The notes beneath the pieces are model-generated. The model did no database searches, was not told the DNA's origin, and saw only the letters and a list, made by a program, of their open reading frames with translations. From NCBI GenBank assembly GCA_947474455.1, contig CANJIL010000001.1, positions 1 to 64,000 of the forward strand: DNA of 64,000 nt. The letters run 5' to 3'. Shown here piece by piece: positions 1-64,000 of the stretch; position 1 is the first letter of the stretch, and each line of letters starts with the position of its first letter. The stretch comes from Hyphomonadaceae bacterium (GTDB taxonomy: Bacteria > Pseudomonadota > Alphaproteobacteria > Caulobacterales > Hyphomonadaceae). The position numbers were made by a program, and so were the translations under genes.

Positions 1-642
1 CTGGTAAGCCCGCGCGACGGCTGGCCAAATGCCGCCGCTGAAACAATGAGCGCCGGCGCCTTGCCGGATGTGGTGCGGGTGCAGGTGTTCGACAGGGTTG
101 AAGATGCGGTTGCGGATTGCGGCGTTGTGATCGCAACGACTGCTCGGCCCCGCGGCATGGAGAAGCCAGTCCTGGGCGCGGCGGAAGCGGTCGTGAAGAT
201 GCGGGCGACGGCCGCGCGGACAGGCGTGCTGTTCGGCGCGGAGCGCGCCGGGCTGCCGAATGAGGTGGTTGCCCTGAGCGATGCGATCCTGTCGTTTCCC
301 GTGGCGTCTTCGTTTCCGTCGCTGAACCTCGCGCAGGCCGTGGCGCTGGCCGCGCATAGCTGGGCCGAGGACAATACAAGCGGACCGCCTGCGGCTTTTG
401 CCGATCCGCTCGATGCGCCTGCGACGCGAGACGAGCTGATCGGCATGATGGTGCATTTCGAGGAAGAACTGGCTCGCGCCGGCTTCTTCTTTCCCGACGA
501 GAAGCGTGCGCCGATGACGCAGAATCTGCGCAATGCAATCACACGGGCAGGGTGGACCGCGCAGGAAGTCCGCACGTTCCGGGGCGCTATCAAGGCGCTT
601 GCCATCGGCCGCGGCAAGGCGCGCGTGAAACGCGAAGATTAG
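1..642 (+). CDS. trmJ: TrmJ-like tRNA 2'-O-methyltransferase (5' truncated by window)
   Basis: The reading frame is open from base 1, so the N-terminus lies outside the window; the ATG at 46 is internal. The protein shows the SpoU/TrmH knotted methyltransferase core: a region ending in VIATTARPRG, then FGAERAGLPNEVV (the SAM-binding knot, motif 2) and FPVASSFPSLNLAQAVAL (motif 3). This arrangement, with a C-terminal helical extension (EEELARAGFFFPDEK), fits TrmJ, which methylates the 2'-O of nucleotide 32 in tRNA anticodon loops. The C-terminus is basic. The TAG stop at 640-642 overlaps the TAA stop of the convergent gene on the other strand. The assignment to TrmJ rather than another SpoU member is from family knowledge. 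Confidence 0.88.
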   Translation: MVSPRDGWPNAAAETMSAGALPDVVRVQVFDRVEDAVADCGVVIATTARPRGMEKPVLGAAEAVVKMRATAARTGVLFGAERAGLPNEVVALSDAILSFPVASSFPSLNLAQAVALAAHSWAEDNTSGPPAAFADPLDAPATRDELIGMMVHFEEELARAGFFFPDEKRAPMTQNLRNAITRAGWTAQEVRTFRGAIKALAIGRGKARVKRED

Positions 643-1142
643 GCGGGCGGCCGCATTGTTTGCGGTGTGGTGTCTGTCGGCTCTGGCAAGGCGGACGGGA
701 TAACGGGTTCGGCAGGCGTTTCTTCCACTTGGTTAGGGGCTGCGTCCTCTGTCGGCTGGTCCGAGAAGGTCCAGGTCCGGCCGACCTGCATCGGCGCTTC
801 GGCGTCGATCACCATGAGACCACTCGCGGGCAGAGTATCGAGCCCGGCCAACGCTTCATCCTGCTTGGGAGCCTGCCAGCCGCGGCGGATCATTTCATCG
901 AGGATTTCCTCCATGGCGACGTCGGACACTTCCCACGGATTGCATTTAGTTGTGGCGGACGAGGCGCGCACGCTCAGTTGTTCGCGCGCTGGCGCGGGGG
1001 CGGCCTCATCCCAAGCTTTGGCGTTGATAATCGGTTGATTAGACTCCGCCGGCCTGAGCGTCAGCGAAGCGGCTCCGAAACCAACTGCAAGCGAAACAAT
1101 GGCTGTGGCTACGAGTGACGCCAGTTGAGTGTTGCGGATCAT
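639..1142 (-). CDS. Small membrane-anchored protein of unknown function
   Basis: I do not recognise this 167-residue protein. The start at 1142 is chosen because a GGAG Shine-Dalgarno lies about 8 bases upstream and the protein then begins with a good N-terminal anchor (MIRNTQLASLVATAIVSLAV), a single membrane segment at roughly residues 7-28. The frame is open further upstream to 1328, but that extension is Pro/Arg-rich and lacks a good ribosome site. After the anchor there is a soluble domain with one cysteine (TTKCNPWEVSDVAMEEILDE), predicted helices, and a Pro/Thr/Glu-rich tail, suggesting a periplasmic protein. It converges tail-to-tail on trmJ with the stops overlapping. Confidence 0.6.
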   Translation of the reverse strand: MIRNTQLASLVATAIVSLAVGFGAASLTLRPAESNQPIINAKAWDEAAPAPAREQLSVRASSATTKCNPWEVSDVAMEEILDEMIRRGWQAPKQDEALAGLDTLPASGLMVIDAEAPMQVGRTWTFSDQPTEDAAPNQVEETPAEPVIPSALPEPTDTTPQTMRPPA

Positions 1143-1553
1143 CGGCCATCTCCGTTGGTCTGCCCACGCATCAGCAATAACGCGTGGCGGGCCTGCAGGT
1201 TCTCGGGAAAGACAGGCGGCCAGAATCAGGGGAACGCGGCGTGCCATTAGTGGAGACAGACGTCGGGGGAGGAGTATGTCGACAGGAGGCAGAGGCGCCC
1301 GCCGGGCAGGCGGTCGTGCGCCACGCATCTATCGCGCCAGCACAGCTTCACGCGAATGGCGCGTCGAAGAGCTTCCGGCGTGAGTTTCCGAAGCATCCGG
1401 CCCGAACCTGCCGCGCCTTCGCACCAACCCGCTGGCTTTCAGCGAGGAGCGGCATCGGACGTTCGGCCCGATCGTCAAGTTGACTGTGTCGGGGACGTTT
1501 TAGTTACATCTCGCGGAGGAGGGCCCCGGCCTCGTGCCTCCGCCGGACGGAGG
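1143..1553. other. Gene-free stretch upstream of the anchored protein
   Basis: About 410 bases without a convincing gene. The only structure I see is a short hairpin at 1537-1553 (CCTCCG / CGGAGG, loop CCGGA) directly beyond the terC stop on the minus strand, which could be a weak terminator or mRNA-stabilising stem for terC. A minus-strand frame reads up to the start at 1142 and would stop within an ATGA overlap with it, but it has no recognisable upstream protein. Confidence 0.4.
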
Positions 1554-2252
1554 TCAGTGTGGCGCGATGGCGGCGGGCACGGCGGCATTGATCGGGCAGT
1601 GCGGGCCGATTTCTGTCTGGCCGAACAAGGTCGGGTTGCACTCATAAACCTGCAGCCCGCCGTCCCAAATCATGTGGACAGCCACATAGAGGATGATGAT
1701 CAGACCGACATAGGCGATCCAGCGATGCTTGGAGAGCAGGCGCGCGATGAACGTGGCGGCAACGCCCATCAGCACGACCGACAGCGCCAGGCCGAACACC
1801 AGAATCCACGGATGGTCGTGCGCGGCGCCGGCGACGGCGAGCACGTTATCGAGCGACATCGACACGTCGGCGACGACGATCTGCGCCACGGCCTGGGCCA
1901 GCGTCTTCTTCTGGATGGCGTTGCCGGCGAGGTCCTTGCCTTCGATCGCTTCTTGATCGGCGTGGTGGGGCGTGCTCAGTTCGCGCCACATCTTCCAGCA
2001 CACCCAGAGCAACAGAACGCCGCCTGCGAACAGCAGGCCGATGATGGCGAGCAACTGGGTCGCAACGAGGGCGAACAGGATGCGGAGAATGGTCGCGGCG
2101 ATGACGCCGATCACGATCGCCTTGCCACGCTGTTCCTTCGGTAGACCCGCGGCGGCAAGGCCGATGACGACCGCGTTGTCGCCCGCCAGGACCAGGTCGA
2201 TCATGACGACCGTGAAGAAGGCCTGAAGCGCTTCGACCGAGAAGAATTCCAT
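1554..2252 (-). CDS. TerC/YjbE-family integral membrane metal transporter
   Basis: A 232-residue polytopic membrane protein with about seven hydrophobic segments. Diagnostic motifs are the first helix with VMIDLVLAGDNAVVIGLAA and the later DVSMSLDNVLAVAGAAHDHP: the paired acidic helices (AGDN and SLDN) of the TerC fold, which in characterised members export Mn2+ or related divalent ions or support metalation of exported proteins. The start MEFFSVEALQ at 2252 is preferred to the longer frame from 2315 because the transmembrane domain begins directly there. Divergent from rpsD. I looked for the Mn-sensing yybP-ykoY riboswitch often found upstream of terC genes and did not see its conserved core. 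The substrate is inference. Confidence 0.85.
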   Translation of the reverse strand: MEFFSVEALQAFFTVVMIDLVLAGDNAVVIGLAAAGLPKEQRGKAIVIGVIAATILRILFALVATQLLAIIGLLFAGGVLLLWVCWKMWRELSTPHHADQEAIEGKDLAGNAIQKKTLAQAVAQIVVADVSMSLDNVLAVAGAAHDHPWILVFGLALSVVLMGVAATFIARLLSKHRWIAYVGLIIILYVAVHMIWDGGLQVYECNPTLFGQTEIGPHCPINAAVPAAIAPH

Positions 2253-2549
2253 AGGCCTTGACGCTCCAGCGGCCGGGTCCCGGCCAACAAGCTGCCCACA
2301 ATCCTCAACTCGCACGGGTTTTCAAGCGTTCCCGGAACGAACGGCTCCGGGCCTGAGGGAAACCTGATAGTTTGTCACAATCGGCCTTCGGGACGGCTCT
2401 CGCCGCCTTGACTTTCCCCGGCCAATCCTGTCTTTGCGCGCTTCCTCAGTCCCTTCCGGGGCCGTGGTTATTACGGGTGGCGCGCCGCCGCCGTTGAGAT
2501 CGCGAGGGCCATGAGGGTCCTGCCGGAGCGCGCTGAATAAGAGGCTATC

Positions 2550-3167
2550 ATGTCCAGGCGCCAGAACGCCAAGTACAAGCTCGACCGCCGCGTTGGTGAA
2601 AACGTGTGGGGTCGTCCCAAATCTCCGATCAACAACCGTCAGACGCGTCCCGGCCAGCACGGCGCCCGCCGCACCAACAAGCCGTCGGACTTTGGCCTGC
2701 AGCTGATGGCCAAGCAGAAGCTCAAGGGCTTCTACGGCGACATCACAGAGAAGCAGTTCCGCAAGACCTATGAAGAGGCCTCCCGCCGCACCGGCAACAC
2801 CGCCGAGCTGCTGGTCGGCCTGCTCGAGTCGCGCCTCGACACGGTTGTCTACCGCGCCAAATTCGTGCCGACGATCTTCGCGGCGCGCCAGTTCGTGAAC
2901 CATGGTCACGTCACGCTCAACGGCAAGAAGGCGAACATCGCCTCCATGACCGTGAAGCCGGGCGACGTGATTCAGGTCCGGGAAAAATCGCGAAACATGG
3001 CGCTGGTCATCGAAGCCATGGGCTCGGCCGAGCGCGACGTTCCCGAATACGTCGAGGTCGATCCGAAAGCGGGCACGGCGAAATTCGTCCGGATGCCGGC
3101 GCTGGGCGACATCCCCTATGCGGCCCGCATGGAGCCGAGCCTCGTGGTCGAATTCTACTCGTCGTAA
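2550..3167 (+). CDS. rpsD: 30S ribosomal protein S4
   Basis: Full-length S4 (205 residues, the normal length). It begins [20 protein letters not shown] and has the S4 RNA-binding domain around residues 95-155 ([33 protein letters not shown]). S4 nucleates assembly of the small subunit by binding 16S rRNA and is a fidelity protein; in many bacteria it also represses its own mRNA. It stands alone here rather than in the alpha operon, as is usual in alphaproteobacteria. An AAGAGG ribosome site precedes the ATG. It ends in TAA, so TAA is a normal stop in this genome. Confidence 0.97.
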
Positions 3168-3203
3168 GACGCATCGTTCTTTGAGCCACTGGAGAGGGCG
3201 GCC

Positions 3204-3229
3204 GGGCGACGGGTCGCCCTTTCGCTTTT
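3204..3229 (+). terminator. Rho-independent terminator of rpsD
   Basis: Perfect six-pair stem GGGCGA / TCGCCC with a CGGG tetraloop, followed by TTTCGCTTTT, about 40 bases after the rpsD stop. Confidence 0.75.
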
Positions 3230-3308
3230 GCGGTTCGCGCATATGGGGAATACCGAGACGAAATGACGGTTGCGCGCTAGTTTTATCGCAGGCGGCAGTG
3301 GAGCAAGC

Positions 3309-4145
3309 ATGACCGATCAGCCCAGTACCAAGGATATCCGTGTCGCAACGCTGGTCGATCCCAGGGGCATGAAGAAGGTTTCGCTGGCCGACTGGTCGAC
3401 GCGGGGCGACAAGATTTTCGAGAACAAGAAGGACGCAAAGGCTTCTCTCGATGCCGATGCTCAGGCAATCAACACGCTGCAGGATGCGCTTTTTGCTTCG
3501 AAGGTAGGATCGTTGCTGATCGTGCTGCAGGGGATCGACACGTCAGGCAAGGATGGCGTGACGAAGGAGGCCTTTCACTACACCAGCCCACTGGGCGTGC
3601 TCGTCCACGCCTTCGGCAAGCCCACCGAGGAAGAGCTGGCGCACGACTATCTCTGGCGGCTGCACAAAGTCACGCCCCGCAAGGGCTACATCACCGTGTT
3701 CAACCGCTCGCAGTATGAGGATGTGCTTGTAGTGAAACTGCGCAAACTTGCGCCGGCTGAGGCGGTCGAACAGCGCTACGAGCAGATCAACCAGTTCGAG
3801 AAGACGCTGGTTGAGAACGGCACGCGGGTTTTGAAGCTGATGCTTCACATCTCGAAGGATGAGCAGGGCGAGCGGTTGCGGGAACGGCTGGAGGTTCCCG
3901 AGAAGCGATGGAAGTTCAACCCCGGCGACATCGAGGACCGCAAGCTGTGGGACGACTATCAGGCGGCGTATGAGACTGTGCTGCAGCGCTGCTCGACGCC
4001 ATGGGCGCCATGGCATGTTGTGCCGGCCGACAGCCGTTCGCGGCGCGACGCGATTGCGGCGCGGCTGATTAGGGCGGAGCTGGAAGCAATGAAGCCGGAA
4101 TATCCCGATCCGGGCTATCGTCTGGATCAATACGAGATCGACTGA
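3309..4145 (+). CDS. Polyphosphate kinase 2 (PPK2 family)
   Basis: A 278-residue PPK2-family kinase that transfers phosphate between polyphosphate and nucleotides. Seen: the Walker-A-like loop VLQGIDTSGKDGVTKEAF, the conserved HDYLWRLHKVTPRKGYI block, the Walker-B-like FNRSQYEDVLVVKL segment, and a lid region with KRWKFNPGDIEDRKLWDDY, in family order. One kinase domain, so a single-domain class. The start at 3309 (MTDQPSTKDIRVA) follows a GGAG; the upstream extension to 3270 is not supported. The subclass (AMP-, ADP- or dual-specific) cannot be decided by eye. It appears monocistronic, with a hairpin right after the stop. Confidence 0.9.
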   Translation: MTDQPSTKDIRVATLVDPRGMKKVSLADWSTRGDKIFENKKDAKASLDADAQAINTLQDALFASKVGSLLIVLQGIDTSGKDGVTKEAFHYTSPLGVLVHAFGKPTEEELAHDYLWRLHKVTPRKGYITVFNRSQYEDVLVVKLRKLAPAEAVEQRYEQINQFEKTLVENGTRVLKLMLHISKDEQGERLRERLEVPEKRWKFNPGDIEDRKLWDDYQAAYETVLQRCSTPWAPWHVVPADSRSRRDAIAARLIRAELEAMKPEYPDPGYRLDQYEID

Positions 4146-4155
4146 AGCAGGTGTT

Positions 4156-4179
4156 GGGGCGCTGGTCGCCCAGCGCCCC
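4156..4179 (+). terminator. Strong hairpin after the PPK2 gene
   Basis: Perfect ten-pair stem GGGGCGCTGG / CCAGCGCCCC with a TCGC loop, 10 bases after the stop. No T-run follows, so it may act as a 3' stabiliser or a Rho-assisted terminator. Confidence 0.55.
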
Positions 4180-4384
4180 GCCATCCTCGGCCCTGGGTTG
4201 GGGGGTCGGGCTTCGGAGCGAAGGATATCGGGTCCGCTGAGGCCTGAGGTCAACTAACAACCGCTAGTTTTGAACAACAATCGGAAGATAAATGCGGGTT
4301 GCCCAATTTGGTCACTACAAGTGTTCATTGCGTATTCATATCGAATATCAATAACGTCCCTGACTGAATAGCTGGGGTCAGGAC

Positions 4385-4764
4385 ATGAGAAAAGTCACAG
4401 GACTGGCGGCGACGGCACTGGCGCGTGTGTGAGGCTCTCCGGCTGCATCGTCGTTGATGCGGACGTAAGGGAATCTCGTTGGGACTGGGGTGACAATTTC
4501 GGTCTGGTGCTCGGCGGGGAAGCGAGCGCGCGTGAGCCCGAGCTGATGATCATCGCGCATTCCAACGGCTGCACCAACAAGGAAGACTTTGCTCCTGTCG
4601 TGCGCGACAGTAGGGACGATCGCTTCGATGTTGATTTCCGTGGCGTCAATCCCGACAACTGCAAGGCGCTGATGCCGGATGGGCGGCGCATGACTTGGTC
4701 CTTCGCCGAGCTGGGCATTCCGCGCCAATCGCGCGTTGTCCTGATGAACCGCATCGGACGCTAG
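4385..4764 (+). pseudogene. Frameshifted lipoprotein of unknown function
   Basis: The ATG at 4385 opens a signal peptide (MRKVTGLAATALARV) that hits TGA at 4430. The remainder continues in another frame from 4432: RLSGCIVVDADV, where LSGC is an apparent lipobox, followed by about 100 residues with two further cysteines (HSNGCTNKEDF, NPDNCKAL). Removing two bases of the GTGTGTG run at 4425-4431 joins signal peptide and lipobox in one frame. This looks like a small secreted lipoprotein disrupted at a dinucleotide repeat. The downstream part alone has a GTG at 4429 but then no signal peptide. The TAG stop overlaps the stop of the convergent GIN-domain gene. No function recognised. Confidence 0.65.
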
Positions 4765-5423
4765 AGTTTGCTGACTGACCCGGCGCTGTTCTCGTCCTTC
4801 TCGGGCGAGGCGGGGTTGGCGCGGAAGCTGACGCTGGCGCCTGAAGAGGCGGCGCCATTCGCGTTGCGCGCAGCAAAGGCTTCGGCGTCAGCGCCGGACG
4901 ATGCATCGACATTCGCCGTTTCGCATTTCAGGTTTCCGCCGTCGAAATGCGCGCCGGATGAAATGTCGACCCGGAGCGCCTTGCAGGCGCCGGCGAGCTT
5001 GACGCTGGCGCCGGAGGAGACGTCGATATCGACATCGGACAGCTGCAGGCTGGCGCCGCCGATGTCGGCGCCTGAGGAGGCATCAAAGGCCCAGTAGGCG
5101 GGCGCTGAAACGCTGACGCGATAACGCGGGCCGTTGTCCCAGCCCATCGTCATGTGCTGCTTGCGGCTGATGTAGAGCGTGTCGCCGCGCACTTCGACGA
5201 TGAGGTTGCTAAGGTCTGCTCCGCTGAGCACCTCCGCCTTCACATCGAAATTGCCTTGCGCCACAACGACTTCGATTCCTGACGAAGCATCGACATGGCT
5301 GAAGCCCATGTAGGTGGCGCGGAGAGCTTCCGAATATGTAGCGCCGGACGCGCCGCCGACGACGCAGCCGGAGGCGAGGCTTGCGGCCAGTGCTGGAATG
5401 AGGGGGAGGAAAGCACGGTGCAT
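4761..5423 (-). CDS. GIN-domain (DUF2807) lipoprotein
   Basis: A 220-residue lipoprotein. The start at 5423 follows an AGGGA site and gives a signal peptide ending in the lipobox LASGC (Cys at about residue 20). The mature part carries the putative auto-transporter adhesin head (GIN, DUF2807) fold, with a right-handed beta-helix rich in D-x-SSG-A turns (DASSGIEV, DASSGADIGG, DVSSGASVKL, DISSGAHFDG, DASSGADAEAF). The frame is open upstream to 5570 without support. Its neighbour at 5608-6228 is a second, broken GIN protein, so the two form a tandem pair. Function is not established for the family; surface or envelope location is inferred. Confidence 0.85.
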   Translation of the reverse strand: MHRAFLPLIPALAASLASGCVVGGASGATYSEALRATYMGFSHVDASSGIEVVVAQGNFDVKAEVLSGADLSNLIVEVRGDTLYISRKQHMTMGWDNGPRYRVSVSAPAYWAFDASSGADIGGASLQLSDVDIDVSSGASVKLAGACKALRVDISSGAHFDGGNLKCETANVDASSGADAEAFAARNANGAASSGASVSFRANPASPEKDENSAGSVSKL

Positions 5424-5607
5424 CGGATTGTCCCTGTGTTTTTCTTCGACGGACGCAAATCTACTAGCGCATTGCCCGGGCGCACTTCCAGCGACGGTGG
5501 CAGTGGGCAGACGAACCGGCGGCTGGAGGTCTCCAGGGCCGCCGGTTCGTCTCCTATCGCTGCGCGGCATTGCGTGCTCAGGACGCGCATTGCCGCGGGC
5601 TGAGGGG

Positions 5608-6228
5608 TCAATCGGCCAGCGAAACCTTCGATCCGAAATTGTCGCGTTTTTCCTTGGAGTCGCGCGCTCGGCCGCTGATCAGGATGTTGGACGGCATGCC
5701 GGCTGTCGATGTGCGTCTCGCAGCATTTGAGGCCTTCGGCCTTCGCCTGCGAGGCGCCGCCGAGAACGCTGTCGAGTTTCGTGCACGGTCCGTCGAGCGT
5801 GATCTTGCTCGCAGCTTCCGCATCGATCGTCACACTGCGCACCTTCAGTCTGCCGATGTCGATTTCGACCGCGGGCGCGCTCAAGCGGGTGCGCTGTCGA
5901 GTTTCAGCGTGTCGAGATCTAGCGCAGAAATGTGGACGACGTCCTCGACCTTGCGCTGCAGGTTCGTGTTCTTCGGCCGGGTGATGCGCAGCGTGTGGCC
6001 CACTTTCTCGACGATGATGTGCTGCAGATTGTCGTGCCGGCTGTCGACGAAGACGGACCAGGCGGACGACTGGGTGAATTCGATGGTGAAGCTGACAGAG
6101 GCTTCGATCTTCTTGAAGCCAGAGAAGTTGAAGGTGCGCACTTCGGCCGAGGTGGGCGAGGCGAGGCCGATTGCGGCGACGGCGGCAGCAGCTGCTGTGA
6201 CGATAAAGGCGGCGGGCAGCAGGCGCAC
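5608..6228 (-). pseudogene. Broken GIN-domain (DUF2807) secreted protein
   Basis: The start at 6228 gives an Ala-rich signal peptide (MRLLPAAFIVTAAAAAVAAI) and the beginning of a GIN domain, but the frame ends at 5881 after LKLDSAPA. The domain resumes in a second frame (PAVEIDIGRLKVRSVTID through LKCCETHIDS, about 5885-5700) and finishes in a third (MPSNILISGRARDSKEK to the stop at 5608). At least two frameshifts are needed: about 5885 (repaired by adding one base, for example CCC to CCCC) and about 5700 (removing one base of a CC pair). Its closest relative in the window is the intact lipoprotein downstream. Pseudogene or sequencing error. Confidence 0.75.
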
Positions 6229-6513
6229 GGGATCCTCTCCGGGAGCGTGCCGTTGGCAGCAACTACTAGCTTAGGAATTATAAATGGTTGCTCAGCTCTC
6301 AAGCGGGGAAGGCTCTGATTTTCGCGCATGCGGGGTGTGACCCCGCAGCAGAGGGCGAGGCTGTCGGGTTTTTTGACGGTGAACGGAATGGAGGGGCGGT
6401 CCGCGCACGTTGCTGCCCCTCCGGCTGAGAGCAGACGAAGATTTTCCCGCATCCGACGTTCTCCCCGCTCGGGCGAGGAAGGGGCGAAGCGTATTGCCCT
6501 GGAAGAGTGGGTG

Positions 6514-7839
6514 TCAGCGGACCGGTTCGGCCCAGAGGTCGACGCCTTCGCCTTCGAGGACCGTCGCCTTGATGAGGTCGCCGGGTTTAAGCGTGACATC
6601 GTCTATGAAGACGCTGCCGTCGATCTCGGGGGCATCGGCTTTGGAGCGGCCGACGGCGCCGTCTTCATCGACTTCGTCGATGAGGACGTCGATCGTCTTG
6701 CCCAATTGTGCTTGCCCGTAGGCGTCGGCGATTTCGGCCTGCACGGCCATGAAGCGGCGCCAGCGTTCTTCCTTGACCTCTTCCGGAACGTGGTTGGGCA
6801 AGGCGGCGGAGGCGGCCCCGGTGACATTTTCGTATTTGAAGCAGCCGGCGCGCTGGATCTTGGCTTCCTTCAGCCAGTCGAGCAGGTGCTGGACGTCTTC
6901 TTCTGTCTCGCCGGGGAAACCGACGATGAAGGAGGAGCGGAGGACGAGGTCGGGGACTTCGCGGCGCCATTTGGCGATGCGGTCTGCAGTCTTGTCGATG
7001 GCGGCGGGGCGGCGCATCGCCTTCAGCACGCTCGGTGACGAGTGCTGGAAGGGGATGTCGAGATAGGGGAGGATGCGACCCTCGGCCATCATGGGCATGA
7101 CGTCATCGACGTGCGGATAGGGGTAGACGTAGTGGAGGCGCGCCCACACGCCCAGTTCGCCGAGGCCTTCGCAGAGATCGCGGAAGCGGGTCTGGCGTTC
7201 CCTGTCACGCCATTTGTAGGGCGCGTACTTCACATCGAGGCCGTAGGCGGACGTATCCTGGCTGATGACGAGGAGTTCCTTCACGCCGGCTTTGACGAGT
7301 TGCTCGGCTTCGCGGAGCACGGCGTCGATGCGGCGGGAGACGAGATTGCCGCGAAGGCTCGGGATGATGCAGAAGGAGCAGCGGTTGTTGCAGCCCTCGG
7401 AAATCTTCAGGTAGGCATAGTGGCGCGGCGTGAGCCGGTAGCCGCTCTCGGGCACCAGTGATACGAAGGGATGATCGGGGGCTGGCAGGTGCGTGTGCAC
7501 CGCGTCCATCACCTGTTCGTACTGGTGCGGGCCGGTGACGGCGAGGACGCCGGGATGGCGGTCTGTGATGACGTTTGCTTCGGCGCCGAGGCAGCCGGTG
7601 ACGATGACCTTGCCGTTCTCGTTGAGGGCTTCGCCTATGGCCTGCAGGCTTTCGTCGCGAGCGCTGTCGAGGAAGCCGCAGGTGTTGACGAGGACGAGGT
7701 CTGCGCCCTGATAATCGGGGGCGATCTGGTAGCCCTCGGCGCGCAGGCGCGTGATGATGCGCTCGCTATCGACCAGCGCTTTCGGGCAGCCGAGCGAGAC
7801 GATGCCGACCTTGGGTTGGGTGAGAGTGGTTTCAGCCAT
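6514..7839 (-). CDS. rimO: Ribosomal protein S12 methylthiotransferase RimO
   Basis: A 441-residue radical-SAM methylthiotransferase that adds a methylthio group to the conserved Asp of ribosomal protein S12. Domain order is complete: N-terminal UPF0004 domain with three cluster cysteines ([30 protein letters not shown]), radical SAM domain with [17 protein letters not shown], and a C-terminal TRAM domain ending [21 protein letters not shown]12-type [12 protein letters not shown] favours RimO over MiaB. The start at 7839 ([20 protein letters not shown]) is at the expected distance from the first cysteine; the frame is open upstream to 8280 by chance, opposite another gene. Confidence 0.95.
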
Positions 7840-7945
7840 TGCGCGGGGGCGTATAGCGCCAAGGGGCGCGCAAGGCCAGCGGCGTGCTGCCGTGACGTTT
7901 GCGCGCGAGTCAGGTGAGCGTGTCGCCCTGATTTGCACGGGAAAA

Positions 7946-8499
7946 ATGATGCGTCTTGCGGGTGCAATGGCTCTAGCCGTGTCTCTGGCGGCGAGCGGGT
8001 CGGGAGCGGCTGCGCCCGAGGCGCCGGCGGCTCCCCGGCTGAGGCGGCGAAGACGGAGGCTTAGCCGGTCGAGCCGTGGGAGATGCACGGCATGAGGTAA
8101 AGCACTTTCGATCTCGTCGGCCCCGAGGGCGCGGTGTTGTGGGGCGAGGTCGCCTCCAACATGGGAACGAGCCGGGACATGGCCGCAGTGTTCCAAGGCT
8201 GCGCGCAGCCAGGGCCGGATGATGCGGATCTCCCCGAGGCGCAGGTTGAGACCTGCCGGGTGTGGCACAACCTGATCCATTCGCTGAATGACGGGGAGCC
8301 GGGCTTCATGCTGAACGAGGATGGCAATGCGCCGGAACAGATCCTAATGACCGACCTGGGGCGGAAGATCCGCTATTCGATCATGGCGTATGCGTCCAGC
8401 GCATCCGGCGGCGCCTGCCAGCGGCAAAAATTCGGGCGGCGCAGGCGCAAAAGGAATGGGGCGGCTAGCTTACGCCCGCCGCCCCACAATCCGATGTGA
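7946..8499 (+). pseudogene. Broken secreted protein of unknown function
   Basis: ATG codons at 7946 and 7949 open a signal peptide ([19 protein letters not shown]). The likely mature protein is in another frame: AEAAKTEA, then TAG at 8062-8064, [14 protein letters not shown] at 8098-8100, then [20 protein letters not shown] and on to the stop at 8497. Adding one C to the CCCC run at 8033-8036 joins the signal peptide to the second frame; the two stops lie in that same frame. The later part has cysteines in [17 protein letters not shown] and SGGACQRQ. It overlaps nothing on the plus strand and is divergent from rimO. I do not recognise the family. Confidence 0.6.
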
Positions 8500-8511
8500 C
8501 AGGTGGCGCGT

Positions 8512-10106
8512 CTAGGCGAGTGCCAGGACTTTCTTCAGCGCGGTTTCGCAGCGGTCTAGCTCCCAGTCCTCGCCGACGCAGATGCGGGTCCAAGCGTCGT
8601 ATCCCGGCCAGGAGCGGCCGACGACGCGAACGCCTTCCGCCATCATCTTGGCGGCGAATGCGCTGTTCGGCATGCCGACCTCGAAGAACACGAAGCTGGC
8701 CTGCGGGTTGGACGCGACCTTGCGGCCAAGGCCCTTGACGATGTTGTAGAGACGCTCGCGGCCGGCCTTGAACTTCGGCTGCATCGCGGGAACGAAATCC
8801 TTGTCCGCCAGGCTGGCCATGGCGGCGATGATGCCGAGATGGTTCACGCCGCCCATGCGGGTGGCCATGCCCATCTGCTTCGCAAGTTCGGGCTTGGCGA
8901 TTCCGTAGCCGAGGCGCTGGCCGGCCATGCCATAGATCTTCGAGAAGGTGCGGCCGATGACGACGTTGTGGCCCTCGCGGAGGAGGCTGGTCATCACGTT
9001 GGCGTCGTAGTCGTCGCAGAGATGGAGATAGGCCTCATCGATGAAGCAGGCCGCCGTCTTCGCCGCTTCGATCGCAAAGGCGCGCAGCTTGACCGGATCT
9101 ACCATGTTGCCGGTCGGGTTGTTCGGGTTGCAGACATAGGTGGCGGTTGTCTTATTCGAGATCTTCGCGGCCATGGCGTCGAGGTCTATGCCATACTCGG
9201 CCGTGAGCGGCGTCGTGATCAACTCGGCGCCGTGCTCGAGGACCGAGCGGGGCACGCCTTCATACGTGGCGATTGAGGTGACCAGCTGGCCCTTGCCCTT
9301 GGCGGCGATGATTTCGCCGAAGGCGGCGCGGATCGCATCGATGCCGCCGATCTCGGCGAGGAGCGTGCCTGCCCACACGGTGATCTCGTCAGTGGTCAGC
9401 GGCCCGCGCTTTGCGGCGCTGGCGTCCGAGGAATAGCGGAAGACGATGTAGGCGATATAGCCGCTCGGCGCGCCCGCGCCGTTGCGCGGGTTGGCGGTTG
9501 CGTTGTCGCTGAGCGCCGAGGCGATGGCCTGGGACATTACGCCCAGAGGATCACTTCTTGGCCCGACAGCGGCGATTATTACGGGCGAGGACCGCCCGGA
9601 TTCGAGCTGGATGGCGTAGCTGAAATCTCCCGTGCGGCCGGCGCCGGCAAGCGCGGCGAAGCCTCCGGGGAAAGCGATGTACGGGATGGTTGTCGCATCA
9701 ACGTACTTTGCTGGATCGGTCGCGGGCGAGGACTGGTCGGCCAGCGTCGTCTTGGTGACGAAATATCCCTGGAACGGGCCATCCGGCTGGACTTAGGGTT
9801 TCGCTGGCTTGGCCGGGTCGGGCACGAGAACGTCGGGCCACCAGGATTGGTCAGGCCAGCTGGCGTTGCCGTAGTGATTGAGACCCGGGTTGTCCGGATG
9901 GTAGGCGTTGGGCGCGCCATCGGCATCGATCGACACGCGCGACGTCACGCAGATGTAGGCGTCCTTGTCGGCGTGACCGCGAAGCTCGCCCCCTCCAATT
10001 CTTGCGAGGCCGAGAAGGCGCAGGTTTGTGCAGAAGCCTGAGGCGTGCTTGCGCACAAGTCGGTAATCGCAACCACAAAGAGGATGGGGCTGCGGCTGAT
10101 TTTCAT
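8512..10106 (-). pseudogene. Chimeric reading frame: GH75-like secreted protein fused to a truncated PLP aminotransferase
   Basis: From 10106 a signal peptide (MKISRSPILFVVAITDLCAS, later ASAQTCAFSASQELEG) runs until a frameshift at the five-base C/G run 9989-9993; one added base restores ELRGHADKDAYICVT. That frame reads SWWPDVLVPDPAKPAKP, hits TAA at 9793-9795, then continues VQPDGPFQGYFVTKTTLAD, YVDATTIPYIAFPGG, NPRNGAGAPSGYIAYIVF, the pattern of GH75 chitosanase-like proteins. Without a stop it passes near 9310-9345 into a histidinol-phosphate-aminotransferase-type domain: YVCNPNNPTGNMV, RTFSKIYGMAGQRLGYG (PLP lysine), ending at 8512. The aminotransferase lacks its usual first 100 or so residues. 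An ATG at 9537 could start a shorter protein but lies inside the GH75-like part. Best read as a deletion fusion plus two point lesions. Confidence 0.7.
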
Positions 10107-10383
10107 CGTTCACACTGCGGCGAAAATAGCTGACGCAACGAGGCTGAAGCGACAAGTCTTGATAGCGCCGCGCGCAGACACGCTCGGACCTTTCAGTCCG
10201 GAGCGATGCCATGCTTTTCCTCACCAGACCGGGAGGGGCGACCGTGAACAGTGAGCCTATTCGACGGCGCGTCTTGATGGGCATGTCGCCGTGGGTGTCT
10301 TTGCCTTAATTGAGTTGCCGCCGCCCCTCATACCTGACCCGCAGGCGCCTAGCGAACCGGTTACCGAGGGCGGCGACGTCAAA

Positions 10384-11796
10384 CTACAGCCCTTTCACGA
10401 CTTCTTCCGTCATCTTCTTCGCGTCGCCCAGGAGCATCATCGTGTTGTCGCGGAAGAAGAGCGGGTTTTCGACGCCGGCGTAGCCGGAGGCGAGGGAGCG
10501 CTTGATGAAGAAGACAGTTTTTGCGTTCCACACCTTCAGCACCGGCATGCCGTAGATCGGGCTCGCGGTGTTGGTCTCGGCGTCGGGGTTGGTCACGTCG
10601 TTGGCGCCGATGACGAAGGCGACGTCGGCCTGCGCGAAGCTGGAGTTGATGTCTTCCAGTTCGTGGACTTCGTCGTAGGGAACCTGCGCTTCGGCGAGCA
10701 GCACGTTCATGTGGCCGGGCATGCGGCCCGCGACGGGATGGATGGCGTATGTGACTTCGACGCCTTCGGCTTTCAGCTTCTCGGCCATCTCCTTCAGCGC
10801 GTGCTGGGCCTGGGCGACGGCCATGCCGTAGCCGGGGACGATGATGACTTTCGATGCGTTCTTCATGATGAAGGCGGCGTCGTCGGCCGAGCCGATCTTC
10901 ACCGGCTTGGCGGGGCCGCCGGTTGCAGCCGCCGCCGTCTCGCCGCCGAAGCCTCCGAGGATGACGGAGATGAAGCTGCGGTTCATCGCCTTGCACATGA
11001 TATAAGACAGGATCGCGCCAGACGAGCCGACGAGCGAGCCGGTGATGATCAGCGCGTTGTTCTCGAGCGTGAAGCCGAGGGCTGCGGCGGCCCAGCCCGA
11101 GTAGGAGTTCAACATCGATACGACGACGGGCATATCCGCCCCGCCGATCGGGATGATCAGCGTGATGCCCAGCACCAGCGCGATGGCGGTGAGAGCGAGG
11201 AACATCCAGGGGTGCGAGCCTTCGGTTTGTACCATCATCACTACAAGGACGACGATGGCGATAGCGAAGGCGATGTTGATGAGGTGGCGTGCGGGCAGGA
11301 TGATCGGCGCGCCCGACATGTTGCCGTTGAGCTTGAGGAAAGCGATGACCGAGCCGGTGAAGGTCAGCGCGCCAATGGCGGAGCCAAGCGACAGCTCGAT
11401 GATCGAGGCGGTGTGGATCTGGCCGGGAACGCCAATGCCATAGCTTTCCGGCGCGTAGAGTGCGGCCGCGGCGACGAGCACGGCGGCGAGGCCGACGAGC
11501 GAGTGGAAGAAGGCCACGAGCTGCGGCATGGCCGTCATCTTGATCTTGGCCGCCACGACGGCGCCGATGATGCCGCCGACCGCTATGCCGCCGGCGATGA
11601 TGCCGATCGTGACGGTATCGAGACCACCATTCGATTCCCACGCCATCCAGAGCGTGGTGCCGATGGCGATGGCCATGCCGATGATGCCGTTGCGCGCGCC
11701 CTTCTGGGACGTGGCCGGGCTGGACAGGCCGCGGAGCGAGAGGATGAAGAGGACGCCCGAAGCTAGGTAGAGGAGAGCTGCGATATTGGCGTTCAT
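10384..11796 (-). CDS. pntB: NAD(P) transhydrogenase subunit beta
   Basis: A 470-residue PntB: an N-terminal membrane domain with about nine helices (from MNANIAALLYLASGVLFIL) carrying part of the proton channel, then the NADP(H)-binding domain III from about residue 290 with KVIIVPGYGMAVAQAQHA (dinucleotide-binding GYGMAVAQ), VTYAIHPVAGRMPGHMNVLLAEA and FVIGANDVTNPDA. Together with the two alpha parts it couples hydride transfer from NADH to NADP+ to proton re-entry, supplying NADPH. Last gene of a minus-strand operon; four bases separate it from the preceding pntAB stop region. Confidence 0.97.
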   Translation of the reverse strand: MNANIAALLYLASGVLFILSLRGLSSPATSQKGARNGIIGMAIAIGTTLWMAWESNGGLDTVTIGIIAGGIAVGGIIGAVVAAKIKMTAMPQLVAFFHSLVGLAAVLVAAAALYAPESYGIGVPGQIHTASIIELSLGSAIGALTFTGSVIAFLKLNGNMSGAPIILPARHLINIAFAIAIVVLVVMMVQTEGSHPWMFLALTAIALVLGITLIIPIGGADMPVVVSMLNSYSGWAAAALGFTLENNALIITGSLVGSSGAILSYIMCKAMNRSFISVILGGFGGETAAAATGGPAKPVKIGSADDAAFIMKNASKVIIVPGYGMAVAQAQHALKEMAEKLKAEGVEVTYAIHPVAGRMPGHMNVLLAEAQVPYDEVHELEDINSSFAQADVAFVIGANDVTNPDAETNTASPIYGMPVLKVWNAKTVFFIKRSLASGYAGVENPLFFRDNTMMLLGDAKKMTEEVVKGL

Positions 11797-11799
11797 GGC

Positions 11800-12222
11800 C
11801 TAGTGCCCCCCGGACTTGGCGGACGCCTGTCCGGCAGGCTTGTCCTTCTTCTTGTACATCGCGAGCATTCGTCGAGTGACGAGGAAGCCGCCGAAGATGT
11901 TGACAGCGGCGAGCGCGACAGCGACGCCGCCCATGCCCTTGGAGATCCAGAGGTCGGTGGTCATTTCCTGGCCGGAGCCGGCGACGGCTGCGATAAGCGC
12001 GCCGACGATGATGACCGAGGAGATCGCGTTGGTGACCGCCATCAGCGGCGTGTGCAGAGCGGGCGTCACCGACCAGACGACGTAGTAGCCGACGAAGATC
12101 GCCAGCACGAAGATGCCGAGGCGGAAGATAAGCCCATCCGGCTGTTCGGCGCCGGTGGCGGCGAAGGCTGGCGCTGCCATGGCGAGGGCAAGCCCGCCAG
12201 CAAAGATGAGGCGCTTCATCAT
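11800..12222 (-). CDS. pntAB: NAD(P) transhydrogenase subunit alpha, membrane part
   Basis: A 140-residue membrane part of the split alpha subunit. After a cleavable-looking N-terminus (MMKRLIFAGGLALAMAAPAFA) come LIFRLGIFVLAIFVGYYVVW, TPALHTPLMAVTNAISSVII and a third and fourth helix, with a Lys-rich tail. HTPLMAVTNAIS is the conserved segment of this domain. Start overlaps the stop of the small gene upstream by ATGA, indicating translational coupling. In E. coli this segment is fused to the soluble part; the split form is typical of alphaproteobacteria. Confidence 0.93.
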   Translation of the reverse strand: MMKRLIFAGGLALAMAAPAFAATGAEQPDGLIFRLGIFVLAIFVGYYVVWSVTPALHTPLMAVTNAISSVIIVGALIAAVAGSGQEMTTDLWISKGMGGVAVALAAVNIFGGFLVTRRMLAMYKKKDKPAGQASAKSGGH

Positions 12223-12410
12223 GTGGGCGATTCTCCCTCCCGTTTCTGTTTTTTACTGCCGCCCTTGAGCGCGTAGCGAGGGCCGCCCGAGATCATCGTG
12301 AGCGCGATCGCAGCGATGACGAAGCCCGGCCGTGTTATCGTCGGAATGAAATACCAAGCCAGCAATAGGCCGGTGAGGGTAAGAACGAGGCCGACCCCCT
12401 TGTAGACCAT
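12219..12410 (-). CDS. Small two-helix membrane protein within the pnt operon
   Basis: A 63-residue protein with two hydrophobic segments (GVGLVLTLTGLLLAWYFI and GFVIAAIALTMISGGPRYAL) and a very basic tail (KGGSKKQKREGE). Its ATG overlaps the pntAA stop (TGATG) and its TGA overlaps the pntAB start (ATGA), so it is translated in line with both alpha parts. I do not recognise a named family. The position suggests an accessory or assembly factor for the transhydrogenase, which is inference. Confidence 0.75.
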   Translation of the reverse strand: MVYKGVGLVLTLTGLLLAWYFIPTITRPGFVIAAIALTMISGGPRYALKGGSKKQKREGESPT

Positions 12411-13537
12411 CAGCCGTCTTTCAACGCTGGATGAATGACCTGGCCATCGCGCGTGAGCACCGCCGCCTTTACGATCTCGTCCTCCCACTTCGGCGCGAAG
12501 GCCGCGTTCTCGCCGGTGAGCAGCGGGAGCAGGGCGAGGAGGTTGCGGGCGTAAAGTGCTGAAGCATCAGCCGCGACACGGCCAGGCAGGTTAGTGAAGC
12601 CGATCACCTTGACGCCGTTCACATCGACGACCTGGTCAGGCTTCGAGAGCGGACAGTTGCCGCCCTGCGTCACGGCGAGATCGACGACCACAGAGCCGGG
12701 GCGCATGGAGGCGACCATCGCCTCGGTCACCAGCACGGGCGCGGGGCGGCCCGGGATCAGCGCTGTGGTGACGACGATGTCCTGTTTGACGATGTGGCTG
12801 GCGACGAGTTCGGCTTGTTTTTTCTGGTATTCCGGCGACATAGGCTTGGCGTAGCCAGCGGCGGTTTCGGCCGCTTTGAATTCCTCATCCTCGACCGCGA
12901 TGAACTTCGCGCCGAGCGAGGCGACCTGTTCCTTAGAGGCGGGGCGGACGTCAGTGGCCGAGACGACGCCGCCGAGACGGCGCGCAGTCGCGATCGCCTG
13001 GAGACCAGCAACGCCGGCGCCCATCACGAAGATCTTGGCGGCGGCGACCGTTCCGGCTGCGGTCATCATCATCGGCACTGCGCGGCCATAGATCTGCGCG
13101 CCTTCAACGACGGCGCGGTAGCCGGCGAGGTTGGCCTGGGACGACAGCACGTCCATCGACTGGGCGCGGGTGATGCGGGGCACTAACTCCATTGCAACGG
13201 CCGTGATCCCGGACGCCGCATACGCCGCGGCTTCCTTCTTTGCAGAGTAGGGATCGAGTAAGCCGAGGAGCGCGGCGCCTTTAGGGTAGGTTGCGAGCTC
13301 AGCGGCGTCCGGCGCGCGGACCTTGAAGACGATGTCGGCACCGCTGAGGACGCCTGCTGCGGAGCCGATCGTGGCGCCTGCCGCTACGTAGTCCTCGTCG
13401 CGAACGCCAGCCTTGAGGCCGGCGCCTGATTCGATGGCGACAGTGTGCTTGAGGCCAATGAGCTTCTTTACCGATTCAGGAGTCGCGGCCACCCGGTTTT
13501 CATCGAAACGGTTTTCCTGAAGGACGGCGATTTTCAT
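12410..13537 (-). CDS. pntAA: NAD(P) transhydrogenase subunit alpha, NAD-binding part
   Basis: A 375-residue soluble domain I. It begins MKIAVLQENRFDENRVAATP and contains the paired alanine-dehydrogenase/PNT domains: the RxxxVPRITRAQSMD region, the Rossmann loop VMGAGVAGLQAIATARRLG, SATDVRPASKEQVASLGAKF, and the NAD-site loop VVDLAVTQGGNCPLS. It binds NAD(H) and passes hydride to domain III of PntB. Second gene of the operon, 22 bases after the COX4-like gene. Confidence 0.96.
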   Translation of the reverse strand: MKIAVLQENRFDENRVAATPESVKKLIGLKHTVAIESGAGLKAGVRDEDYVAAGATIGSAAGVLSGADIVFKVRAPDAAELATYPKGAALLGLLDPYSAKKEAAAYAASGITAVAMELVPRITRAQSMDVLSSQANLAGYRAVVEGAQIYGRAVPMMMTAAGTVAAAKIFVMGAGVAGLQAIATARRLGGVVSATDVRPASKEQVASLGAKFIAVEDEEFKAAETAAGYAKPMSPEYQKKQAELVASHIVKQDIVVTTALIPGRPAPVLVTEAMVASMRPGSVVVDLAVTQGGNCPLSKPDQVVDVNGVKVIGFTNLPGRVAADASALYARNLLALLPLLTGENAAFAPKWEDEIVKAAVLTRDGQVIHPALKDG

Positions 13538-13559
13538 GTGGCCACTTGGCTTGAGGCTT

Positions 13560-13901
13560 CTACCCGAGAAGCGCAGATCCTAACCAGATGAGGATCTCAA
13601 GGAAGACCCCCAGCACGCACAATCCGATCACAGTTGCGATCCAAGCGCCACCCATATTCATGGCGAGGCCAGCTGCGATGCCGAACACCGCTAGGCCGAT
13701 CATCGCGCCGATCCATGGCACGCCCATTGTGATCGTGAAGGTCGCGTATCCAACGGTGAGGATGACCAGCATGCTGCCCCACGCGGTAAGCGAGCCGAAG
13801 CCTTTCCACATGCCGCGGCGCGAAGCCATGTCCATGTAGGCTTCGGTGTGCGCCGGCGGCGTCACGATCGGACCGGTGGGGGCGGATTCAGTGTGCGCCA
13901 T
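13560..13901 (-). CDS. aa3-type COX subunit IV-like small membrane protein
   Basis: A 113-residue protein. The start at 13901 (MAHTESAPTGP) gives a hydrophilic N-terminus followed by YMDMASRRGMWKGFGSLTAW, which matches the D-x2-xR-G-TW-xGF pattern of the bacterial aa3 oxidase subunit IV (COX4_pro) family, then a membrane segment; two more hydrophobic segments follow, making it longer than the usual 45-65-residue members. First gene of the pnt operon, an arrangement seen in several alphaproteobacteria. Whether it belongs to an oxidase or serves the transhydrogenase is not shown. Confidence 0.7.
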   Translation of the reverse strand: MAHTESAPTGPIVTPPAHTEAYMDMASRRGMWKGFGSLTAWGSMLVILTVGYATFTITMGVPWIGAMIGLAVFGIAAGLAMNMGGAWIATVIGLCVLGVFLEILIWLGSALLG

Positions 13902-14048
13902 CGCGAGCGATCTCCCAGCACGCAGAAGAATATCAGCGGCCGGATGTAACCGCATCGGAGCCCTTTGAAAAGCGCTCAGAAAGCCGCATGGCAGGGAAAA
14001 TTACCCTGAAATCTCGTGAAAAACGACTGTGCCGCGAAAAACCGGGGA

Positions 14049-15053
14049 TCACCGTGCAGTACGCACGCGGTCGGACGTCGAATAGGCCCATTCCTGCAGA
14101 AGTGTGCGCAGGGCGGCGACGAAGGCGAGGGGCTGGTCGAGCATGACGTGGTGGTGAGCTTCGGGGATTTCGATGAAAGGCACCTGATGATTTAGAAGTT
14201 CGCGCATGTAGTCGCGCACTTCCCGGTCCCAAAGAATCGACTTGTCGCCCTTGAAGAGTGCGATGCGGCAGCGAGTCTCTTTAAGAAGCTCCTGAGGCGG
14301 GCGCGAAACGGCGAAGCGCTTCCAGATCGACGGATCAAACTTCCAGGCCCAGCCATCGCCGCTGTTGTCAGCCAACGGAGCTTTCTTCAGCGACCAGCGC
14401 GCGATGTAATCGACGGCGTAGAGATTCTCGCAGGGCTGGCGTGGCGCGAGACGAAAGCGCGCAAGCGCGGCTTCGATTGTGGGATAGACCTTGCCGCCTC
14501 GAACTGGCGGCGGGCCCGTACGTGGCCTGTCGGGTGGATTGACGGGCGAATCGACAATGACGATGCCGCCGAAGCGGTCGCCATATTCAGCGCCCGTAAG
14601 AATGGTGACGAAGCCGCCGAACGAGTGCGCAACGATGATCGGCTTTTCCGCATGTGCGAAGAGACCGGTCGCTTCGCAGACGGCGAGCTGTTCGCGCGCG
14701 AAGATCTCCATCGTGTATTCGGCGCGCCAGGTCGAATCGCCCATGCCCGAAAACGTCATCGCTACGACGAAGTAGTCTTCCGTGAGATAGGGAGCGACGA
14801 AATCCCACCAGTGAGCATGCGCGCCATTACCGTGGACCAGTAGCAGGCCGGGTTTCCCGCGCTCGCCCCAGGCCTGGCAATGAATCTGTGCGCCTTCACA
14901 TTCGGCGAAGGCAGTTTCATAAGGTGTCGCGACGGCGGCGGTGAACCAGTGCGGCGCAGGCGGACGGGCGCCGTGGAAGGGAGCCAAAGGTCCCTGCTCG
15001 GAGAGCATCTCCACCGGCTGGTCGCGAACGACCCGGTCCTGTTGGTTTGTCAT
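14049..15053 (-). CDS. Alpha/beta hydrolase
   Basis: A 334-residue alpha/beta-hydrolase-fold protein. Seen: the oxyanion-hole strand LLLVHGNGAHAHWWDF, the nucleophile elbow IIVAHSFGGFVTI (Ser), an acid-site candidate IALFKGDKSILWDREV, and the catalytic His in IPEAHHHVMLDQPLAF, so the triad is complete. No signal peptide, so cytoplasmic. The start MTNQQDRVVRD at 15053 is preferred, with a GAGGGAAC upstream, although an ATG at 15077 is also in frame. Divergent from the DUF3089 lipoprotein. Substrate unknown; many such proteins are esterases or epoxide hydrolase relatives. Confidence 0.85.
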   Translation of the reverse strand: MTNQQDRVVRDQPVEMLSEQGPLAPFHGARPPAPHWFTAAVATPYETAFAECEGAQIHCQAWGERGKPGLLLVHGNGAHAHWWDFVAPYLTEDYFVVAMTFSGMGDSTWRAEYTMEIFAREQLAVCEATGLFAHAEKPIIVAHSFGGFVTILTGAEYGDRFGGIVIVDSPVNPPDRPRTGPPPVRGGKVYPTIEAALARFRLAPRQPCENLYAVDYIARWSLKKAPLADNSGDGWAWKFDPSIWKRFAVSRPPQELLKETRCRIALFKGDKSILWDREVRDYMRELLNHQVPFIEIPEAHHHVMLDQPLAFVAALRTLLQEWAYSTSDRVRTAR

Positions 15054-15221
15054 GCTGCGGCCCGTTCCCTCAGGCATGTGGCGGGATGGGCGTTAGTATC
15101 AAGCGTGCATTACGTTAGCGTCAACCATGACCTAGGGTTAGGTTGCGCCAGTGTTTGACCTCGACCGGGCGGACGCCACATGGTTCAGGCTGGGTCGTGA
15201 CGGTCACGGGGAGAAAAGCCG

Positions 15222-16481
15222 GTGAAACGCTACTCAGCGACCCCTCTCGCCCTTGTTGCGTTGAGCCTGCTCGCCGCCTGCGGCGACAGCAAAGCGCCTG
15301 ACGCTGCGCCTGCGCCCGGGGAAACAGTCGATGCTTTGCCTGCTGTCGATCTGGTCGCGCCGATGGATTATTCGCAGGTTGGGGCGTGGCTGTGCCGGCC
15401 CGGACTGGATGATGCCTGCCGGCAGGTTGCGACGGCGACGGTCGTTGCTGCGGATGGAAAGATGGCGAGCGATGGTTTTGCAGCGGCGGGCGATCCGCCG
15501 ATTGACTGCTTCTATGTCTATCCGACGGTGTCGCGCGATCAGAGCGGAAATTCCGACACGCTGGCTGGACCGGAAGAAAGAGAGATCGTTCGCCAGCAAC
15601 TTGTGCGTTTCGGATCGGATTGCCGGCTCTATGCGCCGGTCTATCGGCAGGTGACGTTGTCATCGCTGCGCAAGATGCTCGCGGGCGAGGATCCGGCGAG
15701 CAATCGCGAGATGGCCTATGCCGACGTGAAGGCGGCGTGGGAGCGCTACATCGCCAGCGACAATCAGGGTCGGGGGGTCGTGCTGATCGGTCATGACCAG
15801 GGCGCGGGCTTGCTGACGCGGCTGATAGCGGCGGAGATCGATGGCAAGCCGGTGCAGGCGAGGCTGGTGTCGGCCGTGTTGCCGGGAGGGAGCGTTGAAG
15901 TCTCGGCCACGGGAAGCGTTGGCGGATCGTTCAGGAACATTCCGCTATGCCGCAGCACCGACAGCACGGCTTGCGCGATCGCATGGTCGTCGTTCCGCGC
16001 GGATTCGCCGCCGCCAGCGGACTCGCTGTTCGGCAAGGCGCAGACGCAGGGTTTGCGCGTGGCGTGCGTCAATCCGGCGGACCTCGATGGTTCGGGCGGC
16101 GCGCTGAAGTCTTTGCTGCCGGCCGGGGCGATCTTGTTCGACGAGCTGGCGCCGCCAGCCCCGTGGACAGCGAGCGGCGCGCCTGTCGAAACGCCGTTTG
16201 TCGCCTTGCCCGGGCTGCTCTCGGCGCAGTGCGTTGATCGAGGCGGGTTCAGTTATCTGGCCGTGACGGTGAACGCCGATCCGGCGGACACGCGTACCGA
16301 CATCATCAATGGCGACGTCGTCGTGGATGGACAGGTCCAGCCGGAATGGGGTCTGCATCTGTTCGACATGCATCTGGCGATGGGCAATCTCGTCGAGGTC
16401 GTGCGGCGACAGGGTGCGGCCTGGCAGGCGGGGCAGGGCGCTCCAGCGGCGCTGCCGCCCGAGTTTCACAATCCGCAATAG
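15222..16481 (+). CDS. DUF3089 lipoprotein (alpha/beta-hydrolase-like)
   Basis: A 419-residue secreted lipoprotein starting at GTG 15222 behind GGGGAGAAAAGCC. The signal peptide ends with LLAACGDS (lipobox, Cys about residue 20). The mature protein has the DUF3089 pattern: DCFYVYPTVSRD, LYAPVYRQVTL, AWERYIASDNQGRGVVLIGHDQGAGLLTRLI (a GHDQG elbow in place of GxSxG) and LHLFDMHLAMGNLVEVVRRQ near the end. In the family the GHSQG serine is the presumed nucleophile; here Asp occupies that position, so activity is doubtful or different. It ends in TAG at 16479; the frame remains open beyond for the next gene. Confidence 0.85.
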   Translation: MKRYSATPLALVALSLLAACGDSKAPDAAPAPGETVDALPAVDLVAPMDYSQVGAWLCRPGLDDACRQVATATVVAADGKMASDGFAAAGDPPIDCFYVYPTVSRDQSGNSDTLAGPEEREIVRQQLVRFGSDCRLYAPVYRQVTLSSLRKMLAGEDPASNREMAYADVKAAWERYIASDNQGRGVVLIGHDQGAGLLTRLIAAEIDGKPVQARLVSAVLPGGSVEVSATGSVGGSFRNIPLCRSTDSTACAIAWSSFRADSPPPADSLFGKAQTQGLRVACVNPADLDGSGGALKSLLPAGAILFDELAPPAPWTASGAPVETPFVALPGLLSAQCVDRGGFSYLAVTVNADPADTRTDIINGDVVVDGQVQPEWGLHLFDMHLAMGNLVEVVRRQGAAWQAGQGAPAALPPEFHNPQ

Positions 16482-16499
16482 GAGCAGTATCTTTCCAGC

Positions 16500-17153
16500 A
16501 TGACAGGCTGGAGCCTAAACGCTGCCGAGTTGCGAATTCCGCGAAGGTCGCGGTTTGCTGCTCACCGGATGATCGTGATCGCGGATCCGAAGCTGAACGC
16601 GGTGCGGCAGCTCAACGGGCTGGCGAGCTGGTTCGACGGCTTAAGCGGCGCGTGGCGTCACAAGCCGATCGGGTATCTGCCCTCGGACAGGCTGCGCGGC
16701 TATGACAGCGCAGCGCACCCACGGACGTTCATGCCGATCAATGGCTGCGCGCCACGCTCGCTGGTGATTGGCGACGCCGTGAGGGAAGGCGCGGTGCGCG
16801 TGCTGGCGGACGGGCTGAGTGCGGGCGAGGTGGAGGCGCGGCTGGCCCCGGCGCTGGAGGCGCTGAGGCGGATCAATGCGCTTAGCGATGGGCCCGAGGG
16901 CGGGGCGGGCTTGCCCTATCCCTTCCTCGGCTTCGGACGGAATTCGAACTCGCTCTTCTCCACCATGCTGCACGTGATGGGCTTCGAAGAGCCTGCGTTC
17001 TCGCATCCGGCAGTTGTCGTTCCGGGCGCGCGGGGTCTGCTGCTAAAGAAAGATGTGCTGGCGGACATCCGTCAGTCGAGCTTGGCGATCACAGGCGCAA
17101 GAAAGTCGGCGACGCCTTCCGCCATTGCCTCGACGCCTTTCGCGGTGGGGTGA
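16500..17153 (+). pseudogene. Hypothetical protein that has probably lost its 3' end
   Basis: The frame from ATG 16500 (or 16566, MIVIADPKLNAVRQLNGLA) is in the same phase as the preceding DUF3089 gene, separated by its TAG and 18 bases, with an AGGAG at 16480. Recognisable conserved-looking text includes PIGYLPSDRLRGYDSAAHPR, FMPINGCAPRSLVIGDAVRE and FGRNSNSLFSTMLHVMGFEEP. I cannot name the family. The last 27 residues (after about 17072) are simply the antisense of the convergent tesA gene, which suggests that the original stop has been removed by a small deletion or frameshift. No signal peptide. Confidence 0.5.
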
Positions 17154-17758
17154 AGGCCGTCGTCCATCAGCAGACCGGACTTGCCCGCGACCGGCGCCAT
17201 GAAGTTGGGCTGGTAGGGGACGCCATACTGCTTCGCGAGTTCCGGAAAGATGGCGGCGTAGGCGGCGTCGCGCGGATCGAGGTCGATGTCGGGAATGGCG
17301 ACGCCGATGAGAGCGGCGGGAAGCCCGTCGGCCTTGGCGCGATCGAGGATTGCGGTGAGATTCTTCTTCGGCCGCTCCGGCGGCAGGCTGAGCAGGAAGT
17401 CGTTGGCGCCGAGAGCGATCACGAGCAGATCCGGCTCCGCGTCCTTGACGCTCCAGTCATAGCGGTTGAGGGCGTCCGCCGTGGTGTCGCCGGAGACGCC
17501 GGCGTTGACGAAGGTCGCGGAAACGCCCCGCGCGGCCAGCACGCGTTCCACAACGACGGGCAGGGCTTCGTCATCTTTCAGTTCGTAGCCGGCCGTGAGG
17601 CTGTCGCCGAGCATCACGATGATGGGGACGTCTTGACGGGTCATGTCGGAGCTTTCGCTGGCGGCTGGGGTGTTGGCGGCCGGAGTTGGTTCCGGGGTCG
17701 GTGAGGGGCTGCAAGCCGCAATCAGAAGGCTGGCTGCAACGAAAACAAGGCGGCGCAT
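17072..17758 (-). CDS. tesA: GDSL-family arylesterase / acyl-CoA thioesterase I, lipoprotein form
   Basis: A 228-residue SGNH hydrolase. The signal peptide ends in LLIAACSPS (lipobox), then a Pro/Ala spacer, then the four SGNH blocks: IIVMLGDSLTAGYELKD (Ser), NAGVSGDTTADALNRYD (Gly), VIALGANDFLLS (Asn) and MDDGLHPTAKGVEAMAEG (Asp/His). Family members hydrolyse aryl esters and acyl thioesters in the periplasm. It is divergent from ybbA-ybbP, the arrangement known from E. coli tesA-ybbAP, where the three are taken to act on the same lipid-like substrates. Confidence 0.92.
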   Translation of the reverse strand: MRRLVFVAASLLIAACSPSPTPEPTPAANTPAASESSDMTRQDVPIIVMLGDSLTAGYELKDDEALPVVVERVLAARGVSATFVNAGVSGDTTADALNRYDWSVKDAEPDLLVIALGANDFLLSLPPERPKKNLTAILDRAKADGLPAALIGVAIPDIDLDPRDAAYAAIFPELAKQYGVPYQPNFMAPVAGKSGLLMDDGLHPTAKGVEAMAEGVADFLAPVIAKLD

Positions 17759-17871
17759 GTCATCTCCTGTCTTGCCGGGGTGAGTCTAAGGCGGCATCTA
17801 GTCTCCACCCGAGCGCCGGACCAGTTCAATTACGAACCCGGCGTCGGACTTCACGAGAGATTGGGGAAGAT

Positions 17872-18540
17872 TTGGACGCGGCGCTATCCCTCGATGATGT
17901 CTGGCTGACCTTGCCTGCGGCATCCGGGCGTGTGGAGATCCTGAAAGGTGTTTCGTTCCGCGCCATGCCCGGCGAGAGCGTCGCGGTGGTGGGGCCGTCC
18001 GGATCGGGCAAGTCCTCGCTGATCGCGGTCTCGACCGGCATCGAGCGGGCGTCAAAGGGCGCGATCACGCTGCTGGGCGAGAAGCTGGAAGGCAAGAGCG
18101 AGGATGCGCTGGCCCGCGTGCGGCGCGGGCGGGTGAGTCTGGTGTTCCAGTCGTTCCACCTGCTCGGCACGATGAACGCGTTCGATAATGTGCGCGCCCC
18201 CCTGGAAATCGCTGGGCTCAAGGACGTCGATACGTTGGCGAGGTCAGGGCTCGAGGCAGTGGGCCTTGGCGCGCGGATGGATCACTATCCGGGGCAGCTT
18301 TCCGGCGGTGAACGCCAGCGCGTGGCGGTGGCGCGGGCGCTGGCAAGCAATCCGCGGATCGTCTTTGCAGACGAGCCGACCGGCAATCTCGACCGCACGA
18401 CGGGCGGAATGGTCGCCGACATGCTGTTCGCCATAGCGAGGGACCGCGGCGCGACGCTGGTTGTCGTGACGCACGATGCGGAGATCGCAGCGCGGGCTAA
18501 CCGGGTGGTCGAGATGAGCGACGGCAAGATCGTTGGCTAG
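17872..18540 (+). CDS. ybbA: ABC transporter ATP-binding protein, YbbA type
   Basis: A 222-residue ATPase of the LolD/MacB/YbbA class. Walker A VGPSGSGKSSLIAV, signature LSGGERQRVAVARAL, Walker B IVFADEPTGNLD and the H-loop VVTHDAE are all intact. A TTG at 17872 is chosen as start because GGGGAAGA precedes it and the protein then aligns with normal N-termini (L/M-DAALSLDDVWLTLP); the frame runs upstream to 17686, but that part is opposite tesA. It should pair with the permease at 18724. Unlike the usual overlap, 183 bases separate the two genes. Confidence 0.92.
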   Translation: MDAALSLDDVWLTLPAASGRVEILKGVSFRAMPGESVAVVGPSGSGKSSLIAVSTGIERASKGAITLLGEKLEGKSEDALARVRRGRVSLVFQSFHLLGTMNAFDNVRAPLEIAGLKDVDTLARSGLEAVGLGARMDHYPGQLSGGERQRVAVARALASNPRIVFADEPTGNLDRTTGGMVADMLFAIARDRGATLVVVTHDAEIAARANRVVEMSDGKIVG

Positions 18541-18723
18541 CCAGCCTGAATATTTATGTAGGCGGACGCCAAGCTGAAGAAGTCTGCGCTCCTTCGCGAA
18601 CGCCTTTCGCATCTTGCTAAAAGCTCGTGAGGACATGACGTTTAATCTTGACTGAAAAAGGGTAGACAGAAAGCCCCAAGGCTGCGGGATGACAAGCTGC
18701 CGCATAGCGAATACCCAAATCCA
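18541..18723. other. Unusual gap between ybbA and ybbP
   Basis: These 183 bases are noticeably more AT-rich than the neighbours and contain no gene; only a seven-codon frame (ATG 18636) is present. The spacing separates two genes that are normally contiguous, so it may hold an insertion scar or a separate promoter. Confidence 0.35.
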
Positions 18724-21264
18724 ATGGCCGCTCACCCAACATCGCCAACACGCGCGTGGCTGCGGATCGCGCGGCGGGAGCTGGCCGGGGGGTTGGGCGG
18801 GTTCTGGATCTATCTGGCGTGCCTGGCGCTGGGCGCGTGGGCGATTGCTGCGGCGGGATCGATCACCGCGTCCTACAATGCCGGTCTCACCCTGCAGTCG
18901 CGCGAACTGCTCGGCGGCGATGTGGCGGTGACGCTCTCGCAGCGTGCGGCGACAGCCGAGGAGATCGCCTGGCTAACGCAGCGCGGTAAGGTGAGCGAGG
19001 CCGCGCAGGTTGACCTGATGGCGCGCGCGCCAGGCAAGCTGATGCAGATCGATGTGCGCGGCGTCGACAATGCGTTTCCGCTCATCGGCCGGTTCACGTT
19101 CGACAGCGATATTGCGGTGGCGGATGTGCTGTCGAAGCGCGGCGAGGCATGGGGCATCGCGGCGAGCGAGAGCCTGCTGAAGGATCTCGGCGTTGCGGTC
19201 GGCGATGCGTTCACGCTGGGCGGCATTCCCGTGGAGGTGCGGGCGGTATTGCTGCGCGAACCGGACCGGGTTGGGCAGCCCGGCATGTTCGAGCCCCGGG
19301 CGATCATCTCCGTTGCGGCGCTGCGCGACGCAGGCGCGCTGCAGCCGGGGCAGTTGTTCAGGACGGCCTACAGGCTGCTACTAAAGCCGGAAGCCGCGAC
19401 GACGTTTGAAGACGATCTCAATGCGCGGTGGGAGAGCGAGGGACTGCGCTATCGCGGGCCCGAAGATGCAGTGGATGGTCTGCGCTCGCTGCTCGACATG
19501 ATCAACACGTTCATGACGGTGATCGGCATCGCGGCGCTGGTCGCGGGCGGCGTGGGCGTGGCGCAGGCGACGTCGTCGTTCCTGGAATCGCGCGTCGATT
19601 CCATTGCGGTGCTGAAGGCGCTGGGCGCCGACGCGGGGACGATCCGCGCCGCTTATGGTCTGCAGCTTTCCGTGCTGGCCGGGCTTGGCGCGCTTGCGGG
19701 CGTAGCACTGGGAGCGGCGTCACCCTGGATGCTGCAATGGATTGCCGGCGGCGCCATACCGCTGCCGACCGAGCTGGGTCTTTTTCCGCTGCCGATTCTG
19801 AAAGCGTTCGTGCTGACGATGCTCGCTGCGGTGGTGTTTGCGACTCCATCACTGGGACGCGCGCGGGCGACGCGGCCAGCGGCGTTGTTCCGGCGCGAGG
19901 GCGGGGAAGAGATGGGCGCAACGCCCGCTCTCGAGCGCACGATTGCGGCATGCGCCGCTGTCCTGCTGGTGCTGGTGGCGCTGATCGGGTCGGCGCGGCC
20001 GCTGGTGACGCTCGGCCTGCTCGTTGGCGCAGCGGTTGCGTATGTCGTTTTGGCGGGCGCTGCGGTTCTGGTAAAGTGGTTGGCGCGGCGTCTAGCGAAG
20101 CGCGCGCGAGGATATGCGCGGCTGGTGCTGTCGAATCTCGGCGGGCCGGGATCGCTTGCACCGGTCGTCGCGCCCGCGCTTGGGCTGGGGCTTGCGCTGA
20201 TGACGCTGGTGGCGGTGGTGCAGACGAACCTGCTCGGCCAGTTGAAGGATACAGCGCCAGCCAATGCGCCTTCGGTTGTGTTCCGCCAGATACCTCACAC
20301 CGAAGTGGGCGCCTTCGACGCGATGATGCGCGAGCAGGGCATAGACGTTTCCGACTGGAAGACGTATCGGCGCGCGCCTGTGCTGCTGGGGCGATTCATC
20401 ACGGTCAACGGTGAAAAGCTCGACGAAGCTTCCGTACCGCCCGAAGAAAGATGGGCCACCCGCGGCGAAACAGCGATGACATTCCTTGGCGCCAAGCCGC
20501 CCGAGGCCATGCTGCGAAAAGGTGAGTGGTGGGCCGAGAGTTATGCAGGGCCGCTGCTGGTCTCTGTGGAAGAAAGTGTCGCCGAGGGGCTTGGCCTCGG
20601 TATCGGCGATGCGGTCGGCTTTCGAATCTTCGGCCGTGAGATTGAAGCGAAGGTCGCGTCAGTTCGGAAAGTAGACTGGGCTGGTTTCGGCGCGAACGTC
20701 GCTTTCATTCTATCCCCGGGCACGCTGGAAGCGATGAAACCTTTCCATGCCGCGATCGTGATAATGCCGCCAGAGGCTGAAGACAGAGTGATTGCTGCGG
20801 TGGCCTCGCGCTGGCCTGAGATCCTGTCTTTTCAGGTGCGCCGCACGCTCGAGACCGCCGCCGATCTGTTCGCGCAAGTCTCCATCGCTGTGACCGCGCT
20901 TGCGAGCGTTGTGATGGCGGCGGGCGTGCTCGTCCTATTCGGCGCATTCGCGGCCGCGGCAAGACGAAGACGACGCGAGTCGGCCCTGCTGAAAATTTTC
21001 GGCGCATCGCGCGGAGCGATTCTCGTGCTCTATGCATGCGAGTTCGCGCTCGCGGCATTGGTGGCAGTGAGTCTCGGAGCGGGCATGGGCGTTGCGGCGG
21101 CTCACCCGATTGTGATGCTGGTCTTCGACGTCACATGGCGGTTCGAATGGGCGCCGGTGCTGACTGTTGGATTGATTGCAATGGTTTCGGCGGCGGCCGG
21201 AGGCGCGGCAGTCGGATGGATGACTCTTTCGCATCGGCCCGCACGAGTATTGCGCTCTGCCTGA
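18724..21264 (+). CDS. ybbP: ABC transporter permease, YbbP/FtsX family
   Basis: An 846-residue permease with the duplicated FtsX architecture: an N-terminal helix (about residues 22-45), a large periplasmic domain, three helices at about 255-370 (MINTFMTVIGIAALVAGGVG onward), a pair near 410-450, a second periplasmic domain, and three C-terminal helices (IAVTALASVVMAAGVLVLFG; FALAALVAVSLGAGMGVAA; LTVGLIAMVSAAAGGAAVG). This ten-helix layout is that of YbbP-type exporters partnered with YbbA. The reading frame is intact over 2.5 kb. Probably extrudes lipids or proteins from the membrane; substrate not known. Confidence 0.92.
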   Translation: MAAHPTSPTRAWLRIARRELAGGLGGFWIYLACLALGAWAIAAAGSITASYNAGLTLQSRELLGGDVAVTLSQRAATAEEIAWLTQRGKVSEAAQVDLMARAPGKLMQIDVRGVDNAFPLIGRFTFDSDIAVADVLSKRGEAWGIAASESLLKDLGVAVGDAFTLGGIPVEVRAVLLREPDRVGQPGMFEPRAIISVAALRDAGALQPGQLFRTAYRLLLKPEAATTFEDDLNARWESEGLRYRGPEDAVDGLRSLLDMINTFMTVIGIAALVAGGVGVAQATSSFLESRVDSIAVLKALGADAGTIRAAYGLQLSVLAGLGALAGVALGAASPWMLQWIAGGAIPLPTELGLFPLPILKAFVLTMLAAVVFATPSLGRARATRPAALFRREGGEEMGATPALERTIAACAAVLLVLVALIGSARPLVTLGLLVGAAVAYVVLAGAAVLVKWLARRLAKRARGYARLVLSNLGGPGSLAPVVAPALGLGLALMTLVAVVQTNLLGQLKDTAPANAPSVVFRQIPHTEVGAFDAMMREQGIDVSDWKTYRRAPVLLGRFITVNGEKLDEASVPPEERWATRGETAMTFLGAKPPEAMLRKGEWWAESYAGPLLVSVEESVAEGLGLGIGDAVGFRIFGREIEAKVASVRKVDWAGFGANVAFILSPGTLEAMKPFHAAIVIMPPEAEDRVIAAVASRWPEILSFQVRRTLETAADLFAQVSIAVTALASVVMAAGVLVLFGAFAAAARRRRRESALLKIFGASRGAILVLYACEFALAALVAVSLGAGMGVAAAHPIVMLVFDVTWRFEWAPVLTVGLIAMVSAAAGGAAVGWMTLSHRPARVLRSA

Positions 21265-21397
21265 AGGTGGGTATGTTCGCCCCAGCGTCAGCCCGGCGCT
21301 TGGTTCCCATAAAACCGCCCGCAGCAGTTTGCGGAGACGGGGACGGACATCCGTCGTAGGGGGCATGGAGAGGTGACTGGGCGTACGGGGAGGAATC

Positions 21398-22372
21398 ATG
21401 AAGAAGCTCGTATCTATTATTGCTTTGGCTGCCGCGCTTGGTGCGTGTGAGTCGATGGGAACGGCGTCTACGACGACCCCAGCGGCGACCCCTGTCGCCA
21501 CTGTCGCCACTGTCGCCCCTGTCGTCGCTGCGCCGGCGGCTCCTGCGCCTTGGAAAGCCAAGCGTGGGCCGGATGGAACACATCCGGACCTCAACGGCGT
21601 TTGGCAAGTGCTGAACACCGCCAACTATAACATCGAAGCGCACGCGGCTCAGGCCGCGATCCAGCTGCGCCCCGGACCTTATGTTCCGGTGCCCGCCGGT
21701 AACGTTGTCGGAATGGGCGCCATCGGCGCCGTTCCGGCTGGCGTCGGCATTGTGCAAGGTGACGGCAAGATCCCGTACACGGCTGATGCGCTTGCGATCC
21801 GTGACGAGAACCGTAAGGCGGCCGTCGAGAACGATCCGGAAGTTAAGTGCTATCTGCCGGGCGTCCCGCGCGCCAACTACATGGACAAACCGTTCCAGAT
21901 CTTCCAGTCGGACAAGGCGTTCTTCATCGCCTACGAATATGCCGGCGCCGTGCGGAACGTGTTCCTGGCCGACCCGGGCGAAGCCCCGGTCGACTCGTGG
22001 ATGGGTCAGTCCTTCGGCAAGTGGGAAGGCGACACGTTCGTGGTCGAAGTGACGGGCCTGCTGCCCGATACCTGGCTCGATCGTTCGGGCAACATCCATG
22101 GCTCCACGACTAAAGTCGTTGAGCGCTGGACGCCCACCTCGGACTATACGGTCCGTTACGAAGCCGAGATCACGGACGCGGAAGTTTACACCCGCCCCTG
22201 GAAGGTCGCCTTCAACCTGTACAAGCGCCAGGGTGAAGACGCTCAGCTGCAGCAGTTCAAGTGCGTCGAGTTCGTCGAAGAGATGATGTACGGCCACCTG
22301 CGCAAGAACCCGCTGCCGGGTCCGGCCGCTGATCGCGCCAAAGCTGAAAATTCGGAGCGCGGTAAGAACTAG
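21398..22372 (+). CDS. Secreted lipoprotein of unknown function with a WEGDT motif
   Basis: A 324-residue lipoprotein: signal peptide MKKLVSIIALAAALGAC with lipobox LGAC, then a low-complexity Ala/Thr/Val/Pro linker encoded by a tandem GTCGCCACT repeat (about 21495-21530). The domain has WQVLNTANYNIEAHAAQA, CYLPGVPRANYMDKPFQIFQ, GQSFGKWEGDTFVVEVTGL and EITDAEVYTRPWKVAFNLY. The KWEGDTFVVE and DAEVYTRPW motifs recur in the broken gene at 30253-31266 (SEGDTLAIET, DPQVYTAPW), so they belong to one superfamily, abundant in secretion-rich proteobacteria and acidobacteria with unknown function. Followed by a strong hairpin and then the DUF6152 gene. Confidence 0.75.
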   Translation: MKKLVSIIALAAALGACESMGTASTTTPAATPVATVATVAPVVAAPAAPAPWKAKRGPDGTHPDLNGVWQVLNTANYNIEAHAAQAAIQLRPGPYVPVPAGNVVGMGAIGAVPAGVGIVQGDGKIPYTADALAIRDENRKAAVENDPEVKCYLPGVPRANYMDKPFQIFQSDKAFFIAYEYAGAVRNVFLADPGEAPVDSWMGQSFGKWEGDTFVVEVTGLLPDTWLDRSGNIHGSTTKVVERWTPTSDYTVRYEAEITDAEVYTRPWKVAFNLYKRQGEDAQLQQFKCVEFVEEMMYGHLRKNPLPGPAADRAKAENSERGKN

Positions 22373-22381
22373 AAATCGGTT

Positions 22382-22421
22382 CGCCGGTGGGAATCGGGGT
22401 CGAACCCTTCTCCCACCGGCG
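22382..22421 (+). terminator. Long hairpin after the WEGDT lipoprotein gene
   Basis: Perfect eleven-pair stem CGCCGGTGGGA / TCCCACCGGCG enclosing a smaller GGGTCGAACCC stem. No T-run follows, so partial termination or mRNA stabilisation is more likely than a classic terminator. Confidence 0.55.
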
Positions 22422-22715
22422 GCTACCGGAGTGGCGCTTACGTTAAACAAAGCGTGAGCAAGGGATGGCCGCCCTTAGGTTAGGAGCCTGAAACGGTCAA
22501 AACATGGGTTGAATCCGGACTCTAGGCCGGAACTTGCGGGGGATCCCGCTGTGTTAGAAGCGACCTGTGTGACAGTACATCCCTTGAGAGCCGGTTCTTC
22601 CGGGAGTAAAAGGGAAGAAGTTTCAGAGGGCACGTCGGGCATCGAATAAATCTTTCGCCCACGTCCTGGAAAAAATCCCTGGCGGCGCCCACCGCAGGAG
22701 CTGGAGGAAGTAAAA
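22422..22715. other. Leader region of the DUF6152 gene
   Basis: Nearly 300 bases without a gene. Only tiny frames occur. The stretch probably carries the promoter and a long 5' leader of the following gene; I see no defined riboswitch. Confidence 0.35.
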
Positions 22716-23252
22716 ATGAACAAGACCCGTATCGCGGTTGCAGGGTTCGCGCTGGCCGCTCTCACGACCATCGGTGCCGGCACTGCAGCCTACGCCCACC
22801 ACGCCTTCGCGGCGGAATTCGACGCTGACGCCCCTGTCCTGCTGAAGGGCAAGGTGGTTACGGTCGAGTGGGTTAACCCGCACACTTGGATCCACGTCAA
22901 CGTTCCGGACACGGATGGCAAAGGCAAAGCCAAAAAAGGCATGACCTTCAACTGGGCCATCGAAGGCGGCACGCCGAACACGCTGCTCCGCACCGGCATC
23001 AAGAAAGACTCTCTGAAGGTTGGTACGGAAGTCGTGGTTCGCGGCTACCAGTCGAAAGACGCCCTCTGCGACATCCACCCGAAAACGAAGAAGAAAACCT
23101 GCAAGGCCAACGGCCGTGACGTGACGTTCCCGAACGGCTGCAAACTGTTCGTCGGTTCGTCGGGCACGGGCGCTCCGAAAGACGGCTCGGATGCTGGTGA
23201 AGACAAGACAGCCACGCACGGCGCGAACTGCGCCGCGGCTGCTCCGGCCTAA
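22716..23252 (+). CDS. DUF6152 secreted protein
   Basis: A 178-residue secreted protein behind an excellent GGAGGAAG site. The signal peptide is MNKTRIAVAGFALAALTTIG ... AYA; the mature protein starts HHAFAAEFDADAPVLLKGKV, followed by VEWVNPHTWIHVNV, the hallmark DUF6152 sequence (small OB-like beta domain). Four cysteines in the C-terminal half (ALCDIH, KTCKANG, NGCKLF, ANCAAA) could form disulfides. Often encoded near proteins of the WEGDT superfamily, as here. Function unknown. A perfect terminator follows. Confidence 0.85.
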   Translation: MNKTRIAVAGFALAALTTIGAGTAAYAHHAFAAEFDADAPVLLKGKVVTVEWVNPHTWIHVNVPDTDGKGKAKKGMTFNWAIEGGTPNTLLRTGIKKDSLKVGTEVVVRGYQSKDALCDIHPKTKKKTCKANGRDVTFPNGCKLFVGSSGTGAPKDGSDAGEDKTATHGANCAAAAPA

Positions 23253-23282
23253 TAGCCTCGACTCGACTGATCTGATTGAGAG

Positions 23283-23318
23283 CCCGCTGTCCGGATACGG
23301 ACAGCGGGTTTTTCTTTT
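23283..23318 (+). terminator. Rho-independent terminator of the DUF6152 gene
   Basis: Perfect eleven-pair stem CCCGCTGTCCG / CGGACAGCGGG with a GATA loop, followed by TTTTTCTTTT. The clearest terminator in the window. Confidence 0.92.
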
Positions 23319-23467
23319 GTGGCGGCGCGCCACAACAATAGGCGCCACGAGAGCGACCATAGTGGCTCGCGCTTCTCGCCCCGGTGTTTCCAGCCGCCTG
23401 GGCTGGCGCCACGCAGCGGTAACCTTACGACGTGAAGGCGAGAGAATCGCTGCCTGCGGCGGGGCGG

Positions 23468-24291
23468 CTAACACGGCACGATCTGGTCGAAGGTGAGTCG
23501 CCATCCGTCGGCCTGATCAGACTTGATGCGGCCATGGATTCCGTTGCCGCCGTCCCGGCGCGCCTCGCGGAGTGTGAACAACATGTCGCCCGCCGCTGCG
23601 GCGTAGGAGCGGAGCTGGCTGAAGTTGCTTACATGCGGGCCGGCTTTGAGCGCAGCGGCGATCGTTTCGGCCCCGACGGCGGGCGGCTGATTCTGACGAG
23701 GCACGCGGGAAATCGTGTCGAATTGCGCGCCGAGAGACGCTGGCGCATCGGCGGCGGCGTTGGCGGCGAGGCCGGGTTCAAAGGCGGCGACGGCCGATTG
23801 GGCGAGATCGGCGGCGCTTTCGCCGCGCGAAAGCGGGGGCGATGACGACGACATCAAAGGCGCGATCCTCTTTGTCCGATCCGGAGTGTCGAGGCCGCCT
23901 TCGTAGATCCAGCGCCAGTCGGGATTGGGCTGTTGGCACAGCACGGTGAGGCAATAGCCGAAGGCAGTGTCCTCGCCGCTGAACGGTTCGGTGGTGAAAC
24001 CGAAATCGCCGGCCGCCGATGCGCTTGCGAATTCCGGCCTCCAGTGCGCCGAGGCGCCGCCGCTGTCGCTGGGGTCGAGGGTTGCGTAGAATTCCTTCGC
24101 GGACTTAGGAGCATTCTGGAAAACGTGACGTCGTGCGCCGACCATTTTCCGGAGCTTTCAACCCAGCCGATGCGGGCGGCGTCGGCGACGGTGACGAGGC
24201 TGGCTGCACTGACTTCCCCGACGGCGGCGGGCGCGGGTTCGGGCGACTTTTCGGAGCAGGCGGCGGGGGCGATGAGAAGAAGCGCCCGCAT
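23468..24291 (-). pseudogene. Frameshifted lipoprotein with DUF4440/NTF2-like domain
   Basis: ATG 24291 starts a short lipoprotein signal (MRALLLIAPAACSEK) and a first segment ending GKWSAHDVTFS. The protein continues in another frame from about 24120: QNAPKSAKEFYATLDPS, SAHWRPEFASASAAGDFGFTTEPF, AFGYCLTVLCQQPNPDWRWIYEGG, the pattern of DUF4440/SnoaL-like domains, then a longer C-terminal part to the stop at 23468. Adding one base to the four-base A/T run at 24120-24123 restores a single frame (DVTFFQNAPKSAKEF). Otherwise open throughout. Could be a pseudogene or a sequencing undercall. Confidence 0.65.
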
Positions 24292-24776
24292 ATTTGCAGC
24301 GGACCAGCAGACGGGGCGGGGTCAAGCCCCGCACACGGGTGCGCTCCCGTGGGTGAGCGCGGGGCGGTGTGATGGGGTTTATGTGCCGCGCGATGCGTGC
24401 GGATCATTCCCGGCTCATTTCGGCGTCCTTCGACAGGCTTGGGATGAGGGTGGGGATTCGTCCGCTGCGCGGACCGCCGGCTCACGGTTCGACGCAAGCG
24501 CACTTCTGGGCTACTCGCCATGAGGGCTATTGGGTAGCGCTTGCTTGCGGCCGCAGGATTGGTTTCTTGTTTTGGATGTCGCTCGTCTCTGCGGGCAGAT
24601 CAGTCGGCATTTCCCGTGTGGCATTCACGCGGGGCGGCTGGTGATCATCTGGAGGGTTGGGGCGGGGTTCGCCCCGAGCTCTACTAGAGCCTTTCTGCCT
24701 TTGACGGAATCGGTAGGATTCGTGTTCGGCTCGAACTCTGATTCAGTCTGATGGCTGGATCGGGAGGTGAGCGTCG
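24292..24776. other. Gene-free accessory stretch upstream of the IS remnant
   Basis: About 485 bases with no credible gene. It contains a degenerate palindromic segment near 24417-24452 (GGCTCATTTCGGCGTCCT ... AGGCTTGGGATGAG) similar in style to the REP-like element at 25943, and Arg/Gly-rich spurious frames on both strands. Confidence 0.4.
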
Positions 24777-25732
24777 ATGGGAAGGTACTATTCGATTGAT
24801 CTTCGGGGACGGGCGGTTGCGGCTTATCGCGGCGGGGAGAGTTGCCGGGATGTCGGGGCCCGGTTCTGCATTGCGCCGTCGACGGTCGTGAAGTGGGCGA
24901 GCCTTGAGGATCGAACCGGCTCGCTTGAGCGAGGCAAACGCGGCGGTCACCGGCCGGTTTTGCTGACGACACAGCGGGACTGGATCGTCGCCCGACTGAA
25001 GGAGACCTCGCACCTGACCCTGCACCGGCTCGCTGACAAACTTGCCGCCCGGGGTGTAAGCGTTAGCCACGACACTGTCTTGCGCTTCCTGCGGGCCGAG
25101 GGCTCTGCTTCAAAAATAATGCTCTTCGGGCTTGAGCAGAAGCGGCCGGACATAGCGCGCAAACGCCAGCGCTGGCAGACGGCTTCAGCCGCGCCTCGAT
25201 TCGGAGCGGCTGGTGTTCATCGACGAAACCTGGATCAAGACGAACATGGCGCCGTTGCGCGGATGGGGCCGAAGGGCGAGCGTGTGAAGAACTACGCGCC
25301 GCACGGTCACTGGCAAACGCTCACCTTCGTGGCGCGCTGCGCTCCAGCGGGTTGACGGCGCCCTGCGTCTTTGACGGACCGATCAACGGCGAGGCCTGCA
25401 GCGCCTGGGTCGAGCAGCTACTCGTGCCCACGCTCCGGCCCGGCGACATCGTCGTGATGGACAATCTCGGCAGCCACAAAGGCTGCTGCATTCCCCGCAT
25501 GATCCGCGCGGCAAATGCGAAGCTGTGGTTCCTGCCAGCCTACAGCCCCGATCTCAATCCGATCGAACAAACCTTCTCCACAATCAAGCAGGCCATGCGC
25601 GCAGCACAGCAGCGAACCGTCGATGCGTCATGCGCGAAGCAGGAAAGATCGTTCAGGCGATCGGTACAGCTGAATGCCAAAACTACATCAAAGCCGCAGG
25701 CTATGTTTCCGCCAAGACATCAAACGCACTAG
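24777..25732 (+). mobile_element. Degenerate IS630-family transposase
   Basis: The N-terminal HTH part is readable from 24777 (MGRYYSIDLRGRAVAAYRGG, CIAPSTVVKWASLEDRTGS). The DDE domain is scattered across frames: ERLVFIDETWIKTNMAP (first Asp) at about 25205, GPKGERVKNYAPHGHW at about 25270, DIVVMDNLGSHKG (second Asp) and FLPAYSPDLNPIEQTFS (Asp/Glu region) at about 25450-25580, then MREAGKIVQAIGTAECQNYI in another frame. At least four frameshifts: about 25177, the GGGG at 25265-25268, about 25335 and about 25625. Three are repaired by adding one base. All catalytic blocks are still visible, so decay is recent or partly apparent. I could not define terminal inverted repeats. Confidence 0.85.
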
Positions 25733-25942
25733 GGAGCTCTGTCCCCCCATCTTTCTCTGCGAGCGCGTTGAATTCACGGAAGAAGATCTTTGGCCGTCCT
25801 GCGAATTGGGAATGGCTGATTTCTATAGTTAAGGGGCCCGGCTCTTTCGCTTCGAGCGTTGATCTTGCGCGCACGAGCGCCCAATCGTCAACGCTACGCG
25901 TTCGCCCCGCCGGTGCATCGCACGTGGGGGAAGGGCAGTGAT

Positions 25943-25994
25943 CCCGCCCTCGTCCTTCGAGACGGCGTTCTCGGCCTCCTCAGGACGAGGCGGG
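25943..25994. repeat. REP-like palindromic element
   Basis: Arms CCCGCCCTCGTCCT (25943-25956) and AGGACGAGGCGGG (25982-25994) pair over 13 bases with a single bulged C; the interior contains TTCGAGACGGCG and CTCCTC. This is the style of dispersed intergenic palindromes common in alphaproteobacterial genomes. The surrounding 25733-26143 has no gene. Confidence 0.55.
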
Positions 25995-26143
25995 TTTGCG
26001 GCATTGGCTCTCGTCATGCGCGACGCAGTGAAGCCAAGGGCAAAAAGCCAGTGACTATGGCCTTGGGTTCCCGCTCTTGGCCCTTCGGGTGTCGGCGTGA
26101 ACGACGAGGCGGAGCGCCGCAGGGAAGAGGCTTTCATCAAAGT

Positions 26144-26174
26144 AAAAGGCCCGCCGATTGCTCGGCAGGCCTTT
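26144..26174 (-). terminator. Terminator of the cytochrome/membrane-protein operon
   Basis: On the minus strand AAAGGCCTGCCGA pairs with TCGGCGGGCCTTTT around a GCAA tetraloop and ends in a T-run, about 20 bases beyond the stop at 26195. Confidence 0.8.
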
Positions 26175-26194
26175 GTTCTTTCAAGTCGCTCAGG

Positions 26195-27025
26195 TCAGCT
26201 TGCGAAGCCGATCCAGCGGCCGCCAGCCGCCACGGTGACCCAGGTGAGCACCGAGAACATGGCGGCGAGTTTCGCGAGCGGTGTCGAAGCTTCCGTTCGG
26301 CCCTGGTAGATTTCCCAGCCGAACAAACCCATTAACACCAATGCGCCGATTAACGTGATCATGCGCGAGATCTCGTCGTACGTCGGATCGTAGGTGTTGA
26401 AGCCGATGATCCAGTACATCAGGAACATGCCGACGAAGAGGAGGGCAAATGCCCCGACCGCAAGCCAGCGTACGCGTACGCCGTAGATGATCAGAATGGC
26501 GTAGCCAGCAGAGATCGGATGGAAGAGGCCCGGCGCGGATATGCCGTCTCCGCCCAGCACGCCGAGCGAGACCAGCCACAGCACGAAGGCTATGGCGCCG
26601 GCGATGAGCACGCCACTGGACGTTTTGCCCTCATTCTTCGCGATGGCGTTGGTGACGCCGAAGGAGAAGATGCAGGCGGCTGCCAGCGACACCATTTTTA
26701 CGAAGAACGGCACGGACTTGTAGAGCTTGTCCGAGTTCAGCATGCCGATGATGATGCCGGTGCCCAGAACGATCGCGAGACCCGCGATGAACCAAGGGCG
26801 CAGCGTCTTTTCCATCTGCGGAAGCGGCTCTTCCTTGATACCCGCGCCCATGAGGCGAAGGTTGAGAAGGAGCACCGCTCCGCCCATCAGCCCGAGGCCG
26901 ACAAGATGGAACGCGCCGAATGGTGCGTATATGTCCTGCAGCAGGGAGATTGGCCAGATCTTCGGCATGTTGGCGACGAAGTCGTCGGCCCCTGGAATGG
27001 CGCCAAAAATATTCTCGAAGGTCAT
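26195..27025 (-). CDS. Multi-pass membrane protein, second membrane subunit of the cytochrome operon
   Basis: A 276-residue membrane protein with about eight hydrophobic segments (FHLVGLGLMGGAVLLLNLRL; PWFIAGLAIVLGTGIIIGML; FFVKMVSLAAACIFSFGVT; VLIAGAIAFVLWLVSLGVLG; and four more). Start at 27025 follows GGAGG and lies three bases after the upstream stop. The segment GAFHLVGLGLMGGAVLLLNLRLMG parallels GTHVLTIIFFAGTIWMIDLRMMG in the upstream gene, so the two subunits share an N-terminal DUF6644-like unit, with a conserved membrane His that could bind haem b. No assigned function. Context points to a membrane redox complex; this is inference. Confidence 0.75.
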   Translation of the reverse strand: MTFENIFGAIPGADDFVANMPKIWPISLLQDIYAPFGAFHLVGLGLMGGAVLLLNLRLMGAGIKEEPLPQMEKTLRPWFIAGLAIVLGTGIIIGMLNSDKLYKSVPFFVKMVSLAAACIFSFGVTNAIAKNEGKTSSGVLIAGAIAFVLWLVSLGVLGGDGISAPGLFHPISAGYAILIIYGVRVRWLAVGAFALLFVGMFLMYWIIGFNTYDPTYDEISRMITLIGALVLMGLFGWEIYQGRTEASTPLAKLAAMFSVLTWVTVAAGGRWIGFAS

Positions 27026-27028
27026 GGA

Positions 27029-27955
27029 TCAGCCTCCTTGACCGGGTGCGGGTTGAGCAGGAGCGGCGGGTTCTTCAGGAGCGGCGTCATCCGCCGGGGC
27101 TTCGCCCTCTGCGGGCGCCTCCCCTTCGGTCGCGCCGTCATCCGGCACCGTCTCCTCGCCTTCGCTTCCTTCTGTTTCGAAGGCGAGGGCGGTGTCGCAT
27201 TCCTGCAGCACATACATCAGCGAGCCAGGAGTCGTGGTTTCCTTCTCGCAGTAGAACCAATCGTAGGCGATGAAGCGGCCAAAGATAATGACTAGGAACC
27301 AGGCCAGCATCGAAATCGCCCCAGACAGTTTAACGACCAGGGGCAGGCCGGGCAGGCGTTTGTGGATGAGCATGAAGAGCGACACGATGCCCCCGATGAA
27401 CAGGGCGATGCGCAGGAACGCCATCACCCAGACGTCGCCAGGGATCAGGAAGCTGACCAGCAGGATGAAGGACAATGCGATGAACGCGGCGAGCCACAGC
27501 GTTCTCTTCACCGGTAGCGGATCCGACATTGGCGGGATCACGTCCCAGGCGACATCGCTCTTCTGAACTCGGAAGTGGAACCAGAAGATGTTGATCGCGG
27601 CGGCGATTAGGAAAACCATTTTCAGGCGGAACCAGATGTTGTGGTAGTACATCAATGGATCACGGCCGATGAAAGCGATCACCCCGGTGATGATCATCAC
27701 CGCGAAGGCCGCCATGTTGATCGGAAGAACGCGGTCGCTGAGTTTCGACAGCGGCATGTTCTTGAACGCGATGCCCATCATGCGCAGGTCGATCATCCAG
27801 ATCGTGCCGGCAAAGAAGATGATCGTGAGCACGTGCGTGCCCTCGATGATATTCCACATGAAAAGCGACTCATGGAGCTGGTGCGACCAGGACTGTCCGT
27901 CCGCGGTAAAGCGCCCCAGATCCTCCCGGATCCAATTGACGAAATCATGGAACAA
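27029..27955 (-). CDS. Multi-pass membrane protein (DUF6644-like), first membrane subunit of the cytochrome operon
   Basis: About 308 residues. A TTG at 27955 with GGGGAGAAAAAGAC upstream is the likelier start (L/M-FHDFVNWIREDLGRF); an ATG at 27997 is also in frame. An amphipathic N-terminus is followed by LHESLFMWNIIEGTHVLTII (two His, haem-ligand candidates), DLRMMGIAF, and about seven helices. The C-terminal 60 residues are low-complexity Glu/Pro/Ala (repeats of EGEAPAEGEAPA), probably exposed outside the membrane. A pair CDTALAF/FYCEKE supplies two cysteines in the loop before the tail. Start and stop overlap closely with both neighbours in the operon. Confidence 0.72.
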   Translation of the reverse strand: MFHDFVNWIREDLGRFTADGQSWSHQLHESLFMWNIIEGTHVLTIIFFAGTIWMIDLRMMGIAFKNMPLSKLSDRVLPINMAAFAVMIITGVIAFIGRDPLMYYHNIWFRLKMVFLIAAAINIFWFHFRVQKSDVAWDVIPPMSDPLPVKRTLWLAAFIALSFILLVSFLIPGDVWVMAFLRIALFIGGIVSLFMLIHKRLPGLPLVVKLSGAISMLAWFLVIIFGRFIAYDWFYCEKETTTPGSLMYVLQECDTALAFETEGSEGEETVPDDGATEGEAPAEGEAPADDAAPEEPAAPAQPAPGQGG

Positions 27956-28032
27956 GTCTTTTTCTCCCCTGCCGGGACCCGTTGAGCGGGTTCCCATAGT
28001 TTTACTTTCCGTGTCCTATTTTTTGACTTCCG

Positions 28033-28641
28033 TTACTGGTTCTGCGGCGGCGCTGCCTGTTGCGGTGTTACGGGTGTTCCCGGCGGCGGCGGCGTCCGGT
28101 TGGGAAGTTGTGGCAGTTTCGCGTCCACGCCGGGGGCGTCGCCTTGAACATAGTGGTTATGGCAGGAGACGCAGGCCTCGTACATCTCGCCGCCAGCTTC
28201 GAAAAAGCCCTGCTTGTCCTTTGCAAGCGCCTTCGCCTGCGCATCCTTGGCGGCGGTGTAGAGCTGGTGGGACCAGTCAACCCAGCGCCGGTCATCATCC
28301 ATCGGCCGGCCCGGCAGCAGCAGGGAATTGGCAGCCTCAGCCAGCGTGAAGGCGGCGCTCTCGGCGGCGACCCAGCCGGCTTCATCCTGTGGGAACAATT
28401 CGTGCGTGCCGGTATCGTCGATCAACCAGCCCTGATTGTGCCAGACGCCGAAAGCGCTGAAGTCGATGACATGGGCCATCAGGTCTTTCAGGGTTGTGTC
28501 GGTCTTGAAATCGGCGAGCGTGGCGCCCCCCATGCCTTCGCCCGGGGTTGCACCTTCAGGCGCCTTGGAAACGGTTTCGGAGTCTGGTGAGCAGGCAGCC
28601 AACGCAAGCGCCATAGCAAGCGCTGTGGACAAGCGGATCAT
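28033..28641 (-). CDS. Monohaem cytochrome c lipoprotein
   Basis: A 202-residue lipoprotein starting at 28641 behind GGGGAAGTAGA. Lipobox ALAACSPD, Cys about residue 19. The C-terminal region carries one haem c site, MYEACVSCHNHYVQGD (CxxCH), preceded by a helical region; a haem motif close to the C-terminus after a helical domain resembles the cytochrome c'/c556 layout rather than class I. The Pro-rich tail (NRTPPPPGTPVTPQQ) follows. It is the first gene of an operon with two membrane proteins, so a tethered electron carrier for that complex is the simplest reading. The frame is open upstream to 28803 without support. Confidence 0.82.
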   Translation of the reverse strand: MIRLSTALAMALALAACSPDSETVSKAPEGATPGEGMGGATLADFKTDTTLKDLMAHVIDFSAFGVWHNQGWLIDDTGTHELFPQDEAGWVAAESAAFTLAEAANSLLLPGRPMDDDRRWVDWSHQLYTAAKDAQAKALAKDKQGFFEAGGEMYEACVSCHNHYVQGDAPGVDAKLPQLPNRTPPPPGTPVTPQQAAPPQNQ

Positions 28642-28910
28642 TCTACTTCCCCTTGGGCCAAGACGGAGCGGACGGCGTGTTCGCCTATTCCAAACCGACT
28701 TTGCATACAAACTCCACCCAGGCCCAGCGTAACCCGCTCTCCATCCGCGCACCATGGGCTTGGTGTCGCACATTTGCAGATTCAACGGTTTGATCACCGT
28801 CAACCCGTCAATTTGAGGCCGTTCCTACGCGTGGCGAAAGGCCGTAGAGGCAGGGAAACGTCGGCTTTTCGAAATTGCCGCGGGGACACGGCAGGGAGGG
28901 GACGATGGTG

Positions 28911-30185
28911 ATGCTGCTGACGTTGCGGCGCAGCATGATTGCCGCGTGTGCGGCAATCGGCGTTGCGCTGTCAGGGTGCCAGACGGCGCCGCAGATGGCC
29001 GATCCGGTGGCCTCTTCGCTCGTACGGGGCGATGCGGCGGCATTGGGGTTCGATCAGGCCAAGCTTGATGACATCCGCACGGCGCTGAACGCCGACGTCA
29101 TGAGCGGGAGAATTCCTGGCGCCTATCTGCTGATCGCGCGGCATGGACAGGTGGCGTTCGCACACGGGGTCGGCGTGCAGGGCCCGGGTCAGATCGCGCC
29201 GATGGGCGAAGAGACGATCTTCCGCATCTTCTCGATGACCAAGCCGGTCGTCGCGGTCACGGCCATAACGTTGGTCGAGGAGGGCAAGCTCGGCCTCGAC
29301 GATCCGGTATCAAAGTATCTGCCGGAGTTTGCCGACGTGAAGGTTTTGCAGCCGGACGGGTCGACGCGGCGGGCCGAGAAGCCCATGCTGGTGCGCCACC
29401 TAATGAGCCACACGGCCGGGCTGATCTATGGCTTCATCCAACCCAATACGCCGCTGGGCAAGATGTACGCAGCAGCGGGCGAAGGCGCGCCTGACATGTC
29501 GCCGCGCGAGTTTTCCAGGCTGATCGCGGGCTTGCCGCTGGCGGCGGAGCCGGGAACGGCGTGGAATTATTCGCGTGCGACCGACATTCTCGGCGCGCTT
29601 GTCGAGGTGGTTTCGGGCAAGCCGCTGGACATTGCGGTAAAGGAGCGCGTCACGGGTCCGTTGGGCATGACCGATACAGACTTTCTCCAGCCCGAGAGCA
29701 AGGCGACGCGCTTTGCTCAGCCCAAGCGGCCGGATCCACTCTATTTCGACTACACCGTGCCGGTGAAGTTCCTGCAAGGCGGCGGGGGGCTCTCGTCCAC
29801 GGTGGAAGACTATCTGCGCTTCGCGGAGATGCTGCGGAATGGCGGAGAGTATCGCGGCGTGCGGATCATCAGGAAGGAAACACTCGACCGGATGCGGACG
29901 CCCGAGACGAACGCGGACATACGCGGGCGGGGACTGTTCTTTCCAGCGATGGGGCGCCTGGCGAACTCGATGGAGTTCGGTCTTGGCCTTTCGCTGGTGA
30001 CGGATGACACGAAGCAGCGGCCGGGAAGCGGCACGTTCTCCTGGAATGGCATTGCAGGGACGGAGTTCTGGGTCGATCCGAAGAACGACATCGTGATGGT
30101 GTTCATGATCCAGGATCGCCAGCTGCTGGGCGAGTATCAGCGCAAGAGCCGGGCGTGGATCTATGATGCGCTGGTGAAGCCCTAG
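28911..30185 (+). CDS. Serine hydrolase, class C beta-lactamase family lipoprotein
   Basis: A 424-residue protein starting at ATG 28911 (nine bases after GGGAGGGG; ATGs at 28905 and 28875 are alternatives). Lipobox ALSGC. The penicillin-binding fold has the nucleophile motif IFSMTKPVVAVTA (SxxK), the tyrosine motif WNYSRATDILG (YSR in place of YxN) and a C-terminal GSGTFSWNGIAGTEFWVDP strand in place of KTG. Such proteins are mostly esterases or D-amino-peptidase relatives, rarely true beta-lactamases. Reading frame intact. Divergent from the cytochrome operon. Confidence 0.88.
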   Translation: MLLTLRRSMIAACAAIGVALSGCQTAPQMADPVASSLVRGDAAALGFDQAKLDDIRTALNADVMSGRIPGAYLLIARHGQVAFAHGVGVQGPGQIAPMGEETIFRIFSMTKPVVAVTAITLVEEGKLGLDDPVSKYLPEFADVKVLQPDGSTRRAEKPMLVRHLMSHTAGLIYGFIQPNTPLGKMYAAAGEGAPDMSPREFSRLIAGLPLAAEPGTAWNYSRATDILGALVEVVSGKPLDIAVKERVTGPLGMTDTDFLQPESKATRFAQPKRPDPLYFDYTVPVKFLQGGGGLSSTVEDYLRFAEMLRNGGEYRGVRIIRKETLDRMRTPETNADIRGRGLFFPAMGRLANSMEFGLGLSLVTDDTKQRPGSGTFSWNGIAGTEFWVDPKNDIVMVFMIQDRQLLGEYQRKSRAWIYDALVKP

Positions 30186-30200
30186 GACCGAGGTGTTCGA

Positions 30201-30225
30201 CGCCCCCATGTCGAATACGGGGGCG
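30201..30225. terminator. Bidirectional hairpin between convergent genes
   Basis: CGCCCCC (30201-30207) pairs with GGGGGCG (30219-30225), extended imperfectly by TTCGA/TCGAA-like flanks. It lies 16 bases past the serine hydrolase stop and about 28 bases beyond the TGA of the opposing gene. Confidence 0.5.
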
Positions 30226-30252
30226 CCGTCAGCGTGGCGCTACTCGGCGAGT

Positions 30253-31266
30253 TCAGTTTTTCTTCGCGTCTTTCAGGTCGGCCATGCGTTGGCCCAGCAG
30301 GATGTTGGGAAGCGAGTAGTTGTGCTCGTGGCGGGGAGACGGGAACATGCCGGTGTCGGAAGCGTGGAAAGAGTATTAGGCGAGCCAGGGGGCTGTGTAG
30401 ACTTGGGGATCCTCGACGGTGAACTGGTAAAGCAGCTCGTCTTTCGTAAGGCGCGTGAAACGCTCGATCACCGTCGCATCCTGGTTCACTGGGAATTTCG
30501 AGAAGAGACCGCGGGTGGCTTCCCCTTGCCGCTGTCTGATCGTCTCGATGGCGAGCGTGTCGCCCTCCGAGCGGGCTATGGAATCTCCATACCAGGAAAT
30601 AGGCCCAGGCGGCGCATGCTCGGAAGAGAAGGGCACGATACGGGCTTCGTCGCCATTCTCGCCATGGATGACGACGTGATCGCTCGTCTGGATGAATTGC
30701 AAGCGATTGTACGAGATGGTCACGAAGGCTGGCGGCGCGCCGCTGAGCAGGAGGCAGCGCTCGCTGCTGGGTCGTTGCTCGTAGTCGTCCTTCTCGTCCT
30801 GTGAGACGGATGCGATCTTCCTTGCTTCGGGTGTCAAGGGAACCTTGCCGTCGGCCGGCAGGACGATGAGACGCGAACGCCGTTCGCCGCGAACCAGCGG
30901 CAGGCCGTCCGTGCCGCCGATGATCACATGTCCTTCGGGATCGATCTTGAACTCCGGGTTGGACATGATGCCTTTGACCATCGTGTCGACGAAGTTCTTC
31001 GCTTCGGCCTCCGATACGATGAGGGTCGCCGCCAACGGGCTCGCCTCCAAGACGGGAAAGAAGTTCGTGGCCCAGACTGTGTGCTGGAAATCGGGGTGAC
31101 CATCCCGCGTGCGGGGCAGGCCGGGTTCGGCCTGCAGCGACGTTGGCGTGTAGACCGGAGGTCGTGTTTGCGTTGCGCGCGCGGATTGCGCTGTCTGGGC
31201 GAAGGCCAGCGGCCCGAGAAGGAAGGCGCAAGAGGCTGTCACGAGGAGGCGGGGAACGTGTTGCAT
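30253..31266 (-). pseudogene. Secreted WEGDT-superfamily protein interrupted by TAA
   Basis: The start at 31266 (GGGGA upstream) gives a cleavable signal peptide (MQHVPRLLVTASCAFLLGPL ... AFA). The domain includes GHPDFQHTVWATNFFPVLEA, ISYNRLQFIQTSDHVVIHGE, SEGDTLAIETIRQ, VIERFTRLTKDELLYQFTVE and DPQVYTAPWLA, matching the lipoprotein at 21398 in its second half. TAA at 30376-30378 interrupts it, but the same frame continues YSFHASDTGMFPSPRHEHNY ... LLGQRMADLKDAKKN to TGA at 30253-30255, 41 codons later. The tail looks genuine, so the stop is a recent lesion, a read-through site or an error. A shortened product would lack only the C-terminal 40 residues. Confidence 0.72.
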
Positions 31267-31338
31267 GCAAGTCCCCGTTGTTAGGGGACGTTGATGCGCA
31301 ACCCCGTTTGAACCGGGCATGACTGAGGCGGAAAACGA

Positions 31339-31369
31339 CTTCGCCGGCCGGGAGCGCCGGCCGGCGAAG
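31339..31369 (-). terminator. Terminator of the RND operon
   Basis: Thirteen-pair perfect stem CTTCGCCGGCCGG / CCGGCCGGCGAAG with a five-base loop; on the minus strand it is followed by TCGTTTTC, 26 bases after the RND stop. Confidence 0.78.
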
Positions 31370-31394
31370 CATTCATGGCCTGATAAGGCAGATC

Positions 31395-34300
31395 TTACTC
31401 CGCCGGTGCGATGCCGTGGGTCGGGCTTTGCAGCTCTTCCTTGGCCAGGCGGCGTTCGACGTCTCGCGGCGAGCCAGTACGCCGCGCAAGCAGCGAGTAG
31501 GCGGCCGGAACGAGGATCAGCGTCACCACCATCGCGGAGAGAACGCCGGAGAAGATGACGACGCCGATGGCCGAACGCGTCTCCGCGCCTGCACCATGGC
31601 TGAAGATCAACGGAATGGCGCCTGCGATCGCGGTGAGCGAGGTCATAAGGATCGGCCGGAAGCGGGTCAGGGCTGCTTCACGCAGGGCGGCGTGGAATTC
31701 GACGCCCTTGTCGCGCAGTTGGTTGGCGAACTCGACGATGAGAATGCCGTTCTTCGCCGCGAGACCCACAAGCATGATCAAACCGATCTGTGTGTAGATG
31801 TTGAGCGTGTTGCCAGTGAGCCAGATGCCTAGCAGGCCGCCTCCCACGGTCGCCGGCACGCACAGCATGATGACGAATGGGTGGATCCAGCTCTCGAACT
31901 GTGCGGCGAGCACGAGGAACACCACGAGGACGCCGAAAGCGAATACGAAGACGATTGACTGGCCGGCGCGCTTGTAATCCAGCGACTGGCCCTTGTAGTC
32001 GAACCTGGCTTCTTCCGGCAGCACCCGGCGCCCGATCTCTTCCATTTTGTCGAGCGCCGTGCCGAGCGATGTGCCCGGGTTGAGCGTGGCGTCGACTGTG
32101 ATGGCGCGGGTGCGGTTGTAGCGGTTGAGGCGGCGGCTGTCGGCGTTGGGGGTGACCTTCACCAGGTTGGACAGCGGGATGAGCTGGCCTGTGCGGCTCG
32201 CCCGGACATAGATGTTCTCCATGTCCTGCGTTGTCGATTGATCGGCGCGATCGCCCTCGAAGATGACGTACCGTTCCTCGCCGTTCTGCAGGAACGTGCC
32301 GACGCGCTTGGAGCCGAGCATGGTCTGCAGCGTGGAGCCGATCTCCTGGACGGTGACGCCAAGATCGGAGGCGCGGGCGTAATCGACGCCGATGCGCAGC
32401 TGCTGTTGCGTTTCCTTGTAATCCCAGTCGATCTGGCCGATGCCAGGGTTTTCCTTGTTCAGGGCGTCGACGAACGTGTTCCGCCATTGGAGCAGCGTCT
32501 CGTAGGATGGGCCCTTGATGACGAACTGGATCGGCTTGCCGCTGTTGCGGCCGAAGCCGGAAGGCGCCACCGCGAAAGCGCGGACGCCAGTGATGCTGGC
32601 CAGGCGGCGGTTGATGTCCTGAATGAGGTCCGCCTGGGTGCGGCGATGGCCCCACTCGGTCAACATGAGCTGGATGTTGCCCGAGTTGAAGCCGCCGGCG
32701 CTGGGGCCGAATCCGTTCGGTGCACGCACGGACATTTTCTCAACATCGCCGGATCCCACGAACGGCTGGAGGCGCTGCTCGACCTCTGCAATGAAGGGCT
32801 TCATGTATTCAAACGAAGCGCCTTCAGGCCCGACGATGTTCACCGAGAAGGTGCCACGGTCTTCCTGTGGCGTGTATTCGCCCGGGATCGCGGTGAACAG
32901 GAAGTAACTTCCCACCAGGATGCCGACGAAGGCGATGGCGATAGCGATGGGACGGCGCACGGTGACGTCATACACCGCGCCATAGCCGCCGCGCAGTTTC
33001 GCAAAGAACCGGTCAACGTGATAGGCGAACCCCTTGGCCTTCTTGTCCGCATGGTCGGTGTGCGGCGGCAGAAGCTTGGACGCCATCATCGGAGAGATGG
33101 TCAGCGCGACGAGCATCGAGAAGGCGATGGCGGCGGCCATTGCGATGGCGAATTCTGTGAACAGGCGACCGACCATCCCCTCCATGAAGGTGATAGGCAC
33201 GAACACCGAGATCAGCACCATGGTGGTTGCGACGACGGCGAAGCCGACCTGACGCGTGCCCCGGAAGGCGGCGACAAGCGGCGTTTCGCCTTGTTCCTCG
33301 ATGCGCCGGTGAATGTTCTCCAAGACGACGATGGCGTCGTCAACGACAAGGCCGATCGCCATGACCAGCGCCAACAGGGTGAGCATGTTGATGGACAGGC
33401 CGAACGCGGAAAGCGCGATGAACGAAGCTGTCAGCGAGATCGGAACGGTCAAGGCCGGAATGATGGTCGCCTTGATCGAGCCAAGGAAGAGGAAGATCAC
33501 GCCAACGACCAGCGCCACCGCGATGCCGAGGGTCAGGAACACCTCGTTGATCGCAGCGGTCACGAAGATCGAATTGTCGACGGTCGTGACGAGCGACATG
33601 TCCGAAGGCAGCGTGGCTTGGATTTCCACCGCGCGCGCCTTGGCTTCCTTGATCACTTCCACGACGTTGGCAGTGGATTGTTTGAACAGGAGTATGCCTA
33701 CGGATTCGCGTCCGTTGGCGCTGAAGATGGAGCGGTCTTCCTCGGCGCCGATCTCAACGCGGGCGACGTCGCCCAACTTGACCACAACGCCATCGGCGCC
33801 TTTAGCGACCACCAGCTGAGCAAACTGCTCGGCCGTGGCGAACGGTCGGTCAATGCGGGCAGTGTAGACTAGGTCCTGCGAGGTGATGCTGCCGGCCGGC
33901 GATTCGACGTTTTCAGTGCGAACGACCCTTTCGATATCGGTCACGGTCAAACCTCGCGCGGCCATTGCGCGGCGGTCCAGCCAGACGCGCATGGCAGGCT
34001 TTCGTCCGCCAACCAATTCGACGCGAGCGACGCCGTTGACTGAGGAGAACCGGTCGAGCAGATAGCGGTCAGCGTAATCGGTGAGCTCCATCGGCGGCCG
34101 CACGTCGGACCCAAGGCGCATGCCGAGGACGATCTCTTCGGATGCATCGGCCTTCTGCACGTCTGGCGGATCGGCTTCCTGCGGCAACAGGCGGAGGATG
34201 CCGCCGACGCGGTCACGCACGTCGTTGGCGGCGGAATCCATGTTGCGCGAAACGTCGAACTCGATGGAGATCGAGGACTGGCCGTCGCTGCTCTGCGAGT

Positions 34301-34541
34301 TGATGAAACTGATGCCCTCGACGCCGGCGATCCTGTCCTCGATCACTTCGGTGATGCGGGACTCGATCACGTTGGCGGATGCGCCGGGGTAGGCGGTGCG
34401 CACAGTCACAACCGGCGGGTCGATGTCCGGATATTCACGCAGCGACAACCGCGTGAACGAGACGATGCCCACGGCGATGAGCAAGAACCCGATGACCGAT
34501 GCAAAGACCGGTCTCTTGATGGAAACGTCGGACAGAAGCAT
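31395..34541 (-). CDS. RND multidrug efflux permease (HAE1 family)
   Basis: A 1048-residue inner-membrane RND pump, full length. It begins MLLSDVSIKRPVFASVIGFL; helix 4 has the proton-relay pair in ALVMAIGLVVDDAIVVLENI (Asp-Asp) and helix 10 retains Lys in YKRAGQSIVFVFAFGVLVV. The porter domain regions (TAYPGASANVIESRITEVIE, FEYMKPFIAEVEQRL) are normal, and the C-terminal repeat has MLVGLAAKNGILIVEFANQL. Neutral-substrate HAE1 rather than metal-exporting HME by these motifs. It would form a tripartite pump with the adaptor encoded just upstream; no outer-membrane channel gene is nearby, so a shared TolC-type channel is presumed. Confidence 0.95.
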   Translation of the reverse strand: MLLSDVSIKRPVFASVIGFLLIAVGIVSFTRLSLREYPDIDPPVVTVRTAYPGASANVIESRITEVIEDRIAGVEGISFINSQSSDGQSSISIEFDVSRNMDSAANDVRDRVGGILRLLPQEADPPDVQKADASEEIVLGMRLGSDVRPPMELTDYADRYLLDRFSSVNGVARVELVGGRKPAMRVWLDRRAMAARGLTVTDIERVVRTENVESPAGSITSQDLVYTARIDRPFATAEQFAQLVVAKGADGVVVKLGDVARVEIGAEEDRSIFSANGRESVGILLFKQSTANVVEVIKEAKARAVEIQATLPSDMSLVTTVDNSIFVTAAINEVFLTLGIAVALVVGVIFLFLGSIKATIIPALTVPISLTASFIALSAFGLSINMLTLLALVMAIGLVVDDAIVVLENIHRRIEEQGETPLVAAFRGTRQVGFAVVATTMVLISVFVPITFMEGMVGRLFTEFAIAMAAAIAFSMLVALTISPMMASKLLPPHTDHADKKAKGFAYHVDRFFAKLRGGYGAVYDVTVRRPIAIAIAFVGILVGSYFLFTAIPGEYTPQEDRGTFSVNIVGPEGASFEYMKPFIAEVEQRLQPFVGSGDVEKMSVRAPNGFGPSAGGFNSGNIQLMLTEWGHRRTQADLIQDINRRLASITGVRAFAVAPSGFGRNSGKPIQFVIKGPSYETLLQWRNTFVDALNKENPGIGQIDWDYKETQQQLRIGVDYARASDLGVTVQEIGSTLQTMLGSKRVGTFLQNGEERYVIFEGDRADQSTTQDMENIYVRASRTGQLIPLSNLVKVTPNADSRRLNRYNRTRAITVDATLNPGTSLGTALDKMEEIGRRVLPEEARFDYKGQSLDYKRAGQSIVFVFAFGVLVVFLVLAAQFESWIHPFVIMLCVPATVGGGLLGIWLTGNTLNIYTQIGLIMLVGLAAKNGILIVEFANQLRDKGVEFHAALREAALTRFRPILMTSLTAIAGAIPLIFSHGAGAETRSAIGVVIFSGVLSAMVVTLILVPAAYSLLARRTGSPRDVERRLAKEELQSPTHGIAPAE

Positions 34542-34559
34542 GACGCTACTGCTCCTGTT

Positions 34560-35765
34560 TTATTGGCTCAAACCAGCTTTGTCAGACGGCGCCTTGCCGG
34601 AGGCGATCTTCGATACGCCCCCCTCGCCATCAGGCGCTCCCGACTGGATGCGCACAGGCCCATTGGGGCGGACTTTGAGTACGCCGTCAGTGATCACCAT
34701 GTCGCCCGATTTGAGACCCTTGATGACTTCTGCCGAACCCTTTTCGCGCAGGCCAAGCGTAACCTCGGTCTTGACAGCAACGGCCGGCTGCCGCGTGCGA
34801 TCGACGACGTAGACGAACGATGTCGGACCCTCCGCGATGACAGAGATTTCCGGGATCGCCAGCGAGGAGCGCGGCGCTGCGATCAGGCTGACGCTCATCG
34901 ACGTGCCGGCCCGCAGGGCTCCGTCGCCGTTCGGCAGGGTTGCACGGACTTTTACAGCAAGAGTTTTCTCGTCGATGGCGTTGTCGATCGAAGTAAGCGT
35001 GCCGGTGAAAACGCGATCCGGGATATCCCTTGTGACGGCCTGGATTTCGAGACCTGGATGAAGGTTGCTCAGATAAACCGACGGCACTCCGAACTCGAGG
35101 CGCATCTGGCTATCGTCGATCAGGGTAGCGACGGCCTGGCCCGGCGACACGTAGGCGCCGGTCGAAACCTGCCGGAAGCCAAGCACCCCCGCGAAGGGTG
35201 CTGTCAGCACGCGGTCGCGCAGGCGAGCCTGGATGGCGCCGACGTTGGCGACAGCCGCGTCATAAAGCGACTTGGTTCGCTCGAGTTCCAGCCCAGCGAT
35301 GGCGTCGTTGGCGGCGAGACGCTGGTTGCGCTCGTACACCAGTTTGGCGTTAGCTTCGGTGGCGCGGGCGGCATCGAGCTGCGAGTTCTCTTCTTCATTT
35401 ACCAGGGTCATGAGGACTTTGCCCATGGCGACCCGCTGGCCGTCCTCGAAGAACACGCCTGTCACCCGGTCCGCAGCGTTGGCTGTCAGCGTCACGCGCT
35501 CACGCGGCTCTAGACTGCCAAGCGCCTCAATGCGGGTGTTGAATGTGCGGGCGGTTACCTCGATGGCGCCGACCTGCGTCGGACCGCCGCCTCCGCCTCC
35601 AGGACCGCCCGGACCACGGGGGCCGCTGCCCGGTGCGCCGTGACCACCGCCGGTGGCCTCAGATTTTGGCGCGTTTGCGCTAAATGTCGCGAAAACGATG
35701 CCGCCTACGGCCAACACGGCCAAAGCGACTGCTCCGACGACTATCTTGCGCTTGGTCAGCACCAT
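34560..35765 (-). CDS. RND efflux periplasmic adaptor (membrane fusion protein)
   Basis: A 401-residue adaptor. An N-terminal anchor (VVGAVALAVLAVGGIVFATF) is followed by a Gly/Pro-rich spacer, the biotinyl-lipoyl-like half motif (VTLTANAADRVTGVFFEDGQ, LTAPFAGVLGFRQVSTGAYV), a coiled-coil hairpin with TEANAKLVYERNQRLAAND, and the beta-barrel and membrane-proximal domains ending SGDMVITDGVLKVRPNGPV. It links the RND pump to the outer-membrane channel. It precedes the permease by 18 bases in one operon. Confidence 0.92.
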   Translation of the reverse strand: MVLTKRKIVVGAVALAVLAVGGIVFATFSANAPKSEATGGGHGAPGSGPRGPGGPGGGGGGPTQVGAIEVTARTFNTRIEALGSLEPRERVTLTANAADRVTGVFFEDGQRVAMGKVLMTLVNEEENSQLDAARATEANAKLVYERNQRLAANDAIAGLELERTKSLYDAAVANVGAIQARLRDRVLTAPFAGVLGFRQVSTGAYVSPGQAVATLIDDSQMRLEFGVPSVYLSNLHPGLEIQAVTRDIPDRVFTGTLTSIDNAIDEKTLAVKVRATLPNGDGALRAGTSMSVSLIAAPRSSLAIPEISVIAEGPTSFVYVVDRTRQPAVAVKTEVTLGLREKGSAEVIKGLKSGDMVITDGVLKVRPNGPVRIQSGAPDGEGGVSKIASGKAPSDKAGLSQ

Positions 35766-36218
35766 TACAACTACTCCACCACCCGCGTCACACTATATGT
35801 CCACCGCACTCGCGGCCATCCTTGGCCTGCGAACTTGCTGGTTCTCAAACGCACCTTGCCCCGAAATCCGTCTGCGGCCAGCCGACGCGGCAACCTCAGA
35901 TCATGACCATTCCGCGTGCAGCGCGGCCCATGTCATCGCAGAATATGCAACACATCCACCCTCTTCAGCGCGCACCTTAGACAACGGGGCTTGAAATTCG
36001 GTCAACGTCCCGCGTGTAAGTCCCGGGAAACAAAGGTTCAATTCGCTGTGAGGGCCTGCTGTTTTGCCTGATCTTCGAGCGCGCTGGATGGAGGGAGGCG
36101 GGCGAGGCCACCGGAGACGGGAAACCGGGTGACAGTCAGTCGCCCCGGGAGGACTTGCGGCCACTGGCTGCCAGAGGAGGAATCCGTCGCTGCGACGCCC
36201 AAGGACGAGGGGAGCTTC
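35766..36218. other. Divergent promoter region between adaptor and TonB receptor
   Basis: About 450 bases without a credible gene, holding the promoters of the efflux operon (minus) and of the TonB receptor (plus). No regulator gene is adjacent, and I could not define an operator by eye. Confidence 0.4.
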
Positions 36219-39200
36219 ATGTCGCATCCGGGACCTGGCTGGGGCAGCCAGCCGTCAAGCATCCGCGTTCTGCTTCTGGCATCGACCGCATTGGTTTTCG
36301 CTGGCGGCGCGTTCGCGCAGGCAGTTCCCAGCAGCGCGCCACCGGAGGAAAGCCGCGACGTTGTTGTGGTCGTCTGCTCCCAGATCGTCGGCGCCCAGCC
36401 GACCGAGGCCTCGCCTGTAACGGTCATCGGTAGGGAAAAAATCGATGCCATCGCCGCCGCGTCGGGCGATGATCTATTTCGTTCGATTCCACAGCTTGGC
36501 GACGTTTCGTTTGGCGCCGGCGGCGTCGCCAACAGCGTCGGCGGAACCAACGCCGCTCGTGGCGATACCGCTTCGATCAACCTTCGCGCGCTGGGGACTG
36601 GCAATACGCTGGTTTTGATGAACGGCCGCCGGATGGTGAACCATCCGGGGACGCAGGCGGAAAACCTCGTGCCGGTGGTAACGGTAAACACCAATGCTAT
36701 TCCCGCGTCTGGCGTGGGCCGAGTCGAAGTTCTGCTCGATGGCGCATCGGCCATCTACGGTGCAGACGCCGTGGCGGGTGTGGTCAACACCGTGCTGAAA
36801 TCCGATTTTGAAGGGCTGACGACCGATTTGACCTATGGCGGCGAGGATGGTGTCGAAGCGACGGAACTCTCCGCTTCGATCGAGTTCGGCGTCAATTCGG
36901 ATGACGATCGCACCAACCTGTCGATTTTCGCCTCCTACTTTGGCCGCGATCCGACGTGGGCTTCGGAGCGCCCTTTTACCGCAAATTCCGACCTGCGATC
37001 GCTATTGCCGGCATCATGGGCCGGGAATGCCAATGCCTCGGCGGGATTCAACAACACGACAATTACGTCGGCTTGGGGCATCTTCGATCAATACAATGAT
37101 CCGACGCCGCCAACAGCGATCCGGCAAGGCTCGACGGCGCTGACAAACGCAGCCGGCCAGTTCCATGTCCAGCCAAACACGCTCGCCGGTTGTCTGACCC
37201 AGTTGCCGGGCGGCGTTTGCATCGACGACACATCCACGCGCGATCAAGAGTTGCGCTACAACGGCAATGACGCGACGACGGTCACGAATGGCGTTGACCG
37301 CGTTAATCTGTTTGGCTTCTTCAATCACGAATTCGATGGCGGCCTCGAGTTGTTCGCCGAGACCGGAGTCTATCTGGCGGATTCGGTGGGGTATCGCGAA
37401 GTGGCGCCGATGCTTGGCGCCGTGCCGATCGTGATTCCTGCGAGCAACTACTACAATCCGTTTGGTCCTGTCGGTTCCCCCAATCGCCTGCCCAATCTGG
37501 ATATTCCTGCGGCCGGCCTCGCCCTCGCCCTCGGTTCGCGAACCGGCACGGCGGCGCATCGCCCGATCGATGCTGGTCCGCGCCGCACGGAAGTTGAAAA
37601 CCTTTTCTCTCGCGCGCTGCTCGGACTGCGTGGAGACGCGTGGGAATGGAATTGGGAAAGCGCGGTGCTCTAAATGTCCGCTGAAACTGAAGACAAAGAA
37701 AATCGCGTTTCAAATACGCGTTTTCTGGAAGCGCTCTCATGGTCCACGCCCGATGCGTACAATCCCTTCAACGGCGGATGCGCGGGTGACCTTGACGCCG
37801 CGGATTGCACGCCGAGCTCTCAGGCCGCGATCGAATACATCACAGTACAGAGCACGCGGCGCAGCAGGACATCGCTCGCATCCTGGGACCTTAAGATTTC
37901 ACGGCTGGACTTGCTGACGAATTGGGCTGGCGATGTCGGAGCAGCCATCGGCGTTGAAGTGCGACGCGAAACTTTCTTCGACGACCGCGATCCGCGGCAG
38001 GATGGTACGGTCATGTTCACTGACCGGATCAGCGGCCTGACGACGAACGATCTGATGGGCAACAATCCTTCGCTGGACGCGCGCGGTAGCCGCATGGTGC
38101 AGTCCGGATATGTCGAATTGCAGGTACCGTTGGTGTCACGGGAAATGGCGATCCTGTTTGTCCAAAAAGTGGACATGCAGTTGGCGGCGCGACACGAACA
38201 TTTTGACACTTTCGGCTCAGTAACCAAACCGAAAATCGCGCTATCGTGGCGGCCTTTCGATTTCATGCTGGTGCGCTCGGCGTGGTCGGAGGGATTTCGG
38301 GCGCCCAACCTGCAGCAGCAATTCGAGAGCAGCCTGCAACGCTCCAACAACCGGACTGACTATATCTTCTGCGAAGCTGACGTGCGGGCGGGCCGTATCA
38401 CCCGTGCGCAATTTACCACAAGCTGTTCCACCCGGCCGGCGCAGCCGGTGATCTCCAACCGCCAAGGGTCCGAAGACCTGCAACCGGAAGAATCGACGAA
38501 CCTGACTTACGGCGTGGTGCTCGAAAGCACATTCCTGCCGGAAGAGTATGGTCGCATCAGTTTCACTGCAGACTGGTGGCGCGTCGAACAGGACAATGTG
38601 GTCGGCATCATTGGCGACGACAACGCGATACTACTTGATTATGTGCTTCGTCTGCAGGGCGTGGCCGGCGGCAATCCGCTGGTGATACGCAACACACCGG
38701 ATGCGCAGGACGTCCTCGATTTTCAGGGCACAGGCCTTACGGCGGTCGGCGATATTGTTTCGGTCACCGACAACTATCGCAATCTAGACAAGCGGGCAGT
38801 GCAGGGCTGGGATTTTGGGTTCTACTATGATCTGGAAAATACGCCCTTCGGCGATTTTGCGTTTAGAGCGAACGCCGCGTTGCTCGACAAGTTTTTTCAG
38901 GACCCGTCCGCAGAGGGACGCCAGATTCTAGCGGCTGGTGCGGCCGGTCTTATCGGATAACAGCTTCGGCCGGCCGGACAAACCGATCTGATTCGCGATT
39001 TTGGCAGGCCTGAGTGGCGCTACACCTCATCGCTGACATGGCGGAAAGAGGCATGGAGCGGCGGCTGGTTCACGTCCTATGTTGGCGATGTCTATGACGA
39101 CTTCAATCTGCTGAACAACCAGCCTTGGATCATCGACGAATATCAGACTCACAATCTCTACGTGCAGTACGAATTCGGACACGGCACTGACAAACCAGTG

Positions 39201-39332
39201 CGACTTCGGATCGGCGCGCGGAACATCACCAATGAGACGCCGCCTTTGGCAGATGGAACTTTCGGCTATCTTGGCGAGCTGCATAGCCCGCAAGGCCGCT
39301 TCCTGTATGTCAATGCGCGCAAGACATTCTAA
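36219..39332 (+). pseudogene. TonB-dependent outer-membrane receptor with two in-frame stops
   Basis: Start at 36219 behind GAGGGGAG; signal peptide about MSHPGPGWGSQPSSIRVLLL ... AFAQA. The plug has LRALGTGNTLVLMNGRRMVN and VEVLLDGASAIYGADAVAGV, typical of large receptors of this group. TAA at 37671-37673 follows WNWESAVL; the same frame resumes at once with MSAETEDKENRVSNTRFLEA and the barrel (SEGFRAPNLQQQFESSL, VQGWDFGFYYDLENTPFGDF). A second TAA at 38958-38960 follows AAGAAGLIG; the same frame continues QLRPAGQTDLIRDFGRPEWR to a normal terminal F (FLYVNARKTF) before TAA at 39330. Total about 1037 codons, a normal length. The expected TonB box area reads VVVVVCSQIVG rather than a usual VVVTGS-type sequence. 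Non-functional if translated conventionally. Confidence 0.85.
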
Positions 39333-39338
39333 ACGCTG

Positions 39339-40526
39339 CTAATTCGCGAAGTAGTCGATCAGGGCGTCGGCGGCTGCGGCGCCGAGGGCGCGGACGTCAG
39401 CCGAGGGGATCGGGTCCCAGAGTTCGACGGTGATGCCGGGGGCTTTCAGCGTCTCGAGAGCCCAGCCTTTCGCGGTGCCGCCATTGATGTTGTGGGAGTA
39501 GCTCCATTGCGGCGGCTGGCTGAGCGTTGAATCGAACTTCGTCTTTAGCGCGTTGAGGAAGTCGATCGTCGGCGAGGGCGAGGTGAGGGGCGGGGCGTAG
39601 ATCACGGTTTTGTCGGCGGAATGGAAGTCCATCATCGACACGACCCGGCGGCCGCCGGCTTCCTTCACGATCCAGGCCGAGAGCGCCTTGGTTTCCGGCT
39701 GGGTGGGGGTCGTCCAGTCGCGATTGAGATCCATGCCGCCCGCGTTAAGATGCCAGTGTCCGCCATCGACGCCATCAGGGTTAGGCATGGGCGCGATGAT
39801 GACGCGAGTGCGGTTGCGGAAACGGGTTGCAGCTTCGTCATCGCGTTTCAGCAATCTGTCGAGGAAGCCGCGATAGGCTTCCTGGCCGCTTGTTTCGGGC
39901 GGATGCTGTCGTGTCAGAACCACGATGGCTTCAAGGCCGCCGCCGCCGACAAACCCGACCAGAGGGCGGCCTTCGAGGGAGTCGCCATAGCGGGTTTCTT
40001 CAAATCCTCGGCCGCTGAGCAGGTTTCGTGTCCAGGCGATGTTGTCAGACGACGGCGACAGCGGCTGTCCAGCGACCCATATTGTTCCTTGTGGAAGATC
40101 CAGCCTCAGCGTCGCGCGGGTTTTGCGTTCGTTGAGCGTCACATTGCCGGCGGGAAGCGGCGTCCATGCGCGCCCATCCCTGCTCACATACGGGGCGTAG
40201 CGGTGATTGTAGTCGGTGTAGTCCAGCGTAACGTATGTCTGGCGCGCCGAGGCGGCCGTGATCCTGAAGGCGAACCACGGGCTAGGATTGATGCCCTCGA
40301 CGAGGGCTGGCTCATGATCGACGGAAACGACAACATTGCCATCCGGTCCGACAGCACAGTCATGCCGGCCAGCCGAGGCAAAGTCCGTATCGATCGTCAA
40401 GCCAAAGCCCGAACAGATGTCTTTCGGCGCCGGAGAAAGGGAGAAGGAGGGCATAGATGGCATCGACGGAAGGCTGCAGGCCGCGATGGCGGGCATAGAC
40501 GCTAACGCAAGCGCCGCATGTCTCAT
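39339..40526 (-). CDS. M14-family zinc carboxypeptidase, lipoprotein
   Basis: A 395-residue peptidase. Start at 40526 or 40529 (tandem ATGs); lipobox AIAACSLP followed by a Ser/Pro/Met spacer. An N-terminal beta domain precedes the catalytic domain, like cytosolic-carboxypeptidase-type M14 enzymes. Zinc ligands VLTRQHPPETSGQEAYRG (HxxE) and VVSMMDFHSADKTVIY (His), the substrate-binding DGVDGGHWHLNAGGMDLNRD region and catalytic Glu in ITVELWDPIP are present. Probably trims C-terminal residues from peptides in the periplasm. Converges on the TonB receptor with six bases between the stops. Confidence 0.88.
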   Translation of the reverse strand: MRHAALALASMPAIAACSLPSMPSMPSFSLSPAPKDICSGFGLTIDTDFASAGRHDCAVGPDGNVVVSVDHEPALVEGINPSPWFAFRITAASARQTYVTLDYTDYNHRYAPYVSRDGRAWTPLPAGNVTLNERKTRATLRLDLPQGTIWVAGQPLSPSSDNIAWTRNLLSGRGFEETRYGDSLEGRPLVGFVGGGGLEAIVVLTRQHPPETSGQEAYRGFLDRLLKRDDEAATRFRNRTRVIIAPMPNPDGVDGGHWHLNAGGMDLNRDWTTPTQPETKALSAWIVKEAGGRRVVSMMDFHSADKTVIYAPPLTSPSPTIDFLNALKTKFDSTLSQPPQWSYSHNINGGTAKGWALETLKAPGITVELWDPIPSADVRALGAAAADALIDYFAN

Positions 40527-40706
40527 CATTTGGCCGCCCGCTCTCTTTCCTTCTGTCGCTGGCCGCAAAGCATGCCAGCGAACGCGTAGTTGCCTTTGGT
40601 GACAAGCGTAGTCGCTGGCAAACAGCACATGCCCGAGCGCGCGCATCGTATCGGCCCGCAGCCGAGAGGCAAGCGGACGTTCAGGGTTGCGGAAAAGCGC
40701 GGTCGG

Positions 40707-41624
40707 TCACGCCCGCGCAAGCGGATGGGCGGTTTCGAGGAGGTCGCGCAGTTCGTCTGTGACGACGTGCGTGTAGATCTGGGTTGTCGAAATGTCGGCG
40801 TGGCCCAGAAGAAGTTGCACGGCGCGCAGGTCGGCGCCGCCTGACAACAGGTGCGTTGCGAAGGCGTGGCGCAGGGCGTGCGGCGTCACGCGTTCACAGG
40901 CGATGCCGGCTTTCACTGCAAGGTCTTCGAGGATCTGGCCAAGGCGGCGGCGCGTCAGGCGGCCGCCGGCGCCGCGTGACGGGAATACATAGCGCATGGC
41001 CGTGGTGCGGACTGCGGACTTTGGAAAGAAGGTGTCGCGTACAGCCATGTAATTCTTGAGCGCGAGCAGCGCGGGCTTGCCCAGCGGCGTGATGCGTTCC
41101 TTGTCGCCCTTGCCGCGCACGATCAGCACCGTGGTGGTCGGGGCCGGAAGCGACGACAGCGGCAGGTCGCAGCATTCGCTGGCGCGCAGACCGGCGCCAT
41201 AGAGCAGCTCGATCAGGCACATGGTGCGGATATCGGAGGGCTCCGTCCCCTGGGCGGCATCGATCAGGCGGCTGACTTCCTCGCGCGACAGCACGTCGGG
41301 CGGATCGCGACGGAAGGCGGGGCCGTCGAGGCGTGAGGTCGGGTTGTCCTGGCGCTCATTGTCGCCAAGCTGGAAGCGGAAGAAGCGGCGCAGGGCGGAG
41401 AGGCGGCGCGAGACCGTCGCGGCGGACATGCCGCGTTCGTGCAGGTCGCGCACGAAGGCGGACAGATCACGCTCCCCGGCGTCGACCAGCGAAGTGCGGT
41501 TGGCATGCAGAAATTCGGACGCATCCTCGAGATCGCGGCGGTAGGCCTCGATGGTGTTATCAGCGGCGCCACGTTCGGCGCGAAGGGTGTCGAGGAAAGC
41601 TTCAATGCGGCGTGTGTCGAGCAT
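40707..41624 (-). CDS. xerD: Site-specific tyrosine recombinase XerD
   Basis: A 305-residue Xer recombinase with all catalytic residues: Arg in LLYGAGLRASECCDL, Lys in IVRGKGDKERITPLG, HxxR in VTPHALRHAFATHLLSG, His in LLLGHADISTTQIY, and nucleophile Tyr in TTQIYTHVV. The N-terminal SAM-like domain (NTIEAYRRDLEDASEFL) is present. Chromosome-dimer resolution at dif with XerC is the expected role. Divergent and two genes away from aroK-aroB, an arrangement common in alphaproteobacteria, which supports XerD over a mobile integrase. Confidence 0.92.
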   Translation of the reverse strand: MLDTRRIEAFLDTLRAERGAADNTIEAYRRDLEDASEFLHANRTSLVDAGERDLSAFVRDLHERGMSAATVSRRLSALRRFFRFQLGDNERQDNPTSRLDGPAFRRDPPDVLSREEVSRLIDAAQGTEPSDIRTMCLIELLYGAGLRASECCDLPLSSLPAPTTTVLIVRGKGDKERITPLGKPALLALKNYMAVRDTFFPKSAVRTTAMRYVFPSRGAGGRLTRRRLGQILEDLAVKAGIACERVTPHALRHAFATHLLSGGADLRAVQLLLGHADISTTQIYTHVVTDELRDLLETAHPLARA

Positions 41625-41665
41625 TGGGCGACACTGCCGCGCAGGTGTTTATGGGAAGTTGATAG

Positions 41666-43348
41666 CTACAGCGCCTTCCACACCTGCAGTGACTCCAGCG
41701 CGATGGCGTCGGCATCCTTCTCGAAGCCGACCTTGCGCAGCTGGGCCAGAACGTCGGCAAGCCCCGCGAATGAAAGCGCGGAAGCGTCGGGACCGACAAG
41801 CGAGATCGCCGCCAGAGCAGCCTCGCCATTCGCTTCCTGGTCGGCAGCCGAAACAATCCGGGTGATGGCGGAGTCGGAGACGCCGCGGCCGGCGGTTCGC
41901 TGTGCGGCCAGCAGCGCGCGATGACCGGGCGAGAGATCCCGGCCTGTGCCGGCATAAAGGAACAGCACGCGCGTGTTCTCGATCCGACGCAGGTCGAGCT
42001 GTTTGTCTGCGGACGGCGCTTTGGGCGCGGGCTTGCCGGGTTCTGGCGCGGGCGGATAGGGCGCGGCAGCCAGCATCCGGTCCAGGATTGCGCCCGACTT
42101 TTCAGTCGTGGAGCCAGCATAGGAAAGCGTGAGATCGATGCGGGCGGCCGCCCATGCATCGGCGGCTTCGTTCGGCAGCGTGTTCATGAGTTTGCGCCAG
42201 TCGCCGGCCTGTTTCGTGTCACCGTCGAGAAGAGCGGCGCGGGCGAAGGCTTCGGCGAGCGGCGCGGTGACGTCGTTCTTCGGCAGCGCCTTGATGGCAT
42301 CGGCAAGAGCCGTTGAGGTGAGGCGGGCGTCGCTCATCGTCTCGGCGGCCTTGAGCGCATCGGCATAAGCCTTGGCTCTTGTATCAGCCTTGGCCTCGGC
42401 GTCGGCGAATGATGCAAGCGCCAGCGCCAGCAGGTCCGGTCGTGGCGCGGAGCGCGCGTTGGCGGGCTTGGCTGCGGGCGTTTCCTCTTTGGCTGTGAGG
42501 ACAGCCAGCACGTCGGCGGACTTGATGCGGCCGCTGTCGAGCGCCGGACGCAGGGCGGCGCGCCTTTGCTCGAGCGTTGCGTTCGGATTGAGGACGACCG
42601 CAGCCGCGACGTCTGCAGGAGCGGTGGAAAGTGCGCCGGCGGTCGCCGGCAGTTTCGCGGCGATGGAAACCGCAGCCTCGAACGGCGTGCCGTAGCGGCC
42701 TTCCGGTTTCTTGCTTTCGGGCGCCGCAATGGCGCCGGTTGCAGCGAGCAGCCATACACCGAAACCTTCGTCGGTGGCGGCGATCTGTTCGATGATCAGG
42801 TTGGCGGCGTTGACGTCGCCATTGAGCGCGGCGCAGAACGCGCGCACGGGCATCCACGGTTTGTCGGCCGTCGGCTGGCCGGAGGTTCGTGCGCACGCTT
42901 CCTTCTTGCCGCTGACAAGATCGATTTCGACGCTGAGACGTTCGCCAGCTTTGCCCCAGTCGGTGTCCAGATAGCGTTTGCGGAGATCGGCGGAGTTCGC
43001 CGTCTCGCCCAGCTGTTCGATCAGGCGCAGGCGTTCAGGCACGAGCGCGGCTCCACCGGTAGGACTCTTGCTGCGCGAGAGCATGATGCGGCGGAGAAGG
43101 GTGCGGGCGGCGGGCGACAGGTCTTTCGGCTGCAGAGCGGTGAAGATCGGACCGAGAGCATCGGCATTGGTGTTGGACCATAAGCCCGTGGGAACCGCGC
43201 CTTCATTCGCGCTGAGCCAGCCTACGCCCCAGGAGTCGACCTGGCTCAAGGGGGCGGCGGAGACCTGTTGAGCCGCAGCGGGTCCGGCGAGTGCTGCCGC
43301 CAGGGTCAGCGCAAGGCTGCAGGCAAGCGCTCTACTGCGCCGGCGCAT
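41666..43348 (-). CDS. Secreted Ala-rich protein of unknown function, aroK/xerD locus
   Basis: A 560-residue protein. Start 43348 has GGAGG seven bases upstream and opens a signal peptide (MRRRSRALACSLALTLAAAL ... AAAQQ). The rest is largely helical and Ala-rich with no catalytic motif I can identify; segments such as LRLIEQLGETANSADLRKRY and LRKVGFEKDADAIALESLQV suggest helical-repeat (TPR-like) structure. It overlaps the small gene upstream by 17 bases and precedes xerD by 41. Similar long hypothetical proteins sit at this locus in other alphaproteobacteria. Function unknown. Confidence 0.7.
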   Translation of the reverse strand: MRRRSRALACSLALTLAAALAGPAAAQQVSAAPLSQVDSWGVGWLSANEGAVPTGLWSNTNADALGPIFTALQPKDLSPAARTLLRRIMLSRSKSPTGGAALVPERLRLIEQLGETANSADLRKRYLDTDWGKAGERLSVEIDLVSGKKEACARTSGQPTADKPWMPVRAFCAALNGDVNAANLIIEQIAATDEGFGVWLLAATGAIAAPESKKPEGRYGTPFEAAVSIAAKLPATAGALSTAPADVAAAVVLNPNATLEQRRAALRPALDSGRIKSADVLAVLTAKEETPAAKPANARSAPRPDLLALALASFADAEAKADTRAKAYADALKAAETMSDARLTSTALADAIKALPKNDVTAPLAEAFARAALLDGDTKQAGDWRKLMNTLPNEAADAWAAARIDLTLSYAGSTTEKSGAILDRMLAAAPYPPAPEPGKPAPKAPSADKQLDLRRIENTRVLFLYAGTGRDLSPGHRALLAAQRTAGRGVSDSAITRIVSAADQEANGEAALAAISLVGPDASALSFAGLADVLAQLRKVGFEKDADAIALESLQVWKAL

Positions 43349-43553
43349 TCGGGGCCTCCGCAGGCGATTCCGATTGCGGGCCGACATTGGTGGCTTCTAC
43401 CCTAATCGTCGTCTGCTCCGGTCTGCGGCCATCCGCTTGTCCGGCAAACCAGAAGACCGCTCCCACCAGAAGAGCGAAAGACACGACGGCAATGATGACG
43501 ATCACCATCGGCGAAATCGCCATTCCCCGCCGTCTTCCGTAGCCGCGCGCCAT
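43332..43553 (-). CDS. Small single-span membrane protein, aroK/xerD locus
   Basis: A 73-residue protein starting at 43553 eight bases after GGAGG. Basic N-terminus (MARGYGRRRGMAIS), one membrane helix (MVIVIIAVVSFALLVGAVFW) and a short Pro/Glu-rich outer tail. Its 3' end overlaps the start of the long downstream gene, implying translational coupling. Not a recognised family. Confidence 0.65.
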   Translation of the reverse strand: MARGYGRRRGMAISPMVIVIIAVVSFALLVGAVFWFAGQADGRRPEQTTIRVEATNVGPQSESPAEAPNAPAQ

Positions 43554-43716
43554 GAGTCGCCCTCCGACAATCAACCCGGCTGCCTGAAGCAATGAAACCA
43601 GAAGCGGCGGGCACGGTCCAGCGCGAGAAACTGCTGGAAACTCGTGAAGCCGGCCTGAAGATTGCCCCAACAGCCTTGGGCGGTATAAGCGTGCGGTTCG
43701 GGAGACAGGGCAAGTC

Positions 43717-44298
43717 ATGTCTGGGCAAGGTGGTGCTCCGGAAGGCGGGGAAAGCGACCCGGCTCCAGCGCCTTCGGGCGCGGGCCGGCTGGAGCGAACC
43801 ATTGCCCTGGTTGGTATGATGGGCGCCGGAAAGTCTACAGTGGGACGCAAGTTGGCCGAAAGCCTTTACTCGGATTTTGTCGACAGCGACGACGAGATCG
43901 AGAAGGCTGCAGGCCTGACCGTGCAGGAGATTTTCGAGCGATTGGGCGAACCGGAGTTCCGGCGCGGCGAGCGGCGGGTGATCGAGCGGCTGGTCAACGG
44001 CCCGCCGATCGTGCTTGCGACGGGGGGCGGGGCCTATCTCGATCCGGTCACGCGAGCTCTGCTGAAAGAGAAGGCGACGACCATCTGGCTGCGGGCCGAT
44101 CTCGACGTGATCTGGAAGCGGGTCAGCAGGCGCGACACAAGGCCGCTGCTTAAGCGCGACAACCCGAAACAGGCGCTGGCTGACCTCGCGGTGGCGCGCG
44201 CGCCGGTCTATGCCGAGGCTGACATCGTGATCGAGTCAGGCGACGCGCCGGCCACCGAGGCCGTGAAGGCAATTCGCGAGGCGTTGAAACTGGGATGA
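43717..44298 (+). CDS. aroK: Shikimate kinase
   Basis: A 193-residue shikimate kinase, fifth step of the shikimate pathway. Walker A ALVGMMGAGKSTVGRKLA, the shikimate-binding FVDSDDEIEKAAG, the EPEFRRGERRVIERL helix, LATGGGAYLDPVTRALL and RPLLKRDNPKQALADL (lid) are intact. A Pro/Ser-rich N-terminal extension of about 25 residues precedes the core. Its stop overlaps the aroB start (ATGA). Confidence 0.95.
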   Translation: MSGQGGAPEGGESDPAPAPSGAGRLERTIALVGMMGAGKSTVGRKLAESLYSDFVDSDDEIEKAAGLTVQEIFERLGEPEFRRGERRVIERLVNGPPIVLATGGGAYLDPVTRALLKEKATTIWLRADLDVIWKRVSRRDTRPLLKRDNPKQALADLAVARAPVYAEADIVIESGDAPATEAVKAIREALKLG

Positions 44299-45452
44299 CC
44301 AGCAGCGTGAAGACAGTGCATGTGGATTTGGCCGAACGTGGATATGACATCCTGATCGGCGAAGGCCTGATCGCGCGCGCGGGCGAACTCATCCGGCCGC
44401 TGATGAAGACGGGGCGCGACCGCGTGTTCGTGGTGGCGGACGAGACGGTTTTCGGCATTCACGCAGAGACGCTTCGCAAGGGTCTTCAGACGGGCGACCT
44501 GTGCTTCCACAGCACGCTGGTTCCCTCGGGCGAGAAGTCGAAGTCGTTCAGCCAGCTTGATGATGTCCTGAGCGATCTGATCGAACATGGGGCAGAGCGG
44601 GACGACCTGATCCTCGCGTTCGGCGGCGGTGTGGTGGGCGACCTCACCGGGCTTGCGGCTGGCCTGCTTAAGCGCGGCGCGCGTTTCGTACAGATGCCCA
44701 CGACGCTTCTTGCGCAGGTCGATAGCTCCGTCGGCGGCAAGACTGCGATCAACAGCCGCGCCGGCAAGAACATGGTCGGCCTGTTCCACCAGCCTGTGCT
44801 GGTGCTGGCCGATCTCGACATGCTGGCGACGCTGCCAGTGCGCGAACGTTTCGCCGGATTGGCGGAGATCGCGAAGTACGCGTTGATCGATGATCCGAAT
44901 TTCTTCGACTTCCTGGAGACGAGCGCAGCGGCGCTGGCGGAGGGAAACAAGGCCGCCTTGGCCGAGGCCGTGCGCGTTTCCTGCGCCTCAAAGGCGCGCA
45001 TCGTGGCCATCGACGAAACCGAGCAGGCCGAGCGTGCGCTGCTCAACCTCGGGCACACGTTTGGGCATGCGCTTGAACGGGCGAACGACTACCGCTCGAG
45101 CCTTCTGCACGGAGAAGGCGTCGCCGCCGGCATGGCGATGGCGCTGCGCTATTCGGTGCAGCTGGGCGTCTGCCCGGGCCAGGACGCAGTGAGGGCGGAA
45201 AGGCTGCTCAATGCGCTGGGTCTGGCGACCCGGATCCGAGACCTCGGCGGCGGCCCCTACAAACCGGATGAGTTGCTGGCGCACATGGCGCACGACAAGA
45301 AGGCCCGTAACGGTAAGCTGACCCTGATCCTCGCCCGCGGAATCGGCCAAGCTTACATACACCGTGACGCCGACCTCACACCCCTCAAGCAATTCCTTGT
45401 TTCTGAAGCGGGAGCTACCGGAATCCAAATGAAACCACTAGGGTACACTTAG
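44295..45452 (+). CDS. aroB: 3-dehydroquinate synthase
   Basis: A 385-residue enzyme that cyclises DAHP to 3-dehydroquinate using NAD+ and a divalent metal. Seen: FGGGVVGDLTGLAAGLLKRG, TTLLAQVDSSVGGKTAINS, KNMVGLFHQPVLVLADL, the metal site LGHTFGHALERA and a second site LLHGEGVAAGMAMALRYS. Coupled to aroK by a four-base overlap. Confidence 0.96.
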   Translation: MTSSVKTVHVDLAERGYDILIGEGLIARAGELIRPLMKTGRDRVFVVADETVFGIHAETLRKGLQTGDLCFHSTLVPSGEKSKSFSQLDDVLSDLIEHGAERDDLILAFGGGVVGDLTGLAAGLLKRGARFVQMPTTLLAQVDSSVGGKTAINSRAGKNMVGLFHQPVLVLADLDMLATLPVRERFAGLAEIAKYALIDDPNFFDFLETSAAALAEGNKAALAEAVRVSCASKARIVAIDETEQAERALLNLGHTFGHALERANDYRSSLLHGEGVAAGMAMALRYSVQLGVCPGQDAVRAERLLNALGLATRIRDLGGGPYKPDELLAHMAHDKKARNGKLTLILARGIGQAYIHRDADLTPLKQFLVSEAGATGIQMKPLGYT

Positions 45453-45460
45453 GGGTTAAC
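45449..45460. repeat. 12-bp repeat upstream of the LuxR gene (copy 1)
   Basis: TTAGGGGTTAAC at the aroB/luxR junction, identical to 46261-46272 on the far side of the LuxR gene. GTTAAC is itself palindromic. A regulator-binding site is possible; see findings. Confidence 0.4.
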
Positions 45461-45481
45461 TCTGGGGTGGGCGATTATCAA

Positions 45482-46222
45482 ATGATGCTGGCCGAGCGAA
45501 CGCTTGCTTTTGCAGCGCAGGCGCCGGGGCTGCAGACACTTAAGGCGCTCGGCTCCAGCCTGCTGACGCTGGTCGAAACCGTGGGCGCGACGCGCTTTGC
45601 TTGCCTCTACCTGCGCCGGGAGCAGGGGGAGTTGGTGATCGACAGGTCGATCTCGAACCTGCCGCGGCTTTGGCAAGAGCTTTATCTTGAACGCGGCTAT
45701 GATGCGACCGACCCGGTCTTTCAAGGGGTCGCGCGTGGCGGCGCCTATGGCTACTGGAACGAACTCACCGGCAGCATGGTGATGAACAAGGCCGGCCGCG
45801 AAGTCATGGGTGCGGCGCGCGAGTTCGACATGCACGACGGTTTCACCAAACGCATAATGCTGGATACTGGCGGCATGGCGGTGATGATGGTGGCGGGTCT
45901 GGAACTGGTCCGGCATCCGCGCACACGGGCCGCCCTGCGCATGGCGTTCGACGTCTTCGCGAATGAAGGCGCGCGGATGCTGAAGATACCCGGCGAAGGA
46001 GCGTCGGAAGGCGAGCCCAGCGCCAAGCGCGGCCTTTCGAAGACACAACTCAGGGTCTTGCTGATGCGGTCAGAGGGGCTGTCTAACAAGCAGGTGGCCC
46101 AGTCGCTGGGCCGCCACGAAAAGACGGTGGAATGCCACGTCACCGAAATCCTGCGACGGCTCGACGCCCGCAATATGATCGACGCGATTCGGATCGCGAC
46201 CCGGCTCAAACTTATCCTTTGA
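45482..46222 (+). CDS. LuxR-family autoinducer-binding transcriptional regulator (solo)
   Basis: A 246-residue regulator. The N-terminal half matches the autoinducer-binding domain (LYLERGYDATDPVFQGVARG with the Asp-Pro pair, then AYGYWNEL with the conserved Trp); the C-terminal half is a LuxR helix-turn-helix (LSKTQLRVLLMRSEGLSNKQ, LGRHEKTVECHVTEILRRLD). ATG 45482 is favoured, though a GTG at 45467 is in frame. No luxI synthase is present in the window, so it is a LuxR solo on this evidence. Ligand unknown. It is flanked by two copies of a 12-bp sequence that could be its own operator. Confidence 0.88.
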   Translation: MMLAERTLAFAAQAPGLQTLKALGSSLLTLVETVGATRFACLYLRREQGELVIDRSISNLPRLWQELYLERGYDATDPVFQGVARGGAYGYWNELTGSMVMNKAGREVMGAAREFDMHDGFTKRIMLDTGGMAVMMVAGLELVRHPRTRAALRMAFDVFANEGARMLKIPGEGASEGEPSAKRGLSKTQLRVLLMRSEGLSNKQVAQSLGRHEKTVECHVTEILRRLDARNMIDAIRIATRLKLIL

Positions 46223-46260
46223 ATTCAGATATCTCACCGAGATGCGCGCCTATTTCGATT

Positions 46261-46272
46261 TTAGGGGTTAAC
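46261..46272. repeat. 12-bp repeat downstream of the LuxR gene (copy 2)
   Basis: Second copy of TTAGGGGTTAAC, directly oriented with the first, 812 bases away, just upstream of the paired hairpins at 46310-46376. Confidence 0.4.
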
Positions 46273-46309
46273 CCGGATAGTCGTTCGCCTGCTAAGCGTC
46301 AAACTTGCC

Positions 46310-46376
46310 GGTGGGAAAGCAAGTTTTCCCACCAGGTCCTGGGTTCAAAGCGGCTCCGCTGATGGCGGAGCCGCTT
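46310..46376 (+). ncRNA. Two strong hairpins ending in a terminator: luxR 3' end or small RNA candidate
   Basis: First stem GGTGGGAAA (46310-46318) with TTTCCCACC (46325-46333); second stem AAGCGGCTCCGC (46348-46359) with GCGGAGCCGCTT (46365-46376), loop TGATG, then TTCGTTT. The second hairpin is a good terminator on the plus strand and may also serve the convergent bolA. The first stem plus the CCAGGTCCTGG between them could be a separate short transcript starting after 46272. A T-loop-like GGTTCAAA here is not part of a tRNA. Confidence 0.45.
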
Positions 46377-46397
46377 TTCGTTTGGGCGCGCCAGTCG

Positions 46398-46667
46398 TCA
46401 GGCGGCGTCGATGTGCAGAGCGTGCAGGCCAGACGCGAATTCGTCCTTCAGGACATCATTGACGGCCCGATGTCTCGCCAGACGGGAGAGACCGCTCAAA
46501 ACGGCCGACCTTATTGTGACGGCATAATGTGTTTCACCCCCCGGTGCTGCACCAGCATGACCATGGTGAAGGTGAGACTCATCCACTATATCCAGCTCGT
46601 CCGGGGAAAAAGCAGCAACCAAAGCAGCGCGAATGCGCTCTATGCGAGTTGTCAATTCTTGCGGCAT
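46398..46667 (-). CDS. BolA family protein
   Basis: An 89-residue BolA/IbaG protein starting at MPQELTTRIERIRAALVAAF (46667; an ATG at 46679 is in frame). Signature text: VDESHLHHGHAGAAPGGETH followed by SGLSRLARHRAVNDVLKDEF and ASGLHALHI. BolA proteins bind monothiol glutaredoxins through a shared Fe-S cluster and some bind DNA. Divergent from the J-domain gene, as in many alphaproteobacteria. Confidence 0.92.
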   Translation of the reverse strand: MPQELTTRIERIRAALVAAFSPDELDIVDESHLHHGHAGAAPGGETHYAVTIRSAVLSGLSRLARHRAVNDVLKDEFASGLHALHIDAA

Positions 46668-46694
46668 TAACGAACGCATCCCAAAATCAGAACC

Positions 46695-47357
46695 ATGTCG
46701 ACAGCCGAAGACTCTATGCGGGAGTACCGCGTCAAGTTCATTGATATCCGCGTCAACCCTCCCGGGGGGCGACGGAAGTCGGGAGCTTATGTCCAGCGCT
46801 GCGAACGTAAAGGTTGTGACGAACTCGGGGTCTGCAAGGCGCCTAAGCCGTTTGCCGCACGCACAATTCAGGTCCCCGGACAGAAGGTGACGAGGGAGGA
46901 CAGCCACTGGTTCTGCCAGCGCCATGCCGCCGAGTACAACGAAACCTACGATTTCTTCGACGGCATGACCGAAGCCGAGATTACCGCCTTCCAGGCGTCG
47001 GCAGGCCACGGCCACAAGCCGACCTGGCGCTTTGGCGGCGGTTCGGTTGGCGCGGCCGGCCGGGCGACTCGGATGAACAATCCCAAGGGCTGGAAAGGGG
47101 CGAAAGACTGGCTCTATAATGGACACACGGGCGGTACGGGACAGGGGCCGGTGCGTGACCGCACGCGGCTGCAGACCCGCGCGCTCGACGAAATGGGCCT
47201 GCCACACAATGCCGAAGGGGCCGCGATCCGCGAAAGATACGGGATCCTAATCAAGCAGTATCACCCAGACTCCAACGGCGGCGACCGCTCGATGGAACAC
47301 CGCCTGACCGTGGTGATCCGCGCTTTCAAGGCCCTGAAGTCGGGCGGACTGGCCTAA
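46695..47357 (+). CDS. J-domain protein of the bolA-cobS locus
   Basis: A 220-residue protein with its J-domain at the C-terminus: RYGILIKQYHPDSNGGDRSM contains the HPD motif essential for stimulating DnaK. The N-terminal half has a cysteine set (VQRCERKGCDELGVC, WFCQRHAAEYN) that could bind a metal, then FFDGMTEAEI and a Gly-rich linker. This layout, C-terminal J-domain with an N-terminal Cys module, is the conserved neighbour of bolA and cobS in alphaproteobacteria. Client unknown. Confidence 0.85.
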   Translation: MSTAEDSMREYRVKFIDIRVNPPGGRRKSGAYVQRCERKGCDELGVCKAPKPFAARTIQVPGQKVTREDSHWFCQRHAAEYNETYDFFDGMTEAEITAFQASAGHGHKPTWRFGGGSVGAAGRATRMNNPKGWKGAKDWLYNGHTGGTGQGPVRDRTRLQTRALDEMGLPHNAEGAAIRERYGILIKQYHPDSNGGDRSMEHRLTVVIRAFKALKSGGLA

Positions 47358-47449
47358 CAGGACCGCCGGGCGCCTGCCCGGCAGTCGCTGCGCAGCAGCT
47401 CACATCACCGTTGATTGCGCGATTGCCGGGCAGGCGCCCGGCGGTCCTG
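47358..47449. repeat. Perfect 26-bp inverted repeat between convergent genes
   Basis: Arm 47358-47383 (beginning CAGGACCGCCGGGCGCC) is the exact reverse complement of 47424-47449, around a 40-base centre. It fills the space between the J-domain stop and the VOC gene stop. Stem is very GC-rich. A bidirectional transcription barrier, a dispersed repeat or a miniature element are all possible. Confidence 0.85.
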
Positions 47450-47450
47450 G

Positions 47451-47840
47451 CTACATTGGCTTTGGCTGCCAGAGTTCGATCTTTTTGCCTTCCGGGTCCA
47501 TGATGTGGGCGAACTTGCCGTTCGTCTCCTCCGGGAAGGTTTTCACCGGCGTGACCCCGAGCTTCGCGCAGTTGGCAAGAATCCCCCCGAGGTCATCGAC
47601 CGCAAGGTTGATCATGAACTCCCTTGTGGAAGGAGAGAAATAGTCGGTGTCATGCTTGAATGGCCTGAACACCGTGCCGGCCCTGGGATGGGCAGCCATT
47701 GCCTCCGGCGTAATGAAAACGCCGCCCCAGTCGTGGACGTGGAGGCCTACGACGTCCCGATACCAGTTGATCAGCGCGGTGGGTTCTTTTGATTTGAAGA
47801 AGACGCCGCCGATTCCCAAGACTTGGCCATTGCTGATCAC
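47451..47840 (-). CDS. VOC-family (glyoxalase-like) protein
   Basis: A 129-residue single-domain VOC protein: a first beta-alpha-beta unit (GIGGVFFKSKEPTALINWYR, DVVGLHVHDWGG) and a second (EFMINLAVDDLGGILANCAK, FAHIMDPEGKKIELWQPK). The terminal Glu in KKIELWQP is the usual metal ligand. Such proteins are glyoxalases, dioxygenases or antibiotic-binding proteins; the specific role cannot be told. Convergent with the J-domain gene across the long inverted repeat. Confidence 0.85.
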   Translation of the reverse strand: MISNGQVLGIGGVFFKSKEPTALINWYRDVVGLHVHDWGGVFITPEAMAAHPRAGTVFRPFKHDTDYFSPSTREFMINLAVDDLGGILANCAKLGVTPVKTFPEETNGKFAHIMDPEGKKIELWQPKPM

Positions 47841-48042
47841 CCCCTTGCGTGTGCCTTTGCTGGCTCATGAAGGCCGACAGAAACGGCCGGCGCAACCGCG
47901 CAACCGCGTGATCCGCGCAGATAACGCGTGTTTTCCAACCTTTCGGGCTTGGGCGTCGGCTGGAGCTTGCGCCGACGTGCTGCGTTGCAATGTATCCGCC
48001 TGACCGCCTATATGCGGGAAAGGACAGTAGAGAACTCCTCCC

Positions 48043-49026
48043 ATGGCCGTGACTGACGCTTCCGACGCTCTGCTCTCGCTCGCGCCCACCAAGGAGCTCG
48101 ACGCGAAGAAAACCTTCGGCATCGATCTCGATTGGAAGGTCCCCGCTTTCGCGGAGAAGACGAGCTATGTGCCGGATTTCGACCCCGCCTACCGCTTCGA
48201 TCCGCAGACCACGCGGGCGATCCTTGCTGGGTTCAAGTACAATCGCCGGGTGATGATCCAAGGCTATCACGGCACGGGCAAGTCCACCCACATCGAGCAG
48301 GTGGCCGCGCGGCTGAACTGGCCGTTGATCCGCATCAACCTCGACAGTCACGTCTCGCGCATCGACCTCGTCGGCAAGGACGCCATCGTGCTCCGGGACG
48401 GCAAGCAGGTGACGGAATTCCGCGAAGGGATCCTGCCGTGGGCCCTCCAGCGCCCGATCGCGCTGGTGTTCGACGAATACGATGCGGGTCGGCCCGACGT
48501 GATGTTCGTGATCCAGCGCATTCTCGAAGCGTCAGGCCAGCTGACGCTGCTTGACCAGAACCGCGTGATGAAGCCGCACCCGAACTTCCGGCTGTTCTCG
48601 ACGACGAACACGGTGGGCCTCGGCGATACGACCGGCCTCTATCACGGGACGCAGCAGCTCAACCAAGGACAGCTCGACCGCTGGTCGATCGTCACGACGC
48701 TCAACTACCTTGAGCACGATGCGGAAGTGGAAATCGTCTCGGCCAAAGTGCCTGATCTCGACCGTGCGACCATCTCCAAGATGGTGCGCGTCGCCGACAT
48801 GACTCGCAACGCCTTCATCGCCGGCGACATCTCCACCGTCATGAGCCCGCGCACCGTTATCACATGGGGCGAGAACACGTTGATCTTCGGCGATATCGGC
48901 CTCGCTTTCCGCATGACCTTCGTCAACAAGTGCGACGAACTCGAACGCCCGGCGGTTGCGGAATTCTACCAGCGCGCCTTCGCGAAGGAGCTGCCCGAGA
49001 GCGCGGCGATGGTGAAGGTGGCGTGA
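48043..49026 (+). CDS. cobS: Cobaltochelatase AAA+ subunit CobS
   Basis: A 327-residue AAA+ ATPase: Walker [21 protein letters not shown], Walker [21 protein letters not shown], sensor [20 protein letters not shown]. CobS with CobT forms the chaperone-like ring that helps CobN insert cobalt into hydrogenobyrinate diamide (aerobic cobalamin synthesis). CobN is not in the window. In other alphaproteobacteria cobT usually follows closely; here 3.4 kb of unrelated genes intervene. Confidence 0.95.
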
Positions 49027-49112
49027 CCTGCGCGGCGGCGCCTGTAATCGGGACAGCCGATTTGTTTTCCATCCGGTTGCATCCGGCAGCCTGAGTCCGG
49101 AGGGTCGTTCGC

Positions 49113-49640
49113 ATGGATCTGGTCATCTCGCGTGCAACCGGGGCCGATGTGCCCGATCTGGGCATCATAGGGCCGGCTGCCTACGCTGCTGCGTATCACG
49201 ACGACTGGGATGATCCTGTCAGCTTCTTCTGGCAGGTGCAGACATTCGGGCCTGAGGCGATGGCGGCGACGCTGGCGCGGGCTGATGCACGCGTCTGGAT
49301 CGCGCGGCAGGAAGGCGTGGGCGTCGGCTTCCTGACGATGTTCGTTCGTTCGCTTGAGCCGATCAATCAGCGGCCGGATGGAGCGGAAATCCCACGCGTC
49401 TACCTGCTGCCTGGCGCACGGCGCGGCGGCATCGGCAAGAAACTGCTAGAAGCAGCCGAGGCCCAGGCCAAAGCCGAGGGCTGCGCCTATGTCTGGCTCG
49501 ACGTTATGGAACACGCGGAATGGGCGCGGGCGGCCTATGCCCGGTGGGGCTTTACTGACATCGGGGCCAAGACCTTCTCGGGCGTTCTTCGCCCAGGCCG
49601 TAGCCGCGCCATGCGAGTCATGGTCAAGGAACTGAAATAG
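49113..49640 (+). CDS. GNAT-family N-acetyltransferase
   Basis: A 175-residue GNAT domain. The acetyl-CoA loop is LPGARRGGIGKKLLEAAEAQ (R-x-x-G-x-G/A pattern), followed by YVWLDVMEHAEWARAAYARW and a final strand TDIGAKTF. Start at 49113 follows GGAGGG. Substrate unknown. First of a run of small accessory genes between cobS and cobT. Confidence 0.85.
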   Translation: MDLVISRATGADVPDLGIIGPAAYAAAYHDDWDDPVSFFWQVQTFGPEAMAATLARADARVWIARQEGVGVGFLTMFVRSLEPINQRPDGAEIPRVYLLPGARRGGIGKKLLEAAEAQAKAEGCAYVWLDVMEHAEWARAAYARWGFTDIGAKTFSGVLRPGRSRAMRVMVKELK

Positions 49641-49656
49641 CGCGCACGAGACAGCG

Positions 49657-50058
49657 ATGAAGGTCGATGGCCAATGCCAGTGCGGCGCGGTGAAATTCGA
49701 AGCCGAGGTCGATCCCGCAATGGTTTCGATCTGCCATTGCACGGATTGTCAGAATTTTTCGGGCTCGCCCTGGCGAGCCTCCGTGCCCGCGCCAGCCGCC
49801 GCGTTCAGGATCACGGCCGGCAGCCCTGCCACTTACGTCAAGACAGCCGATAGCGGCGCAAAGCGACTGCAGGCGTTCTGCGGCGCATGCGGTTCACCGA
49901 TCTATGCTGCGGCCCAAGTAGACACGCCGACCTACAATCTGAGGCTTGGCGCCGTGAATCAGCGGGCGCAGCTTCCCCCGCAGCGCCAGATATGGACTAA
50001 GTCGGCGCTGCCCTGGGCCATGGACATTCATGCCTTGCCCGGGACCGACAAGGGATAG
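49657..50058 (+). CDS. GFA/CENP-V-type zinc-binding protein
   Basis: A 133-residue protein of the glutathione-dependent formaldehyde-activating (GFA) family. Zinc ligands: GQCQCGAVKFEAE, SICHCTDCQNFSGSPWRASV and QAFCGACGSPIYAAA, the standard set of about seven cysteines plus His. Family members bind two zincs; most are not true formaldehyde-glutathione enzymes. Sixteen bases after the GNAT stop, probably the same transcript. Confidence 0.88.
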   Translation: MKVDGQCQCGAVKFEAEVDPAMVSICHCTDCQNFSGSPWRASVPAPAAAFRITAGSPATYVKTADSGAKRLQAFCGACGSPIYAAAQVDTPTYNLRLGAVNQRAQLPPQRQIWTKSALPWAMDIHALPGTDKG

Positions 50059-50073
50059 CGGGGCCAAAATCCT

Positions 50074-50256
50074 ATGGACTGGAAGCTTCTGCTGATCGGC
50101 GCGCTGATGGCCGTGCTCGGCTTTTTCATCGTGTTCCGCTTTCGTAAGTCGAACTTCAATCGCGAGCTCGGCCTTGGCTGCGCCATGGCGTTTGGCATGT
50201 TGCTGCTGTTGACCGGCGTCCTGGCGGCGGTGATGAGCTTCCTGATCAGGATCTGA
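50074..50256 (+). CDS. Small two-helix membrane protein
   Basis: Sixty residues: LLLIGALMAVLGFFIVFRFR and LGCAMAFGMLLLLTGVLAAVMSFLI form two membrane helices around a short basic loop. Sixteen bases after the GFA gene. No family recognised. Confidence 0.55.
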   Translation: MDWKLLLIGALMAVLGFFIVFRFRKSNFNRELGLGCAMAFGMLLLLTGVLAAVMSFLIRI

Positions 50257-50282
50257 CCTTCGCCCCGGCCTGGCGCGTGAAC

Positions 50283-50830
50283 ATGAAGCTGATCTTCATC
50301 TGGGGCGCGCGGCGTCTGGCAAGCTGACGGTGGCGCAGAAGCTGTCGGAACTGACAGGCATCGCCTTGTTCCACAATCATCTGGTCGTCGATGCTCTGCT
50401 GGGGAAGTACGAATTAGGCGCGCCGGAGTTTGTGCGGTTGCGCGAAGCCATGTGGATGACGGTGTTCGAAACGGCAGCGAGGGCAGGGCAATCGCTGATC
50501 TTCACATTCGCCCCAGAGCCTACCGTCGAGCCGGATTTTCCCGAGCGCGTGTCAACCGTCATTCGAGACGCCGGCGGCGAAGTGAAGTTCGTGCGTCTCG
50601 TGCTGTCGCGCGATGAACAGGAGCGGCGCATCGCGAACCCGAGCCGCAGCCAATTCCGCAAGCTTGTGTCGCTGGACCTACTGCGCGAGTTTCAGCCCTC
50701 TTTCGCGATGAGCGAAGCCGAGATGCCGCCTGCGGATCTTGTCATCGACTCGGAAATCGATGATCCGGAAACAGCCTCGCGGCGGATAGCCGCCGCCTTT
50801 GGACTTGCGACCGCATCCACCACGAGTTGA
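50283..50830 (+). pseudogene. P-loop kinase-like protein frameshifted in the Walker A
   Basis: ATG 50283 reads MKLIFIWGA, then the frame is lost in the nucleotide-binding loop; adding one C near 50309-50312 gives GAPASGKLTVAQKLSELTG, a proper Walker A continuing into FHNHLVVDALLGKYELGAPE, WMTVFETAARAGQSLIFTFA, VKFVRLVLSRDEQERRI and a C-terminal DLVIDSEIDDPETASRRIAA. This is the shape of small shikimate-kinase/AAA_33-type nucleotide-binding proteins in which the P-loop is right at the N-terminus. From the alternative ATG at 50330 the protein would have no P-loop. Non-functional as written. Confidence 0.72.
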
Positions 50831-50892
50831 AGAATACCTGCCAAGCCTCGGCCATGAAGCCTCGGAGAGGCAGGCGCTCCCTCGACTGAGCC

Positions 50893-51090
50893 CTAATGAT
50901 CCGCGACCGTACCGGCGATGGCGCCAGCGGCGCCGCCAATGATGGCGCCACGCTCAGCGTCGCCATCTCCGGTGTTGTTCCCGATAGCTGCGCCGGCGGC
51001 GCCGCCGAGAGCCGCGCCCGCCACCGTTCCGCATCCGGCAAGAGCAGCCGCAGCGACCATTGCCGCAAGAATTGTTTTCAAACCAGTCAT
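50893..51090 (-). CDS. Glycine-zipper lipoprotein
   Basis: Sixty-five residues starting at 51090 with GGAGG upstream. Lipobox ALAGCGTV, then a repeated glycine-zipper pattern (GAALGGAAGAAIGNNTG, GAIIGGAAGAIAG). Resembles the YMGG/SmpA-like small envelope lipoproteins induced by stress. Two residues in the middle (DGDAE) form the loop between helices. Confidence 0.82.
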   Translation of the reverse strand: MTGLKTILAAMVAAAALAGCGTVAGAALGGAAGAAIGNNTGDGDAERGAIIGGAAGAIAGTVADH

Positions 51091-51204
51091 ATCAAGCCTC
51101 CACAATATCGGGAGTCAAACGCGCGGCGCATTGCTACGTTCCGAGGGCAGGACGCGGACGATCCGAAACACTACTTAGTTTAAGGCCATATCTGGGCGCG
51201 GGGC

Positions 51205-52398
51205 ATGCCAGGACGCACCATCGCCATTGCCGGAGGAGGAATAGCGGGCCTCGCTTCAGCCGCGTTACTCGCACGCGAGGGCGAGCAAGTAATTGTCTTT
51301 GACCGGATGGATGCGCCAGCGCCCATCGGATCGGGGCTTATTCTTCAGCCCGTCGGCCTCGCGGCGCTCGACCAGATTGGCGCCGGCAACCGCATGCGTG
51401 CGCTCGGTGCGCCAATAGAGCGGCTATTCGGACGCGTGCGTCCCTCGAACCGCGTGGTGCTTGATGTGCGGTATCGCGCATTAGGCGGAAAGGCAGGCCA
51501 AGGGCTTGCGGTGCATCGCGGCGCGTTGTTCGAAGCGCTGCTGGAAGCAGCTGCGGCGGCGGGCGCCGAGCTGGTTCCCGGACGCGAAGTCGTCGCGGCG
51601 AGCGACAGACGCCTGTTCTTCGCCGATGGAACTACAAGCGCAAGGTTCGATCTTGTCGTCGATGCGCTTGGCGTGAAATCGCCGCTGGCGGGCCACAGCG
51701 CCCCGCCGCTGCCCTTCGGCGCGCTGTGGGGAAATCTCGACTGGGCTGGCAAGCCCTTCGATGAGGCGGCGCTTGAGCAGCGCTATGAGGCCGCGCGCAA
51801 GATGGTGGGCATATTGCCGATCGGAAGCGTCCGAACCGGCGCTGTGAAGCAGGCGTCCTTCTTCTGGAGCCTGAAGCATTCCGATGCGGCGGCGTGGCGC
51901 GCACAGGACCTCGACGCGTGGAAGCAACAAGTGCTGCAGCTGTGGCCGCAGACCGCGCCATTCCTCGACCAGATCAGTGATCGCGAGCAGATGATCTTCG
52001 CAAGCTATTCCCACCGCACCCTGTCGTCTCCCCTGAAAACCGGTCTCGCCCATGTTGGCGACAGCTGGCATTCGGCAAGCCCGCAACTCGGCCAGGGCGC
52101 CAACATGGCGTTGCTGGATGCACTCGCGCTGTCGCGGGCATTGGGCGCGCACCGTGAGGTCAGCACGGCGATGGAAGCTTACGCCCGATCGCGCCTCGCT
52201 CACATTCGGCTTTACCAGCTCGCCTCATGGCTGTTCACGCCGGCCTACCAGTCGGAAAGTCTTGTCGTAGCCTGGATGCGTGACTGGTTTCTGAGCCCCA
52301 TATCCCAGGTGTGGCCGGGGCCGGGAACTCTGGCGGCGCTGATTGCAGGACGCATCGGATCGCCGCTGGCAGCCATCGAGGCAATTGGGGACGGCTGA
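51205..52398 (+). CDS. FAD-dependent monooxygenase-type oxidoreductase
   Basis: A 397-residue flavoprotein of the UbiH/PHBH type. Rossmann fingerprint IAIAGGGIAGLASAALLARE, the DG-like DLVVDALGVKSP, and the second FAD contact LAHVGDSWHSASPQLGQGAN followed by a C-terminal membrane-associating helical region. Hydroxylases of this class act on aromatic or quinone-like substrates with NAD(P)H. Inserted between cobS and cobT; no pathway partner nearby. Confidence 0.85.
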   Translation: MPGRTIAIAGGGIAGLASAALLAREGEQVIVFDRMDAPAPIGSGLILQPVGLAALDQIGAGNRMRALGAPIERLFGRVRPSNRVVLDVRYRALGGKAGQGLAVHRGALFEALLEAAAAAGAELVPGREVVAASDRRLFFADGTTSARFDLVVDALGVKSPLAGHSAPPLPFGALWGNLDWAGKPFDEAALEQRYEAARKMVGILPIGSVRTGAVKQASFFWSLKHSDAAAWRAQDLDAWKQQVLQLWPQTAPFLDQISDREQMIFASYSHRTLSSPLKTGLAHVGDSWHSASPQLGQGANMALLDALALSRALGAHREVSTAMEAYARSRLAHIRLYQLASWLFTPAYQSESLVVAWMRDWFLSPISQVWPGPGTLAALIAGRIGSPLAAIEAIGDG

Positions 52399-52451
52399 CG
52401 GCCCTTCCCACTGCGTCAGCCGCGTTCTAAACCCGATCAACGAAGGAGCCC

Positions 52452-54425
52452 ATGGCCAAAATCGCCGATCGCACGGATGTCTTCAAGACTGCCCTGTCCG
52501 CCGCCACGCGCGCGATTGCTGGGCAGGACGAGCTTGCCGTTGAATTTTCGATGGACGGCGGCAGGGCCCAGGACGGCCAGGTCACGCTGAGCACGCCGCC
52601 CAAGGATCTCACCCCGATCGCCGCCGCGCGGGCGCGAGGGCAGGCGGATGCGTTGGCGCTGCGGGTCGCCCACCACGATGCCCGCAAGCATGCGCGGGCA
52701 ATGCCGCAACGCGAGGAGGCGAAACGGCTGTTCGAGGCCGCCGAACGCGCCCGGGTGGAATCGATCGGTGCAGCGGTGATGGATGGCGTTGCCGCCAATC
52801 TCGACGCAGCGCTGCAGCAGCGTTGCGAGCGCGCAGGCTATACACGTGTGACGGACAAAAGCCGCGCGCCGATGGACGACGCGCTTGAGTTTGTGCTGCG
52901 CGAAGTGCTGACCGGCCGCAAGCTGCCGCCGGCGGCTGATCAGGTCGCATCTGTGTGGCGATCGGAGCTGAACGAGAAAGCGGCGAGCACTCTGGCGCGC
53001 GCGCAGGCCAACATGCACGACCAGTCGAAGTTCTCGGCCCTCATGCGCGAGCTGCTGCGCGACCTCGGTCTTGGCGACGAGTCCGAGGGCAAGACCAACG
53101 AAGACGACACGGAAGGCGAGAAGGATGAACAAGGCGAAGCCAAGTCCGAGGCGCCTGACGAAAGCGAAGATGACGGCGACGGCGAAAGCGAAGCGCAGGA
53201 ACAGGATTCCGGAGAGGGCGGCGAAGGCGAGCCAGGCGACGAGATCGAGGCCACGGCTTCGCTCGACGCGGACACCGATATGGAGGCGAGCGAAGCGGAT
53301 GAGGATGAACCCGCCACGCCTATCCGTCCCAACTACCGCGATAGCGACTTGTTCAAGTCCGAATACAAGATCTTCACGACCGTCCACGACGAAGTCGCAA
53401 CAGCAGAAGCGTTGTGCGACCCAGAGGAGCTGACCCGCCTGCGCGCCTATCTCGATGCGCAGCTACACGGGCTGCAGGGGGCAGTGTCGCGCCTGGCCAA
53501 CCGGCTGCAGCGCCGGCTGATGGCGCAGCAGAACCGTTCCTGGATGTTCGACCTGGAGGAAGGCGTGCTCGACACCGCGCGGCTTACACGCGTGATCGTC
53601 GACCCCACCGCGCCCTTGTCGTTCAAGATGGAGGACGAGAGCAAGTTCCGCGACACGGTCGTGACGCTGTTGCTCGACAATTCCGGTTCGATGCGCGGCC
53701 GGCCGATCATGGTGGCCGCTCTTTGCGCTGACATTCTCGCGCGCACGCTGGAGCGGTGCGGCGTTAAGGTTGAGATTCTCGGCTTCACCACGCAGGCATG
53801 GAAAGGCGGCCTCAGCCGCGAGGACTGGATCAAGGCGGGCAAGCCGCAGACGCCCGGGCGTCTCAACGATCTGCGCCACATCATTTACAAGTCGGCGGAT
53901 GCACCCTGGCGGCGCGTGCGGCGCAATCTCGGCCTGATGATGCGCGAAGGCCTGTTGAAGGAAAACATCGACGGCGAGGCGCTGTTGTGGGCGCACGATC
54001 GCCTCATGGCGCGCGCCGAACAGCGCAAGATCCTGATGGTCATTTCCGACGGGGCGCCGGTCGATGACTCGACGCTTTCGGTCAATGTCGGCAATCCGCT
54101 TGAGAAACACCTGCGCGAAGTGATCGCGCATATCGAGGGACCGGCTTCGCCGGTCGAGCTGATCGCTATCGGCATTGGCCATGATGTCACGCGCTGGTAT
54201 CGCCGCGCGGTGACGATCGTCGACGCCGAACAGCTCGGCGGCGCGATCACCGACAAGCTGGCCGAACTGTTCGGCGAGGAAGAGGCGAAGAAGGCGAAAG
54301 CCGCCTCACAGGCGTCCGGGCCGCACCGCATGCTGCCTGCGCGCTCGGCCGCAGCGAGCATAGGACGCGCGGTGAAGAAGACCACATTCGGAGAAATCGC
54401 AAAAGGGCGGAGATCCGGCGCGTGA
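52452..54425 (+). CDS. cobT: Cobaltochelatase subunit CobT
   Basis: A 657-residue CobT. The N-terminal helical domain is followed by a long acidic linker (about residues 210-290, runs of Glu/Asp such as [14 protein letters not shown]) and a C-terminal von Willebrand A domain with the MIDAS motif [20 protein letters not shown] and [16 protein letters not shown]. Works with CobS and CobN in cobalt insertion. The reading frame is intact over 2 kb. Its TGA overlaps the GTG of the next gene. Confidence 0.95.
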
Positions 54426-55705
54426 AGCAGTGGTTGGGAACGGTCGCGGCGCTAGGGCTTACAGCATGCGCCAGTGTGGCTGGGAGCTCGGACGTGAATC
54501 TCGACGACATCGCCCGCAGCTATGTCCAGCTTGCCCTGGAGATCGACACTTACGAAAGCGGCTATGTCGACGCCTATTTCGGACCTCCTGAATGGCGCGA
54601 GGCTGCCAAGAAGAATCCTCGCGGACGCAGCGACCTGAAAGCGGAGGCGGACCGCCTGCAGGCCTTGCTGGCCAGCTACACATCAGGCGGTGCAGACCTT
54701 GTGCAGCGCGCGAAAGTGCTACGCGGCAATATCACCAGCGCCCGGTTTCGGCTCGACATGATCAACGGCGCGCGTGCGCCGTTTGCGGACGAAGCCGAAA
54801 AGCTTTTCGCCCTGCGGCCGGAACTGAAGCCGCTATCGGCTTATGATGGCGCGCTGGCAAAGATCGACGCGTTGGCGCCCGGCGTCGGCCCGCTTGCTTT
54901 ACGCGTCGAGACCCTCCGCGCCGGCTATTCCATCCCGGAAAACCGGGTGCGCGCCGTGATGGACGCAGCCATAGCCGAATGCCGCAAACGCACGCTGGAA
55001 CACATCAAGCTGCCGTCTAACGAAAGCTTCGGTTTGGAGCTGGTGAAGAACAAAAGCTGGGGCGCCTACAACTATTATCAGGGCGAAAATCACTCGAAGA
55101 TCGAGATCAACACCGACCTGCCGATGTCGGTTGGCCATGCGCTGACGCTGGCCTGCCATGAAGGCTATCCTGGTCACCACGTGCAGGGCATCTACAACGA
55201 GCGGAATTTCCGCACGAAAGGCTGGGCCGAGTATTCGGTCGCGCCTCTTTACGTTCCTGCCTCGCCTTTGAACGAGGGCGGTGCGGATTTTGGTGTGGAG
55301 CTGGCTTTCCCCGGCGACGAGCGTGTGAATTTCGAGGCTGAAGTGCTCTATCCGCTGGCCGGCATAGATCCGGCAACCGCCCCGGCCTACGACAAGCTGC
55401 GCAAGGCTACGGCTGAACTCGATGGCGCGCTGCTCAAGATATCGCAGATGCAACTCGACGGTGAGATCAACCGCGAGGACGCGATCACGCTGATCCAGAA
55501 GTACAAGTTCGCCCCGCGCGAAGTGGCGGAACAGTCGCTGTCGTTTGACCGGGAATACCGCTCCTACGTGATCAACTATTCCGTGGGTGAGAGGCTGGTT
55601 CAGGACTACGTTGACCGCGTTGGCGGCGCCGATGCGGCGAAGCGGTGGACCGCGTATGAGCACATCCTGTCAACGCCGATGCTGCCGTCCGACCTCGTGA
55701 AATAA
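54422..55705 (+). CDS. DUF885-family metalloprotease-like lipoprotein
   Basis: A 427-residue protein starting at GTG 54422, overlapping the cobT stop (GTGA). Signal peptide with lipobox LTACASVA. Domain DUF885: the metal-site helix [18 protein letters not shown] (HExxPGHH), with further conserved text [20 protein letters not shown] in place of the common WALYxE segment. Many relatives are annotated as peptidases; activity unproven. Coupled translation with cobT is unusual and may only reflect compactness. Confidence 0.82.
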
Positions 55706-55778
55706 CGTGCGCCGGCTGCTTGAGGCCAGCGAGTCTTCGGGGCATCACGATCCGGAGCTTGCTCGGGAGGGCCGACAT

Positions 55779-56999
55779 ATGCGCATTGCAGCTGTCCGGT
55801 CCGCCGTTCTGGTCGTCGCCTCGCTGCTGGCCGCCTGTGTCGCGACGGCGCAACCGCCCGAAGGCGGCGATCCGATCGCCGATCTCATTGAAGACGGTGC
55901 GCCCGAAGTACCAGCTGAACTTGTCGAGCCGCCCAAACCTATATCGACTTGGCGACCGCAGACGCTGGACGCCTACCTGTCCTCGTTGCGCTCAAAATCA
56001 TGTCCGTCAGGTACCGAGCGGGAAGAGCCGGACAGCATCACACTGAAAGCCAGCCCTGTTGCGTTACAGGGCATCAACCCCGGCCGCAAATCCATCGGCG
56101 AACTGAATTTCGTCGCCGGCTTTCACCTGACCAGCGACGACAAGCGCTTCGGCGGACTGTCTGGCCTCGATTTCCGCGACCACGGAAACCTTCTCGCCGT
56201 AAGCGACACCGGCTTCTTCGTCTGGCTCGACCTGGCTGAAGACGGCGTCACGCCGGTCTCCGCCCGGATCGCCGCCATGCGCGACGGCGCCGGCAAGGTG
56301 TTCCCCACCAAGGGCGAAGGGGACGCGGAGGGATTGGCATTGCAGGGCGGCTTAGCTCTGGTGTCTTTCGAGGGCGTCCATCGCGTTCTTGCCTACGACA
56401 TCGGCAAGTGTGGAACGCGCGCCCGCGGCGCGTCGGTCGGCTGGAATATGGAAAACGCGATAGTGGCCAGCAAGATCAGCGCCGAAGGCAATGAGGGCGC
56501 CGAAGCTCTTGCGATCACGCATGACTGGCGCCTGTTCTCGGGCCTTGAGACAAGGGTCGGGAAGGAAAGCATTCTGTCGGCGCGGCCGCTGGAGGTGCGC
56601 GCGAAGTTCGACCTGAAGATTGGAAAGAATGCGCCGGAGCTTGTCGGTCTCGATCTCGTCGAGTCAGGCGATGAGGTACATGCTTTCAGCCTGCATCGTT
56701 CCTCGCGCGCGCTCACTAGCAACGCCATCACGATCGTCGAAACCGTGTTCGAACGCGATCTCGATCAGACCAACCTGCAGGCGCGCGTTATCAGCGGCAT
56801 CGACGAACGCGCGCATTCTACATTCAAGATAAAGTCGTCGCGAACGCTCGCCGAAATGAACCTGCTCCTCACGATCGACAACTATGAGGGCATCGCAGCG
56901 AAACAGATGCCGGATGGCCACACGCGATTGTTCCTCGTCTCCGACGACAATTTCTCCGCCAGGCAACGCACCCTGCTGATGGTGTTCGACGTGAAGTAG
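55779..56999 (+). CDS. Esterase-like-activity-of-phytase domain protein
   Basis: A 406-residue secreted lipoprotein: start 55779 is eight bases after GGGAGGG; lipobox LLAACVAT. The domain is the phytase-like beta-propeller: FGGLSGLDFRDHGNLLAVSD, KVFPTKGEGDAEGLALQGG, EGAEALAITHDWRLFSGLE, LLTIDNYEGIAAKQMPDGH, ending FLVSDDNFSARQRTLLMVFD. This family is a frequent companion of cobT in alphaproteobacteria. Substrate unknown; the EGDAEGLAL segment probably binds Ca2+. Confidence 0.85.
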   Translation: MRIAAVRSAVLVVASLLAACVATAQPPEGGDPIADLIEDGAPEVPAELVEPPKPISTWRPQTLDAYLSSLRSKSCPSGTEREEPDSITLKASPVALQGINPGRKSIGELNFVAGFHLTSDDKRFGGLSGLDFRDHGNLLAVSDTGFFVWLDLAEDGVTPVSARIAAMRDGAGKVFPTKGEGDAEGLALQGGLALVSFEGVHRVLAYDIGKCGTRARGASVGWNMENAIVASKISAEGNEGAEALAITHDWRLFSGLETRVGKESILSARPLEVRAKFDLKIGKNAPELVGLDLVESGDEVHAFSLHRSSRALTSNAITIVETVFERDLDQTNLQARVISGIDERAHSTFKIKSSRTLAEMNLLLTIDNYEGIAAKQMPDGHTRLFLVSDDNFSARQRTLLMVFDVK

Positions 57000-57206
57000 A
57001 TGCGCGCCATTCGACAGGGGCGCGCGATCTCCGTTTACGATGAAGGCATCAATGTCTGCTTATCTGCCGCGCGGTCGACCCTGCAGGTCACGACAGCGGT
57101 CGAGTCATCCGTATTCCTGATCTTGAGTGCGTGGGTCGGCGTCGTAACGCTGCTTTTGATGCTCTCGTCGACACGCACCGAAGCAAAAGCGTGTATACAG
57201 TATTCA
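57000..57206. other. Spacer before the MarR remnant
   Basis: Two hundred bases with no gene; AT-richer just before 57207, so probably a promoter. Confidence 0.3.
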
Positions 57207-57650
57207 ATGGCCGGATCAGATCTTCTCGACTTCGGTTGTCTCGCCTATGCGACGCGGCGGACGCACCGCACCGTAACCACAACGTCTTCAACAGCAGGCT
57301 GGTCCATCTTGGCCTCAACGTCGCGCAGTTCGGTCTGCTGGGGGCCGTCGCAAAGATGCCCGGCTCGACGTTGGCGGCGATCGGGCAGGCGATGCTGCTG
57401 GACGACAGTACCCTTGCGCGAAACATCACCGTGTTGGAGCGGCGTGGGTTAGTGCAGGCTGAAGGCGGCCGCGGCCGTGGCGGCGAGCGCCTCACACTGA
57501 CGTGCAGCGGCCAGAAAATCTTCACGTCAGGCCTGACGATCTGGCTCGATACGAACAAGCTTCTCGCCGCCGAACCTGGCCCGGGAGAGGCAGAACGTGG
57601 GCGGGCCTTCCTGTGGCCGCTCGGCCAAGAGTCCGAACGCCTCAAGGCGA
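57207..57650 (+). pseudogene. Frameshifted MarR-family regulator
   Basis: ATG 57207 reads MAGSDLLDFGCLAYATRRTH then RTVT, after which the domain continues in another frame: HNVFNSRLVHLGLNVAQFGL, the winged helix AIGQAMLLDDSTLARNITVL, ERRGLVQAEGGRGRGGERLT. Adding one C to the CC at 57277-57278 joins both halves. The C-terminal end is also unclear: the frame runs on past LGQESERLKANADTL without a stop into the next gene's leader, so the 3' end coordinate is approximate. The winged-helix core is well preserved. Confidence 0.7.
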
Positions 57651-57737
57651 ACGCTGACACCTTACGGTTTTGCCGTCCATATTGGCATCGCGCGCCTCGC
57701 GTTTTGTGTACAATGGCGAACGTCCAGGGAGGTCTCC

Positions 57738-58283
57738 ATGAACCGCATCGCCGTCGCTGCTACCGCCACCTTCGCTTTGGGAGCCTGCTCGGCGCAGGAG
57801 ATAGCAAAATGCGACGCCGTTGCCCCGCCAATCGAGACTGCACAAGCCGCCACCGCCGCGGCAAGTCCTCCCGTCCCCGGGGCGGTGAATGGTTGGCGCG
57901 AGTATCAGCTGCGTGATGGCGTCATCTCAATCCAGGGCAATGGGAAATGGCGCACGGACGTCATCGACGTGCCAGTGGAGGCGGGCAAGGCGCTCGAATA
58001 CAAGCTCGACATGAAGAAGGGCCAGGGCGTCGTCTACAATATAACCTATGGCGACCTCGAACATGCCGGCATGATGGAAGTGGAGTTCCATGGACATACC
58101 GAGAAAGACGCCAGCGGCGCCGGCGATCTCATGTTCTACTCGAAGACCGGCGGCGCGCCCGAAAGCGGCGTATTCACCGCGCCGTGGGACGGCATCCACG
58201 GCTGGTACCTCAAGAATGACAGTTCGAAGGACGTCGTCGTGAAGCTCGAATTGGCCGGCTTCTACGGCTTGCAGGCAAAATAG
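57738..58283 (+). CDS. Lipoprotein of unknown function
   Basis: A 181-residue lipoprotein starting at 57738 (GGGAGG upstream); lipobox LGACSAQE. After an Ala/Pro linker a single beta-rich domain: YQLRDGVISIQGNGKWRTDV, EYKLDMKKGQGVVYNITYGD, MEVEFHGHTEKDASGAGDLM, GVFTAPWDGIHGWYLKNDSS. The FTAPWDGIHGWYLKN text recurs in hypothetical membrane-anchored proteins of several proteobacteria, but I know of no function. Separate from the following lipoprotein by 150 bases. Confidence 0.72.
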   Translation: MNRIAVAATATFALGACSAQEIAKCDAVAPPIETAQAATAAASPPVPGAVNGWREYQLRDGVISIQGNGKWRTDVIDVPVEAGKALEYKLDMKKGQGVVYNITYGDLEHAGMMEVEFHGHTEKDASGAGDLMFYSKTGGAPESGVFTAPWDGIHGWYLKNDSSKDVVVKLELAGFYGLQAK

Positions 58284-58436
58284 TCCGCCGCCGCTCACCC
58301 GTGTCCCCTCGCTTGGCGCTTACCGTGATGGCAAGATGTGCTCTCCTCGAACCTGTATCCGCTTGACAGGAGCAGGGGCGTATTTCTTGCTTGCACCCTA
58401 GGGGACTGCGCGCGAATACTTGAGGGATTGCGGTCG

Positions 58437-59678
58437 ATGTCTTTGAAACTCATGTTCGCGGCCGCGCTGGGCGCCCTGACCCTGCAGGGCTGTGCGACAG
58501 TCAGCGATCTTGGCGCAACAGGCGTCGCCGAGAACATCGAGGACAACGCCGCCACGCTCAACGACGCGCATACCCGCGCAATGACGGCGATCATCGCGGT
58601 CAATGTGCTACGCGCCCGCGATCGCTGGCCAACGAACTACACGACGCTTTCAGGCATCCGGTCGAACCCCACGCTGTCGCTCAATGGTTCGGCCAGCTTC
58701 TCGCCGCTGGGCATTGGCAATGCGGATGGGCCCTTCATGGGCTCCTCCGCCAGCGTTTCGCGCAACGAGTCGGCGAATGCCGAATACTCGGTGAATCCCT
58801 TCTCCAACAACGACAAGACGCAAGGCCTGCTGAAGCCGATCCAGCCCGAACAACTGGAGAATTACTGGCTCGCCGGCTGGCCGCGCGAAACGCTGATGTG
58901 GCTATTCGTCGACGCGGTGACATTCACCGGCGAAAAGCAGCCCTGGTATATCGACGGCGACGAATTCTCTGCCTCTCCCTCTCCGCAGGATGCTGCCAAC
59001 ACGCGGCGCTATGTCGAGATCATCAAGCGCGCCAAGGACGGCCTGGTTGATTTCGGCAAGCTGCCGGAGCCAGGCCTCGATGCGCGCAACTGCTCGCCGT
59101 ATGACCCTGTCTATCTACGCGAAACGCTCGGTGGTGCGTCGGTCGGTCCGGACGGCGGCGCCTCGCGCGGCGGAAATATGACCGAAACCATCCGCACGGT
59201 TGAAAGCCTCACTGGCCGTCAGCTTGTCCTGTCCGAAGAGGCGCGCACGGCCGCTCCGGGGGAGGCAGTGATCGCGCCTGATCGCTTCAATCGTCGTCTG
59301 CTGTTGTGCGACGCGGTGGATACGGAGTGGGGCTTCATGGATTCCGCGACTGGGCTTCCGTTTGCCGCGATCCGCACGCGCTCGTTCGACGACATGATCT
59401 ACTTCCTTGGCGAAACGCTCCGCAGCGGCACGGAAGCCAGCCCCACGGTCGCCGGCGGCGTGATCCTGTTCCAGACTTACAGCGAACGCGCTGAAAGGGC
59501 GTTTGCGGTTCGAGTGGAACACGCTGGCCGTGTCTATTTCATTGCTCCGCAAACGCCGGTTGGCGACCCCGGCGGGGCAAAGGATGTGACGGGCAATGTG
59601 CTGTCGCTGCTGAACCAGCTCTATCTGTTGGCGCAGTCCGACGAATTCCTGCGCGCCCCGGAAGCCCGGATCCGCTAG
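58437..59678 (+). CDS. Large lipoprotein of unknown function
   Basis: A 413-residue protein starting at 58437 with GAGGG upstream; lipobox TLQGCATV. A helical region with DNAATLNDAHTRAMTAIIAV and RARDRWPTNYTTLSGI is followed by a Ser/Asn-rich stretch (PTLSLNGSASFSPLG, SSASVSRNESANAEYSVNPF) and a C-terminal domain with three cysteines (DARNCSPY, LLLCDAV). The C-terminus VTGNVLSLLNQLYLLAQSDE suggests an interaction helix. Occurs as a hypothetical protein in scattered proteobacteria; no assigned role. Reading frame intact. Confidence 0.68.
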   Translation: MSLKLMFAAALGALTLQGCATVSDLGATGVAENIEDNAATLNDAHTRAMTAIIAVNVLRARDRWPTNYTTLSGIRSNPTLSLNGSASFSPLGIGNADGPFMGSSASVSRNESANAEYSVNPFSNNDKTQGLLKPIQPEQLENYWLAGWPRETLMWLFVDAVTFTGEKQPWYIDGDEFSASPSPQDAANTRRYVEIIKRAKDGLVDFGKLPEPGLDARNCSPYDPVYLRETLGGASVGPDGGASRGGNMTETIRTVESLTGRQLVLSEEARTAAPGEAVIAPDRFNRRLLLCDAVDTEWGFMDSATGLPFAAIRTRSFDDMIYFLGETLRSGTEASPTVAGGVILFQTYSERAERAFAVRVEHAGRVYFIAPQTPVGDPGGAKDVTGNVLSLLNQLYLLAQSDEFLRAPEARIR

Positions 59679-59686
59679 CCGGCCGT

Positions 59687-60538
59687 TCAGGTGGTGTGCT
59701 GTTCCTGCAGCCAGCGGGTCAGCACGCCGCCCTTCACACATTGCTCCCACGCCTGCTCCGGCGTCTCGGCGTAGGTGAACAGTGTCTCGTCCGCCTTCGA
59801 GATAACGTCGTGCTTCACCAGCGCGTTGAAATTCACGACCTCGCGCCAGAACGCCTCGCCATAGAGCACGATCGGAAGGGGTGGGGCCTTGCCCGTCTGG
59901 CGCAGCGCGAGCAGTTCAAACAGCTCGTCAAGTGTTCCAAGCCCGCCAGGGAACACCACCAGCGCATTGGCGCGCATGGCGAAGTGCATCTTGCGCATCG
60001 CAAAATAGTGGAAGCGAAAGGTCAGGTCCGGTGTCGAGAAGGCGTTCGGCTCCTGCTCCATCGGCAGGGTGATGTTGTAGCCGATCGACGGCGCCCCCGC
60101 GTCGTGTGCGCCGCGGTTCGCCGCTTCCATAATGCCGGGGCCGCCGCCAGTCGCGATGACGTTATCCCGCTTGTGGTTCGTGAGCAGCGCTCCGCCGCGT
60201 TCTGACGTGATCTGAGCAAAGGCGCGCGCGTCGTTGTACCAGCGGCGATGCTGAGGCGGTCCCTTCTCGCCGAACCGCGCGCTGCCGAACACGACGACGG
60301 TAGAGCGCACGCCCCAGCGGTCGAGCGCTTCCTCGGCCTTGTTGTACTCTAGCATGAAGCGAACGCCGCGCATCGAATCGCTGAGCAGGTAGTCCTGGTC
60401 GAGCGCGGCGAGGCGATAGGTAGGCGAGGTCATTTGCGCGACGTTGGCGCCCTTGCCGCCCGACAGGGGGGCGATCTCGGCCCGCCTGAGCGTGCCGGCG
60501 GTCGGCGGCTTGTCGTGCTTGCGAGGCTTCTTTGCCAT
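59687..60538 (-). CDS. LOG-family protein (Rossmann-fold, cytokinin-riboside-5'-phosphate phosphoribohydrolase-like)
   Basis: A 283-residue LOG protein. Signature motifs: VVVFGSARFGEKGP, NVIATGGGPGIMEAANRGAH, LVVFPGGLGTLDELFELL, FRFHYFAMRKMHFAMRANAL. The PGGxGTxxE motif binds the nucleotide phosphate and carries the catalytic Glu; bacterial members cleave nucleoside monophosphates. The 60-residue N-terminal extension is longer than in minimal LOG proteins and matches the longer group with a helical lead-in. Start at 60538 (MAKKPRKHD); an ATG at 60547 is also in frame. Confidence 0.85.
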   Translation of the reverse strand: MAKKPRKHDKPPTAGTLRRAEIAPLSGGKGANVAQMTSPTYRLAALDQDYLLSDSMRGVRFMLEYNKAEEALDRWGVRSTVVVFGSARFGEKGPPQHRRWYNDARAFAQITSERGGALLTNHKRDNVIATGGGPGIMEAANRGAHDAGAPSIGYNITLPMEQEPNAFSTPDLTFRFHYFAMRKMHFAMRANALVVFPGGLGTLDELFELLALRQTGKAPPLPIVLYGEAFWREVVNFNALVKHDVISKADETLFTYAETPEQAWEQCVKGGVLTRWLQEQHTT

Positions 60539-60620
60539 GACGTCCATCGAACATTTCGGGGACGCCTGTCTAACCAATCCCGTTCACCGAAGCGACCGGG
60601 AAAAACTGCGAATTTCCCGG

Positions 60621-61104
60621 CTATTCCATCATGCCCTTGTTCCACACGCTTGGATTGGCTGCGATGCAATCCCGCATCTGGCGAATGGAGGCTGTATGCG
60701 CCGCGTCAATCACTTCGACGCCACGGCTTCTCAGGAAGTCCTCGTTGCCGGCCAAAGTCAGGGTGTCGTTGATGACCGCGCGGGCGATCTTGAACTGCAC
60801 GATCGCGCCCGTGCAAATCATGCCTGGCGAGAGCGACGTATAGAGCGTCGCATCGGACTTTTGCCCCCGCCTTGCGCAGATAATCTATCTCGCCATGCGC
60901 AATCGGGTCGCGATGCTGGAACCGCTGATTGTGCCCCGACGCGATCAGATCGGCGCCGCGCGCTAGCGCCCACCCGATCGGCAAACCGCCCTGTTCAAGA
61001 CTGCGCATGGCTTCCTCTAAGGAGATCTCGATGAACCGAAGGTCGGCAGGTGTGAGTATGACGCTCCCCTCAGCGCGGCTCCCTGCTTCGGGCGCGGAGT
61101 GCAT
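60621..61104 (-). pseudogene. Broken cytosine-deaminase-type enzyme
   Basis: Fcy1-like CMP/dCMP deaminase fold. The first part reads LTPADLRFIEISLEEAMRSL, ALARGADLIASGHNQRFQHR and HGEIDYLRKAGAK (HxE zinc/catalytic motif), then a frameshift at the four-base A run (60859-60862 on the plus strand); the rest is DATLYTSLSPGMICTGAIVQ, RAVINDTLTLAGNEDFLRSR, AANPSVWNKGMME. Deleting one A restores the frame. The zinc motif that should be PCxxC reads PGMIC, so one of the two Cys ligands is lost (TGC to GGC). Either lesion alone would kill the enzyme. Start approximate (61104 or 61131). Confidence 0.75.
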
Positions 61105-61179
61105 TTCAGGCGTGCCTGTGCCAGCATGCAAGGGTTGACGCTTGCTCGCTTGGCGATGGGCGGGACATTGGTGTGGAAG

Positions 61180-62843
61180 ATGTCAGACGAGAGCAAACCG
61201 CCGGCGGGTCCACAGACGGCTGATATCTTCGGCCGCCCGACACTGCCGCTTGATGCCTTCGCTGCGGTTGGGCAAAAACCGCTGCAGCCCGGTCAGACGT
61301 TCGCCGACCGTTACAAGAGCGAGGCCTTGATCGGACAGGGAGGCGCGGGCGCCATCTACTCCGCTTTCGACGAAACAAGCGAATAGAAAGTCGCGCTGAA
61401 AGTCTTGCGCCCCGGACTGGCGCCGACGCCGGACGCGCGCAAGCGCCTGGTTCGCGAAGCGATCATCGCTCGCAACATCCGCCATCCCAACGTCGTCGCC
61501 GTTCACGATGTCGGCCAGTCCGAAGGGCAAGTCTACATCGTGATGGAACTGCTGCAGGGAAAGAATCTGCGCTGGTGGTTGGGCGAGCAGAGCCGCCGCG
61601 GCGCGGACTGTTCCGTGCCGGCGGCCACGGCGATCATGCTCGCCATTCTTGAGGGGCTGGATGCAGCGCACGCGCAGAACGTCGCCCACCGCGACCTGAA
61701 GCCGGAGAATGTGTTTCTGCTGTCCGAACCTGGCGATGGCGCCATGAAGCTGAAAATTCTCGACTTCGGTCTGGCGCGAACGGACGGGCCACAGGCGAGC
61801 CATGTTTCGATGATGGGCACGCCTGTCTACATGGCCCCGGAGCAGGGGACCATGCCTGACACGGTGCGCCCTTCCGCCGATCCCTATTCGCTGTCGATCA
61901 TGTTCTACGAACTGCTCATTGGCGTGCCGCCACAGAGACATTGGCAGCCTCCAAGCCGAGGCAGGGCGGATGTCCCGCAAGCAATTGACACGCTTATCGA
62001 AGGAGGGATTGCCGACCACGCTCGCTCGCGGCCGCAATCGGTCGTCGAGTATCGCAATGCCTTGCTGGCGGCGCTTGCGCCTCCGAAGCCAGCTCCGCAG
62101 GCGCAAACACCTGTGCTGGCGCAGTAAAAGCCGGCTTCGATGAAGCCTGCGCCCCAGGCTGCTGCTTCAAAGCCTGTCGCATCCACGCCGCCGTCTCCGT
62201 CTCCGACGCCGGCCGTGAGCATACCCGACATGCTGAAACAGGCGCAGGCCTAGGCAGACACGGCCAGCGATATGGTGCATGCGAGACAAGCAGGCTGGAA
62301 CATTCCCTGGGACAATGCGCACGACGTGCTCAAGCGCGCTGCGAAGACCGGCGATATCGAAGCGAAGGTCGCCTATGACTATTTTCTTCGGAAGGGTCTA
62401 GGCGGCTCCTGGCCGGCGCAGCCGGACCCGGCGCGCGCCTGGCACCAAATCGCGGCGGCGCATGGGTCAGGCGAAGCGATGTGCGCTCTTGGGCAAATGG
62501 ATCGCTTCGGTCACGGTGGACCAAAAAATGCCGCGTCATCGATCGCCTGGTTCATCAAGGCAGGCGAAGCTGGCTATCCCCCAGGCGACTATATGGCGGG
62601 CTTTGCCTACAGCGCCAAGCTTGGCGACTGGGGCGGCGTCACCGATCTTCCCCGCGCGCGTTATCATTACGAGCGCTGCGAAGGCAGGCGAAACTTCCGC
62701 GATGATCCACCTCGGTGAGATGCTGGCCGAAGGCCGCGTCGGCCCCAAAGACCGTGCAGCCGCCAAGAACATGGTTTGAAAAAGCGGAAAAGGAACGCCA
62801 CCCATCGGCGGTCGACAAACTGAAAGAATACAAGCTCCGCTGA
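61180..62843 (+). pseudogene. Ser/Thr protein kinase with C-terminal Sel1-like repeats, multiply interrupted
   Basis: Start MSDESKPPAGPQTADIFGRP. The kinase domain keeps every motif: glycine loop LIGQGGAGAIYSAFDETSE, KVALKVLRPG (Lys), HRDLKPENVFLL, ILDFGLAR, MGTPVYMAPEQG. TAG at 61384-61386 sits between loop and Lys; TAA at 62125-62127 after APQAQTPVLAQ; TAG at 62251-62253 after LKQAQA. The frame continues without shift past all three. A Pro/Ala linker is followed by Sel1-like repeats (YDYFLRKGLGGSW, AHGSGEAMCALGQMDRFGHG) and then two frameshifts near 62680 and 62775 before WFEKAEKERHPSAVDKLKEY and TGA at 62841. No membrane helix seen. Five lesions in one gene that otherwise looks well preserved. 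Confidence 0.8.
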
Positions 62844-62863
62844 GACTCGCCCAACCGCAGCGA

Positions 62864-64000
62864 CTAGTGCGCCTCCGCCCATGTTTTCCCTGCGTGCGCC
62901 TCCACTACCAGTGGCACATTCAGCTCCAGAACAGGCATCGTCGCCCGCGCCATCGTGTTGGCGGCGACTTCCATCAGCTTCTTCGCTTCGCTCGCAGGCG
63001 CCTCGAACACGAGTTCGTCATGAACCTGCAACAGCATCTTCGACTTGAGCCCCGCCGCCTTCAGCGCCACCGGCATGCGGATCATCGCCCGCTTGATGAT
63101 GTCGGCGGCCGAGCCCTGCAGCGGCGCGTTGATCGCCTGGCGTTCACCAAACGAGCGCTCGGCTGAGTTGGGCGATTTGATCTGAGGCAGCCAGACCTTG
63201 CGACCGAAGATCGTCTCGACATAGCCATGCTCACGACCGAACGCGCGATGCTGTTCCATATAGTCTTGGATGCCCGGGAATTTCTGGAAGTACTTCTTGA
63301 TGTAGGCGGCTGCTTCCTCGCGCGGGATCGACAGCTGCCGCGCAAGGCCAAATCCCGAAATGCCGTAGATGATTCCGAAATTGATCGCCTTGGCGCGGCG
63401 GCGGATCATCGGATCCATGCCTTTGACCGGCACGTTGAACATCTCGCTCGCTGTCATGGCGTGGATGTCGACGCCTTCCTGGAAAGCCGTTCGCAGGCTC
63501 GGTATGTCGGCGACATGGGCGAGCAGCCGCAGCTCGATCTGCGAATAGTCAGCCGACACCAGAACATGCCCCGGCGCCGCGATGAACGCTTCCCGGATCT
63601 TGCGACCTTCTTCCGTCCGGACCGGAATGTTCTGAAGGTTGGGATCGGTTGACGCCAGACGCCCCGTCTGCGCGCCCGCCAGCGAATAGGACGTGTGAAC
63701 GCGCCCCGTATTCGCATCGATCGCATCGCGCAGCGTCTCCGTGTAGGTTGACCGCAGCTTAGACAGCATGCGCCAGTCGAGCAGGACTTTCGGCAACGCA
63801 TGGCCATAGGCCGCTAGGTCTTCCAGCGTATCCGCGCCAGTCGCCCACGCCCCTGTTTTCGTCTTCTTGGCGCCGGCGACATCCGCAAGACCCATCTTGT
63901 CGAACAGGATTTCCCCGATCTGCTTCGGCGAGCCAAGATTGAAGGGCTGGCCCGCCAGCTCCTGCGCCTCGGCCTCCAGCGCGCCCATGCGCTGCGCAAA
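62864..64000 (-). CDS. polA: DNA polymerase I, C-terminal polymerase domain (truncated by window)
   Basis: Runs off the right edge; the visible 378 codons cover the palm and fingers of family A polymerase. Motif A LVSADYSQIELRLLAHVAD, motif B RRRAKAINFGIIYGISGFG (O-helix), motif C LLQVHDELVFEAP, and the GRLASTDPNLQNIPVRTEEG segment are intact. Used in gap repair and Okazaki-fragment maturation. The exonuclease domains, if present, lie outside. Convergent with the kinase gene. Confidence 0.96.
   Translation of the reverse strand, partial: FAQRMGALEAEAQELAGQPFNLGSPKQIGEILFDKMGLADVAGAKKTKTGAWATGADTLEDLAAYGHALPKVLLDWRMLSKLRSTYTETLRDAIDANTGRVHTSYSLAGAQTGRLASTDPNLQNIPVRTEEGRKIREAFIAAPGHVLVSADYSQIELRLLAHVADIPSLRTAFQEGVDIHAMTASEMFNVPVKGMDPMIRRRAKAINFGIIYGISGFGLARQLSIPREEAAAYIKKYFQKFPGIQDYMEQHRAFGREHGYVETIFGRKVWLPQIKSPNSAERSFGERQAINAPLQGSAADIIKRAMIRMPVALKAAGLKSKMLLQVHDELVFEAPASEAKKLMEVAANTMARATMPVLELNVPLVVEAHAGKTWAEAH

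Follow-up and report, generated by a model that had tools for sequence, protein, structure and literature searches.

A conserved cytochrome c, DUF6644 and DUF6152 gene cluster in Hyphomonadaceae: a possible cell-envelope redox or metal module related to HemJ and CopD

The function of HemJ depends on a conserved His and a conserved Lys, both of which are essential. The protein is described as a protoporphyrinogen oxidase (PMC11662147) and, going by the title of a work cited in that paper, it has been reported as a b-type haem protein; according to a 2020 review, the protein was yet to be purified and its cofactors yet to be identified (PMC7242693). In YcnJ of B. subtilis, which represents copper import of the CopC-CopD type, a His of the CopC domain and a conserved membrane His of CopD are, as stated in PMC13344008, both required. 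DUF6644 and DUF6152, two Pfam families of unknown function, are not mentioned by name or accession in the literature searched. Here we analyse a locus of a Hyphomonadaceae bacterium within a window of 64,000 nucleotides (the whole stretch of DNA considered), where genes for a cytochrome (CYT) and two membrane proteins (MA and MB) lie near a DUF6152 gene. Our reading, held tentatively and at somewhat less than even chances, is a cell-envelope redox or metal module made of DUF6152 and two HemJ-like membrane proteins, with electron flow linked by a class II cytochrome; the homology, invariant residues, co-inheritance and neighbourhood behind it are computed.

The features of the locus are collected in Table 1. 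CYT, MA and MB are real, intact genes with uninterrupted frames, and comparison with two relatives shows purifying selection on all three (dN/dS 0.09-0.22). A sequence-only reading had described three close minus-strand genes with one terminator, intact within a region of decay, and all of this was found as described: the hairpin downstream of MB is strong (-26.1 kcal/mol, z -6.4), even if a simple consensus terminator scan missed it (3 terminator-like sites found versus 2.9 expected), and decay is a fair description of the neighbours, among them a TonB-receptor-like frame, judged by eye, with two internal stops (36219-39332) and a transposase-like gene split in two pieces (24777-25732). Also borne out were a CYT lipoprotein with one C-terminal CxxCH (lipobox-type N-terminus, by eye; C157, C160 and H161), the Glu/Pro-rich tail of MA and the FHLVG...LNLRLMG motif of MB. 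The ATG listed for MA probably lies 14 codons too early, since homologues are called from TTG or GTG at LFHDF, LLHDF or VLHEF; the TTG of the window has AGGGGAG before it. The DUF6152 gene had been missed by that reading. A defence system was considered and rejected, PADLOC giving no match at E 0.01 for CYT, MA, MB or DUF6152.

Table 1. Coordinates of the features discussed, as positions of the window
Feature	Position	Strand	Description
GVW1	21398..22372	+	Probably secreted, without Pfam family; kept DUF6152 neighbour (39/77 loci)
DUF6152	22716..23252	+	Secreted protein, modelled as OB fold; inferred mature N-terminus HHAF; invariant NPH
Terminator-type hairpin 3' of MB	26145..26174	-	Ends in a T run
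MB	26195..27025	-	DUF6644 membrane protein; its C-terminal part matches DUF6644 again, more weakly
MA	27029..27955	-	DUF6644-type membrane protein, likely start TTG 27955
MA as listed ORF	27029..27997	-	Start ATG 27997
CYT	28033..28641	-	Lipoprotein class II (cytochrome c'-type) monohaem cytochrome c; CxxCH C157-H161; M55 invariant
Serine beta-lactamase-family hydrolase	28905..30185	+	Diverges from CYT; CYT neighbour in this genus
GVW2	30376..31266	-	Probably secreted, without Pfam family; recurs in related clusters

MA and MB are homologous DUF6644 proteins. MB lies well above the gathering cut-off of this Pfam family (PF20349; 70.6 versus 27 bits), MA alone remains under it at 20.7, and a short MA relative (L058) passes it at 28.1; comparison of the MA and DUF6644 profiles gives a probability of 100, with 2 of the 26 DUF6644 rows (L113 and L115) being themselves MA-type. 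After merging duplicate sequences and dropping MA sequences outside about 150-360 aa, H55, R72, K126 and R241 of MA (ATG numbering) are each invariant in 76/76 sequences, the equivalent H, R, K and R in 26/26 of the DUF6644 set, and MB keeps H40 and K110 in 83/83, R57 in 82/83 and R270 in 81/83. MA also conserves H141, C250 and C267, and carries an insert of two helices (163-214) besides its tail, six membrane-length helices being predicted in its model; DUF6644 proteins end in a GR(F/W/L)I(A/G)(Y/F) motif of their own. Of the two membrane His earlier proposed for MA, whose conservation had been named as a check, the one in EGTH (H55) withstood it, whereas that in LHESLF (H42), located in a short helix ahead of the first long helix, is kept in 14/76 only and was rejected as a haem ligand. 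No clear solved homologue of MA was found (best E 0.043), and fold searches with its model gave no clear match either (best E of 1.5 in Foldseek; best Z of 10.6 in VIA-align, a score that falls in the quoted helical-bundle range): the fold list includes several haem-b membrane proteins, none of them standing out as a bundle match above background.

By profile comparison, DUF6644 belongs to the HemJ/CopD superfamily. In hhalign, 26 DUF6644 sequences (26 of 28 loci, two longer than 260 aa being left out) against 42 HemJ sequences (42 of 43 loci passing a length and hydrophobicity filter) gave a probability of 91.6 (P 8.3e-7), and the His and Lys of HemJ align on the invariant DUF6644 pair (H55/K126 in MA, H40/K110 in MB), which supports the EGTH histidine picked earlier. 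The signal is strong with the broad DUF6644 set only: against the same HemJ sequences, the window-type MA and MB alone reached 28 (P 6e-4) and 3.6 (P 0.012). The pooled MA/MB/DUF6644 cluster gave 65.9 against HemJ, and P was 0.099 for MA and 0.019 for MB when only 11 same-genus HemJ sequences were used (3 of 14 loci failing the motif employed to extract the protein). With CopD (n=23; 7 loci at HemJ positions left out, two frames under 50 aa included), DUF6644 gave a probability of 53 alone and 67 with the MA sequences added, His again on His; HemJ and CopD themselves reach only 50.5 at the same setting, and are counted as related because the CopD model matches HemJ loci. As controls, the reversed HemJ and CopD alignments gave 0.1 and 0.3, and a HupE-like membrane family 0.1-0.5, a search for further controls having yielded no membrane family of 8 or more members other than this one. 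CopD (PF05425) has no match in the search of this genome or on the cluster proteins, the similarity being one of remote profiles. MA and MB are thus relatives within the HemJ superfamily and not HemJ itself; MA as HemJ was rejected, as it falls below the Pfam cut-off in a genome that has a separate true HemJ.

DUF6152 is the most constant companion of DUF6644, being present in 22/22 genomes with DUF6644 among 299 of the phylum and in 31/31 among 101 of the family. The window protein matches PF19649, and weakly DUF5666, and has no CopC-family match in Pfam. Its mature form probably begins with two histidines: a predicted mature His-His start is found in 41/41 full-length DUF6152 sequences, with NPH 26 residues after it in 40/41, and H28, H29 and H56 are invariant in 37 sequences. 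The sequence prerequisites of a histidine brace would hence be present in 41/41. The protein models as an OB fold, in which no metal site is seen due to the low confidence of the N-terminus. Furthermore, two-gene DUF6152-DUF6644 units without an adjacent cytochrome exist (e.g., L163, L165 and L168), which shows that the core function can do without CYT.

CYT scores 17.2 bits against cytochrome c' (PF01322), under the cut-off of 26.5 (one relative reaches 23.9), and searching with a CYT profile retrieves cytochrome c' chains, matched over the C-terminus (E 3e-4), where the CxxCH stretch presumably corresponds to the fourth helix of cytochrome c'; M55 is invariant (39/39). CYT, MA and MB occur in the same order in 27/101 family genomes, and a strong CYT match is found in exactly those 27 and in 0 of the 74 others, the presence being patchy within one genus and the order the same across genera. 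The earlier notion of a conserved, co-inherited and uncharacterised unit therefore stands, as all 27 genomes with the MA-MB pair have CYT. The regular occurrence of the membrane genes without the cytochrome, which had been named as a refutation of that notion, is partly observed: 30/65 adjacent MA-MB loci show no CYT in the DNA covered, and this genome has a second MA-MB pair, on contig 5, with no CYT in the 18.7 kb covered. Neither CYT nor DUF6152 appears in 30/77 loci, so that neither partner would be needed at the locus, with the proviso that many loci are short contigs and an absent partner may lie outside. Genes in the fetched loci were called by script, a procedure that can overlook small genes and misplace starts, and this wider set shares source genomes with the 101-genome family set and is not independent of it. 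A scan of genome contigs with MB alone gave 0 relatives.

That no known oxidoreductase subunit accompanies the three genes is correct for the window cluster and not for some relatives, in which CYT has as its same-strand neighbour a gene for a quinoprotein fused to a cytochrome domain (8/77 loci). A length filter retained 12 of 16 quinoprotein rows. The window cluster encodes no PQQ enzyme with its cytochrome; a close relative of the quinoprotein-cytochrome (66% identity) lies on another contig of this genome, and scores 128 against an NCBIfam cut-off of 480 bits. PqqC was found in 0/101 family genomes by a model that detects it in 48/299 phylum genomes, so that an active quinoprotein would have to draw its PQQ from another source.

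From these elements we infer the cofactors (haem or copper), the formation of a complex and the electron flow. The core would be the secreted OB-fold DUF6152, starting with His-His and binding a metal, together with DUF6644, a HemJ/CopD-superfamily membrane protein with a putative four-helix core, represented here by the diverged pair of MA and MB. Each membrane subunit would hold one site, formed by the invariant His-Lys pair with two conserved Arg and read as periplasm-facing, which may bind haem b by analogy with what is reported for HemJ. The lipoprotein CYT, a candidate six-coordinate His/Met cytochrome judging by H161 and M55, would exchange electrons with this site, its partner in several relatives being the dehydrogenase that resembles a quinoprotein and is fused to a cytochrome c domain. 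A candidate route would thus run from the dehydrogenase to CYT, to the MA/MB haem, and on to quinone or the DUF6152 metal site, in either direction.

The same observations could be accommodated by copper import resembling that of CopC-CopD, with DUF6152 holding Cu(II) in a histidine-brace-like site, formed by the His at its N-terminus and that of NPH, and passing it to the MA/MB His, the cytochrome only changing the redox state of the metal. The predicted His-His start, the NPH motif and the invariance of the three His speak for it, as do the His-on-His match to the CopD profile, the occurrence of the DUF6152-DUF6644 pair alone, a HupE/UreJ-family gene in some clusters and the dependence of YcnJ on both its His. 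We nonetheless regard it as unlikely, though deserving serious weight: the shared Lys fits HemJ and no known copper site, the tight link to a cytochrome, and in relatives to a quinoprotein, would be odd for plain import, and the modelled OB fold of DUF6152 differs from the CopC fold. A more specific form of the module, which we consider rather improbable, would make DUF6152 a new, OB-fold type of histidine-brace copper protein and DUF6644 its haem-b membrane partner, responsible for its reduction or loading, with CYT as electron source or sink; haem, copper and cytochrome chemistry would then meet on a single membrane fold, as a third type of arrangement next to those of CopC-CopD and HemJ.

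Alternatively, MA and MB might be oxidoreductases similar to HemJ, with some small, membrane-soluble molecule as substrate and CYT as electron acceptor. HemJ, itself an oxidase, is the closest profile relative found, and the nearby hydrolases and GVW proteins suggest a catabolic cluster; this would leave the constant companion DUF6152 unexplained, and the separate normal HemJ of the genome argues against a role in haem synthesis, for which reasons we find the proposal improbable as well. The cytochrome c'-type C-terminal profile of CYT would also suit a sensor of NO or stress, with the membrane proteins as signalling or anchoring partners, but this is very unlikely given that the invariant M55 suggests an electron carrier, that no signalling gene is among the recurrent neighbours, and that relatives are linked to a quinoprotein. 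As for chance neighbours with unrelated roles, the many Phenylobacterium MA-MB pairs without CYT or DUF6152 would be expected under such a reading, which is however scarcely credible in view of the co-inheritance, i.e., the identical presence in 27/101 genomes, its patchiness within a genus included, and the constant order across genera.

The redox or metal module would give a testable role to two Pfam families found here in Alphaproteobacteria, Gammaproteobacteria and Acidobacteria. The link to the superfamily singles out residues for mutation (H55, K126 and R241 in MA, H40 and K110 in MB, and the two His with which mature DUF6152 would begin), as well as the partners to be assayed. Should DUF6152 bind copper through its putative N-terminal His, a histidine brace would exist on an unexpected fold, beside the HemJ/CopD superfamily.

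MB is a member of DUF6644 and its window neighbour a member of DUF6152. As in quinohaemoprotein alcohol dehydrogenase complexes, the relatives have a protein combining a propeller and cytochrome c beside a cytochrome c, with the differences that their cytochrome domain is N-terminal and that PqqC was not found in the family. With cytochrome c' and c556 (class II c-type), CYT shares the C-terminal CxxCH in a similar C-terminal stretch, the match spanning only about its last third, but it is a lipoprotein with an invariant Met55. With HemJ (UPF0093, PF03653), DUF6644 shares the helix 1 His, the Arg following it and the helix 3 Lys in the alignment, whereas MA and MB have no PF03653 match above the cut-off (the L058 MA scores 17.8 versus 34.2 bits, E 0.004) and the DUF6644 proteins come here as MA-MB pairs. 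Finally, copper import by CopC/CopD of the YcnJ type likewise combines a secreted partner, whose His start is predicted here, with a membrane His of the same superfamily at the profile level, while the model of DUF6152 is an OB fold, the protein has no CopC match in Pfam, and a cytochrome accompanies it here.

In the window, the lipoprotein monohaem cytochrome c gene (CYT) and two genes for DUF6644-type membrane proteins (MA and MB) form one minus-strand unit with the layout described in the sequence-only reading, MA and MB being spaced by 3 bases. MA probably starts at the TTG at 27955, which is preceded by AGGGGAG, since its homologues were called from LFHDF, LLHDF or VLHEF; the CYT-MA gap would then be 77 bases. 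Against the loci L229 and L230, dN/dS is 0.09-0.15 for CYT, 0.18-0.19 for MA and 0.21-0.22 for MB. A terminator consensus scan gave no excess of sites over chance, and the hairpin downstream of MB is absent from its list. The surroundings had been described as decaying, which is fair given a TonB-receptor-like frame with stops and a transposase-like gene in pieces.

Coordinates of the CYT-MA-MB unit and of nearby features in the window
Feature	Position	Strand	Remarks
CYT	28033-28641	-	gene listing
MA	27029-27997	-	gene listing, as ORF
MB	26195-27025	-	gene listing
Hairpin ending in a T run	26145-26174		downstream of MB; -26.1 kcal/mol, z -6.4
Transposase-like gene, part 1	24777-25355	+	HTH_32 match
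Transposase-like gene, part 2	25352-25732	+	split gene adjoins the MB end of the unit
TonB receptor-like frame (by eye)	36219-39332	+	degrading copy; single frame, 2 internal stop codons
GVW1	21398-22372		probably secreted protein
GVW2	30376-31266		probably secreted protein
DUF6152 gene	22716-23252	+	

MB belongs to DUF6644 (PF20349) by its Pfam score (70.6 bits, cut-off 27), and MA, which is under the same cut-off (20.7 bits), is joined to it by profile comparison, with probabilities of 100 (MA) and 99.5 (MB) against a DUF6644 profile in whose alignment 2 of 26 rows are themselves MA-type, and of 98.9 (P 1.9e-17) for the homology of MA and MB. A short MA relative has weak Pfam matches to DUF2214 and to UPF0093/HemJ, and sets of DUF6644 (26 sequences used), HemJ (42) and CopD (23) were therefore gathered from genus and phylum genomes. 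DUF6644 matches the HemJ profile with a probability of 91.6 (P 8.3e-7), in an alignment that places the helix-1 His and the helix-3 Lys of HemJ on a DUF6644 His and Lys, respectively. This link belongs to the broad DUF6644 family, since MA alone reaches 28 and MB alone 3.6; a reversed HemJ alignment gave 0.1, and an unrelated HupE-like membrane family 0.1-0.5.

In the 26 DUF6644 proteins taken from the phylum, four positions are invariant: a His, a Lys and two Arg. Of the two MA membrane histidines picked out in the sequence-only reading, H55 (EGTH) is supported, being invariant in 76/76 distinct sequences, but H42 (LHESLF), found in only 14/76, is not. R72, K126 and R241 show no variation in that set either, and H141, C250 and C267 are each kept in 74/76 (with 2 gaps for each cysteine). 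In MB, H40 and K110 are invariant among 83 distinct sequences, R57 being Arg in 82 and R270 in 81. The MA model (pLDDT 83.9) has six membrane-length helices, and those at 163-182 and 189-214 sit in an insert that short forms lack; a fold search with it gave no match above background. By the positive-inside rule, applied by eye, H55, K126, R241 and the two cysteines would lie on the periplasmic side.

For a class II cytochrome, a first-helix Met that does not vary suggests a six-coordinate His/Met haem. CYT, whose Pfam scores are under the cut-off, matches by profile the cytochrome c' chains 8rkp and 5b3i over its C-terminal stretch (E 3e-4). Its M55 is present in 39/39 sequences (CxxCH in 38/39, the remaining one being a gap), which suggests such a His/Met haem and, therefore, electron transport and not gas sensing as its role. 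Four CYT paralogues are encoded elsewhere in the genome from which the window derives (L306, L307, L308 and L309); the L306 copy shares a few bases with a fragment of the beta-lactamase family.

MA relatives occur in 31/101 family genomes, and MA-MB with CYT in one locus in 27/101 (every one of the 15 from the own genus, and 12 from elsewhere in the family). When CYT served as the sole query, the genomes with a strong match (E 1.7e-47 or better) were precisely these 27, and one more, G099, had a marginal partial match (E 7.5e-4). The unit is patchy in one genus, being present in G034, G064 and G066 and not in, for example, G003, G013, G020, G026 and G030. DUF6152 (PF19649) is found in 32/101 family genomes, covering all 31 with a DUF6644 protein, and in 31 of 299 phylum genomes, among them all 22 with DUF6644. 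There, the matches to the two families lie <200 bases apart in 14/22 genomes and within 3.6 kb in 20/22, and far apart in G339 (31 kb) and G357 (different contigs). Chance is put at 3.8e-25 for MA-MB with CYT among the family genomes and at 1.7e-26 for DUF6644 with DUF6152 among those of the phylum; both figures ignore kinship and should be read as far less extreme.

The 77 named loci surveyed include 37 with CYT, 40 with DUF6152, 30 with both and 30 with neither; MA and MB are both found, adjacent, in 65, among them 35 of the 37 CYT loci. The expectation that the membrane genes would not regularly occur without the cytochrome stands only in part: no CYT was seen in 30 of those 65 loci, and a standalone MA-MB subfamily exists, as the loci with neither partner (18/30 recorded as Phenylobacterium) cluster on the MA tree, needing 4 changes vs 20.0 for shuffled labels. 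Presence or absence changes 7 times for CYT and 12 times for DUF6152 on this tree. A second MA-MB pair of the own genome (contig 5, L056:13875-15472), with no CYT or DUF6152 in 18.7 kb there, forms with L245 a well-supported side branch.

Recurrent around the unit are GVW1, GVW2, a beta-lactamase-family hydrolase and an RND pump. GVW1 and GVW2, also seen in L062 and L066, have signal-like N-termini and no Pfam match, and GVW2 reaches five tandem copies per cluster. A gene for a beta-propeller protein that carries a cytochrome c domain at its N-terminus adjoins CYT on the same strand in 8/77 loci, and lies 4.4-4.9 kb beyond MB in three same-genus loci (L040-L042); a close relative (66% identity) is encoded on contig 28 of the own genome, beside a GVW2 gene. 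Its Cys-Cys pair, invariant in 12/12 aligned sequences, is a mark of PQQ alcohol dehydrogenases, but the own-genome protein scores 128 bits, under the curated cut-off of 480. PqqC was found in 0/101 family genomes by a model that finds it in 48/299 phylum genomes.

All 41 full-length DUF6152 proteins of the surveyed loci (one more, incomplete at a contig end, being outside this count) have a signal-peptide-like N-terminus, by eye, and a small residue directly before HH, with NPH following 26 residues on in 40 and 25 in one; H28, H29, N54, P55 and H56 are invariant (n=37). The DUF6152 model, of low confidence at the N-terminus, is an OB fold that matches PriB/SSB, at best with a Z of 8.6 and an rmsd of 2.6 across 83 residues. 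Two tandem DUF6152 genes also lie at the end of contig 86 of the own genome (L310:4454-5445), both proteins carrying HHGW after a signal-like stretch.

We tentatively favour, at somewhat less than even confidence, a redox module of the envelope: a HemJ-like site would sit in each of MA and MB, CYT would pass electrons to or from it, and DUF6152 would be the core periplasmic partner, possibly in one complex. Homology, conserved residues and co-inheritance are established by the computation, whereas haem, metal, complex formation and direction are proposals. The main rival, a CopC-CopD-like transfer of a putative metal, appears rather unlikely. In a histidine brace, as outlined in PMC10952591, an N-terminal His contributes both its amino group and its side chain and is joined by a second His, and PMC13344008 gives both H24 of the CopC domain and H295 of the membrane CopD part as needed in YcnJ of B. 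subtilis. DUF6644 gives a profile probability of 53 against CopD, or 67 with MA added, and HemJ one of 50.5 in the same setting (reversed CopD alignment, 0.3).

As for the redox module, a reference title in PMC11662147 calls HemJ a b-type haem protein, whereas a passage of a 2020 review describes it as unpurified and its cofactors as not known (PMC7242693); the putative haem of MA and MB therefore draws on that title. DUF6644, DUF6152 and their accessions are not mentioned in the open-access literature searched. HemJ and CopD are themselves related, as the CopD model matches HemJ loci, and we file CYT-MA-MB as a membrane system of the HemJ/CopD superfamily with a cytochrome.
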